42,112 nucleotides of DNA, taken from contig SUWZ01000031.1 of assembly GCA_015061185.1 (NCBI GenBank), positions 1 to 42,112 of the forward strand. The letters run 5' to 3'. This DNA is from Bacteroidales bacterium (GTDB taxonomy: Bacteria; Bacteroidota; Bacteroidia; Bacteroidales; Paludibacteraceae). The position numbers and the translations under genes were made by a program. The notes beneath the pieces were generated by a model. It did not search any database. It saw only the letters and a program-made list of their open reading frames with translations, and was not told the origin of the DNA. This document shows, one piece after another, positions 1 through 42,112 of this stretch (within the stretch, counting starts at the first letter, position 1; the number at the start of each line of letters is the position of its first letter).

Positions 1-77
1 AAGATGGATTCGAACCACCGAAGGCATAAGCCAGCAGATTTACAGTCTGCCCCATTTGGCCACTCTGGTATTCGCCC
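1..77 (-). tRNA. tRNA-Tyr (GTA), 3' end cut by the window
   Basis: Read on the minus strand, the gene begins GGGCGAA (ends at 77) and carries an anticodon stem-loop with GTA, a long variable arm and the T-loop GGTTCGAATCC. The matching acceptor strand would be TTCGCCC, of which only the first two bases lie in the window, so the 3' end lies beyond position 1. The long variable arm is as expected for bacterial tRNA-Tyr. It lies 34 bp downstream of tRNA-Thr and is probably in the same transcript. Confidence 0.95.
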
Positions 78-111
78 TACACAACTTATATTTTAAAGAT
101 CTCTTCTTTTG

Positions 112-185
112 AGCCTCTTGTCGGATTCGAACCAACGACCCCGAGATTACAAATCACGTGCTCTGGCCAACTGAGCTAAAGAGGC
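112..185 (-). tRNA. tRNA-Thr (TGT)
   Basis: On the minus strand the acceptor arms GCCTCTT (185-179) and AAGAGGC (119-113) pair perfectly. The D-arm, the anticodon loop with TGT and the T-arm with GTTCGAATC are all in place. CCA is not encoded. It is followed by tRNA-Tyr, and a Bacteroidetes-type promoter lies about 50 bp upstream. Confidence 0.96.
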
Positions 186-232
186 GGTCAAATTTCACGC
201 CGCTTCATCGTGCGTAACTTTGAAACGGCGTG

Positions 233-263
233 CAAATGTAGGCATTTTTTTTTACCCTGCAAA
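233..263 (-). promoter_or_regulatory. Promoter of the tRNA-Thr/tRNA-Tyr cluster
   Basis: The minus strand shows TTTG (263-260), 19 bases, then TACATTTG (240-233), an exact match to the Bacteroidetes sigma-ABfr pattern TTTG-N19..21-TAnnTTTG. Transcription should begin near 226. Just inside lies a 7-bp inverted repeat (CACGCCG 226-232 and 196-202), which could shape the 5' leader. The tRNAs can therefore be transcribed independently of hpf. Confidence 0.7.
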
Positions 264-274
264 TTTTTTTTGAA

Positions 275-580
275 TTATTTTTTCAATTCATTCGCTTTTT
301 CTTTCGCTTTTTTAATAGAACGTATCATCGCATCCATTGAATTATCAAACGCCTCCTCGAATGAATCTGCGGTTTTATTCACTACTAATTCACTTCCCGG
401 CATCAACACCTTCAACATCACTTTCTTATTATCAGACGTCTCTGGCTTTACAACCTCCAATACAACATCAACCGCCGTAATCTTATCTGAATATTGTTCC
501 AATTTGGCGATTTTCTTATTGATAAACTCTTCTAACTTAACCGTTGCATCAAAATGCACTGTCTGAACTGTCACCTTCAT
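275..580 (-). CDS. hpf: Ribosome hibernation promoting factor, short type
   Basis: The 101-residue protein matches the short HPF/RaiA (ribosomal subunit interface) family over its whole length. It has an N-terminal beta strand (MKVTVQTVHF), a helix with LEEFINKKIAKLEQY, a VVLEVVKPE strand and a basic C-terminal helix ending KKAKEKANELKK. The family binds the decoding region of the 30S subunit and helps form inactive 70S or 100S ribosomes in starvation; the C-terminal dimerisation domain of long HPF is absent. It starts 18 bp after xerC on the same strand, so it is probably co-transcribed. A full AGGAGG lies 8 bases before the ATG, which is uncommon in Bacteroidetes, where Shine-Dalgarno pairing is little used. 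Confidence 0.93.
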   Translation of the reverse strand: MKVTVQTVHFDATVKLEEFINKKIAKLEQYSDKITAVDVVLEVVKPETSDNKKVMLKVLMPGSELVVNKTADSFEEAFDNSMDAMIRSIKKAKEKANELKK

Positions 581-598
581 AATCTGTCCCTCCTAATT

Positions 599-1516
599 TT
601 AAGTTTTTTTATCTGCCCTTGGATGGGCGCGTTCATAAATCTCTCGTAACTGCTCAAATGTGGTATGAGTATATACCTCAGTGGCAGCTAAATTTGCATG
701 TCCAAGCAACTCCTTTACCGCATTCAACTCCGCTCCATTGTTCAACATTAGCGTAGCAAACGTATGTCGCAAAACGTGCGGACTTCGCTGCGTTAACGAA
801 CTCACTTCGGACAAATAGTTCCTTACTACTCGATAGACCAACATTGGATATAGCGGACTTCCATCTTTTCGAACAAAAAATGTTGAAACATTCCCTAACT
901 GCAATTCCTTTCTTGCCTCTAAATAGGATAAGAATGACTCCTTCATTTTTTTTTCAAAGGGTATCAAACGCTGTTTAGATCCTTTTCCTATTACAGATAC
1001 ATAACATTTGGAAAAATCTATATCAGCATCTTTTATCCCTATCAATTCTGATTCTCGAATTCCTAATGTATAGAAAGCCTCTATAATGGTTGAATCTCGA
1101 ACTCCCTCAAAATTATCCGGAAAGAGTTCTTGCCTATTCGCCAAAAGCGCCTCTATTTCGGACTCCTTCACAAACTTAGGCAACCGCACCTCTCTCTTTA
1201 GAGATACTACTTGTTGCATCGGATTATGTTTTATTAAATCCTTTTGTTTTAAGTAGCGAAAAAAAGATTTCAACGTAGATAATCTTCTATTGACAGAAGA
1301 GGCACTATTTTTATCTCCTTTTCTGAGAGAAACAATCCATTCTCGAATCAACATCGAATCTATCGAATCCAACTTAAACTCTTTTAAGTCGCATGACTTC
1401 ACGTAATCCTGAAACAAATGCAAATCCGCCTTGTAAGAAGCTATGGTATGAGAAGAAAAACCCTTTTCATACTCTATATATTGCAAATATTTCTCAATTA
1501 ACGAAGAAATCATCAT
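599..1516 (-). CDS. xerC: Tyrosine recombinase XerC/XerD-type
   Basis: The 305-residue protein has an N-terminal SAM-like core-binding domain (residues about 5-90) and a C-terminal catalytic domain. Visible catalytic residues are Arg in LGIRESEL (about 153), His and Arg in HVLRH (about 248-251), the LGHA box, and the nucleophilic Tyr in VYTHTT (about 283). Length and motifs match chromosome-dimer-resolution Xer recombinases rather than phage integrases, and there is no phage context on this side. It lies between rpsU and hpf, an arrangement usual in Bacteroidales, so it is probably housekeeping. Whether it is the XerC or XerD partner cannot be decided from sequence alone. Two ATGs open the frame (1516 and 1513); the first is used here. 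Confidence 0.9.
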   Translation of the reverse strand: MMISSLIEKYLQYIEYEKGFSSHTIASYKADLHLFQDYVKSCDLKEFKLDSIDSMLIREWIVSLRKGDKNSASSVNRRLSTLKSFFRYLKQKDLIKHNPMQQVVSLKREVRLPKFVKESEIEALLANRQELFPDNFEGVRDSTIIEAFYTLGIRESELIGIKDADIDFSKCYVSVIGKGSKQRLIPFEKKMKESFLSYLEARKELQLGNVSTFFVRKDGSPLYPMLVYRVVRNYLSEVSSLTQRSPHVLRHTFATLMLNNGAELNAVKELLGHANLAATEVYTHTTFEQLREIYERAHPRADKKT

Positions 1517-1530
1517 CGTAAGTATAAAGA

Positions 1531-1560
1531 CGAATATAGCGATATTTTTTTATTTAACAA
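1531..1560 (-). promoter_or_regulatory. Probable promoter of xerC-hpf
   Basis: The minus strand has TTG (1560-1558), 19 bases, then TATATTCG (1538-1531), one mismatch from TAnnTTTG. The predicted start of transcription is near 1524, only about 8 bases before the first ATG, so the message would be nearly leaderless. The rpsU terminator at 1787-1816 lies upstream, so a separate promoter here makes sense. Confidence 0.5.
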
Positions 1561-1786
1561 TAGGATTCTCAAAAAAAATGAAATTATCAGATGATTTTTT
1601 ATATTTTTTAGGAATTCACAGCTTTATAAAGAAGAAAAAAAATCTCAATTCTTCCACACTCTATCCTGCTCGAAAATTTAAATAATTCTTTAGCAGAATT
1701 TATTGACCTTATCGAAAATAATCATAAAACAGTGCGAATGCGATTCTCCCCAATGGAGAGAACATAAGACCTTATACCCTATAAAC

Positions 1787-1816
1787 AAAAAAAAGGACAT
1801 ACCACAAAGCATGCCC
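1787..1816 (-). terminator. Intrinsic terminator of rpsU
   Basis: On the minus strand GGGCATGC (1816-1809), a 6-base loop and GTATGTCC (1802-1795) form an 8-bp stem with two G-U pairs, followed directly by eight Ts (1794-1787). It lies 27 bp after the rpsU stop codon. Confidence 0.8.
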
Positions 1817-1842
1817 CTATCTCATAAAGAAAACAGATTCTA

Positions 1843-2034
1843 TTATTCTTCAGCTCTCTTAAGTTGTTGAACGTAAATTGCGTGAATCTTTTGTTGACGT
1901 TTAACAACAGAAGGTTTTTCAAATTGTTGTCTGCTACGCAATTCTTTAATAACACCTGTTTTTTCAAACTTTCTTTTAAATTTCTTCAAGGCTTTTTCTA
2001 TATTTTCGCCTTCTTTTACCGGTACTACGATCAT
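1843..2034 (-). CDS. rpsU: 30S ribosomal protein bS21
   Basis: The 63-residue basic protein begins MIVVPVKEGENIEKALKKFKRK and ends in a Lys/Arg-rich helix, matching bS21 over its full length. In Bacteroidetes ribosomes bS21 is known to help occlude the anti-Shine-Dalgarno end of 16S rRNA. The upstream leader is almost pure A/T with no Shine-Dalgarno sequence. The gene has its own promoter (2086-2116) and terminator (1787-1816), making it a monocistronic unit beside xerC-hpf. Confidence 0.95.
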   Translation of the reverse strand: MIVVPVKEGENIEKALKKFKRKFEKTGVIKELRSRQQFEKPSVVKRQQKIHAIYVQQLKRAEE

Positions 2035-2085
2035 AATTTTTTTCTATTTTATTTTTTTATTTTTATTTTCTTTTAAAAGCGACTG

Positions 2086-2116
2086 CAAAAATAGACAATA
2101 TTTTTTGATTCACAAA
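2086..2116 (-). promoter_or_regulatory. Promoter of rpsU
   Basis: The minus strand shows TTTG (2116-2113), 19 bases, then TATTTTTG (2093-2086), a full match to the Bacteroidetes consensus. Transcription is expected to start near 2079, giving an AT-only leader of about 45 bases before the ATG at 2034. Confidence 0.75.
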
Positions 2117-2152
2117 AAGTTTTTTCACATCTTTTTTATAAAATTCTACAAA

Positions 2153-2647
2153 TTAACATTTTTCCTTCTTTTTCTCTAATCGTCCTGCCGTGGTTGCTCC
2201 GGCTCTTTCTGCGCCTTTGTAAAACCGTTCCCCCTCTTGTGTTGCCATCAGAAAGGCTTCTCCCAGCTCTTCTGCAGAGATGCCTCCCGCACTCATTCTC
2301 TCTTTCAATTGAGCAATGCTTTCTCCCGTCTTTCTGCTGATGACCTCCAACGAGTTGAACCCTGCATTAATCATCTGCATCAGATCCTGTCCCATCAATT
2401 TTCCGGATGCAGTGGCTTGCGAAAATGCCAATGCCAGCGATTTCATCTTCTCTTTGTCTCCCAAAGCAATATCACCAATGTTTTGCAGTCTTTCAAAAGC
2501 AAAGTCTGCACTCAACCCGAACGACATCATTGTTTTCTGTGCCTCCAAGAGGGTGGTGCGGTCGTATGGGGTGGAAGAACCATATTTGGTTATGCTCTCG
2601 GAAAGGCGTTCTTCCGCCTCTGCATTGCCATTGAGCAAGGTAAGCAT
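2153..2647 (-). pseudogene. Fragment of a phage tail tape-measure protein
   Basis: The 164 codons read as an internal piece of the N-terminal tape-measure domain found in phage and prophage tail proteins. Landmarks are SITKYGSSTPYDRTTLLEAQ, FGLSADFAFERLQNIGD, a KLMGQDLMQMINAGFNSLEVI block, and GGISAEELGEAFLMATQEG. The first part of that domain is missing, and so are the many hundreds of residues that normally follow, because the frame stops after RLEKKKEKC. No other tail, head or lysis gene lies nearby. It is therefore best read as a relic of a decayed prophage or imported tail cluster. It abuts the tandem small-RNA units. Confidence 0.7.
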
Positions 2648-2693
2648 TTACAAAGATATTTTTGCAACTGATTCACTGCACAGCCGGAAAAAC

Positions 2694-2793
2694 AAAAAAA
2701 AATGGTCGGAATAAATCCAACCATTTCCTCGGTGCGAACGCCCAAAGTGCTATGCTAAGGGAAAGTTGCGCCGACAGCCCATTTAAGGGACAC
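2694..2793 (-). ncRNA. Candidate small RNA, copy 1
   Basis: A unit of about 100 nt with its own promoter (2800-2830) and an intrinsic terminator. The terminator stem is 11 bp (2716-2726 with 2700-2710), has a 5-base loop and is followed by a T run. Upstream of it, GCG-C-AAC and CCC (2771-2765, 2761-2759) can pair with GGG and GTTCGC (2743-2741, 2739-2734). A small CCC/GGG hairpin (2789-2787, 2780-2778) lies near the 5' end. There is no start codon with an ORF of useful length. The second copy, 132 bp away, preserves these features. The RNA family is not recognised. Confidence 0.65.
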
Positions 2794-2799
2794 GCTTAA

Positions 2800-2830
2800 C
2801 AAATATACAACAAATAATTGAAGTAACAAA
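2800..2830 (-). promoter_or_regulatory. Promoter of small RNA copy 1
   Basis: The minus strand has TTTG (2830-2827), 19 bases and TATATTTG (2807-2800), matching the Bacteroidetes consensus exactly. Predicted transcription start is near 2793. It overlaps the T-run of the terminator of copy 2, so the two units are packed end to end. Confidence 0.7.
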
Positions 2831-2923
2831 AAAATGGTCGGAACAAATCCAACCATTTCCTCGGTGCGAACGCCCAAAGTGCTATGCTAAGGGAGGTTGC
2901 GCCGATCCGCTCATTTAAGAGAC
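2826..2923 (-). ncRNA. Candidate small RNA, copy 2
   Basis: The second unit is nearly identical to copy 1 through its 3' two-thirds and diverges at the 5' end. The terminator stem (2848-2858 with 2832-2842) is unchanged and differs only in one loop base. The 5' mini-hairpin reads CTC/GAG where copy 1 reads CCC/GGG, so the middle pair changed on both sides. The promoter differs in sequence but keeps the consensus. Conserved structure with diverged flanks suggests a functional RNA rather than a passive duplication. Confidence 0.65.
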
Positions 2924-2929
2924 TTATTG

Positions 2930-2960
2930 CAAAAGTATAGGAAATAATTGAAATAAGCAA
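2930..2960 (-). promoter_or_regulatory. Promoter of small RNA copy 2
   Basis: The minus strand has TTG (2960-2958), 20 bases and TACTTTTG (2937-2930), matching the Bacteroidetes pattern. Predicted transcription start is near 2923. Confidence 0.65.
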
Positions 2961-3280
2961 TTATCGGGTATTTAAAACAAAAAAAATAAAAATTCCAGAA
3001 TACAGTTAGTGGGGACCTAAGCCAAATTAAAATTCTATATTTACAGGGTTTAAACGATACCAAATTCATTTAAATTCACGCACTGAAAAACGAAGCCCTT
3101 GTTGAACACACACTACGAAGAGGCATCCCCATTTATGAGCGAAAAAGGGTGGAGCAATTATGCGGATAAAATCAAAGCAATAGAGAAATAAGAGAGAAAA
3201 GTTTCAGAGTAATAAAGGTATGATTCAAGTAAGATGATAGATTTTGATTTATCCGAAACATATCAAATTAACACGAAAAT
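2961..3280. other. Gene-free stretch with a possible decayed coding fragment
   Basis: No intact gene is visible. On the plus strand about 3086-3186 reads as an open stretch of some 33 codons (KNEALVEHTLRRGIPIYE...) preceded by a stop, and a neighbouring frame continues as MSEKGWSNYADKIKAIEK and a stop. The look is of a frameshifted relic, but the family is not recognised. Confidence 0.3.
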
Positions 3281-3317
3281 AAAAAAATAGTAAAGACGGT
3301 ACTCTGACCGTCTTTAC
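3281..3317 (-). terminator. Intrinsic terminator of the adhesin-OmpA-PorP operon
   Basis: On the minus strand GTAAAGACGGT (3317-3307), a 6-base loop and ACCGTCTTTAC (3300-3290) pair perfectly over 11 bp and are followed within two bases by seven Ts (3287-3281). It sits 28 bp past the stop codon of the PorP/SprF gene. Confidence 0.92.
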
Positions 3318-3344
3318 CCAAATAACTTTAAAAATTCATGAATA

Positions 3345-4250
3345 TTAGAACTGCATAGACAACAAGATGTCATGCGTATTAGACGGCAAATTATTGCATC
3401 TGCCTAAATTCATATTATATGTATAACCGATTCTATATTTGTTCCACTCAAATCCTGCAGTGATAGCCAACAATGACATCTTAGCAGGGTTAGATAAATC
3501 GGGTTTCCATGTTACACCACCCCAAATAAATTTGTTGTAAAACAACATTGCGTTAACCTCGATATTATTAATTTTCCCCTTATGCATATAAGAGAGAGCC
3601 GGTGCAATATCAAAATGAGACGAAATAGGAAGTAAAGCACGACCATACAAATAGAAGTGACGACCCGACTTAAATGTCGTAGAAGAGTCGTTCAACAAGT
3701 GTGTACAAGAGATACCCACCATCCAAATTTTGGAAGTAAGCTCAAAACCCAAATTAATATCCGGAGTAATTTCTGTGGTTTTATCTTGAACATAAGTCTC
3801 CATTCCATACTCAACCTCATCACGCATAGTATTGTTGGCAGGATTGAAATAGCCAAAATTCACACCACCGGAAATACCCATAGACAAGATATACTTTTCA
3901 CTCAAATCCAAGTGATAAGAATAGACGATTTGCGCATTGGTTGTGCTATGTCCTATACCTAAATGGTCATGATAAACAGACAAACCAAGACTCGACTTCA
4001 ACTTTTCGCTATAACCGGAAAAGTTTAGCAAACCGGTCTTAGGTCCATTATCAACCCCAACCCATTGGAAACGCCCCAAGACAAAGAGGTCGAATTTATC
4101 ATTGTTACCCGTACCTGCCGGGTTAACATTGATACGAGAAAATAGTTGTTGAGACATCATCAAATCTTGTTGAGCACTCATTGTACAACAAAACAACAAG
4201 GACGATATAGTGAATATAACTCTTTTAATATATCTATTTAATCTATTCAT
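3345..4250 (-). CDS. PorP/SprF family outer membrane protein
   Basis: The 301-residue protein has a signal peptide (hydrophobic VIFTISSLLFCCTMSA, residues about 11-26). It then carries the PorP/SprF hallmarks: QDLMMSQQLFSRINVNPAGTG near the N-terminus, QWVGVDNGPKTGLLNFSGY, LGLSVYHDHLGI, and a C-terminus ending in an aromatic beta strand (ILLSMQF). The family forms beta-barrels of the T9SS; SprF is needed for export of the type-B client SprB in Flavobacterium, and PorP-like proteins also attach to the PorE complex in Porphyromonas. It is the last gene of an operon behind an OmpA-family protein and a type-B client, so it is most likely the dedicated partner of that client. Confidence 0.88.
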   Translation of the reverse strand: MNRLNRYIKRVIFTISSLLFCCTMSAQQDLMMSQQLFSRINVNPAGTGNNDKFDLFVLGRFQWVGVDNGPKTGLLNFSGYSEKLKSSLGLSVYHDHLGIGHSTTNAQIVYSYHLDLSEKYILSMGISGGVNFGYFNPANNTMRDEVEYGMETYVQDKTTEITPDINLGFELTSKIWMVGISCTHLLNDSSTTFKSGRHFYLYGRALLPISSHFDIAPALSYMHKGKINNIEVNAMLFYNKFIWGGVTWKPDLSNPAKMSLLAITAGFEWNKYRIGYTYNMNLGRCNNLPSNTHDILLSMQF

Positions 4251-4274
4251 TTTAATTTCTCCTTATAATTGGTG

Positions 4275-5681
4275 TTAGTTCAACTTTAAAATTTCTACGC
4301 GACGATTCTTTTGATGCTCAGCTTCGGTTTTAGCATCCTTTACGATAGGCATTAACTCACCTTCTCCCTTAACTTTCAAACGATAAGGAGAAACATCTTT
4401 CATCAACAATTGGAACATAACCCATTGAGCACGTCTTAACGAAAGAGATTCATTGTACTCCAAAGACCCACGTTCATCGGTATGACCCACAATTAAGAAA
4501 TCACTATTAGGGAAAGCGTTTATAAAGTCGAGAACGATTAAAATATCACGTTCAAAAGTACCATTCGCCATTTGTTGGTCATAATCAAAATAGAAAATAC
4601 GTTTGTCCAAAGTACCATAAACGTTATCAGAAATTTTAACAACAGTATTCGGATTTGATTTTGCAGCTGCAATTACAGAATCTACAGAAGCAATAGAAAC
4701 CTCAGGACGATCAGAGGGTGTATTTTTCTTCCCCTTTGGTTCGGAGGATGCGGTATCAGCCATTACGACTGAAGAGTCACCCAACAACATTGCGGAAGAG
4801 TCCACCTTTCCATTTGTCAAACCGGCAATAAGAATCGAATCAGCCACACGCTTTTCCTCTGCCAATCTTTGTTCTTCTAATATACGTTTTTGCATCTCGA
4901 TAGAATCACGCTTCAAAGCCGCTAACAGTCTCTCCTCTTGAACCTTGTTGTATTGTTCATAATCGACAGGTTCACTTTTTGAGAACAAACTATAAGTAGA
5001 ATCCGATTGAGACGCATTTCCTCTATTGGAAGCAAACACCAACATACCTTCATCATTCACAAATGGAAAATCTTCGTCAGCATCCACCGTATTTACACTC
5101 GCATCCAAACGAACCGGATTACCCCACTCGCCATTTTGCCCCTTAGCCATTTCCCAAATATCTCTGCTCTTCACGTTATTCATATTAGAAGAGAAGTAAA
5201 GAACATCACCTTGACTGTTTATTGTTGGATTTACAATAACGATAGAATCTTTCGGCAAATATCTCCAATTGGCATAAGCCAAAACAGAACCCGGGTATTT
5301 ATCACGTTTAACTTCGGAACCTTTCACTTCGATATAAGCACTATTCACCCACTTACCACTTTTGCGTTGTTTCGCTTTTAACAACTTTCCACCATTAACA
5401 TAATAAAGTTCCCCGCTCTTTTCAGAATATGCAAACTGACCTTCAGGTTGAATCCGATCAAAATCAGTAGTGTAAGTTGCATTTACGATTTTACCACGAC
5501 TATCCAACTCGGCAATAAAGAAACTATCATTTTTAAAAAACACAACACTATTATTCTTGTAACGAGATAAAACCTGATTAGATTTAACATTTTCGTCATT
5601 CTCGAAATTTGCCACTTGTGCGCCAAAAATTGGTAACACCCAGACGGCAACATAAAATAAGGATATTAACCTTCTCATCAT
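4275..5681 (-). CDS. OmpA-family protein with PD40-like N-terminal part
   Basis: The 468-residue protein has a signal peptide (MMRRLISLFYVAVWVLPIFGA). A beta-propeller-like region follows with PD40-type strands (for example GDVLYFSSN and GMLVFASNRG, residues about 165-220), then a charged helical linker (EERLLAALKRDSIEMQKRI, about 240-290). The C-terminal OmpA domain (about 355-466) contains FYFDYDQ, VGHTDERGS, LSLRRAQWV and a final RRVEILKLN. The OmpA domain should bind peptidoglycan. The layout resembles PorE-type proteins of the T9SS without the TPR part. It lies 22 bp after the surface-protein gene and 24 bp before PorP/SprF, so a role anchoring that module is likely. Confidence 0.85.
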   Translation of the reverse strand: MMRRLISLFYVAVWVLPIFGAQVANFENDENVKSNQVLSRYKNNSVVFFKNDSFFIAELDSRGKIVNATYTTDFDRIQPEGQFAYSEKSGELYYVNGGKLLKAKQRKSGKWVNSAYIEVKGSEVKRDKYPGSVLAYANWRYLPKDSIVIVNPTINSQGDVLYFSSNMNNVKSRDIWEMAKGQNGEWGNPVRLDASVNTVDADEDFPFVNDEGMLVFASNRGNASQSDSTYSLFSKSEPVDYEQYNKVQEERLLAALKRDSIEMQKRILEEQRLAEEKRVADSILIAGLTNGKVDSSAMLLGDSSVVMADTASSEPKGKKNTPSDRPEVSIASVDSVIAAAKSNPNTVVKISDNVYGTLDKRIFYFDYDQQMANGTFERDILIVLDFINAFPNSDFLIVGHTDERGSLEYNESLSLRRAQWVMFQLLMKDVSPYRLKVKGEGELMPIVKDAKTEAEHQKNRRVEILKLN

Positions 5682-5703
5682 TATCTATTCTAATTATTGT
5701 CAA

Positions 5704-8700
5704 TTATTTCTTAAACACTTCAATTGTTCCTTTCATCTCTCTACCATCTTTTAAGATTAAAGAGTAGATATAAACACCCGGATCAGCCAATTCTCCGCGG
5801 AACATACCATCCCAACCATTATCAGAGTCGCTAACAACATCTCCATAACGATTATAAATGATTGTTCGATACCCCGGCATAAAGTCATCATTAATTCCGT
5901 CAGCTGTATGAGGTGTTATGACGGTTGGAATCTCAATATTATCAACCAAATTAGCAACAAGCGAGCCACTCGTAATGATCGGACAAGCACCATTGTCTGC
6001 CTTTACAAAATAAGTAACACTTGACGAAGGCATATCAGAAAATTGCAACTCATCTGTTATCGAAAGGATTTGTTCATTACCCTCCTCATCTACAGAGATC
6101 CAAGAGTATGGACCATAAACAAATGAAGATGTATCAACACTTAAATCAATATCTGCACCATATTCAAAAATCTTATTCGATGTACTCAATTCTATTTCAG
6201 CCGGTTTAGCCACCTGAACAAAGAACGAATCAGCCTCAGAATCTTGACATACACCATTTTTAGCAACAGCCCAAAGATTGGTTGAAGCATCCAATTTTAC
6301 TTTTCGGACAGAATCTGCTGTTTCCACACCATCAAACCAAACATACGTTTCTGGCAGACCCGATGTAGAACTAACAGAGAGTGTGATGCTATCATTGCCG
6401 GTCTGGCAAATAGCCGACTTATCGGCATTTATAGAAATTGACATCAACTCTTTCACCTCTACCGAAATTTCTTTTTTTACAGACGGACATTTGTTGTATT
6501 TAGAAAGAGCCGTCAATGAATATTCGGCTGATGTCGTTGGCAAAACCTTTATCGTATCTGTGGTTGAACCATCACTCCATGTCAAAGAAGAAATCGACAC
6601 ATCCTTTGAATCAATATACAACGAAACTTCATTGGTTTCGTTTTCACAAATCACAGATTTAGAAGATTGGAGAGTAATATCAATTGGGGAATCTATAACC
6701 AAACGAATTGTATCGAATTGTGCCGGACAATGCCCATACATGGAAGTTGCTTTCAAAATATAATCAATAGAATCAGCCTCTACAATGTATTCTGGAGAAG
6801 TTTCAGTATTATTCCACAAGAAAGAACCAATAGCACCGGAAAGAACTTCAGCAGAGAATTGAACATCATCTCCGAAACAGACCGTATCCTTATCTGATTT
6901 CAATGCAAAAGAAAGAGCCGGTTCAACAAAAATAGATTGTTTAAATTCGCTAACAACAACCGATTCATTTTCAATTGCCATACGAATCACAGAGGTTTCA
7001 TCTAATTTCAACACAAGAGTATCTTTGTTCTCGAACTCAGGAATCGCTTCAAACTCAGTTGCACTCTCTTTCTTAACAAACCATCTCAAAGCATATCCTT
7101 CAGCAATTGTTCCTACACTCTCTTTATCGGCAATCAACGTTATAGCATCATCCAATGCACAGATAGAATCGGGCCAATTAACAGGACGTAATGAATTCAA
7201 TCTCAAAGCAACAATATTGGAAATTTGATTGCTTCCACAACCGGACACTTGATTTTTCAAAAATTCAGCCAAATCTGCTTCTGAAACAGACGAAAGAACT
7301 CTGAAGTAAGACTCTTTCTTAAAATTAAGAGCAAAAATATTCTTTGACAAATCTGTTGTCGAAGGGACAATGGTTTCCCAATTTATAGTATCCGAAGATA
7401 CTTGGTAAGCAAAGACTCTATCAAATTTATCGTCTGACGGAAGAGTAATGGTCAATAGCACGCTATCCGTTGTCAACGGGATTTCGGTTAGTCCATCCGC
7501 TCCGATTGACAATTGAGGAGCGACACCACACTCTTCACCACCCACATAGAAGAATTTTTCGGAAACGACACCACTACCATCTTGAGTTGTCGCAGTCACT
7601 TTTACGAAACCTTCCGTAACGACCTTATTAGCGATTAAAACACCATCGCTGGAAACTCTCGCCAATATCTCGTTATCAGTGGACCAAACCAAATCTTTAA
7701 CAGTAGAATTTTGCGGATAAAAATCCGGAATCAATGTTAAACTATCACCATGAGAAATGCAAGCACACCCCAAAATATTTAAACGCTCTATTGCGACAGG
7801 ATCTTCCAAATAGATATAGATTGTGGTATCGTTTGAAATCACAAAAGTATCTCTATTATTTTCACCGTAGTGCAAGTAATATGAATAATTACCAGACTCA
7901 CAGAACAACTCTACGACACCATTATCATCCGTATAATTAGTACTATAGAACGCACTATCTTTATTTACATCCAACAAAATATTTACTCCCGGATTTTTAC
8001 TCTTTTCATACATTACGACATACTTAACATCATAAAGTTTAGTACCGGAAATAATATCAAAATTAAGATCGTAATCCTTCACAATAAAGTCGCGCACAAT
8101 ATCCAAGATTCTAATTTGATAACGCCCCGGAACCAAATAATCCCTAATCTCTCCGGAAGAGTTTGTACGCAAAGAAGAGTGAGAAGCATCATCATAATCA
8201 GTTGTAGGCAATAAATTTCCATCCTCACCATACTTATAAATATTACCAAACACACCATTAACAAGATCCAAATTAGCATCTTTAATAGTAATAGTCACGC
8301 ACCGCTTAACCGGCACCACAATGTATATTGTTGTATCGGGATTGAGAGGAGTTTTAATCGTAAACTTATTAGAATAGGTTCCATTATACTCATAATCCTT
8401 CAGGACATACTCAATAGTATAATCGTCCGGCACACAAATTGTCGGCTCAGAGAAGACCCAAGCCTCACCACTTGCTTGATAATTTTCATAATGAGTAGAA
8501 ACCGTTTTAGAATAAAGTTTACCATCCTTATCATACAGATTCATGCTCATAATTTGAGGATAAACCAACTTTCCATCATGCAAAAACTGAAATAAAACTT
8601 TCTGAGAAACAGGAGCCTTTGCTCTAAAAGTCAACGTTGTATCCGATCTCAATTCCACCCGTTGAGTGTCTCCCAAAACAGAAAACACATAGTCATCTTG

Positions 8701-10326
8701 CAAGAAACTACCGGAATATTTTCCTAAACTATCCGTAGTAATATCAGACATAAACAAAGCTGATTCAACATGCACATATTGACGAGATTCAAAAATCATT
8801 CCATTTATATCCAAAACGTTAATTTTGACGTTGTAATAAGGAGTTAACGTTATAGGGACACGCACCACCGAATCAGTTTCTGCCACTCTAAAAAAACCGC
8901 GATATCTCTGATTATAACCTTTTTCTGAAACATAGAAGGTAAAATTAAAAATACCACGAGGGCACAATACAGGTTTTTCAAATGAGAAAGTTCCATCAGG
9001 CATTGGTATAGGGAAATAAGACCAATTTCTTGTAACATCTTTATTGTTCCACAATACAACTTCAGAAATTGAAATTGGTTCAAATTTCTCTTCTCCGTAA
9101 AAGAAATCAAAATAAACCTCTGTAAAATCACTTCCATCCAAATAAAAATAGAGTGTTGTATCAGAGGTAACAGAGACCCCATAAACCGTATCATTAAGAA
9201 CAGCAACATCGTAAGCATAATCAGGAGTAACAAACCATCCTGCCCAACCACTGCCATCAGTCAAATTATACTTAGACTCCAACCCCTTCATCGGATCCAA
9301 CAAACTACATAGCACATTTGGGATAGGAGTTATGCTATCCGATTTCATAAGAACTTTTACATTAATCGAATAAGGAGTACCGGGAGTCACCTCGTCCTCA
9401 ATACCCATCTCTTCTTCAACATCTTCTTCCTCTGTACCTTCTTGAGAGCCACTTGATGCCGGCAAATCAGGCAAAACAATGTTGACAATATTTTTCACCA
9501 AGGCATCATTATCATCAACAATAAACGTATCAACAATTGTTCCATAATCCTTAGTTTCGACCGTACACGAGTATGTGCCGGCAGGACAAGAAACATAGTT
9601 ATCTGTTGTATTATACAAGTAGTAACCATGAGCAACTACATTACTATGAGCATCAACAGCACCAAACAGATATAAACTATCCGGTGCAATATGCGTCACC
9701 AAAATATCCTTCGCATATACATCAACCTTCTCTCCACTCTTTTTAACGAAACAGAAGTGAGTCTGGTGAGTAATTTCTCCACTCGTAACAATTACTGAAG
9801 AATTAATATTCTCATCATTCACCTCTATGGTCTCTGTTCCTCTAAACGTTGTATAGGTGTATCTACCCTTTGGCAAAACGAAGGTTGCTACACCATTGAC
9901 ATCCGAAAACTTTTCACTGACGTATGTCTTTTCCCCATCATCAGATAGTTTATGAATAGTAGCCTTTTTACCCTCAAGAAGAGTACTTGCATCATCTTTG
10001 AACGTAATAGTAACTGTTCGATAATCTAAATCAATCCAAACCCAATCGGACTTTTTTATCGTAAAAGAACCGGTATTACAATCACCGTAGTCAAATGAAT
10101 AGGTATAATCGCCCTCCGGTATGGACATATCTACCAAACGACCACTTGCATCCGTCTGATAATTTTTATACAATACTCCATCCTTCTTGACATCAACAGA
10201 CAAACCTGAAACCGGTTTATTCTTTACATCTGAAATTTCAAATATTAAAATACCCTGAGAATTCACACTACTGATTTTAGCACAAAACAACAAAACCAGT
10301 ACAAGAGCCTTAAAAAAGAACTTCAT
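5704..10326 (-). CDS. Giant surface protein with type B T9SS sorting domain
   Basis: A 1540-residue protein. The start chosen is the ATG at 10326 (MKFFFKALVLVLLFCAKISSVNSQ, a clear signal peptide, preceded by AGAAGG); the open frame extends 27 codons further, but the promoter at 10405-10435 overlaps it. The N-terminal two-thirds is a series of carboxypeptidase-regulatory/Cna-B-like beta domains of roughly 100 residues with GxYxY-type endings. An acidic linker (TEEEDVEEEMGIEDE) lies near 290-312. A Big_2-type Ig domain is near 855-925, followed by Cys-containing PKD/Ig-like repeats with SxSVICENE-type openings. The last 75 residues (ITPHTADGINDDF, IYNRYGDVV, NGWDGMFRG, GVYIYSL) match the gliding-motility C-terminal (type B) sorting domain. 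The likely role is a secreted adhesin or structural surface fibre; the ligand is unknown. Confidence 0.88.
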   Translation of the reverse strand: MKFFFKALVLVLLFCAKISSVNSQGILIFEISDVKNKPVSGLSVDVKKDGVLYKNYQTDASGRLVDMSIPEGDYTYSFDYGDCNTGSFTIKKSDWVWIDLDYRTVTITFKDDASTLLEGKKATIHKLSDDGEKTYVSEKFSDVNGVATFVLPKGRYTYTTFRGTETIEVNDENINSSVIVTSGEITHQTHFCFVKKSGEKVDVYAKDILVTHIAPDSLYLFGAVDAHSNVVAHGYYLYNTTDNYVSCPAGTYSCTVETKDYGTIVDTFIVDDNDALVKNIVNIVLPDLPASSGSQEGTEEEDVEEEMGIEDEVTPGTPYSINVKVLMKSDSITPIPNVLCSLLDPMKGLESKYNLTDGSGWAGWFVTPDYAYDVAVLNDTVYGVSVTSDTTLYFYLDGSDFTEVYFDFFYGEEKFEPISISEVVLWNNKDVTRNWSYFPIPMPDGTFSFEKPVLCPRGIFNFTFYVSEKGYNQRYRGFFRVAETDSVVRVPITLTPYYNVKINVLDINGMIFESRQYVHVESALFMSDITTDSLGKYSGSFLQDDYVFSVLGDTQRVELRSDTTLTFRAKAPVSQKVLFQFLHDGKLVYPQIMSMNLYDKDGKLYSKTVSTHYENYQASGEAWVFSEPTICVPDDYTIEYVLKDYEYNGTYSNKFTIKTPLNPDTTIYIVVPVKRCVTITIKDANLDLVNGVFGNIYKYGEDGNLLPTTDYDDASHSSLRTNSSGEIRDYLVPGRYQIRILDIVRDFIVKDYDLNFDIISGTKLYDVKYVVMYEKSKNPGVNILLDVNKDSAFYSTNYTDDNGVVELFCESGNYSYYLHYGENNRDTFVISNDTTIYIYLEDPVAIERLNILGCACISHGDSLTLIPDFYPQNSTVKDLVWSTDNEILARVSSDGVLIANKVVTEGFVKVTATTQDGSGVVSEKFFYVGGEECGVAPQLSIGADGLTEIPLTTDSVLLTITLPSDDKFDRVFAYQVSSDTINWETIVPSTTDLSKNIFALNFKKESYFRVLSSVSEADLAEFLKNQVSGCGSNQISNIVALRLNSLRPVNWPDSICALDDAITLIADKESVGTIAEGYALRWFVKKESATEFEAIPEFENKDTLVLKLDETSVIRMAIENESVVVSEFKQSIFVEPALSFALKSDKDTVCFGDDVQFSAEVLSGAIGSFLWNNTETSPEYIVEADSIDYILKATSMYGHCPAQFDTIRLVIDSPIDITLQSSKSVICENETNEVSLYIDSKDVSISSLTWSDGSTTDTIKVLPTTSAEYSLTALSKYNKCPSVKKEISVEVKELMSISINADKSAICQTGNDSITLSVSSTSGLPETYVWFDGVETADSVRKVKLDASTNLWAVAKNGVCQDSEADSFFVQVAKPAEIELSTSNKIFEYGADIDLSVDTSSFVYGPYSWISVDEEGNEQILSITDELQFSDMPSSSVTYFVKADNGACPIITSGSLVANLVDNIEIPTVITPHTADGINDDFMPGYRTIIYNRYGDVVSDSDNGWDGMFRGELADPGVYIYSLILKDGREMKGTIEVFKK

Positions 10327-10404
10327 TTCGCCTTCTAATATAAAATTTATAAAATTACCCTTTTTCGCAATCACACAGATTACTAATAATTGTAAAAAAC
10401 GGTG

Positions 10405-10435
10405 CAAAATTACATATAATAATTAAAATTATCAA
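10405..10435 (-). promoter_or_regulatory. Promoter of the adhesin-OmpA-PorP operon
   Basis: The minus strand has TTG (10435-10433), 20 bases and TAATTTTG (10412-10405). The predicted start near 10398 gives a leader of about 72 bases before the ATG at 10326. No other promoter-like match is seen between the three genes. Confidence 0.65.
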
Positions 10436-10506
10436 GTCTTATGAAACGATATTTTAAAAGTTTCCCATTATTGCTTAACAAGTAGAGTCTGTAGAGTCAA
10501 CTAGCA

Positions 10507-10553
10507 AGAGTGAAATTAATTATTTACTCTAAATAAAATTTAAACAACTTCTT
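10507..10553 (+). repeat. Dispersed promoter-region element, copy A
   Basis: AGAGT (10507-10511) can pair with ACTCT (10526-10530). A 21-bp block (10532-10552) containing AAATTTAAACAACTTCT follows and occurs again at 37250-37270 and, inverted with one change, at 37076-37096. A partial second ACAACTTCT follows at 10557-10565. It lies between the end of the efflux operon and the promoter of the adhesin operon. Function unknown. Confidence 0.5.
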
Positions 10554-10614
10554 AAACAACTTCTAAGTTATTTTCTGAAGGGTTTACCCTCTTTTATTTT
10601 AGAAAAAAAGTTCA

Positions 10615-11718
10615 TTAACTTCTCTTTTTGTAAGTCACTATCGCCAAGAAATTAAAAAAGAGAGCGAAAAGAAGCAATGCAAAGTAGGAACTCCATAAAT
10701 CAATAAATCCGGCTCCTTTCAAATAGACTGCACGCAGAATATCCACGAAATAACGAGGAGGAAGAAACAATGTAATATTTTGCGCCCAAAGAGGCATAGA
10801 ATCAACCGGAGTAAGCAAACCGCTAAGCAACATAAAATTCATGATAAAAAAGAACATCACAAACATGGTTTGTTGCATTGTCTCAGACAAGTTTGCGATA
10901 GTAAGGCTAAAACCAGAGATAACCAAAATAAATAGAGCAGCCCCTAAATAGATGAGTCCGACATTTCCAACGGGAGATAATCCATAAACAAGTTTGGCCA
11001 CAATCATCGCAATAGTAAGGACAAACATTCCGATTATCCAATACGGGATAAGTTTTGAGAGCGTAAAAACCAATCGAGAGACAGGAGTTACATTAATCTG
11101 CTCAATTGTACCCTTCTCCTTTTCTCCAACAATACTAAGAGCTGGAAGGAAACCGCATATCAAGATAAAGAGGATAATCATCAATGCCGGAATCATATAA
11201 TGTCTATAGTTGAGAGTTGGATTAAAGCGATTTTCGATGGATATTAGTTCCGACACATTGGTTCTGCCGGCCTCTTCTGTTAGTTCCGACAAGGAGAAAG
11301 CAATCGTCTGCACAACATATTGCATACCCAATGCCCCTTTTGTAGCATTAACAGCATTAGCCGTTACACCAATTTTCATAGGGGAATCCAACATCAGAGA
11401 TTGTTCAAACCGATTAGGCACTTGCACAATTACATCCACCTCTCCCCTTTCTAAGGCAAACATCGCCTCTGGATATTCAGTTGTAGCGATAGATAAACAG
11501 AGATAGTCTGAAGCATTGATATGAGAAGCGATACGAGCAGATGTGGAAGATTGATCCTGATCGACCAAAGCCACATTAACATTACGCACATCCATGGTCA
11601 TGATAAGCGGCATAAGGAGCATTACCATAATCGGGAATACAATTATCAGTTTCGGAAGGAAAGAATTTCGCCGAATTTGCAAAAACTCTTTTTGAAGTAA
11701 TACAACGAAAGCTCTCAT
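10615..11718 (-). CDS. ABC-2 type efflux permease (YhhJ/YbhR-like), second permease
   Basis: A 367-residue membrane protein. One transmembrane segment lies near the N-terminus (LPKLIIVFPIMVMLLMPLIM). A large extracytoplasmic region follows (VNVALVDQDQSSTSARI and DVIVQVPNRFEQ), then five C-terminal membrane segments, including the PALSIVGEKEKGTIEQINVTPV loop typical of the ABC2_membrane_3 family. The ATG at 11718 is preferred over upstream alternatives because it starts 4 bp after the stop of the preceding permease gene. With the companion permease it should form the heterodimeric membrane part of a drug or metabolite exporter. It is the last gene of the TetR-led operon. Confidence 0.88.
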   Translation of the reverse strand: MRAFVVLLQKEFLQIRRNSFLPKLIIVFPIMVMLLMPLIMTMDVRNVNVALVDQDQSSTSARIASHINASDYLCLSIATTEYPEAMFALERGEVDVIVQVPNRFEQSLMLDSPMKIGVTANAVNATKGALGMQYVVQTIAFSLSELTEEAGRTNVSELISIENRFNPTLNYRHYMIPALMIILFILICGFLPALSIVGEKEKGTIEQINVTPVSRLVFTLSKLIPYWIIGMFVLTIAMIVAKLVYGLSPVGNVGLIYLGAALFILVISGFSLTIANLSETMQQTMFVMFFFIMNFMLLSGLLTPVDSMPLWAQNITLFLPPRYFVDILRAVYLKGAGFIDLWSSYFALLLFALFFNFLAIVTYKKRS

Positions 11719-11722
11719 ACTA

Positions 11723-12820
11723 TTATTCCAGTTTATCATTAAACTTTTTGAGCGAGACAACAATCAACATGAGAGTCATACCCACCAATATCAAGCAATT
11801 TTTCCAGACATCAAGGAGCGAAAGTCCTTGGATCATCATTTTACGAATAGCATCTATATACCAACGTGCAGGGACAATATTTGAGACTACCTGAAAGAAA
11901 GTTGGCAAATTTTCAATCGGGAACAACATTCCGGAGAGCATCAAAATAGGCATCATCATCACCATGGCAGAAATAAGTAAAGCAGCGACCTGCGTTTCTG
12001 CAATCGTAGAGATAAGCAGTCCTAAAGAGAGGGATAGCACCAAATATAGCAGCGAGAGGAGAAAAATTCCCCCAACTCCACCAGACATAGGTACATCAAG
12101 CAAATAACGCGCCAACAAGAGGATCAATATCAAGACAATGCAAGATATCAAAAAGTAGGGAATCATTTTAGCAAAAACGATTTTAAAGGGTCTGACAGGC
12201 GAAACCAACAAGACCTCCATTGTTCCAACCTCTTTTTCTCTGACAATAGAGACTGAAGTCATCATTGCACACACCAAAATAAAGACAAGTCCCATAATTC
12301 CCGGTACAAAATTGTAGGCAGATTTCATTTGCGGATTAAACAACAATCTCGTCTCAAACAACATTTGTTGCGAAGCCTTATCTAACAAAACATTTTGCAA
12401 ATAGAGTGTAGCAGAGCCGGCCGTATTTACATTGGAGGCATCAACAATGATTTGAATGATAGGTTTCACCGGAATCCCATTCAAGGAATGCGCCAAATAT
12501 CGATCAAAATCTTTATCAAAGACAACCACAGCCCCCACTTTACCGGAACGCAAATATTTATCTATCTCCGAATTGTCGATATAGCCAAAGAAAGAAAAAT
12601 AGTTATTACGAGCCATCTTATCAACAGCCTCCTCTACTCCATCGGTTCTATTAGGAGCCACCACAGCAACATTAACATTGTTAACTTCGGTTGAAATAGC
12701 AAATCCAAATAAAACCATTAACAAAATGGGAATACACATAACAATAAGCATTGTTCTCGTATCCCTTAAAATATGTAATGACTCCTTCTTAACGAAGGCA
12801 AAAAAATTACTAAATCCCAT
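11723..12820 (-). CDS. ABC-2 type efflux permease (YbhS-like), first permease
   Basis: A 365-residue membrane protein beginning MGFSNFFAFVKKESLHILRD. The first membrane segment is MLIVMCIPILLMVLFGFAIS, then comes an extracytoplasmic domain (VNVAVVAPNRTDGVEEAV) and five more segments. The REKEVGTMEVLLVSPVRP loop between segments is the ABC2_membrane_3 signature. The ATG at 12820 is chosen because it follows the TAG of the ATPase gene after one base; a longer frame would run 24 bases back into that gene. It resembles the next permease in architecture, so the pair probably arose by duplication and works as a heterodimer. Confidence 0.88.
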   Translation of the reverse strand: MGFSNFFAFVKKESLHILRDTRTMLIVMCIPILLMVLFGFAISTEVNNVNVAVVAPNRTDGVEEAVDKMARNNYFSFFGYIDNSEIDKYLRSGKVGAVVVFDKDFDRYLAHSLNGIPVKPIIQIIVDASNVNTAGSATLYLQNVLLDKASQQMLFETRLLFNPQMKSAYNFVPGIMGLVFILVCAMMTSVSIVREKEVGTMEVLLVSPVRPFKIVFAKMIPYFLISCIVLILILLLARYLLDVPMSGGVGGIFLLSLLYLVLSLSLGLLISTIAETQVAALLISAMVMMMPILMLSGMLFPIENLPTFFQVVSNIVPARWYIDAIRKMMIQGLSLLDVWKNCLILVGMTLMLIVVSLKKFNDKLE

Positions 12821-12821
12821 A

Positions 12822-13562
12822 CTAATCGCACCGTTTTGCACCACGAGCTATGACCCGAAAGACTTCGTCCATAGATTCTGCGGCAAATTCTCTTTTTAAA
12901 TTCCGAGGTGTATCAAGAGCTCTCACCTCACCATCAACCATTATAGATAGTCGCGAACAATACTCCGCCTCGTCCATATAATGCGTGGTAACAAAAATCG
13001 TGGTTCCCTTTTCAGCCGTCTCATAGATTAATTCCCAAAATTGGCGTCTTGTCAAAGGATCTACACCACCAGTGGGTTCATCCAGAAAAACCACCTTAGG
13101 CTCATGAATATTGGCGATAGCAAACGAAAGTTTTTGTTTCCACCCAAGAGGCAAAGCCCCCACAAGCGTATTACGTTCAGAAGAGAAATTCAACCGTTCT
13201 AAAAGCTGGCAGGAACGCTGTTCTGTCTGCGCTTTAGACAAGTTGTATATTCCGGCAAAAAGTTGAATATTCTCTCCAACCGTTAGGTCATTGTAGAGCG
13301 AAAAACGCTGACTCATATACCCAATATGCTGTTTTATCAACTCCCCCTCTTTCATCACATCAAAGCCAGCCACGCTCCCACTTCCTGAAGTAGGAAAACT
13401 CAATCCACACAACATGCGCATTGCAGTGGTTTTTCCGGCACCATTTGCACCCAAGAATCCAAATATCTCTCCACGCAACACGTCAAACGATATATTATTA
13501 ACCGCTGTAAAGTTGCCAAAGCACTTTGTAAGATTTCTGACTGATATAACTACCTCATTCAT
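12822..13562 (-). CDS. ABC transporter ATPase, second nucleotide-binding subunit
   Basis: A 246-residue ABC ATPase. It has Walker A GANGAGKTT (about 37-45), a Q-loop near IGYMSQRFSLY, Walker B VVFLDEPTGGVD and an H-loop His in FVTTHYMDEAEYCS. The signature motif is degenerate (LPLGWKQKLSFA rather than LSGGxxQ). Start and the stop of the upstream ATPase overlap as ATGA (13562-13559), indicating translational coupling. In E. coli YbhF the two ATPase domains are one polypeptide; here they are two genes. The intact H-loop here and intact signature in the partner suggest complementary asymmetric sites. Confidence 0.9.
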   Translation of the reverse strand: MNEVVISVRNLTKCFGNFTAVNNISFDVLRGEIFGFLGANGAGKTTAMRMLCGLSFPTSGSGSVAGFDVMKEGELIKQHIGYMSQRFSLYNDLTVGENIQLFAGIYNLSKAQTEQRSCQLLERLNFSSERNTLVGALPLGWKQKLSFAIANIHEPKVVFLDEPTGGVDPLTRRQFWELIYETAEKGTTIFVTTHYMDEAEYCSRLSIMVDGEVRALDTPRNLKREFAAESMDEVFRVIARGAKRCD

Positions 13563-14458
13563 CGTTTCATTAATTTAATAAAGAGATCCTCAATGGTAGG
13601 TTGAGCCACACACATTTCAAAATCGTCGCAATGATTCATTTGCCGAGCAAACATCTCTGCGTCAAAAGCATCTGTCGCCACCAAATGATGAAATTCACCA
13701 AAAGGATAACATTCTGTTACGCCCTCGAAACCACGAGCCATTTCGAGCAAAGCATACATATTTTTGGAACGAATAGCCCAAAGAGGCGATTGAAATGAAG
13801 CCACCAATTGATGCGGAGAATCTACCCCCAGCAGACGCCCCTCATTGCACAATGCAATACGATCGCAAAGGGAAGCCTCATCCATATAGGGGGTGGAGAC
13901 CAAGATAGAGATTCCACGCTGTTTTAAATCCGCCAACATAGACCAAAACTCGCTTCGCGAGACCGCATCGACACCGGTTGTAGGTTCGTCCAAAAACAAA
14001 ACTTTAGGACGATGTATCAAAGCACATGAAAGAGCCAATTTCTGCTTCATACCACCCGATAATTTACCGGCACGACGATTTTTGAAGGGTTCAATCTGCT
14101 TATAAATAGGCTCTACTAACTCGTATGAATCCCTAACAGAGGCACCAAAAAGAGCGGCAAAGAAATTCAAATTCTCTTCTACTGTTAAATCTTGATAAAG
14201 AGAAAAAGTTCCCGGCATATATCCCACGCAAGAGCGAATAGCAAGATAATCATCAATGATATCCCAACCTGCCACCTTAGCACTACCCGAATCGGGCGTC
14301 AGTAAAGTTGTCAGCAACCTAAACAAAGTCGTTTTCCCTGCTCCATCCGGACCAATCAGTCCGAATAGTTCTCCATTACGCACCGAAAACGAGACGTTGT
14401 CAAGAGCCTTAACCTTGCCATAACTCTTTGATAAATTATCTATTACTATAGCCTCCAT
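13559..14458 (-). CDS. ABC transporter ATPase, first nucleotide-binding subunit
   Basis: A 299-residue ABC ATPase with Walker A GPDGAGKTT, Q-loop VGYMPGTFSLYQDL (Gln of the usual position replaced), signature LSGGMKQK and Walker B VLFLDEPTTGVD. The H-loop reads VSTPYMDEA, with Pro instead of the switch His. The roughly 80-residue C-terminal extension (residues 215-299) is usual for DrrA/YbhF-like exporters. The ATG at 14458 follows the TAG of the HlyD gene after one base. The loss of the switch His in one of two subunits implies one degenerate ATP site, a pattern known from the N-terminal half of YbhF/RbbA-type proteins. Confidence 0.9.
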   Translation of the reverse strand: MEAIVIDNLSKSYGKVKALDNVSFSVRNGELFGLIGPDGAGKTTLFRLLTTLLTPDSGSAKVAGWDIIDDYLAIRSCVGYMPGTFSLYQDLTVEENLNFFAALFGASVRDSYELVEPIYKQIEPFKNRRAGKLSGGMKQKLALSCALIHRPKVLFLDEPTTGVDAVSRSEFWSMLADLKQRGISILVSTPYMDEASLCDRIALCNEGRLLGVDSPHQLVASFQSPLWAIRSKNMYALLEMARGFEGVTECYPFGEFHHLVATDAFDAEMFARQMNHCDDFEMCVAQPTIEDLFIKLMKR

Positions 14459-14459
14459 A

Positions 14460-15344
14460 CTACAATTTCACTTCGCCGGAAAGACCTATTTTTAATCGTC
14501 CGTCATTCTGAACCTTAATTTTCACAGCATAAACCAAATTGGCACGAGAATCTTGCGTCTGTATTGTCTTCGGTGTAAATTCGCTCTCGTCCGAGATCCA
14601 CGAGATTTCACCCTTATAATCAAACCGAGCCTCACCTCCAAAATTAGCAACTACTGTCACGGTATCCCCTAACTTAAGATTTGCCAACTGAGCGGAAGTA
14701 AAATAGGCACGCAGAAAAATATTATTAAGGTCTGCCACTTTCATAAGCGGTTTACCAACAGCCGCCAATTCACCCGCCTCCATATACTTCACCAACACAA
14801 CACCATTGATTGGAGATGCGATACGACATTTAGCCAAGCGATCGTCCAATATCTCTATTTGAGCCTCCAATGCAGAGACATTGCTATTGATGGATGAGGT
14901 ATTTTTGTCTAACGAAGAGAGCGTAGCAGACAACTGACTCTCTAACACCCTGATTTTCGCCTGCAAATCATCTTTCTGTTTAGGCGTTGCAGCCCCATCA
15001 CGAAGCATATTTTCAACTCTCCGCAACTCTACGTTTTGAGTAGCGATCTGCTCCTTCAAAGAAGCCACCTGTTTTTCTACATCCGGACGAGACTTCAACA
15101 AAGCCGACTGTTGTGCCAGAAGTTGTTTACGTTGAAGAAAGATAGGGAGAGTATCTATCACCCCCACCATCTCACCGGCGGAGACACTCGCACCCTCTTC
15201 CACCTCAAAATTAAGAATGCGTCCTGTAGCCTCAGAAGAAACAACAATCTCTGTGGCATCAAATGTTCCTTGCGCATCAAACGTTTTTTCTTCACCACAC
15301 GAAAGCACAAAAAACGGAATGAAAAGATAGAAAATTCGTTTCAT
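14460..15344 (-). CDS. HlyD-family periplasmic adaptor lipoprotein (YbhG-like)
   Basis: A 294-residue protein. A lipoprotein signal (MKRIFYLFIPFFVLSCGEE, lipobox LSC at residues 14-16) indicates inner-membrane lipid anchoring. A biotinyl-lipoyl half-motif follows (ILNFEVEEGASVSAGEMVGVID), then a long alpha-hairpin (about 75-165, LEAQIEILDDRLAKCRI at the return), the second lipoyl half (SPINGVVLVKYMEAGELAAVG) and a beta-barrel domain (LRAYFTSAQLANLKLGD). It links the ABC permeases to the TolC-type channel encoded just upstream. Confidence 0.9.
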   Translation of the reverse strand: MKRIFYLFIPFFVLSCGEEKTFDAQGTFDATEIVVSSEATGRILNFEVEEGASVSAGEMVGVIDTLPIFLQRKQLLAQQSALLKSRPDVEKQVASLKEQIATQNVELRRVENMLRDGAATPKQKDDLQAKIRVLESQLSATLSSLDKNTSSINSNVSALEAQIEILDDRLAKCRIASPINGVVLVKYMEAGELAAVGKPLMKVADLNNIFLRAYFTSAQLANLKLGDTVTVVANFGGEARFDYKGEISWISDESEFTPKTIQTQDSRANLVYAVKIKVQNDGRLKIGLSGEVKL

Positions 15345-15348
15345 AAAT

Positions 15349-16623
15349 CTATTGATTTAATATTGTTTTAAGCTTATAAACAGCCTGTAATAATTCAATT
15401 TCATGCGTTGATTTATTCAACATTGCCTCAGTCTCTTTCGAAATAGTCTTCAACAAATCGGTGGCATCAATGACACCATTGGCCAATTTAGACTCCTCTG
15501 CCAAACGAACCGAACGACGTAATTCAACAATACGATTATCATCCTCCAAAGCCTTTTGTAAACGCATCACTTCACCATCTTGCTGTACAATCTGCAAGTG
15601 AGAATTAAAAAGGAAAACCTCCTCTTGAAGTGCAATTTTCTGTTTTGCAATTTCCAACGTCTCAAAGTTGTTTTGTTTCAGGTAAAACGCTCCGATATTC
15701 CAATTCATTCGCACGCCGACAATAGCATTAAAGGTCCAATCATTAGAGATCATACTCTTAAACATATCCAATCCGGGATAACCATAATAACCTTGGGCAA
15801 AGGCATAGAAACAAGGGACAACAGATGAGTTGAGAGCCTTTTGCTGAGCCTCCAGCCTCCGCTTTTGAGCTGCAAACATCGACAATTCCGGACGCTCCAC
15901 ATTACGAGCAGCAATCTCAGGCATCTGAGGACGCTCCAAGGTATCAGCAAGCAACAACTTGCCGATAAACAACTCCAACATCGTGCGATAGTTCATTCGC
16001 ATCGCAGTCACTTGCCCCAAAGTCTGCTTGGCACACAACAACTCAGCCTCAACAAGATCAACATCAGCTTGCCTTACCACCCCATTCTTGTAATAGGTGC
16101 GCATTCTGTTTAGGTTGCTCTCCAACACCTCAATCAACGTATTTGTTTGCGAAAGACGCTCATCAAGAAGAAGAATACTGAAAAAAAGATTATCCACTCG
16201 AGACTGCAAATCATAGAGAGCAACATCAGCTTGACTCCTCTGTTCAGTTGCATCAGCCTCAGCCACAGCACGATTAGCCTTTGACTTTCCTCCATCCCAA
16301 ATATTTTGGGTCACATCAACAGCCAACTTATACTGATCATTTCTAATGCCAGACATATCCATACCGTTTGCCGTCAAGATGGATTTAAACGCCTCCAGAT
16401 AAGTGGGTGTGGCACTTTGGTAGGTAGCCTGTCCGGACAGAACCACTTGCGGCAACCACGAACGTGTCGCATTGGACAAAGTATATTGCTCAGAAGCATC
16501 GATTAGGTTATACTTTTTAATCTCCGGATAGTGGTCACGCGCCAATTGCCTGCACTCTTCAAGCGACTGCGCCTGAATCACGATACAGAAAACGACAAAA
16601 AATAGGGTTAAAAAAGTTCTCAT
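15349..16623 (-). CDS. TolC-family outer membrane efflux protein
   Basis: A 424-residue protein with a signal peptide (MRTFLTLFFVVFCIVIQAQ). Two outer-membrane-efflux repeats follow. Repeat 1 has LEECRQLARDHYPEIKKY and NATRSWLPQVVLSGQATYQ. Repeat 2 has AQKRRLEAQQKALNSSVVPCFYAFAQGYYGYPG and a C-terminal LRRSVRLAEESKLANGVIDATDLL, each with the long coiled-coil helices of the TolC trimer. It lies 5 bp from the TetR gene and 4 bp from the HlyD gene, giving a complete tripartite exporter in one operon. Confidence 0.9.
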   Translation of the reverse strand: MRTFLTLFFVVFCIVIQAQSLEECRQLARDHYPEIKKYNLIDASEQYTLSNATRSWLPQVVLSGQATYQSATPTYLEAFKSILTANGMDMSGIRNDQYKLAVDVTQNIWDGGKSKANRAVAEADATEQRSQADVALYDLQSRVDNLFFSILLLDERLSQTNTLIEVLESNLNRMRTYYKNGVVRQADVDLVEAELLCAKQTLGQVTAMRMNYRTMLELFIGKLLLADTLERPQMPEIAARNVERPELSMFAAQKRRLEAQQKALNSSVVPCFYAFAQGYYGYPGLDMFKSMISNDWTFNAIVGVRMNWNIGAFYLKQNNFETLEIAKQKIALQEEVFLFNSHLQIVQQDGEVMRLQKALEDDNRIVELRRSVRLAEESKLANGVIDATDLLKTISKETEAMLNKSTHEIELLQAVYKLKTILNQ

Positions 16624-16628
16624 ATCAC

Positions 16629-17255
16629 TTATCTTTTCAAAATTCTACTCATAATAACTTCAATATTCTCTGCCTTGCGAGCCGCCAAGAATCTCTCTCT
16701 ATCAGCCATCAAATCCCCCATCGCAGTTTCCAATAACGGATAGGCAATAAAGGTAAAAACATTGAGAGACATAACATTGATGAACAACATTTTACCATCG
16801 ACAGGAAGAATCTCACCTTTCTCTACCGACTTAGTAATTTCAGTTTGCAAATTATCAAAAACAACTCCGGCATATTGACTTATACGTTTCTGCAACAATT
16901 CATACCGCTCCGGTCTCGACAAAATCTCATTGATTAGAAATCTTGGCAATGACGGATTTTCTACCAAAAAATCAAAATGAGCAGAAATAATCATCGTAAG
17001 ACGATTTAAAAATGGCAGATTAGGATCACCCCAAGCAGGGAAGAGCACCTTAGACATAACACTGACCTTTTCATCCAAAATCCGCTCAAAAAGTTGCTCT
17101 TTTGTACGAAAATAGTAATGCAACATTGCATGCGTCACCCCTGCCGCTTTCGCGATAGAAGTGGTGCGCGCACCGTCAAAACCTTTGGTCAAAAATTCTT
17201 GCTCAGCCGCCACCAATATCTTCTGCTCATTACTCTGTTTCTCTAACTCGCTCAT
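16629..17255 (-). CDS. TetR-family repressor (CecR-like)
   Basis: A 208-residue protein starting at the ATG at 17255 (MSELEKQSNEQ); the frame is open three codons further only with a TTG start. The N-terminal TetR HTH is clear: KILVAAEQEFLTKGFDGARTTSIAKAAGVTHAMLHYYFRTKEQLFERIL. The C-terminal part is an all-helical ligand-binding domain. It is the first gene of the exporter operon, and two palindromes lie on and just after its promoter, so autorepression relieved by an exported compound is likely. Confidence 0.9.
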   Translation of the reverse strand: MSELEKQSNEQKILVAAEQEFLTKGFDGARTTSIAKAAGVTHAMLHYYFRTKEQLFERILDEKVSVMSKVLFPAWGDPNLPFLNRLTMIISAHFDFLVENPSLPRFLINEILSRPERYELLQKRISQYAGVVFDNLQTEITKSVEKGEILPVDGKMLFINVMSLNVFTFIAYPLLETAMGDLMADRERFLAARKAENIEVIMSRILKR

Positions 17256-17270
17256 ACTCTTCAATATTTT

Positions 17271-17331
17271 GTTTAACAGTCTTGTTAAACAATTTTGTTA
17301 CAAATGTAACAATAAAAATTAATTATCCAAA
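17271..17331 (-). promoter_or_regulatory. Promoter with two palindromic TetR operators
   Basis: The minus strand shows TTTG (17331-17328), 19 bases and TACATTTG (17308-17301), a perfect Bacteroidetes promoter. A perfect 18-bp palindrome, TTGTTACATTTGTAACAA (17312-17295), covers the -7 element. A second, GTTTAAC-N6-GTTAAAC (17290-17271), covers the predicted transcription start near 17294 and the leader. Both are of TetR-operator size and placement. Confidence 0.8.
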
Positions 17332-17348
17332 TTTTCGCACCCCAATTC

Positions 17349-17385
17349 AAAAAATAAAACGAGACTAATTTCTCAATCAGTCTCG
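17349..17385 (-). terminator. Intrinsic terminator of the pectin operon
   Basis: On the minus strand CGAGACT (17385-17379) pairs with AGTCTCG (17366-17360), with further pairing of the inner bases around one mismatch, followed by a T-rich run (17359-17349). It lies 83 bp after the esterase stop codon and just upstream of the TetR promoter, insulating the two operons. Confidence 0.8.
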
Positions 17386-17467
17386 CTCTGTAAGCTATTA
17401 TAGGCAACATCTATAAAATAACATTTATAAAATGACCTTATTGCATATAGCAAAAATAGGATAGAAA

Positions 17468-20400
17468 TTATTTGAAGATTGTTATTCTTTTAAAGATAAT
17501 ATTGTTCTTCTCAACAAACATTAGCAAGTAAGTTCCTCCACACATATTATTAAATTGTTCTCTACCGAAGAGATTAACCCCGGGGGTCAACTCAACCTTA
17601 GCACTATGAATAAGTGTTCCGGAGAGGTCAAACAACAGCATATCTCCCTCTATCACTCTATCAGAAAGATTTTGCACAAACAAAAGTTCCTCTACAGGAT
17701 TAGGATAACAAGCGATATCAGAAGGAGAGGAAACTGAGAGACCAAGAGCCGTAGGAGCTCCGGAAACAATAGGTAAATCCAGCAAATAGTAACAAGCATT
17801 TTTAATGATAGCAGTTCCCGCATCGGTGATATTAGCATAAGAACTACTGTTCAAACCAATCTGAATCATTGTAGCTTTCAATGTAGAACCGGCAATCGAT
17901 GTTCCGGCAGGGACTTCAAAGATATTGCACTGCTCTTCCCCTGCGATGGTTGCCAGCTCAACAATATCCCCACCTGTCACAGAGGTAAAATTAGCAGGAT
18001 TCATGTAAGTCAACGCTTTGTTATTCACTTCAGAAACCATTTGAAGTTGAGAAGCAGCATCCAATTCCACACCGTAGAAAATCGAATGATTTTTACCTTG
18101 TTCTGTCACCTCGATAGTGGTAGCTTCATAATTATCACCGAATCCATTTTTAGCCCAACCCCACGAGCCGTTTGCCTCTTTATAAGCATGCACCTTCATT
18201 GTGAGCGTAGGTTTCTCTATAGACTTCAAGGCGGCTATTCTTGTAGCTGTTGAAGCAGCCACTTCGCTGATAACAATCAAATCAAAATCAGCTAAATCCA
18301 CATTCGTTTTAGTTGCATCCACTTCATAAACGAAGAGAGGATCACATGCCTTCAACATCGGCAGAATTTTTATATCATTTGCGTAGTTTGCACCATTCGG
18401 GTCTGTTATATAGGCTACTCTCTTTTTGCCTTCAGGGAAGTCGATTTTTACAATTGTATCCACAGCATCACCTCCATCGAAAATGGCGGTCAACACAGTA
18501 TTTCCATCCCCCATTGTAAAACGGTGAAGGTTTTTCGTACTGACACTCTTTCCATCCTGATTCCAATTGAGGAATTTAGAACCGGAAGCAGGCAAAACTT
18601 TCACCGTAATCGGCGTACCTTCCGGGAAAGAATTAGAGAGTGTAATATCACCCGAATTAGCTTTATTCGCCTTTATTGTAAGAGAGTACAGAGGTTTCAA
18701 ATAATTAACAAGCGACTCAATAAAAGGGTCGTCAGACTTCCGTAGCTCATCAGTAATCAACTTACATAGGGTCAAAGCCCCCATCTCTTGGAAATGCGTT
18801 CCATCAGAACTTCCATTAGGATAGTTTGGATACTCGCCTGCAGGATATGAATGATAGAAAAATCGAGAGCAATAGGAAGAAGAAGTGGTTTTGAATAAAT
18901 TATGAGATTGCATATTTAAATCGACAAATGGACAATTCATCTCTTTCGCCACCTCTGCCATTGCACCGCGATAGTTGTTTCCATTCTCTGTAAAGACATT
19001 TCTCATGCCTGCATTGTTCCATGCATTCATCACCATTGGAGAGACAAGTACAGGAATAGCCCCTTTGCCACGCGCATCGTTGACAAACATTTGCATATTC
19101 TTCTTATAGTCAGCCACGCTGGTATAACGTTCCGGCTTAGTATCTCTGTCGTTATGTCCAAATTGGATAAAGACAAAATCGCCGGGTTGCAATGCATCCA
19201 AAACTGTTTTCCAACGACCTTGTTCGATGAAACTACGAGAACTTCTACCACCAATTGCGTGATTGTTGATTTGAATATCAGAGTTGAAGAAATATTTAAG
19301 CACTTGTCCCCAACCTGTCATTGGGTATTGGTTATCTTTATAGTTACAAACCGTAGAATCACCGATAAGATAGATTTTGCGAATTACCCCATCTTTCCCG
19401 ATAGCCACCGAGATGCTCAACTTTTTGGTTGAACCATCATTCAAAACCATCTCAACAGTGTATGTGCCATTTTGATTGATGGTAAGCGTAGATTTAGTTT
19501 CGGAAGAAATAAGCTTGTTATTAAAGTACCATTTATATGATTTTGCTTCTGAAGCCACCAAAGATTTAGTAGAATTATCGATAGTCAATGTAGGTTCGAT
19601 AGTTTCCACAATGTTTGACTCATAAACAGCCTTGTAGGTAACATCCGCAGAACCCATCTTCAACACATGCAAAGATTTGGTAGAAAGAGATTTTCCGGCA
19701 GCATCTTCCCAACGAAGAAATTTTGCTCCGTTTTGTGGAATCGTCTTTAAGGTCACATTGATTCCTGCAGGAAATTCTGCTGTACGAGAAATAGTTTTTG
19801 CTTTAGAAGGATCGTTAATCTTGAAAGTCACTTTGTAGCGAGGCAACGTACAAGCAGCCAATTTTTTCAAATCAGCGTCATTACTATTCTCAATAGACTC
19901 AACAACAAACCTTGCATTTTCTGTAGCCCCTGTTTCTTGATAATGAACCTGATCGGAAGCACCATTTTTGTAATTCGCATACTCACCTGCTTGCAAGTGC
20001 ATAGTAAGATAACGTTGGGCATACAATTCACCTTGAGCAACAAAAAGGTCGTAACAGAATTTATCCAAATCTACCAACGGCGTTGACAACTCTTTTGCCA
20101 CATCTCTCATCAATTGAGGGTGTTCATGATAAGAGTCGTAGGGTTTACCATTCGTCCATGCACATCGTCTGACAGTTGTAACCAAAACCGGGATAGCACC
20201 TTTGGCACGAACATCAGCAACAAACTTCTTGATGTACCCCTCAAAGACACCTTTAGGAGCATACCGATTGGCATCAGAACTATTTCGGTCATTGATACCA
20301 AACTGAATAAAAACATAATCGCCTTTTTTCAATTGGTTTTTAACGTCAGCCCAATGTTTCTCGTAAAAACTCTTGGAACTTGTTCCTCCAATGGCCTTGT

Positions 20401-20587
20401 TATAGACAACAGCCTTGGATTTATCGAAAAAGAATGATAACATCTGTCCCCATCCTTTTCGGGGTGCATATCCATCATTATAATCTTGAACCGTTGAGTC
20501 TCCGATGGTAAAAACTCTCAATTGTTGAGCATACGAAGAACTCATCAGCAGCATAAATGCTACCAACAACGAAACTATTTTTTTCAT
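17468..20587 (-). CDS. Secreted double SGNH rhamnogalacturonan acetylesterase
   Basis: A 1039-residue protein. The ATG at 20587 starts a signal peptide (MKKIVSLLVAFMLLMSSSYAQ); the frame is open further but the upstream stretch is hydrophilic. Two SGNH/GDSL esterase domains of the rhamnogalacturonan acetylesterase (CE12-like) type follow. Domain 1 (about 22-235) has IGDSTVQDY, GGTSSKSF, FGINDR and SDQVHYQE. Domain 2 (about 400-620) has IGDSTVCNY, GGRSSRSF, FGHNDR and DGTHFQE, so both have the Ser, Gly, Asn and Asp-x-x-His set. Small InlB-repeat-like and Ig-like segments connect them. A module at about 720-950 is shared with the lyase next door. A T9SS type A sorting domain (YPNPVEELLFVQN) ends the protein. 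It should remove acetyl groups from rhamnogalacturonan I at the cell surface. Confidence 0.88.
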   Translation of the reverse strand: MKKIVSLLVAFMLLMSSSYAQQLRVFTIGDSTVQDYNDGYAPRKGWGQMLSFFFDKSKAVVYNKAIGGTSSKSFYEKHWADVKNQLKKGDYVFIQFGINDRNSSDANRYAPKGVFEGYIKKFVADVRAKGAIPVLVTTVRRCAWTNGKPYDSYHEHPQLMRDVAKELSTPLVDLDKFCYDLFVAQGELYAQRYLTMHLQAGEYANYKNGASDQVHYQETGATENARFVVESIENSNDADLKKLAACTLPRYKVTFKINDPSKAKTISRTAEFPAGINVTLKTIPQNGAKFLRWEDAAGKSLSTKSLHVLKMGSADVTYKAVYESNIVETIEPTLTIDNSTKSLVASEAKSYKWYFNNKLISSETKSTLTINQNGTYTVEMVLNDGSTKKLSISVAIGKDGVIRKIYLIGDSTVCNYKDNQYPMTGWGQVLKYFFNSDIQINNHAIGGRSSRSFIEQGRWKTVLDALQPGDFVFIQFGHNDRDTKPERYTSVADYKKNMQMFVNDARGKGAIPVLVSPMVMNAWNNAGMRNVFTENGNNYRGAMAEVAKEMNCPFVDLNMQSHNLFKTTSSSYCSRFFYHSYPAGEYPNYPNGSSDGTHFQEMGALTLCKLITDELRKSDDPFIESLVNYLKPLYSLTIKANKANSGDITLSNSFPEGTPITVKVLPASGSKFLNWNQDGKSVSTKNLHRFTMGDGNTVLTAIFDGGDAVDTIVKIDFPEGKKRVAYITDPNGANYANDIKILPMLKACDPLFVYEVDATKTNVDLADFDLIVISEVAASTATRIAALKSIEKPTLTMKVHAYKEANGSWGWAKNGFGDNYEATTIEVTEQGKNHSIFYGVELDAASQLQMVSEVNNKALTYMNPANFTSVTGGDIVELATIAGEEQCNIFEVPAGTSIAGSTLKATMIQIGLNSSSYANITDAGTAIIKNACYYLLDLPIVSGAPTALGLSVSSPSDIACYPNPVEELLFVQNLSDRVIEGDMLLFDLSGTLIHSAKVELTPGVNLFGREQFNNMCGGTYLLMFVEKNNIIFKRITIFK

Positions 20588-20613
20588 GTGAATATTTATT
20601 ATGTGATTTATAA

Positions 20614-20647
20614 TTGAGAGGTCATGTCTTATTGCACAACCTCTCAA
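20614..20647 (-). promoter_or_regulatory. Intercistronic hairpin between lyase and esterase genes
   Basis: TTGAGAGGT (20639-20647 on the complement) and ACCTCTCAA (20614-20622 on the complement) form a perfect 9-bp stem with a 16-base loop in the 71-bp gap. No T-run follows on either strand, so a simple terminator is unlikely; mRNA stabilisation or processing that sets the ratio of the two enzymes is an inference. Confidence 0.5.
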
Positions 20648-20658
20648 ATCAGATAGAA

Positions 20659-23600
20659 TTATCTAACAATCATAAATTTATTTAATAAGTCAGAGCCATT
20701 TTCACCCACAACCTTAACAATGTATGAACCTGCAGAAATATTCAACTCAGATCGGGTCAAACTATTTACGCCCTCATTCAAAGAGATGTTGAACGAAGCA
20801 ACCATAACACCATCTATAGAAAAGATTTGTAGAACGACAACCTTTTCATCGCCAATATTATTGATATACAACAAATCTTCAACCGGATTTGGATAGATGT
20901 TCAATGTAGCAGACTCTGCACTCGTCAACAGAATATCTGTTCCTTCTCCACCTTGCTCAGGTTTCAATTCTCCCAACAAATACAAACAAGCATTTTCCAC
21001 CACCGAAAGACCATCTTTTGTAATATTCGCATAAGAACTACTATTCAATCCAATTTGGATATAATTTTGCGGGATAGATGTACCTGCCACAACAGCTCCG
21101 GCCGCAATTTCCAAGATAGAAACCGCCTCTTCCCCTTTGATATTAGCAATTGGTTCAATAGTTCCGGTAGCCTCTGTAAATGATTCAGGGTTCATAAAGG
21201 TAAGAGCTTTTGTATTGACTTCCGACACCATATTAACTTCGTTACCATTTACAAAATTGACATCTTTAAACATAGGGTGAGAAAGATATTTTTCAGCCAC
21301 CACCAAATTGGTTTCAGTAGTATTATCACCATACCCATCAGCAGCCCAATTCCAGGCACCTGCTGCATTCTTATAGGCATGCACCTTCAATGTCAACACA
21401 GGTTTATCGATACCTTCCAATTCTGCCATGATTGGAGCGGTTGAAGGGGTAACCTCGCTAATAACTATCAAATCAAAGAGAGAGTAATCGAACTTAGATG
21501 ATTGAGCATCAAATTCTCTAACATACCAACCCTCCAAACCTTTCAGGTGAGATAGAATTTTATCACTCTTATAGTTGTCATTGGTTGCGTCTGTCACGTA
21601 GGCAACATTTCTAAGGCCACCTTCAATCAAAGCAATCTCAACGTCCAAAGAAACCACATTGTCGCCACCTTTGGTTTTCACTGTAATTGTAGCATTTTCG
21701 GTAGGCTGACCGGACAAGATCAAGTTGTTACCCTCTGATTTTGCAGAAATACCTTCGGGCAATTCAGTTGTTTCAATACCTGTAGCAGTACCTCCAAAGG
21801 TGAAAGTAATAGGAGCGATTGATTCGCCCGGCAAAAGTTCTTGCACAAGTTTTCCTGAATAAGACATGGTTGCAACAGTTGGAACCACCTCTTTCCCGGC
21901 AGTATAGATATCAGGTTGTTTCAAATTTTCCACGCCATCACCTATGTAAATTCCCAAATGAGGAGGTTGGTTATAGGCAGTATTTTGCCAAGCTACGGCA
22001 CAACGGTAAACGGCATCATGCATCAATGTGTACATACGATGTTTAGACTCAATGGTAGTGGTGTAGATGTACAAGTTGGCACCATCGTGAAGAATAACCT
22101 CTTCGCGCCAATCTCCGATGATGTCTGCTGACAAGTTGGGAGTGTTTTTAGAACCATTACAAGCACTACCGGTAAAGGTAATCAAACGAGTTGTACCATT
22201 TCCATTCCACTTATCACACTTATTACCATCCAACAATTCGTCTTGTAGGTCGCCGTCCCAATATACACGGAAATTCACACTTGGTTTCTTGGTAGAAATA
22301 CTCTTTCCGTTGCAATCAAAGACATTGCTTCCGTACGAACTCCACATCTCAAATCCCTTGTGACTTGCATCAATATCTGCCGCCATACCACGACCGTTGT
22401 CCGTATTTGTTTTTAGTCCGAAAATTACCTTTCCTGTTTTTAGATTTCTTAATTCATAACCATAAGCAGAACCCTTGTCTTCATGAACAAACCATCCCTC
22501 TAAGACTCCATTACCCGGAATCATATCAGAGACATGCATAGCATCTCCATGTCCATGTCCTGTTCTATACATCAATTTACCATTATCATCAATACATGCC
22601 GAGCCATAGATAATTTCATCCTTACCATCTCCATCCACATCGGCTACAGAGAGGTTGTGATTTCCCTCGCCGTATGCACCTTGCCCCCTTGTAGGAGAGT
22701 CGTGAAACCAACGTTCCACCAACTTGCCATCTTTAAAATCATAGGCTGCCAAAGTAGAACGAGTATAGTATCCGCGACACATCACCACACTTGGATGCTC
22801 TCCATCTAAATAAGCTGTACATGCGAGAAATCTATCCACACGGTTACCATAACCATCTCCCCAAGAATTTACATTACCACGTGCCGGTTTATAGGCTACA
22901 GTATGAATCTCTGCACCTGTAGCTCCTTCAAAAATTGTCAGATATTCCGGACCTGTCAAGATATAGCCGGAGCCATTTCTGTAATCTGCATTAGGATTAT
23001 CATTACCCATGATTACATTTTTCCCCTTTCCATCTTTCGTTCCGGGAGCTGTCTTACATACTAATTCACACTTACCATCTCCGTCATAATCAAACACTTG
23101 ATATTGAGTATAGTGAGCACCTGCTCTGATATTGACTCCCAAATCTATTCTCCACAAGAACTTTCCTTCCATAGAGTAGCAATCAATATATACCTTGTCA
23201 GTATTTCCATCTTGCGAATTATCTTTCGCATTGCTTGGATCCCACTTCAAAAACAACTCATACTGTCCATCTCCATCAACATCCCCAACGCTCATATCGT
23301 TGGCATTGTAATTGGTTCCCGGACGATTCAACTTGATAGTTCTCTGTTGCGACCCCCAAGGAGAAACTACTTTCGATTCGGAAATCTCTTTGCCACCGAC
23401 AACAGCCTTAACTACATACTTGGAATTGGTTCCCCCTTGTCCGTCCACATAATTTGTTTTAGTGGTGATGGGTGAGGCATTAACTTTGGTGCCATCTCTA
23501 TAGATATTGAATCCGATAGAGGGGTCGTCTGTTCCTAAGTAACGCCAACTGATAAATACCCCATTATTAACTTTTACGGCTACAACTCCGCGATCCAAAT

Positions 23601-23697
23601 ATTCCATTTGTCTGGATGCAGAAAAAAGTGTGCCAATACACATCCATGATGCGAATAATAAAAATAAAATGCGTTTTGAAAAATTTTGTGTTTTCAT
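20659..23697 (-). CDS. Secreted rhamnogalacturonan lyase, PL11 type
   Basis: A 1012-residue protein. A signal peptide (RILFLLFASWMCIGTLFSAS) is followed by the PL11 domain (about 28-620). The start is MEYLDRGVVAVKVNNGVFISWRYLG, with FNIYRDG, and calcium-binding DxDGDG-type blades (DVDGDGQYELFLKWDPSNAKDN, DYDGDGKCELVCKTAPG, DVDGDGKDEIIYGS) typical of the eight-bladed propeller of YesW/YesX. The end of the catalytic part is IIGDWREEVILHDGANLYIYTTT. An Ig-like segment (about 620-690), the shared module (about 692-910) and a T9SS type A tail (IYPNPVEDLLYIN, KFMIVR) follow. It should cleave rhamnogalacturonan I backbones by beta-elimination outside the cell. It is the first gene of the operon with the acetylesterase. 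Confidence 0.92.
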   Translation of the reverse strand: MKTQNFSKRILFLLFASWMCIGTLFSASRQMEYLDRGVVAVKVNNGVFISWRYLGTDDPSIGFNIYRDGTKVNASPITTKTNYVDGQGGTNSKYVVKAVVGGKEISESKVVSPWGSQQRTIKLNRPGTNYNANDMSVGDVDGDGQYELFLKWDPSNAKDNSQDGNTDKVYIDCYSMEGKFLWRIDLGVNIRAGAHYTQYQVFDYDGDGKCELVCKTAPGTKDGKGKNVIMGNDNPNADYRNGSGYILTGPEYLTIFEGATGAEIHTVAYKPARGNVNSWGDGYGNRVDRFLACTAYLDGEHPSVVMCRGYYTRSTLAAYDFKDGKLVERWFHDSPTRGQGAYGEGNHNLSVADVDGDGKDEIIYGSACIDDNGKLMYRTGHGHGDAMHVSDMIPGNGVLEGWFVHEDKGSAYGYELRNLKTGKVIFGLKTNTDNGRGMAADIDASHKGFEMWSSYGSNVFDCNGKSISTKKPSVNFRVYWDGDLQDELLDGNKCDKWNGNGTTRLITFTGSACNGSKNTPNLSADIIGDWREEVILHDGANLYIYTTTIESKHRMYTLMHDAVYRCAVAWQNTAYNQPPHLGIYIGDGVENLKQPDIYTAGKEVVPTVATMSYSGKLVQELLPGESIAPITFTFGGTATGIETTELPEGISAKSEGNNLILSGQPTENATITVKTKGGDNVVSLDVEIALIEGGLRNVAYVTDATNDNYKSDKILSHLKGLEGWYVREFDAQSSKFDYSLFDLIVISEVTPSTAPIMAELEGIDKPVLTLKVHAYKNAAGAWNWAADGYGDNTTETNLVVAEKYLSHPMFKDVNFVNGNEVNMVSEVNTKALTFMNPESFTEATGTIEPIANIKGEEAVSILEIAAGAVVAGTSIPQNYIQIGLNSSSYANITKDGLSVVENACLYLLGELKPEQGGEGTDILLTSAESATLNIYPNPVEDLLYINNIGDEKVVVLQIFSIDGVMVASFNISLNEGVNSLTRSELNISAGSYIVKVVGENGSDLLNKFMIVR

Positions 23698-23720
23698 GTT
23701 CTGTAAAATTGGTTCGGTAG

Positions 23721-23786
23721 CAAAAGTAGAGCGAACCTACTTCATAAATATTCAAAATTAATTCAGTTGCATGTAAAATTAATTCA
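23721..23786 (-). promoter_or_regulatory. Activator-type promoter of the pectin operon with direct repeats
   Basis: The minus strand has a perfect -7 box, TACTTTTG (23728-23721), but no TTG at 19-21 bases upstream. Immediately beyond that position two identical 12-bp direct repeats (AAAATTAATTCA on the plus strand, 23754-23765 and 23775-23786) are spaced 21 bp, two helical turns. The arrangement fits an activator binding in tandem next to RNA polymerase; AraC-type output domains of hybrid two-component regulators are a plausible class. The assignment is inference. Confidence 0.45.
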
Positions 23787-24054
23787 TGATTATAGATTTT
23801 TTTGATTATCCCAACGAATTTCCAACGATGAAATGGGATATTTTTTATCAATTCACGATTCAATTTTTCAAAAAATTCTGCATCAAAAATAGTAATATTC
23901 CGGATTATTACAGTCAAAAAACAGAGAAAATACAATCTAAAAAGATAAATCTACCGACATTTTTTTAGTAATCTATCTTCAAATTTGGTATTTACATATT
24001 TATTTTGCAAATTTGGTTGAAGTTATGATTTGTCTAACATTTTAATGAATTGCC
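23787..24054 (+). promoter_or_regulatory. Upstream region of the three-gene cassette
   Basis: No gene is visible in this AT-rich divergent spacer. Two copies of CAAATTTGGT lie at 23980-23989 and 24008-24017, 28 bp apart; each contains the palindrome CAAATTTG. No convincing -33/-7 pair is seen before the ATG at 24055; a loose TATGATTTG at about 24024-24032 is the nearest candidate. Confidence 0.35.
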
Positions 24055-26172
24055 ATGGAACAGATTAAGTTTTATGAAGTGATAAAAAAGCATGCTGACG
24101 AGTTAGCCGGACAGAAAAGCACTCTTACAAGAGCTGATTTAGCATACGATTTAAATTCCCAAGGATGCCAATGCGCAGACGACATGCACCTTTCGGAAAT
24201 GGTTTATCGTGCCTATATTCACTATAATCGAGACAACAACATTTATAAATCCTTCCTATCTAATGAAGGGGCGATCAGCCTCGTCGAACAATATAAACTT
24301 AACGCCCACTTGGATGATAATCAATTAAACGATGCTCTAACCCTCTTGGAAAAAGATTTATCAATAGCCAAAGCGGAGCTGAATGAGGCAGAAAAGAGCA
24401 TAGATACGGTTCTTCAATTGGAAATTCTAAAAGCGGCAGGAGGCGTTCTGAAGGAGTTGGAGGGAACACAACAATTAAATGAAATAAAAGAAAAAGGAGC
24501 TGCCTTAATGCAAAATTATGGTAAGATGATTAATTCTTACCAATCGGCAGAAATGCAGGTAAAAACGGATATTAAAGATTTTGTCGATTTAAGAGGAAAT
24601 ATCAATTTCACTTTGCGAAAATATGCCGGCGCATTGATTGATATATTTGGAGATTCTATAAAAATGGTGGATCCGGACCTTTTTGATTTTGACCGTATTA
24701 AATGGTTGGATGTAAAGGCAATGCAAAGTCAGACCGAACTTCAATTCAATCAACTGGACCAAAACTGCACTCTGCTTGTAAATGAAGTTGCAGACCATTT
24801 TAACAAAACCCTCAATCAACTTCCGGTGTGGATGAATTCGAGCAAAGTTTTAGGTCCGAAAAATGGCATCTATGGCACATTAGTGGTAGGCGCAATCTCC
24901 TACCTAAACCATTTTATGCAGGCTCAGGATAAAAGCATTCGTATGGAACGCGAATTACTTAAATTGAAAGAGAGCATAATAAAAGACCGCACTCAAGTTA
25001 AATCGGATCTGTATCGTTTGGCTAAGATTCATAAAACGCTCAACGACCTATACATTCCAAAAGCGAGTGCCTACCTAAGACTTAGTGAAGAGGTTCTTTC
25101 TGCGGATTTAAATGAATTGATGAATAGTTTCTACAATGGCGAGTGTGAACAACTTAAGCGAGAGAGAGACGAAATCCTAAACCGCATGAAAGAGTTGGAA
25201 AGAAGCATCAACGACCACAATGACAACTTAGCTCTATTCAACGGTCAAATGAAAGATTGGAACGGCATGTTAGAATCTCAAAAAAGCAACTACGAAGAGG
25301 CCAAGAGCAAAAAGCCGGAAGAACCGAATTTTATCTCCAAAATATTTACCGGAGATAAGTATAAGAGAAAATTACACGAGTGGATGGTTACCAACGGTGA
25401 ATTGGTGGGAGCTTACGAAGAGATGTTGGTGGATGTTGAACTGACGAAAGAGAACATCGCTTCGCATAAAGATCAGATAGAGAAAGAGAAGGTTGAGTAT
25501 GAAAGTTTAAGCAAAAAATTAAAAGAGTTGAATGCTAAAATTGCTCAAAAACTTTCTGCAACGCCAGAACAAAAATTGGCAGTACTGAAAAAATTAAAGG
25601 ATCTTCTCTCTCTTCTTCATGCTGGGAAAAAAGTGGTAGAGAGTCGTTTGGATGATTCGCTTTTGGAGGTTGCACAAATTCCAAATCCGGAACAAGCCAA
25701 CCAACTTCCGCAAGAGATTCTTACAAAATATGAAGGTTTCTGCAATAAGATTGTAAACGAAATCAGAGCAGGAGGCACAGAGGTGGCAGACGACCTTCTG
25801 AAAGAGTTTGGAATAGAAAAAGAGAGCGAAACAGCTCAAAAAGTGACAGAGACTTCTCAACAGGTGATGAGTAAAGTGGCAGACTTGCTCCAAAATGCGA
25901 GTTATCTACAAAGCGAGCAAATGAGATCTCAACTTACGGAAGAGGTTTATCGCAAAGAGTTGGAGAAATTACAAGAGGAGTTCAAAAAGAGTATGGACAA
26001 TATTTCCGACCAATCAAAGGTTTTGTTGGAGGCATTGCAAAAAGCCAATACAGCAACTAACAAATCGGATTTAAGACAAGCTTTGATAGAAATTTCCGGT
26101 CAGAGCGATTTCCAACTTTCAGAAAGCGATTTTGATGCCATGTTACGAGGAGAAAAGAGCATCGAAATATAA
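24055..26172 (+). CDS. Long coiled-coil protein of unknown function (cassette gene 1)
   Basis: A 705-residue, highly charged, soluble protein that I do not recognise. It has no signal peptide, no membrane segment and no Walker A motif. Residues 1-85 look like a separate helical domain (TLTRADLAYDLNSQGCQCAD, LSEMVYRAYIHYNRDNNIYKSFLS). Heptad-rich coiled coil follows at about 95-165, then a mixed globular part at 180-300 (FTLRKYAGALIDIFGDS, GIYGTLVVGAISYLNHFM). A long coiled coil lies at about 300-510, interrupted by SKKPEEPNFISKIFTGDKYK. A C-terminal helical region holds a KELEKLQEEFKKSM coil and ends DFDAMLRGEKSIEI. The next gene starts 3 bp after its stop. An SMC/defence-like scaffold is conceivable but unsupported, since no catalytic motif is visible. 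Confidence 0.8.
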   Translation: MEQIKFYEVIKKHADELAGQKSTLTRADLAYDLNSQGCQCADDMHLSEMVYRAYIHYNRDNNIYKSFLSNEGAISLVEQYKLNAHLDDNQLNDALTLLEKDLSIAKAELNEAEKSIDTVLQLEILKAAGGVLKELEGTQQLNEIKEKGAALMQNYGKMINSYQSAEMQVKTDIKDFVDLRGNINFTLRKYAGALIDIFGDSIKMVDPDLFDFDRIKWLDVKAMQSQTELQFNQLDQNCTLLVNEVADHFNKTLNQLPVWMNSSKVLGPKNGIYGTLVVGAISYLNHFMQAQDKSIRMERELLKLKESIIKDRTQVKSDLYRLAKIHKTLNDLYIPKASAYLRLSEEVLSADLNELMNSFYNGECEQLKRERDEILNRMKELERSINDHNDNLALFNGQMKDWNGMLESQKSNYEEAKSKKPEEPNFISKIFTGDKYKRKLHEWMVTNGELVGAYEEMLVDVELTKENIASHKDQIEKEKVEYESLSKKLKELNAKIAQKLSATPEQKLAVLKKLKDLLSLLHAGKKVVESRLDDSLLEVAQIPNPEQANQLPQEILTKYEGFCNKIVNEIRAGGTEVADDLLKEFGIEKESETAQKVTETSQQVMSKVADLLQNASYLQSEQMRSQLTEEVYRKELEKLQEEFKKSMDNISDQSKVLLEALQKANTATNKSDLRQALIEISGQSDFQLSESDFDAMLRGEKSIEI

Positions 26173-26175
26173 GTT

Positions 26176-26700
26176 ATGGTAAACAGACGAAGAGAAGATA
26201 AACGAAAAGACTTGGGCTTAGCCTCTGAAAAAGAGCGAAAAAAAATTGAAAAAGATATTCAATCCGCCCAGAAAGAGGTAGATCGACATGCCAAACGAAG
26301 AGGCGAAATCGAGTCGCACTCCCTTTATCGTTTTGTGATTAAGGGAGCCTTCTTCTTTGACATTCTCGATGGTTTCTCTGGATTGGTAGAATTTGTTGGA
26401 GACGCTTTTTCCAGTGTTTTTCACCTGATCAATCTTTACCTTTCTATATTTGTCGTAAAGTCTGTTCGCCTCTCCTTTGCAGTGTTGATTATCTCTGCTA
26501 TTGACCTCTTGATAGGGTTGATTCCATTTGCCGGAAGCATACTAGATTTTGTATTTTGCAGTAGCATTATAAATAGGCAATTGATTCGCGGCTGGGTAGA
26601 AAATGACCCTACGGCACACTCAAGAGTCAATAAAATTGCTGCCATCGGTGCAATTGTTGTTGCCGGATTGGTTGGGTTAGTTTGGCACTTAACTTCGTAA
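26176..26700 (+). CDS. Small membrane protein of unknown function (cassette gene 2)
   Basis: A 174-residue protein with a charged coiled N-terminus (KERKKIEKDIQSAQKEVDRHAKRR). A hydrophobic, partly amphipathic region follows (about 50-95, FFFDILDGFSGLVEFVGDAFSSVF), then a strong membrane hairpin (about 97-126, FAVLIISAIDLLIGLIPFAGSILDFVF) and a last segment (IAAIGAIVVAGLVGLVWHL). The AIDLLIGLIPFAGSILD stretch is reminiscent of DUF4112-type proteins, but I cannot confirm the family. It is coupled to the coiled-coil gene (3-bp gap) and to the next membrane gene (2-bp gap). Confidence 0.8.
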   Translation: MVNRRREDKRKDLGLASEKERKKIEKDIQSAQKEVDRHAKRRGEIESHSLYRFVIKGAFFFDILDGFSGLVEFVGDAFSSVFHLINLYLSIFVVKSVRLSFAVLIISAIDLLIGLIPFAGSILDFVFCSSIINRQLIRGWVENDPTAHSRVNKIAAIGAIVVAGLVGLVWHLTS

Positions 26701-26702
26701 GC

Positions 26703-27443
26703 ATGACAAAGAAAGTTTCTCAAATAATAGACTACTTCTCCGATAATTACAACAACCTATTGAAGAGTTCTTTCATGTTGCCGATGGCGCGAGTGAACAG
26801 AGCGAAATTCATTCAAAATTTAGCGTTAACGGAGTTGAAGGGGATGGATGTTCAAGTTGCATTGGAAAAATCCCCTAACAGTGCCTATTCTCAGCAAGAG
26901 ATAAATAAGACTGCAAAGAAAATCATTGCCAAACACGCACTTTGGGTAACCCTCATCTCCGCGATATCAGCTATCCCAACAGGCTGGATGATGATTCCGT
27001 TTTTTATCATAGACATCGTTCAATTTCAAATTCACGTTTTTGCCGTCTCGCAAAAGCTGCTTTATCTCTATGAAGAAGAAAAGGAATTAACGAAATATAG
27101 TTCAGATACAGCCACCCAACTGATGATATTAATGACAACCATTATGATTGGGAAACAGCAGGCTGTACGGATGTTAAAATCAACCACAGGAGTTGTCACC
27201 AAACAAGTGATACAACGTTTCACAATCAAAGCCCTAACCCAATTTTCCATTCTCAACATAGTAAGACAAGTAGCCAAATGGTTTGGGATAGTCCTGACCA
27301 AAGAGACGTTACTGGAAGGTATTGATGTTGCCATCATCATAATTTGTGCAATCATATCGGGACTAATATCCTTGTGGCTCTTCAAACCAATGGCAAATAA
27401 TTTGATGAAATATCTGAAAGAGGAGAATAGAAAAAATTTTTAA
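26703..27443 (+). CDS. EcsC-like membrane protein (cassette gene 3)
   Basis: A 246-residue protein starting at the ATG at 26703, 2 bp after the previous stop (an earlier non-ATG start would overlap it). A helical N-terminal part is followed by hydrophobic stretches: HALWVTLISAISAIPTGWMMIPFFIIDIVQFQIHVFAVSQKLLYLY (about 80-125), TATQLMILMTTIMIG, and GIDVAIIIICAIISGLISLWLF near the C-terminus. The pattern of a Gly/Pro-rich membrane entry followed by an IDIVQFQxHVFAVSQKLLYLY helix resembles EcsC-family proteins; similarity is by eye only. It ends the cassette; the next gene has its own 138-bp upstream gap. Confidence 0.75.
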   Translation: MTKKVSQIIDYFSDNYNNLLKSSFMLPMARVNRAKFIQNLALTELKGMDVQVALEKSPNSAYSQQEINKTAKKIIAKHALWVTLISAISAIPTGWMMIPFFIIDIVQFQIHVFAVSQKLLYLYEEEKELTKYSSDTATQLMILMTTIMIGKQQAVRMLKSTTGVVTKQVIQRFTIKALTQFSILNIVRQVAKWFGIVLTKETLLEGIDVAIIIICAIISGLISLWLFKPMANNLMKYLKEENRKNF

Positions 27444-27581
27444 TCTATTTCGGGTAATTTGCCGAGCGAAAGAAGAATCATCAACCAACTAACAAACAAG
27501 AAGTTACCAAATAAATCAAAAAGTAACGAAAAGTTTATACGACATAATTTACACTTTATTAAATTTAAAACATCAAAACAA

Positions 27582-28988
27582 ATGAAAAAACGTAAGAAAA
27601 ACATTTTAAGTAAATTATTAGTCATAGCATCTACATTAATCAGTTCAAATGCATTTTCCCAACAGACATTCACTGTAGATAGCATAGCTTATAAAACCAT
27701 TTCATCCAATTCCGTTACTGTAATCAAAAAGAGAGACAAATACATTGGAGATATTATTATTCCGGATAGCGTAATTCATGAAAATAAGACATTCTCTGTT
27801 CGTCAGATTGCCGACTCTGCATTTTATTCCTGTGAAAGTTTAACAAATGTAACCCTCCCAACCACTATGCTTGAAATTGGGGAAGAAGCATTTGGCAACT
27901 GCAACAAACTAACAAAAATGATTATTCCGGATGCTCTTAGAAAAATAGGAAATTACGCTTTTGCCGGATGCTATAGCTTAAGAGAGGTGTCTATTTCTAA
28001 CTCTGTTAATGAAATTGGTCATGGAGCATTCTTGAATTGCGATATTAGAAATATAAATATTCCGAATTCTGTTACAAAAATAGGAAGGAACGCATTTAGT
28101 TCATGCACCTACTTAACGGAATTAACTTTCCCGGATTCAATTACAGAAATTCCGGGTTACATTTTTGAAGAGTGCGTTGCATTAAATAAAGTAACCATTC
28201 CGAATTCAATTACATACATTGGAGAAGAAGCTTTCTATAGCTGTACAAACTTAACAAGTCTAACCCTCCCCAATTCAATTGTAGAAATTGATAGTCGAGC
28301 ATTTCTTAGCTGTTCAAATTTAACAGATATAAACCTTCCAAATTCAATCGTTAGAATTGGAAGTTACGCTTTCCATGGTGTAGGTTTTTCTGAAATAGTC
28401 ATACCTCATTTAGTTACAGAAATTGAAGATGGATTATTTTGGATGTGTACTAATTTAAAAAAAATAACGCTTCCGGACTCAATTACAAAAATCGGAGAAA
28501 GAACATTTTACAATTGCGGTTTAAATGAAATAACGATTCCGAGCTATGTTAAAGAGATTGGGAAAGATGCCTTTGATTGTTGCGATAGTTTAACAAAGGT
28601 TATATGTAAATGCGTAACTCCACCTATAATTTACGATTGTACATTTGACCATTCAAACGAATCTGATACGCTTTTCGTGCCTATTGGCAGCAAAACCATT
28701 TATGAAAATGATGAATATTGGAAGAAGTTTACGCATATTATTGAAATAGGGATTGAGGAAGAGACCGATTTCCATAGCATAATCGCAGATTCCATCAAAA
28801 TTTATCAATACGAAAAAACACTTTACATCCATGGTACTAAGTTTGGCGACACCATCAAAATTTATAACATAAATGGGACATTGGTACACAACCAAATTTC
28901 GGAAGGCGACGTCAACAATATACACCTAAAAAGAAAGGGAATTTACATAGTAGAGGTCAATGAAAAACCATTCAAAATAGCACTATAA
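27582..28988 (+). CDS. Secreted BspA-like leucine-rich-repeat protein
   Basis: A 468-residue protein. The ATG at 27582 begins a typical signal peptide (MKKRKKNILSKLLVIASTLISSNAFSQ); 41 further open codons upstream have no ATG and are basic and non-hydrophobic. About eleven 23-residue LRR_5 (BspA-type, Treponema pallidum-type) repeats follow, with the pattern IPNSVTKIGRNAFSSCTYLTEL and xLPxSIxEIxxxAFxxC. The C-terminus (IKIYNINGTLVHNQ, GIYIVEVNEKPFKIAL) is a short T9SS type A sorting domain. BspA-family proteins act as surface adhesins in oral and gut anaerobes. It converges on mcrC with only 30 bp between the stops. Confidence 0.87.
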   Translation: MKKRKKNILSKLLVIASTLISSNAFSQQTFTVDSIAYKTISSNSVTVIKKRDKYIGDIIIPDSVIHENKTFSVRQIADSAFYSCESLTNVTLPTTMLEIGEEAFGNCNKLTKMIIPDALRKIGNYAFAGCYSLREVSISNSVNEIGHGAFLNCDIRNINIPNSVTKIGRNAFSSCTYLTELTFPDSITEIPGYIFEECVALNKVTIPNSITYIGEEAFYSCTNLTSLTLPNSIVEIDSRAFLSCSNLTDINLPNSIVRIGSYAFHGVGFSEIVIPHLVTEIEDGLFWMCTNLKKITLPDSITKIGERTFYNCGLNEITIPSYVKEIGKDAFDCCDSLTKVICKCVTPPIIYDCTFDHSNESDTLFVPIGSKTIYENDEYWKKFTHIIEIGIEEETDFHSIIADSIKIYQYEKTLYIHGTKFGDTIKIYNINGTLVHNQISEGDVNNIHLKRKGIYIVEVNEKPFKIAL

Positions 28989-29018
28989 AAAGAGATTATT
29001 CCTAAAGAGATGCTAAAG

Positions 29019-30416
29019 TTATTCTATCAGGCGGTTAACAACTCTTTTCAATTCATTTTCCACCCCATTCATAAACTTTGAAAACGCAATATAATCAGCC
29101 TCTCGAGGAATTGGCATACCTATTCCAAAGATCTCTCCACCTAATCCCAACAACACCTTTTTATCCTCTTTTATAACCGGAGCTTCAGCCCTCTCTATAG
29201 GGTAAAGCAACGCTGCCGTTTGGGCTGGGAGAACGTGCATATAGCTAATCATCTGAAAGAGGTCTTCCCGCTGAATGGAAAATCCTTTTTTGATATTTTC
29301 TTCCAACTCACCACTATTTAAACCACTGGACAATCGCTTGTATTTTGCATCCAAAACAAATGAGTCAATACCATCAAGGGCAGTTCCTTTTCGGTAAAAA
29401 TCAGGAAAAAAGGATTGCCCACCTTTGTATATTTGAATACCATCTTGTCGCTTTCTATTTTTTGGATGAACCATCCTATCCACCTCTTTTAAGATCGTTG
29501 CCAGATACTCTTCCCAGAGCCATGCACCATCAAAAAGGACTCCATAAACCTTATTTTTCTCATATCCAAACTTTATGGATTCATGCCGAAGAATTTGCAA
29601 ACAAAGTTGTTGTAAGTCTGTATAGGCTGAATAGTATGGATGTTGCAATCTTTTGAGATTTTTAGAGATAATTTGCATCCGTTCTCTCCTATTAAAAGAT
29701 GGAGTAGCTTGTAAGATTTGAGAAACAGACTCTTTGGTCTCCCTATCGTTATTAAGAATATAACCACCCTGAGGTTTCGCCTTTATATATTCTATCGTAT
29801 GACGTACCAGTTGCGTAATTTCATTATCAAAGCTATATTCTCTATTATTATACGAAACTCGACCTCTAAAAGGAACATTTTCTTTAATATGACGATTGAC
29901 ATCAATAATACCTTTCACGTTAGAATCATTGTGTTCAAATCTTCGGTACTTCTTAAAAAGACCTTGTCTCAGAGCCTTTTTAAGAAAATGAGGAAACAAA
30001 TAGAGCAAAAAATCAAATACAGATTCTCTGTTCATGGCATGTTTCATGTCAAACAGATTGATTGAAAACACCTTTTGCAACATATAATGCAAAAAATAGT
30101 CATTTTCATCTTCCTTTGCAAAACGAGATTTGATTTTCAGTTGAGTATCGTTAATTCCGATAAAACCCATAACATTACCCGTAGAGAGTTCTTTTCCTTG
30201 CAATGAGAGGATACGATTTTCACTTATCTCATCATCACACAGAGCCCAATCTCTTGGAAAAATCAAAAGATTTGGATTCTCTGCAAGAGTAACTTCCCTG
30301 ATATTCACATTGGCTATTTTTTGAAGATTGTTGATGTGCATTTCAATCTTCTCTTCCGATGTAAGATTAGAGATGTGCGTCCAATCGCAGTTATCAGTTA
30401 TCTGAATCAGACTCAT
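29019..30416 (-). CDS. mcrC: McrC, nuclease subunit of the McrBC restriction system
   Basis: A 465-residue protein starting at the ATG at 30416, which overlaps the end of mcrB by 23 bp; a TTG start at 30437 is the alternative. The N-terminal part contacts McrB. The C-terminal PD-(D/E)xK nuclease is visible as FFPDFYRKG then FVLDAKYKR, giving Asp and Asp-x-Lys. The family cleaves DNA containing methylcytosine when driven by the GTPase McrB. Downstream is the convergent LRR gene. The overlap with mcrB shows a coupled two-gene unit. Confidence 0.92.
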   Translation of the reverse strand: MSLIQITDNCDWTHISNLTSEEKIEMHINNLQKIANVNIREVTLAENPNLLIFPRDWALCDDEISENRILSLQGKELSTGNVMGFIGINDTQLKIKSRFAKEDENDYFLHYMLQKVFSINLFDMKHAMNRESVFDFLLYLFPHFLKKALRQGLFKKYRRFEHNDSNVKGIIDVNRHIKENVPFRGRVSYNNREYSFDNEITQLVRHTIEYIKAKPQGGYILNNDRETKESVSQILQATPSFNRRERMQIISKNLKRLQHPYYSAYTDLQQLCLQILRHESIKFGYEKNKVYGVLFDGAWLWEEYLATILKEVDRMVHPKNRKRQDGIQIYKGGQSFFPDFYRKGTALDGIDSFVLDAKYKRLSSGLNSGELEENIKKGFSIQREDLFQMISYMHVLPAQTAALLYPIERAEAPVIKEDKKVLLGLGGEIFGIGMPIPREADYIAFSKFMNGVENELKRVVNRLIE

Positions 30417-32391
30417 CTCTCCAATATGCGTTTTCAAGTTTTTCCATCAATTCGTCCATATTTGGCATTCCGCGCAGATACTCACGCAAAAGACCTTCAA
30501 GGTGATAGTTCCAAAGAGCCTCCCAATCTCCGTCATACTCTTTCAGTTTCAGAAAGTAGCTTGCCCCTATATGATAGGCAGGAGAGAGTCCGTCAATCTC
30601 TGAAATAGTCTTATTTAGGCTCATCATTGTGTTAATTGCATCATCCTTCAAACCCAACTCCTCCAAGGCATCGAGCATACCCACATTATCTTCCGCCTTA
30701 ACCTCTGCAAAGGCGAAGCGGCGACGGAAAGCAAAGTCCATACTCTCCACACTGCGGTCTATATCGTTCATTGTTCCGATGATATAGACATTTTCCGGAA
30801 CGAAGAAGCCATCGCCAAACAAATCCCCCTCTTCAACCAGATTTTGGTACTGCGTCTTCACGCGCCCTTTCTCACCACGATAGCCGGGGTCTATAGAGAA
30901 GAACAATTCTCCGAAAATTTTGGATATTTCACCTCGATTGATTTCGTCGATGATGAAGACGAACGGTTTTAGAAAAATTTTTGAAACCTCAACAGGATTG
31001 TCTTTATTCTGTCTATTTTTCAATTTTTCATAAAGTACATAAATATAGGAGTCTTGCTGCGTTCTATACTTACGTTTAAAATATAATTGAATCTCTTTAG
31101 CACCTGTAATCTCCTCCTTATTTTCTAGCAGAGTGATTAAATCTGATTTTGATAACGAAATTTCACTAGTTTTTTCATTATTCGGAATATAAATAGATAT
31201 AGACTTAGGCTTATTATCTATAATTCTAAATTTATTTTTAGTTCCCTTTGTTTCCAAAAAATCATCATTCCCAAGTTCTAATTGTTCTTGAAGAAAATCT
31301 TCTAACAAATCACGTACAGACTGTTCATTTTGCAATGTTTCTATACTTTTTTGGGAATCTCTGAAATTCTCTAGTGCGTTTCCACAAAACTCCTTAAACA
31401 CCCCATCTTTTCTTTCAAATCCGATGTTATCGCAATTATCTTTCGACACGGGTCTCAGCCCCTCCACAAAATCGGTATAATCGTAAGATGGATGGAACTG
31501 CACAAAGCCTATTTCATTTTCAGAACAGCCCATAGCCGTAGCAATTTGTTTTGCAAGGTATGTTTTCCCTGTACCGGGTGCGCCGGTGAGGATGAGGTTA
31601 CGAGTGGATTTGAGCAGGGCAGTGAATTTATTTACAATCTCATTATCATCTTGGAGAATCGTATCATCATTAGTTTTCTTATTATATACATCTATTGTAT
31701 TCAAAATACCCAATTCATCAAAAGCTTCATTAAGTTCCTTACGAATTTTATACTCAAATAGATCGTTTTTAATATATCTTCCTAAGCAACAAACTGCCCA
31801 CAAACGATTCTTGCCACTATCTCTTAAATCAAGCGGACAATCTGTCATTTTATGAACTTTTTCTCCCACTGTATATACATTGGTTATATAAAATTGAGGA
31901 GAATACCCATACTTTTCTGACATTCTTTTGCATGTAGCCTCTTCAGTTTGTTTTATCGAAGCAAAAGTTACCAATGCATTATTAGAAAAAACTTCTTTAT
32001 CCTCAATCAGTTTCATCCATTCTCCTTTTGAAATTTTAGGACTATAAATAGACTCATCAGGGAACCATTTTCCATCACGACCCAAATTAATATCTAAAAG
32101 AAACTCTTTATATTTTACAATTGCATTTGAAAAAGCTTTATTTGTTGACTCATCTACCTTCTCAAAATTTACAGCCGATTTCAAGATTGGTATTATTGTT
32201 TCAAATGTAGCAATTTCCTCATAAGAAAATATTGAAACTTTATATTTATCCTCTATTCCAACAAGCATTTGAGGCTTACTATTCAAAGCACTGCAATATG
32301 AATCAATAGTTTTTGGAGAATAATTTTTACCATTACTTTTTATTTGGCTATTCATCCATTCTTTAAAGTCTGCTTTATTACTTTTTACCAT
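30394..32391 (-). CDS. mcrB: McrB, AAA+ GTPase of the McrBC restriction system
   Basis: A 665-residue protein. The AAA+ motor (about 255-640) has Walker A TGAPGTGKTYLAKQ, the McrB-type FVQFHPSYDYTDFVEGLRP, Walker B FVFIIDEINRGEISKIFGEL, and the GTP-specific MNDIDRS box followed by FAFRRRFAF. The N-terminal part is not the E. coli DNA-flipping domain. Residues 5-45 look like a small helical module (FKEWMNSQIKSNGKNYSPKT), and about 105-220 (KWFPDESIYSPKISKGEWMKL, ATCKRMSEKYGYSPQFYITNVY) match a domain recurrent in Bacteroidetes and Firmicutes McrB proteins that probably recognises the modified base. Function: GTP-driven translocation and restriction of modified foreign DNA. Confidence 0.92.
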   Translation of the reverse strand: MVKSNKADFKEWMNSQIKSNGKNYSPKTIDSYCSALNSKPQMLVGIEDKYKVSIFSYEEIATFETIIPILKSAVNFEKVDESTNKAFSNAIVKYKEFLLDINLGRDGKWFPDESIYSPKISKGEWMKLIEDKEVFSNNALVTFASIKQTEEATCKRMSEKYGYSPQFYITNVYTVGEKVHKMTDCPLDLRDSGKNRLWAVCCLGRYIKNDLFEYKIRKELNEAFDELGILNTIDVYNKKTNDDTILQDDNEIVNKFTALLKSTRNLILTGAPGTGKTYLAKQIATAMGCSENEIGFVQFHPSYDYTDFVEGLRPVSKDNCDNIGFERKDGVFKEFCGNALENFRDSQKSIETLQNEQSVRDLLEDFLQEQLELGNDDFLETKGTKNKFRIIDNKPKSISIYIPNNEKTSEISLSKSDLITLLENKEEITGAKEIQLYFKRKYRTQQDSYIYVLYEKLKNRQNKDNPVEVSKIFLKPFVFIIDEINRGEISKIFGELFFSIDPGYRGEKGRVKTQYQNLVEEGDLFGDGFFVPENVYIIGTMNDIDRSVESMDFAFRRRFAFAEVKAEDNVGMLDALEELGLKDDAINTMMSLNKTISEIDGLSPAYHIGASYFLKLKEYDGDWEALWNYHLEGLLREYLRGMPNMDELMEKLENAYWRDESDSDN

Positions 32392-32559
32392 TTTAACTGA
32401 AAATTTCGCAAGTGATAATACACTATATGATTACGTAAGAAAAAAGTTTCAAAGTTTATTTATCTTACTTTAAAAACTATAGTAACAGAAAATAAGACAT
32501 AGAAACAATGAACAAATATACATAATATTTTAAATATCAAGAACTTTTCCCGATGCGTT

Positions 32560-32664
32560 TTATTCCTCTAACCTACTAATGTAACCTCCTATCGGAACAA
32601 TATAAATGCCATCTTCCGGGCGGCGATAAGCATACTCGCCCGTTGCGGTTAATGTCATCTTAAT
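32560..32664 (-). pseudogene. Remnant of a DUF4143/AAA ATPase C-terminus
   Basis: On the minus strand the frame ending at 32560 reads TLTATGEYAYRRPEDGIYIVPIG. This strongly resembles the extreme C-terminus of the DUF4143-containing AAA_14 ATPases common in Bacteroidales; this is recognised by eye. The open frame continues to 32790 but there runs through the 23-bp repeats, where it is not convincing protein. The normal end (a short Leu/Lys-rich tail) is replaced by GYISRLEE. The rest of the gene is absent. Confidence 0.45.
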
Positions 32665-32728
32665 TGATGTATGTAATGTTTTATAAATCAAATCTTTAAT
32701 ACCGAAAAAGTAATAAAATTTTTCAATT

Positions 32729-32812
32729 TTCGGTAATTTGGCACGAATTTTTTCGGTAATTTGGCACGATTTTATTCGGTAATTTGGCATAGTTTTGTTC
32801 GGTAATTTGGCA
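32729..32812 (+). repeat. Four direct repeats with an exact 23-bp period
   Basis: The 15-bp core TTCGGTAATTTGGCA occurs without change at 32729, 32752, 32775 and 32798. The 8-bp spacers vary (CGAATTTT, CGATTTTA, TAGTTTTG). The spacing of about two helical turns and the invariant core suggest protein binding or a minisatellite. Spacers are far too short for CRISPR. Confidence 0.9.
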
Positions 32813-33052
32813 AAATTGAAGTTCCCTCGACAAATTGATTCTCACAAAATGCCGAGGTGGAATCTAAGATTTAATGACTTTTTCTAATATCAAAACAAAA
32901 TTCCCATTATTTTCAATATAAAATTCCTATAATTTTCAATTTGTAAAAAAATATGAGTTAACCGAATTGTAAATTCAACTAACTTGCAATAAGAATTTCA
33001 CAATGGTTTAGAAACACTGCAACTCTGAAAAATCATCAACATTCAAAAAGTT
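32813..33052. other. AT-rich intergenic stretch with a second 23-bp-period repeat
   Basis: No gene is visible. An imperfect direct repeat (AAAATTCC, then TTTTCAAT) lies at about 32897-32919 and 32920-32942, again with a 23-bp period. The rest shows no recognisable feature. Confidence 0.4.
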
Positions 33053-36000
33053 CTAGACTTTACCATTGACCTTTGAAGGGGAAATTCCAAAGGCTTCTTT
33101 GAACTTCCGACTAAAATAGAGTGGATCGTTAAATCCTACTTGATAGGCAACTTCACTGACACTCTCTGAACTGTTTTCTAATCGTTTTTTTGCTTTGTTC
33201 AATCGGTATTCAGAAAGAATCTCCACCGGACTCTTATCCGTCAAACTCTTTAAACGGCGTATAAGCGTGGACTTGCTCATTCCTAACGATTGGGCTATAT
33301 CATCAAAAGAGAAATTTGGATTCGTATAATGGGTCTCGATAACCTGCATTAATTGTTCCAGCAGTGGATTTACTTTCTCTGAATTTTGCTCCGTCTCATC
33401 ATTCATTTTATTGATAAGAACCTGCATCTGCGTATTCTTCAGCCATAAAATAATGTTACAGATTTTAGCCAATAATTCAGTATCGTCAAATGGCTTATTG
33501 ATAAAGTCGATTGCTCCTCCGGAGAGCGCAGTAAGTCTGCTATCCAAATCAGAATGAGCAGACAAGAATATCAGCGGAATATTGGAGGTATGCAAATTGT
33601 CTTTCATCTTTTGATACATCTCAAATCCATTCATTCCCGGCATATCTATGTCACTTATCACCAAATCCGGAATTTGCTGCTTGGCTACCAATATTCCCTC
33701 TTCGCCATTAGCGGCAGTGAAAACTTGGACGTAGGGTGCTAACAGATTCTTTAAATGAAGCAATATCAGCGGGTCATCATCAATAATCAATATAGACTTA
33801 TCTGCCAATAGTTTCTTATCAATAACAATCTGCGCATGGGCGGTTGGCAAAACAGATTTTTTCTTATTCTCGGTCTTCACATCAGAAGTTTTTAACACGA
33901 CGGTCACGGTGGTTCCACGCTCTTCCTCGCTCTCTATAAATAATTGTCCATCACTTTTCTCCACGTAGTCTTTGATAATTCTAAAACCTAATCCATGCCC
34001 CATTTCATTGTTGGTTCCTAACGAGGATTTTGCCGTACCATTCATGATTGCTTCTATCTTGGATGGTTCGATACCTGCACCGGAATCGGTTGTCTTAATA
34101 GCTATTGTTCCATTTTCTTCTAAAATCTCTATCTCTATCGTACCATTAACAGGAGAGAATTTAATTGCATTGGTGATGATATTGCGCAGGATGGTCGAAA
34201 GTATCTTCTCATCTGCAAACAAATGATGTTCTGCATGATTCACCACTTTCGTTTTAATATTTTTCTCTCGCAATAATCCTCCCAAAAGTGCCAACACCTC
34301 TTTTATCAACTTTGAGGCATCCACATTTTGAGGTCGTACCGCAAATTCGTATTGCCCCTCTGTTGCCCAATCCAGCAATTGGAGCATTTCATTTTGCAAG
34401 GTTGTGGCAGAATGATAAATATCTCTTGTAGTCTCCGAAATTTTTGTTTCACCCTGTTTCAGCATCTGCTCCAATCCGCACACAATAGAAAACATCGGGT
34501 TTTTCAGGTCATGCGCTATAATGGAAATCAACTGATTTTTATCCTTTAAGGCATTTAACAAAGAGGTGTTTTGTTTTTCAATCTTATCCTTTTGAGTGAG
34601 CAATACTTCATGCGCTTCATTCAGTTTTTGCGTTCGCTCTGCGACGGTCTCCTCCAACTCATGTTTTTGTTTTTCTATACGACGGGTTCTAAACTTAAAT
34701 ATCGCAAATACGACAACAACCAGCAACAAAAACACCAATAGATGAAACCAAGGAGTTGCCCACCATGCCGGCAGTACTTCAATATCAAGTCTTAAAGTTT
34801 CATTTTCAATCATTTTATCTCCTTGGAAAAAGCGTGTCTCCAAACAATATTCTCCATGAGGAAGATGATTAAAAGAGATGGTTTGATTGTTTTGCACCTT
34901 TGTCCATACGGAATCCAGTCCTAATACCCGATATTCTGCATAAATCTCTTGATAATCAGAAAAATCTATCATATCAAATCGAATATCCAACTTGGTTTTA
35001 TCGTATGGTAGCATCAATTTTTCTTCTTTATTAAACGATATTTTTTCATTGTTTACATACATTTCAGCCCATTCTACAAAGAAACTTTCATCACCGTGGT
35101 TATTTGATGGATTGAAGAGGTAAAAACCATTCTCACAGCCAAATAGGATTTCTCCGTTACTTTTTTGGTATATCGCACACTCCACAAAGAAGTCATGTTT
35201 TTCGCTTTCATAGAAAATATTTTCTGTGCGTTGTGTTTTGGGGTCAAATTTTATGATACCATTAGAACCGCAATTCCAGATTTGTCCGTTTTTATCCAAC
35301 AAAAGCGACTTGTAAGTTCCTTTGGGAAGGAAGGTTACCGGCTCAAGTTTATAGTTTTGTTCCGCATCAATTTTGTACATACCATTATTGGATGCCAACC
35401 ATAAATTTCCATCATTATCTTCCACAGCTTGGTGGAAAACCATGGGGTTATGCGAAGGGTTTTTATCCATATCGGGTAATACAGGGGCAAGGTCGTCCAG
35501 AGTTCCATGCCAGATAGTTCGAGAGGTAAGTATCCATATCTTCCCATCTCTCCCTTCTATGGCGGAGTGGGTCCAACGGTCAGGAGTCCCGTTTAAGGTA
35601 AGGTCGATTGACCTCCATTGTCCGTTTTCATACAAATAGACACCGTCTCCGGAGGTGCAAGCCAAAAGTTTATCTTTTTCAACCACTTCAATGTATTTCA
35701 CAAAAAAGGATGGAGATGATAATCCATGGAAAGGGACTTTCGTGAATTTTGTGGAGTTGCCGTCCGTACGCACAATCTCTCCGCCCCACGAAGCAAAATA
35801 GGTCTGCGAGCCTATGACAGCGGAAGAAAGTACATTACTACTGGTCAATCCATTGCTATCAGAAAAATGATTATTTAGAGAAAAAAGGCTATCCACCAAG
35901 AAAAGACCTTGCCCGTCGGTTCCAATCCAAACCTCCCCATTATCGCATTCAAAAAATGTGGTGCAATAGAGGTTATTTAAACCGATGTCCGAGGAGTGGA

Positions 36001-37003
36001 AAAGTGCTGTTTGACTTGCTAATCTACACTTCCATAATCCGGAGTTTTGCGTTCCAATCCATATATTCCCGAAACGGTCTTCGTAAAGAGCTGAGATTTT
36101 CTTCATACTCTCCTTATCAGCATTGGAGGGCTGGATTTTTTGATAAGTAAAACCATCTTTCTTGGTGGTCATCCGCCACAAACCATTCCCTGCCGTACCA
36201 ATCCAAACCGAGCCATCGCGGGAGACCACTAATTCTGCAATGTTTTTGAATGGGGTGACAAGGTTGTCAACTTTTACATTTTCAAACGAATCGTTGAACT
36301 TCACATGATAAAAATCTCCGGAAGAAGAGGATAGCAATAACTCATTTTCTGATAATGGTAAGATGTTATTGATTCTTTTCAGTTGAGCTATGGTTGTTGG
36401 TGTGACAACTTTATCTCCATTCAAGGCATAGAGTTGGATGCCATTGTCTGTACATTTCCAAAATCTTTCTTTTGCATCAATAAATGCTTTGTAGGTTGGT
36501 TCGGTGGTATAGGGTAGTCGCACAAAATGGTGTGTACCCTTATTTTGGCAAAATGTTCCTAATGCGGTAGAAAGATAGCAATGACCATCTTTTGACAAGT
36601 ACAACCCGGTGATATTACCATAAAAATCGCCCTCTCCCACATGACCTGAGTAGTCGATAAAAGAGTCTTGCTTTTTATCATAAACAACAATCGAGCCATT
36701 CGAACCTGCGAAGGCAATCTCGCCATTCCCTTTGTTGAAGGCATGGTAAACATCGTTTCTAAGCATTCCCGGATGCTCGGCAACATGAAAATTTTTGAAG
36801 TGAAGGCCATCGAACCGACTAATACCGAAGTGAGTGGCAATCCATATAAATCCATCGTCATCTTGCGTGATGTCATGCAAATAATTATCGCACAACCCCT
36901 CCTCTTCAGTGTACTGAGTGAAGATAAATTTACTATCTCCGGCACCCTGCAACTGAACTAAGAAAAGTAAAAATGCAATAAATAACAACAACTGTTTTAA
37001 CAT
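33053..37003 (-). CDS. Hybrid two-component system regulator (HTCS)
   Basis: A 1316-residue one-protein two-component system. The ATG at 37003 starts a signal/anchor (MLKQLLLFIAFLLFLVQLQG); an earlier TTG adds four residues. The periplasmic sensor is a beta-propeller of Reg_prop repeats (DDDGFIWIATHFGISRFDG, GSVWIGTAGNGLWR, GNIWIGTQNSGLWK, GEVWIGTDGQGLF) and a Y_Y_Y domain (about 655-740). A membrane helix (FHLLVFLLLVVVVFAIF) follows. The HisKA domain has ISIIAHDLKNPMFS (phospho-His near 830), and the HATPase has LRNIITNAIKFSP, TTDSGAGIEP and GLGFRI. The receiver has IDDDP and DLVISDIDMPGMNG (phospho-Asp near 1120). A C-terminal AraC HTH ends in QVGFNDPLYFSRKFKEAFGISPSK. Such regulators usually sense a glycan breakdown product; no SusC/SusD pair lies in this window. 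Confidence 0.93.
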   Translation of the reverse strand: MLKQLLLFIAFLLFLVQLQGAGDSKFIFTQYTEEEGLCDNYLHDITQDDDGFIWIATHFGISRFDGLHFKNFHVAEHPGMLRNDVYHAFNKGNGEIAFAGSNGSIVVYDKKQDSFIDYSGHVGEGDFYGNITGLYLSKDGHCYLSTALGTFCQNKGTHHFVRLPYTTEPTYKAFIDAKERFWKCTDNGIQLYALNGDKVVTPTTIAQLKRINNILPLSENELLLSSSSGDFYHVKFNDSFENVKVDNLVTPFKNIAELVVSRDGSVWIGTAGNGLWRMTTKKDGFTYQKIQPSNADKESMKKISALYEDRFGNIWIGTQNSGLWKCRLASQTALFHSSDIGLNNLYCTTFFECDNGEVWIGTDGQGLFLVDSLFSLNNHFSDSNGLTSSNVLSSAVIGSQTYFASWGGEIVRTDGNSTKFTKVPFHGLSSPSFFVKYIEVVEKDKLLACTSGDGVYLYENGQWRSIDLTLNGTPDRWTHSAIEGRDGKIWILTSRTIWHGTLDDLAPVLPDMDKNPSHNPMVFHQAVEDNDGNLWLASNNGMYKIDAEQNYKLEPVTFLPKGTYKSLLLDKNGQIWNCGSNGIIKFDPKTQRTENIFYESEKHDFFVECAIYQKSNGEILFGCENGFYLFNPSNNHGDESFFVEWAEMYVNNEKISFNKEEKLMLPYDKTKLDIRFDMIDFSDYQEIYAEYRVLGLDSVWTKVQNNQTISFNHLPHGEYCLETRFFQGDKMIENETLRLDIEVLPAWWATPWFHLLVFLLLVVVVFAIFKFRTRRIEKQKHELEETVAERTQKLNEAHEVLLTQKDKIEKQNTSLLNALKDKNQLISIIAHDLKNPMFSIVCGLEQMLKQGETKISETTRDIYHSATTLQNEMLQLLDWATEGQYEFAVRPQNVDASKLIKEVLALLGGLLREKNIKTKVVNHAEHHLFADEKILSTILRNIITNAIKFSPVNGTIEIEILEENGTIAIKTTDSGAGIEPSKIEAIMNGTAKSSLGTNNEMGHGLGFRIIKDYVEKSDGQLFIESEEERGTTVTVVLKTSDVKTENKKKSVLPTAHAQIVIDKKLLADKSILIIDDDPLILLHLKNLLAPYVQVFTAANGEEGILVAKQQIPDLVISDIDMPGMNGFEMYQKMKDNLHTSNIPLIFLSAHSDLDSRLTALSGGAIDFINKPFDDTELLAKICNIILWLKNTQMQVLINKMNDETEQNSEKVNPLLEQLMQVIETHYTNPNFSFDDIAQSLGMSKSTLIRRLKSLTDKSPVEILSEYRLNKAKKRLENSSESVSEVAYQVGFNDPLYFSRKFKEAFGISPSKVNGKV

Positions 37004-37031
37004 GGTACAGAACAACTTCCGGCAACTTCTA

Positions 37032-37062
37032 CAAATTAGAACTAAAAAACTTCTGAAACAAA
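37032..37062 (-). promoter_or_regulatory. Possible promoter of the HTCS gene
   Basis: The minus strand has TTTG (37062-37059), 20 bases and TAATTTG (37038-37032), one base shorter than the -7 consensus. The leader would be about 20 bases. CAACTTC-type repeats flank it (37013, 37022, 37265, 37278). Confidence 0.4.
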
Positions 37063-37075
37063 TAATGCAATAATA

Positions 37076-37125
37076 AGAAGCTGTTTAAATTTTATTAAAA
37101 AAAATACTTTAGAGTTTCACTCTCT
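37076..37125 (-). repeat. Dispersed promoter-region element, copy B
   Basis: On the minus strand AGAGT-GAA-ACTCT (about 37123-37111) forms a small hairpin. It is followed, as in copy A, by a 21-bp block at 37096-37076 that differs from copies A and C by one base (AAATTTAAACAGCTTCT). It lies upstream of the HTCS gene. Confidence 0.5.
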
Positions 37126-37249
37126 TATTTTCGGCATCTTTGAGATTCTTTTTAATCTATTTTTATTATTCTTTTTTTGATAATAGTCCACTATTAACGG
37201 CAAAAAAATAATAAAAATAACCTTAAAAATCTCTCTCAAATAGGCTCGA

Positions 37250-37270
37250 AATAAAATTTAAACAACTTCT
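37250..37270 (+). repeat. Dispersed promoter-region element, copy C
   Basis: A 21-bp block identical to 10532-10552, containing AAATTTAAACAACTTCT, in the opposite orientation to copy B and 154 bp from it. It is preceded by CTCTCTC and CTCG rather than a clear hairpin. It sits about 295 bp before the aminopeptidase gene. The remainder of 37126-37530 is AT-rich and shows no gene. Confidence 0.5.
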
Positions 37271-37530
37271 AAATCACCAACTTCAATTTAAAGAAACTGC
37301 CTAATTACATCAATTATCTTACACCGCCACAGACTTCAGCAACCTTCTATCCAAAGGTAAAGATACTATTTTTTTGTTTTTTTCAGCAAATTGAAAGCTA
37401 ATTTTTTTACAGCCTTTGCTTTTAAGAAGTTGTCAGTTGCAAGAACACTATGACTAACCAACAACCCGCAAGTTGCAAAAATCACCCTAATATTAACCTT
37501 TTCTTAACGATTACTATCATACATTTTTTC

Positions 37531-37538
37531 TAATTTTG
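37531..37538 (+). promoter_or_regulatory. -7 element before the aminopeptidase gene
   Basis: TAATTTTG matches the Bacteroidetes -7 consensus. No TTG is found at the usual distance upstream. The predicted start near 37545 leaves a 20-base leader to the ATG at 37565. Confidence 0.45.
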
Positions 37539-37564
37539 TATGCTTTATAAAGATTTCGTAAACT

Positions 37565-39340
37565 ATGGAGACAATAAAAAAAATCAAATACATTCGAGAA
37601 GAGATGCAAGCCAACAAGATTGCAGCTTGCATCATTCCATCTGCCGACCCCCACCTTAGCGAATACCCCGCTGCACACTGGAAACTGAGGGAATACCTAT
37701 CCGGTTTCACCGGGTCAAACGGCACCTTGGTTATAACAGCTGAGTGTGCATGCTTATGGACCGACTCTCGCTACTATTTGCAGGCCGAAAAAGAGTTGAA
37801 TACCGAACTTTTCACCATTCAACGAGAAGGAGAAACGGAAACTCCTACCATCGTAGAGTGGCTGAAAAAGAATCTACAAGTCGGAGAAACGATTGGTATC
37901 GATGGCTCCTTATTTGCAGCCTCAACCCTCCTCAATTGGATTAACGAATTTAAAAGAAACGGCATTCATCTGCAAACAAATTTTCAGACCGCGCTAATCC
38001 AAAATCTTCCTCCCCTTCCCAATAAAAAGGCCTTCTTACTCGATTCCTCCTATTGCGGAGAATCTGCATCCTCTAAAATTAATCGTATTTGCAACGCCAA
38101 CCGATGCGACTATACCCTTCTCACAGCATTAGACGAAGTGGCTTGGACTTTTAACATCAGGGGAAATGACATCGACTATAACCCGATGGTTATCGCATAC
38201 GCTTGCATCGGAAAAGAAAAATCAACACTATTCATAACAGACTCAAAATTGGACAAATCCATTCGGGAAAGTCTTAATAACAACAATATATCTATTCTAC
38301 CATACGAAGAGATTGGAAATTTCATCCGGTTTCTCAACAAGAATCAATATACCATTTCCGTAGATGCAGAGAAAACGAATTACGCTCTATATAGTTTGAT
38401 AAATGAACAATTAAGACGAGACGAAAAATCAATCGTTGCTTTGTTCAAAGCTCAAAAGAATGAAACGGAAATAAATAACCTTCGGAAAGCTTTGCAGATG
38501 GATGGAGTAGCCCTCTGCCGTGCACTTTCCAAAATTGAAGAGAAAATTACTAAAAAAGAGACACTCACAGAATATGAGGTCGGTGAAATAATACACGAAG
38601 AGAGAGCTCAATTCCCTGAATTCCATTGCGACAGTTTTGCTCCTATTGTTGGTTTTGGAGCCAATGGTGCTATTGTTCATTATAGTGCAAAAAAAGAAGA
38701 GGCAACCTCAATTACGAGTGACAACCTGCTCCTTATCGACTCAGGAGGAAACTATCTTTGCGGAACTACAGATATAACGCGAACATTTTGTTTTGGAGGA
38801 GCAACAGCACAGCAAAAAAGAGACTATACCCTCGTTTTGAAAGGACATATTGCATTAGCTCGGCAAGCTTTCCCTACGGGCACTTGCGGAGAACAATTGG
38901 ACATCCTTGCCCGACAATTTTTATGGAATGACAATCTCAACTACGGTCATGGCACCGGACATGGTATCGGCCATTTTCTTTGCGTTCACGAAGGCCCTCA
39001 ATCCATTCGTCCTCAAGCGAAAGGAGTAGCCTTGCTATCGGGCATGTTGCTTTCCGATGAACCCGGGCTCTACCGAACCAATGAGTATGGCATCCGAATC
39101 GAAAACATGGTGTGCGTAACTCCAGCAATAAGTAAAAACAAGGGGGAATTTTTAACCTTTGAAACACTAACACTATTCCCTTACGAGACAAAATTAATTG
39201 ATTTCTCTTTGCTAACACCTTCCGAAGTTGAGTGGATAAACAACTATCATCAACATGTTTTTGATGAATTATCCCCATGGATTGAAGGTGAAAAAAGTTA
39301 CGAATGGTTAAAGAATAGCACAAAAAGAGTGTTGTATTAA
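37565..39340 (+). CDS. pepP: Xaa-Pro aminopeptidase (M24B, aminopeptidase P type)
   Basis: A 591-residue protein of the long three-domain aminopeptidase P form. It has two creatinase-like N-terminal domains (IPSADPHLSEYPAAHWKLREYLSGFTGSNG, LWTDSRYYLQAEKEL; second domain about 150-290) and a pita-bread M24 domain. Metal ligands are visible: Asp in LLIDSGGNYLCGTTDITRTF (two Asp, near 392 and 403), His in GHGTGHGIGHFLCVHEGPQ, Glu in SDEPGLYR and Glu in GIRIENMVCV. A C-terminal M24_C segment (LTLFPYETKLIDFSLLTPSEVEWINNYHQ) ends it. It has no signal peptide and is therefore cytoplasmic. It removes N-terminal residues before proline and is likely a single-gene unit. Confidence 0.94.
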   Translation: METIKKIKYIREEMQANKIAACIIPSADPHLSEYPAAHWKLREYLSGFTGSNGTLVITAECACLWTDSRYYLQAEKELNTELFTIQREGETETPTIVEWLKKNLQVGETIGIDGSLFAASTLLNWINEFKRNGIHLQTNFQTALIQNLPPLPNKKAFLLDSSYCGESASSKINRICNANRCDYTLLTALDEVAWTFNIRGNDIDYNPMVIAYACIGKEKSTLFITDSKLDKSIRESLNNNNISILPYEEIGNFIRFLNKNQYTISVDAEKTNYALYSLINEQLRRDEKSIVALFKAQKNETEINNLRKALQMDGVALCRALSKIEEKITKKETLTEYEVGEIIHEERAQFPEFHCDSFAPIVGFGANGAIVHYSAKKEEATSITSDNLLLIDSGGNYLCGTTDITRTFCFGGATAQQKRDYTLVLKGHIALARQAFPTGTCGEQLDILARQFLWNDNLNYGHGTGHGIGHFLCVHEGPQSIRPQAKGVALLSGMLLSDEPGLYRTNEYGIRIENMVCVTPAISKNKGEFLTFETLTLFPYETKLIDFSLLTPSEVEWINNYHQHVFDELSPWIEGEKSYEWLKNSTKRVLY

Positions 39341-39398
39341 TAATTTTATATAATTTAGCGGAATAAAATAGGGAAAGAAGAAAAACTTACCGATTCAG

Positions 39399-39429
39399 TT
39401 GACATCTAATCAATACTAGTTTAAGTTTT
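39399..39429 (+). promoter_or_regulatory. Promoter of the DUF4369-thioredoxin/carbonic anhydrase pair
   Basis: TTG (39399-39401), 20 bases and TAAGTTTT (39422-39429), one mismatch from TAnnTTTG. The predicted start near 39436 leaves a leader of about 34 bases to the ATG at 39470. Confidence 0.5.
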
Positions 39430-39469
39430 TTATTCACCCGAATTAAATGGTAAAATAAAAAAGTAAAAT

Positions 39470-40894
39470 ATGAAAAGATTAATTTTTACGGCTTTAGGAT
39501 TCATCTGCGGTTTAGCCATGTATGCTGCAGGCGGAGGTCAGGGAGGTTATAAAATTCAATTACAGGTAGGTGACATGAAAAATGCTCCTGCCTACTTGGC
39601 TTATTACATGAATGGGAAAACATATTCCAGAGATACAGTTCAGCTAAATGCCAAAGGTGTTGGAACATTCATGTCCAAAGATGGTAAGGCTTTGGATGAG
39701 GGAACCTATATCATCTACTTCAATCCGGAAAAGTTTTTTGACGTATTAATTGGGAAAGAGCAAAATCTAAAAATCTCTGTCGATACTGCCAACTTAATTG
39801 GAGCTACCATCACCGGTTCTTCAGTTAGTAGCGATTTTCAAGACTGGGTAAAATTTTTGACCGGCATGAACAAAGAGCGCGGAGAGTTGGTGAATAAGTA
39901 CAAAGAGAAGAAAATCGACTCTACAACCTACGTAAAAACATTTGAAGAGATGACAGCAAAGGTAGAGAGTAAGCAAAATGCCATTTTGGAGACTCATAAA
40001 AACGATTTTCTCAGTGCCTATCTAAAAGGAACCATGCCTGTAGAGACTCCTGAATTTAATGAAGTACCGGACTCTATCAGAAACAGAGTTCGTTATCAAT
40101 ATTTTAGAGACCACTACTTTGACAATGTCGATTTGAGCGATCCAAGATTTTTGCGCACACCATACTTTCCAAACATGGTGGACAAATTCATCAGCAAACA
40201 TGTATTACAAGATCCGGACACATTGGCGATGGTGGCTATAGACTTGATAGAGAAGAGTAGAAAAGATACCACAACCTTCCAAGTTATGACAAGCAAGATG
40301 ATTAACTATGGTATCTCCAGTAAGATGATGGGCATGGATGGATTGTGGCTGAAAATTGCCGACAAATACTATTTTGACGGAACAGCTTATTGGGCTGATT
40401 CTGCATGGGTGGAGACATTAAAAAAAGAGGCTAAAAAGATTCGCCACAACTTGATTGGCATGAAAGCGCACAACCTAATCATGCGCGACTCTACCAACAA
40501 GCCTATAAACATGAAAGACATTGAAGCAGAAGCACTTTTGGTCTATTTTTATGAACCATCTTGCGGTCATTGTAAAAAGACAACTCCTGTGCTATACGAC
40601 TCAATCTACACCAAATGGAAGGATAAAGGATTTGAAGTATTGGCCTGCTACACCCAATTGGAACATAAGGAGTGGATGGAGTTTATTGAAAAAAATAAAA
40701 TGTACGATTGGTACAATGTTTGGGATCCATACCGCGAATCATGGTTCTGGGAGTATTATGACACCTCTGCCACACCGGGTGTTTACCTACTTAATAAAGA
40801 TCGTAAAATCATTGCCAAAAAAATCGATATGGAGACATTGGATATGATTTTGGAAGAGGAATTGGTTAAACGTAAACAAAAACAGAAAAAATAA
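39470..40894 (+). CDS. Exported DUF4369/DUF5106 thioredoxin-like protein
   Basis: A 474-residue protein with a signal peptide (MKRLIFTALGFICGLAMYAAG). It has an N-terminal DUF4369-like beta domain (about 27-120, LAYYMNGKTYSRDTVQLN), a helical middle region (about 125-345) of the DUF5106 type, and a C-terminal thioredoxin fold with the redox pair in EPSCGHCKKTTPVL (Cys about 364 and 367) and the cis-Pro loop SATPGVYLL. This architecture is common in Bacteroidetes as a periplasmic or membrane-associated TlpA-like oxidoreductase. The gamma-carbonic-anhydrase gene starts 1 bp after its stop, so the two are translated from one message. Confidence 0.87.
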   Translation: MKRLIFTALGFICGLAMYAAGGGQGGYKIQLQVGDMKNAPAYLAYYMNGKTYSRDTVQLNAKGVGTFMSKDGKALDEGTYIIYFNPEKFFDVLIGKEQNLKISVDTANLIGATITGSSVSSDFQDWVKFLTGMNKERGELVNKYKEKKIDSTTYVKTFEEMTAKVESKQNAILETHKNDFLSAYLKGTMPVETPEFNEVPDSIRNRVRYQYFRDHYFDNVDLSDPRFLRTPYFPNMVDKFISKHVLQDPDTLAMVAIDLIEKSRKDTTTFQVMTSKMINYGISSKMMGMDGLWLKIADKYYFDGTAYWADSAWVETLKKEAKKIRHNLIGMKAHNLIMRDSTNKPINMKDIEAEALLVYFYEPSCGHCKKTTPVLYDSIYTKWKDKGFEVLACYTQLEHKEWMEFIEKNKMYDWYNVWDPYRESWFWEYYDTSATPGVYLLNKDRKIIAKKIDMETLDMILEEELVKRKQKQKK

Positions 40895-40895
40895 G

Positions 40896-41420
40896 ATGGC
40901 ATTTATCATTCCTGTCAGAGGCTTTACTCCTAAAATTGGAGAGGATGTTTTTCTTGCAGAAAACGCAACCATCATCGGTGATACTGTCATCGGTGATGGT
41001 TGTAGTATTTGGTTCAATGCTGTTATCCGCGGTGATGTTAACTCCATCAGGATTGGAAAAAATGTAAACATTCAAGATGGTTCCGTTTTACATACTTTGT
41101 ACGAAAAATCTACCATAGAGATTGGAGACAACGTTTCTGTCGGACACAATGCAACCATTCATGGTGCAAAAATTTGTAGCAATGTATTAGTCGGAATGGG
41201 AGCAACCATCTTGGATGGAGCTGTAATTGGAGAAAATTCTATTATTGCAGCTAATGCCTTAATAACAAGTAACACCATCGTAGAACCGGGTAGTTTGTAT
41301 GCCGGTGTTCCTGCAAAAAAAATTAAAGAAGTCTCGCCTGAGCAAACAAAAGATATGATCCAACGCATCTCCAACAACTACCGAATGTATGCGAGTTGGT
41401 ACAAAACAGATAAAAAATAA
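40896..41420 (+). CDS. Gamma-carbonic anhydrase family protein
   Basis: A 174-residue left-handed beta-helix protein made of hexapeptide repeats (IGDTVIGDGCSIWFNAVIRGD, IGKNVNIQDGSVLH, IGDNVSVGHNATIHG, VLVGMGATILDGAVIGENSII). It is of the YrdA/PaaY/CaiE type. The three zinc-binding histidines are present at 66, 84 and 89 (VLH, GHNATIH), and a C-terminal helix (SPEQTKDMIQRISNNYRMYASWY) packs on the prism. Family members are trimers; many bind zinc, but carbonic anhydrase activity is not assured. It lies 1 bp after the thioredoxin-like gene and is followed by a terminator. Confidence 0.92.
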   Translation: MAFIIPVRGFTPKIGEDVFLAENATIIGDTVIGDGCSIWFNAVIRGDVNSIRIGKNVNIQDGSVLHTLYEKSTIEIGDNVSVGHNATIHGAKICSNVLVGMGATILDGAVIGENSIIAANALITSNTIVEPGSLYAGVPAKKIKEVSPEQTKDMIQRISNNYRMYASWYKTDKK

Positions 41421-41436
41421 GGAATCACTTTATTCC

Positions 41437-41471
41437 GCTGATACGTTTAGAGAAAGTTGAGAAGTATCAGC
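41437..41471 (+). other. Stem-loop after the carbonic anhydrase gene
   Basis: GCTGATAC (41437-41444) and GTATCAGC (41464-41471) pair perfectly over 8 bp with a 19-base loop. No T-run follows; it probably protects the 3' end of the message ahead of the true terminator. Confidence 0.5.
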
Positions 41472-41486
41472 TTGAAAGAAATTAAA

Positions 41487-41535
41487 AGAGGGGGCATCAG
41501 AAATTGAATTTTGATACACCCTCTCTTCTTTTAGT
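41487..41535 (+). terminator. Intrinsic terminator of the plus-strand operon
   Basis: AGAGGG (41487-41492) pairs with CCCTCT (41519-41524), with inner ATCA/TGAT pairing, followed by a T-rich CTTCTTTT. It ends the thioredoxin-like/carbonic anhydrase transcript. Confidence 0.7.
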
Positions 41536-41537
41536 TA

Positions 41538-41681
41538 TTACTCTATCTCTAATTTTTGCTGACTAACCTTGCCGGATGATTTGATGCATACCACATAAGA
41601 TCCTTCAGGCAAGTTTATGCTCAACTTATTTCCCGACTTAACTTCTGAAGCATAAACAACTTGTCCCAAAACACTAATATA
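41538..41681 (-). pseudogene. Orphan T9SS type A sorting-domain remnant
   Basis: The minus strand reads YISVLGQVVYASEVKSG, then LSINLPEGSYVVCIKSSG and SQQKLEIE before a TAA at 41538-41540. This is the C-terminal two-thirds of a T9SS type A sorting domain. The frame is closed by a stop at 41682-41684, exactly where the YPNP segment and the cargo domains should lie, and nothing similar is found further upstream. It is the tail of a lost secreted protein. Confidence 0.7.
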
Positions 41682-42112
41682 TTACCTCAAAATTTTTTTT
41701 ACTATCAATTAAAAAATAGTGCAGTCAGAATCAACAAACAGCAACTTTCATCAGTAGATCAATGAAATCATACAATACATCTAATTTTCAATATAATTCC
41801 TTTATTACTGAAAAAGAACATATATTTTGATATTTAAATTAATTATTATACATTTGGGCGGTTTTTGTAATCTCAGATTAATAGTTTCTCAAATTACAAC
41901 AACATTTTTTAGTAGAGTCTTTGGCAATTTCTATAAATTGAGCTATGGTGATTTTGGAGTTATTTAGATTGGGTTGTTAAATTTTTAAATTCAATGTGAG
42001 CATTGAAACCAAATGAAATACGCACAACGTAATGGGAATAAGCTTAGAGCATCCGAGAACGTTTTAAAGAAGAGGATACCGCAAGCATAATTTACAGAAA
42101 GGGCTTAAATTA
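41682..42112. other. Gene-free right end of the window
   Basis: AT-rich sequence without a convincing gene. A minus-strand open stretch (about 41878-41973, LNNSKITIAQFIEIAKDSTKKCC, no start codon) and a 25-codon plus-strand frame (42013-42090, MKYAQRNGNKLRASENVLKK) may be decayed fragments. A small palindrome AATCTCAGATT lies at about 41869-41879. Nothing is identified with certainty. Confidence 0.3.

Follow-up and report, generated by a model that had tools for sequence, protein, structure and literature searches.

A tandem pair of putative sibling small RNA genes conserved between two species of one Paludibacteraceae genus

Our analysis revealed a tandem pair of similar units on the minus strand of the window, by which we mean the whole stretch of 42,112 nucleotides analysed here (contig SUWZ01000031.1 of a Bacteroidales bacterium), and the sequence evidence supports these units as small-RNA genes. 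The anatomy of the units, the presence of the tandem pair in two species, the constraint on its sequence and the lack of any Rfam match are established. The explanation that we consider probable is that the units are two sibling trans-acting small RNAs (sRNAs) of narrow distribution, which arose by an old tandem duplication.

The original prediction was of a tandem pair on the minus strand in which each unit has a promoter, about 100 nt and a terminator, and it is borne out by pattern matches and hairpins. The repeat period is 132 bp, with the 5' GTC at 2923 in copy 1 and at 2791 in copy 2, and in each unit a match to the Bacteroidetes-type promoter TTG-n-TAnnTTTG is followed by some 100 nt and then by a strong terminator hairpin (Table 1). 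Each terminator is a 15-bp stem closed by a 5-nt loop and followed by a T-run, at -18.3 kcal/mol for the first and -17.7 kcal/mol for the second, and the end of the first overlaps the TTG of the second promoter. No open frame of at least 80 aa lies over the RNA pair, and a plus-strand frame at 2316-2714 reaches 21 bases into unit 2.

Table 1. Features of the two minus-strand units, in positions of the window
Feature	Positions	Strand	Description and basis
Copy 1 promoter	2930..2960	-	TTGCTTATTTCAATTATTTCCTATACTTTTG; TTG, 20-nt spacer, TACTTTTG; pattern match
RNA gene copy 1 (putative)	2828..2925	-	5' end deduced from the promoter, 3' end at the T-run
Copy 1 5' mini-hairpin CTC-TTAAAT-GAG	2910..2921	-	In the minimum-energy fold; paired change relative to copy 2
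Copy 1 core, loop UUAGCAUAGCACUUU	2862..2904	-	Possible stems CGG/CCG, GC/GC, AAC/GUU, CCC/GGG
Copy 1 intrinsic terminator	2828..2862	-	15-bp stem, 5-nt loop, T7; missed by the stock scan
Copy 1 10-codon open frame MSGSAQPPLA, stop UAG	2882..2914	-	
Copy 2 promoter	2800..2829	-	TTGTTACTTCAATTATTTGTTGTATATTTG; TTG, 19-nt spacer, TATATTTG; pattern match
RNA gene copy 2 (putative)	~2694..2793	-	Same basis: sequence, fold and alignment to copy 1
Copy 2 5' mini-hairpin CCC-TTAAAT-GGG	2778..2789	-	Fold and alignment to copy 1
Copy 2 core	2730..2773	-	Possible stems and loop as in copy 1
Copy 2 intrinsic terminator	2696..2730	-	Stem pattern; also flagged by the stock scan
Copy 2 10-codon open frame MGCRRNFPLA, stop UAG	2750..2782	-	

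According to PMC7366714, the housekeeping promoter consensus of Bacteroides is TTTG near -33 and TAnnTTTG near -7. Two matches to the promoter pattern were found on the minus strand of a 500-bp region, where 2000 dinucleotide shuffles gave 0.139 on average (P 0.0095). By itself the pattern is not rare: across the whole window it is met 13 times on the minus strand and twice on the plus strand. The promoters had been said to differ between the copies while keeping the consensus, and in fact both match TTG and TAnnTTTG. Despite a drifted -7 region they have in common the spacer sequence TTCAATTATTT (2812-2822 and 2942-2952, minus strand), which may be a regulator site or may reflect mere descent; its exact matches in the window are the two RNA promoters only, and at up to one mismatch it is not enriched there (7 found, 5.4 expected). 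By pattern each copy has its own promoter and its own intrinsic terminator; a stock scan flagged copy 2 only, its yield being about at shuffle level (one sigma-70-type promoter with 1.5 expected, and one terminator, that of copy 2, with 0.7 expected).

A DNA search of 101 genomes, namely the own genome (G000) and 100 relatives, found the units in G000 and G012 only. The latter, taken to be a Paludibacteraceae MAG from yak caecum, belongs to the same genus and carries the same tandem pair as a second species. When G000 is aligned to G012, the block that extends from promoter 1 through terminator 2 (2694-2965) differs at 4 of 272 positions. In three noncoding stretches beside it (1517-1850, 2648-2693 and 2966-3340) the count is 106 of 755 (Fisher P 7e-11), and at fourfold sites it is 495 of 3255 (P 7e-14); second codon positions differ at 115 of 7911, the codon sites being counted in 16 open frames taken as genes. 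The run of low divergence extends roughly from the first promoter to the last T-run, and it is about ten times less diverged than the three noncoding flanks. Another noncoding stretch, at 2036-2152 before rpsU, is likewise conserved (2 of 117 positions differ) and was left out of the flank count. Low divergence is common elsewhere in the contig, where 5% of 272-bp windows have at most 2 differences, and what is telling, therefore, is the combination of a noncoding block with unconserved DNA on both sides.

Two of the four differences in the block fall at length-variable A-runs and the other two in copy 1. More specifically, promoter 1 (2929-2965) has none in 37 positions, copy 1 (2831-2928) has 2 in 98 from its orthologue, promoter 2 (2799-2830) has 1 in 32, at an A-run, and copy 2 (2694-2798) has 1 in 105 from its orthologue, at a T-run. 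On this comparison the RNA pair looks strongly as if it were preserved by selection. That the similarity is due to chance, or to a functionless sequence recently exchanged, seems extremely improbable: there are only two orthologous pairs and a recent exchange of 270 bp between the species could mimic constraint, but the exchanged piece would need to coincide with the span from promoter 1 to terminator 2.

The own genome contains the unit in two copies, which form a highly similar pair in sequence, as is asked of sibling sRNAs. From GTC on they are identical in 82 of 98 columns with no inner gap, and upstream of GTC in 24 of 44; when a one-base gap is allowed, the core of both copies becomes almost identical. 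Between the species each copy is almost the same, and since orthologues (98% identity) are closer than paralogues (93%), the duplication is older than the species split. The cores of the paralogues were kept while promoters and 5' ends drifted, which lends support to the sRNA reading. Moreover, the gene after terminator 2 stands at a different distance and in a different context in the two species, so that a cis-acting leader is unlikely; an attenuator or riboswitch leader was also rejected, as the promoter of copy 2 follows copy 1 and the distance to the next frame after copy 2 varies.

With regard to folding, the two forms of the 5' mini-hairpin, CTC/GAG for copy 1 and CCC/GGG for copy 2, are just as claimed, but the paired change, put forward as evidence of structure, does not go beyond chance. 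It amounts to one pair, the second species brings no further paired change, and by arithmetic 3 of the 15 position pairs in a 6-position stem are partners, a chance for two changes that makes the paired change weak evidence. The core stems of the original prediction can form in both copies, but the core fold is ordinary and no better than that of shuffles: when the terminator is left out, comparison with 1000 shuffles gives z values of -0.43 and -0.71 (P 0.31 and 0.21). The whole transcripts reach z -2.67 and -3.09, and as the core alone is ordinary, these values owe much to the terminator. Both substitutions of the second species fall at unpaired positions of the fold, a placement that agrees with it without proving it.

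The opposite, plus strand folds better than the minus strand (-23.0 and -24.3 kcal/mol), owing to two G-U pairs in a 9-bp stem, and the conserved thing might accordingly be the DNA itself, for example a protein-binding palindrome or a recombination site, or a plus-strand antisense RNA. We regard this as very unlikely, as the promoter matches and T-runs are all on the minus strand, no promoter match and no T-run being found on the plus strand in the region of the RNA pair, and the constraint covers the promoters and terminators too.

The 10-codon frame of each copy runs from the 5' mini-hairpin to a stop inside the core loop, and the units could be translated leader peptides or dual-function RNAs, in which translation of the frame controls the RNA. 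The AUG and UAG are equally spaced in the four copies that the two species carry between them, the one-base core gap between the paralogues is cancelled by a one-base difference in the preceding linker, and UUAAAUG, in an A/T-rich context, precedes the start of the frame. However, the middle residues differ between the paralogues (MSGSAQPPLA versus MGCRRNFPLA), the changes of the copy 1 orthologue within the frame are one silent and one Pro to Leu, and such a frame is short enough for chance occurrence. Moreover, copy 1 has no gene after it to attenuate because the next promoter follows terminator 1; on balance a translated unit of this sort is unlikely. A translation-gated twin sRNA, whose frame leads from the 5' hairpin to the seed loop so that ribosome movement decides the access to the seed, is quite improbable; if true, it would mean gating in two species without a found Hfq or RRM chaperone.

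The original prediction of an undescribed RNA agrees with the family searches, where no family of Rfam (release 15) reaches its gathering cut-off over the RNA pair. The window has 2 Rfam matches, both tRNAs and neither over the pair, and the G012 copy has none; 10 weak matches obtained at permissive E-values were rejected, the best being LhrA with 18.1 bits against a cut-off of 100. A core model of 47 positions, R1, places the pair in 2 of 16 genomes of the genus. In the large searches with R1, where 17-20 candidates per genome were scored under strict filters and diverged homologues may be lost, 16 of 358 family genomes had matches at E up to 1, namely the two known ones and 14 weak ones, and 295 genomes of the order gave one extra match. 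Thirteen of the 14 weak family matches were inspected (that of G500 is not among them), and all lie within open frames of at least 130 codons from stop to stop. The extra match of the order was rejected as a homologue, since the stretch looks like an antisense reading of what we take, by a motif, to be polA.

A search for the 18-base core pattern without mismatches met a single contig, from Paludibacteraceae bacterium RGIG9480 (yak caecum), in a species-genome collection that covers 84,980 species with contigs of at least 3 kb and from which the window's own record may be absent. A literature search for the exact loop letters found none, and among the matches listed for published work on Bacteroidetes noncoding RNA, on Paludibacter and on Bacteroides sibling sRNAs the pair is not described in the portions of text retrieved. 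As judged from sequence, the pair is a new and narrow family of a known kind, that of putative twin regulatory RNAs.

The first feature downstream of the pair is a fragment from the N-terminal part of a phage tape-measure protein (2153-2647, minus strand; PF20155, PHROG 9959). Beyond it come what looks by eye like rpsU (S21), at about 1843-2034, a Xer-kind tyrosine-recombinase gene and a ribosome hibernation factor gene (the last two by Pfam). Just before the ATG of the tape-measure fragment, a promoter-like site TATCTTTG was read by eye. On the upstream side the plus strand has, at about 3147-3191, the tail end of a gene reading GWSNYADKIKAIEK, by eye. Other genomes contain DNA matches to this tail end, and a single contig of G020 has three; of the matches that were examined, three end longer frames, which by their repeat pattern presumably code for leucine-rich-repeat surface proteins. 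A PorP/SprF gene follows past this leucine-rich-repeat-like remnant. With the tape-measure fragment and the broken gene end around it, the RNA pair sits among broken genes.

In such surroundings the pair could also be regulatory RNAs from a decayed prophage or mobile element, kept for host benefit or for blocking related phages. The tape-measure fragment adjoins the pair and is present in the same 2 of 16 genus genomes, and in G012, where the phage remnant is longer, a stretch of 1.2 kb is 92% identical to phage contig L085. Nevertheless we hold this origin to be improbable: the phage similarity in G012 ends about 95 bp before the RNA pair, where L085 goes on with other open frames, the RNA model gives nothing at E up to 1 in 35 tape-measure phage loci, and two exact core patterns, one of 17 bases, are absent from the viral contigs. 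A third pattern met 3 stretches in the viral contigs (15.6-18.9 bits with R1), which are G+C-rich and were taken as chance. In a phage collection 13 records matched no more than 14% of the query length each, over the A/T-rich stretch of promoter 2; the plasmid collection gave no match, and the right-flank DNA had no match to phages.

If the units are two sibling trans-acting sRNAs, as we consider probable, each RNA, of about 95-102 nt, would be transcribed from its own housekeeping-type promoter to its own intrinsic terminator. It would pair with mRNAs in trans via the near-unchanged stretch UCCCUUAGCAUAGCACUUUGGG, which is largely loop and, being common to the four copies, is proposed as the seed. 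The drift of 5' ends and promoters would serve to adjust the expression or stability of each copy, and the copies may be redundant.

Complements of the loop, allowing at most 2 mismatches, show no enrichment in either genome: G000 has 8 sites and its reversed control 16, G012 has 11 and its control 12, and in each genome two of the sites are the RNA genes themselves. The contexts were viewed for the 6 non-RNA sites of G000 and for 1 of the 9 of G012. One other such site is identical in both species (L069, about 1501-1515, 15 nt with 2 mismatches), and it lies about 110 nt before a gene that by eye is radical-SAM-like, but upstream of the likely promoter of that gene. When 26 start regions of the window were searched for duplexes, the best P was 0.01 uncorrected, and nothing remained after correction. 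As for protein partners, Hfq was not found in either of the two genomes, and an RRM protein (PF00076, E up to 1e-5) was found in neither, the control being positive in Bacteroides ihuae; the action of the RNAs would therefore be protein-independent or via another partner. SusC genes as FopS-like targets were set aside, the genome having one above the curated cut-off.

Among the known systems, PrrF1/PrrF2, OmrA/OmrB and AbcR1/AbcR2 are tandem sibling sRNAs, according to PMC4211561. The present pair is like them, as there described, in having two related small RNAs side by side; it differs in that no Hfq was found here and that it was found in two species, the sequence relation being judged through Rfam alone. 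FopS of Bacteroides thetaiotaomicron, as PMC11697453 presents it, is about 65-70 nt long, has a single-stranded 5' seed, binds RbpB and represses SusC-type genes; it also has the canonical promoter type and several paralogues, and its sequence is reported from a phage. In these accounts FopS and GibS are, like the RNAs here, Bacteroidales sRNAs with an intrinsic terminator (PMC11697453; PMC7366714), and FopS shares with them the canonical promoter type and the paralogues. In contrast to FopS so described, the present RNAs are about 100 nt long, and they come with no RRM protein found and with one SusC above the cut-off. Compared by description, membership of the pair in FopS is not supported; an RRM partner of the RbpB type was found in neither genome. 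By analogy we favour the view that the pair resembles FopS in setting and would work like the PrrF or OmrA/B tandem siblings.

RNA families limited to two species easily escape searches of the Rfam type. A pair that has stayed intact along its whole transcription unit, amid the decaying remnants of phage and surface-protein genes, would make a clean example on which narrow-range regulation in gut Bacteroidales can be tested, in genomes where neither Hfq nor an RRM chaperone was found.
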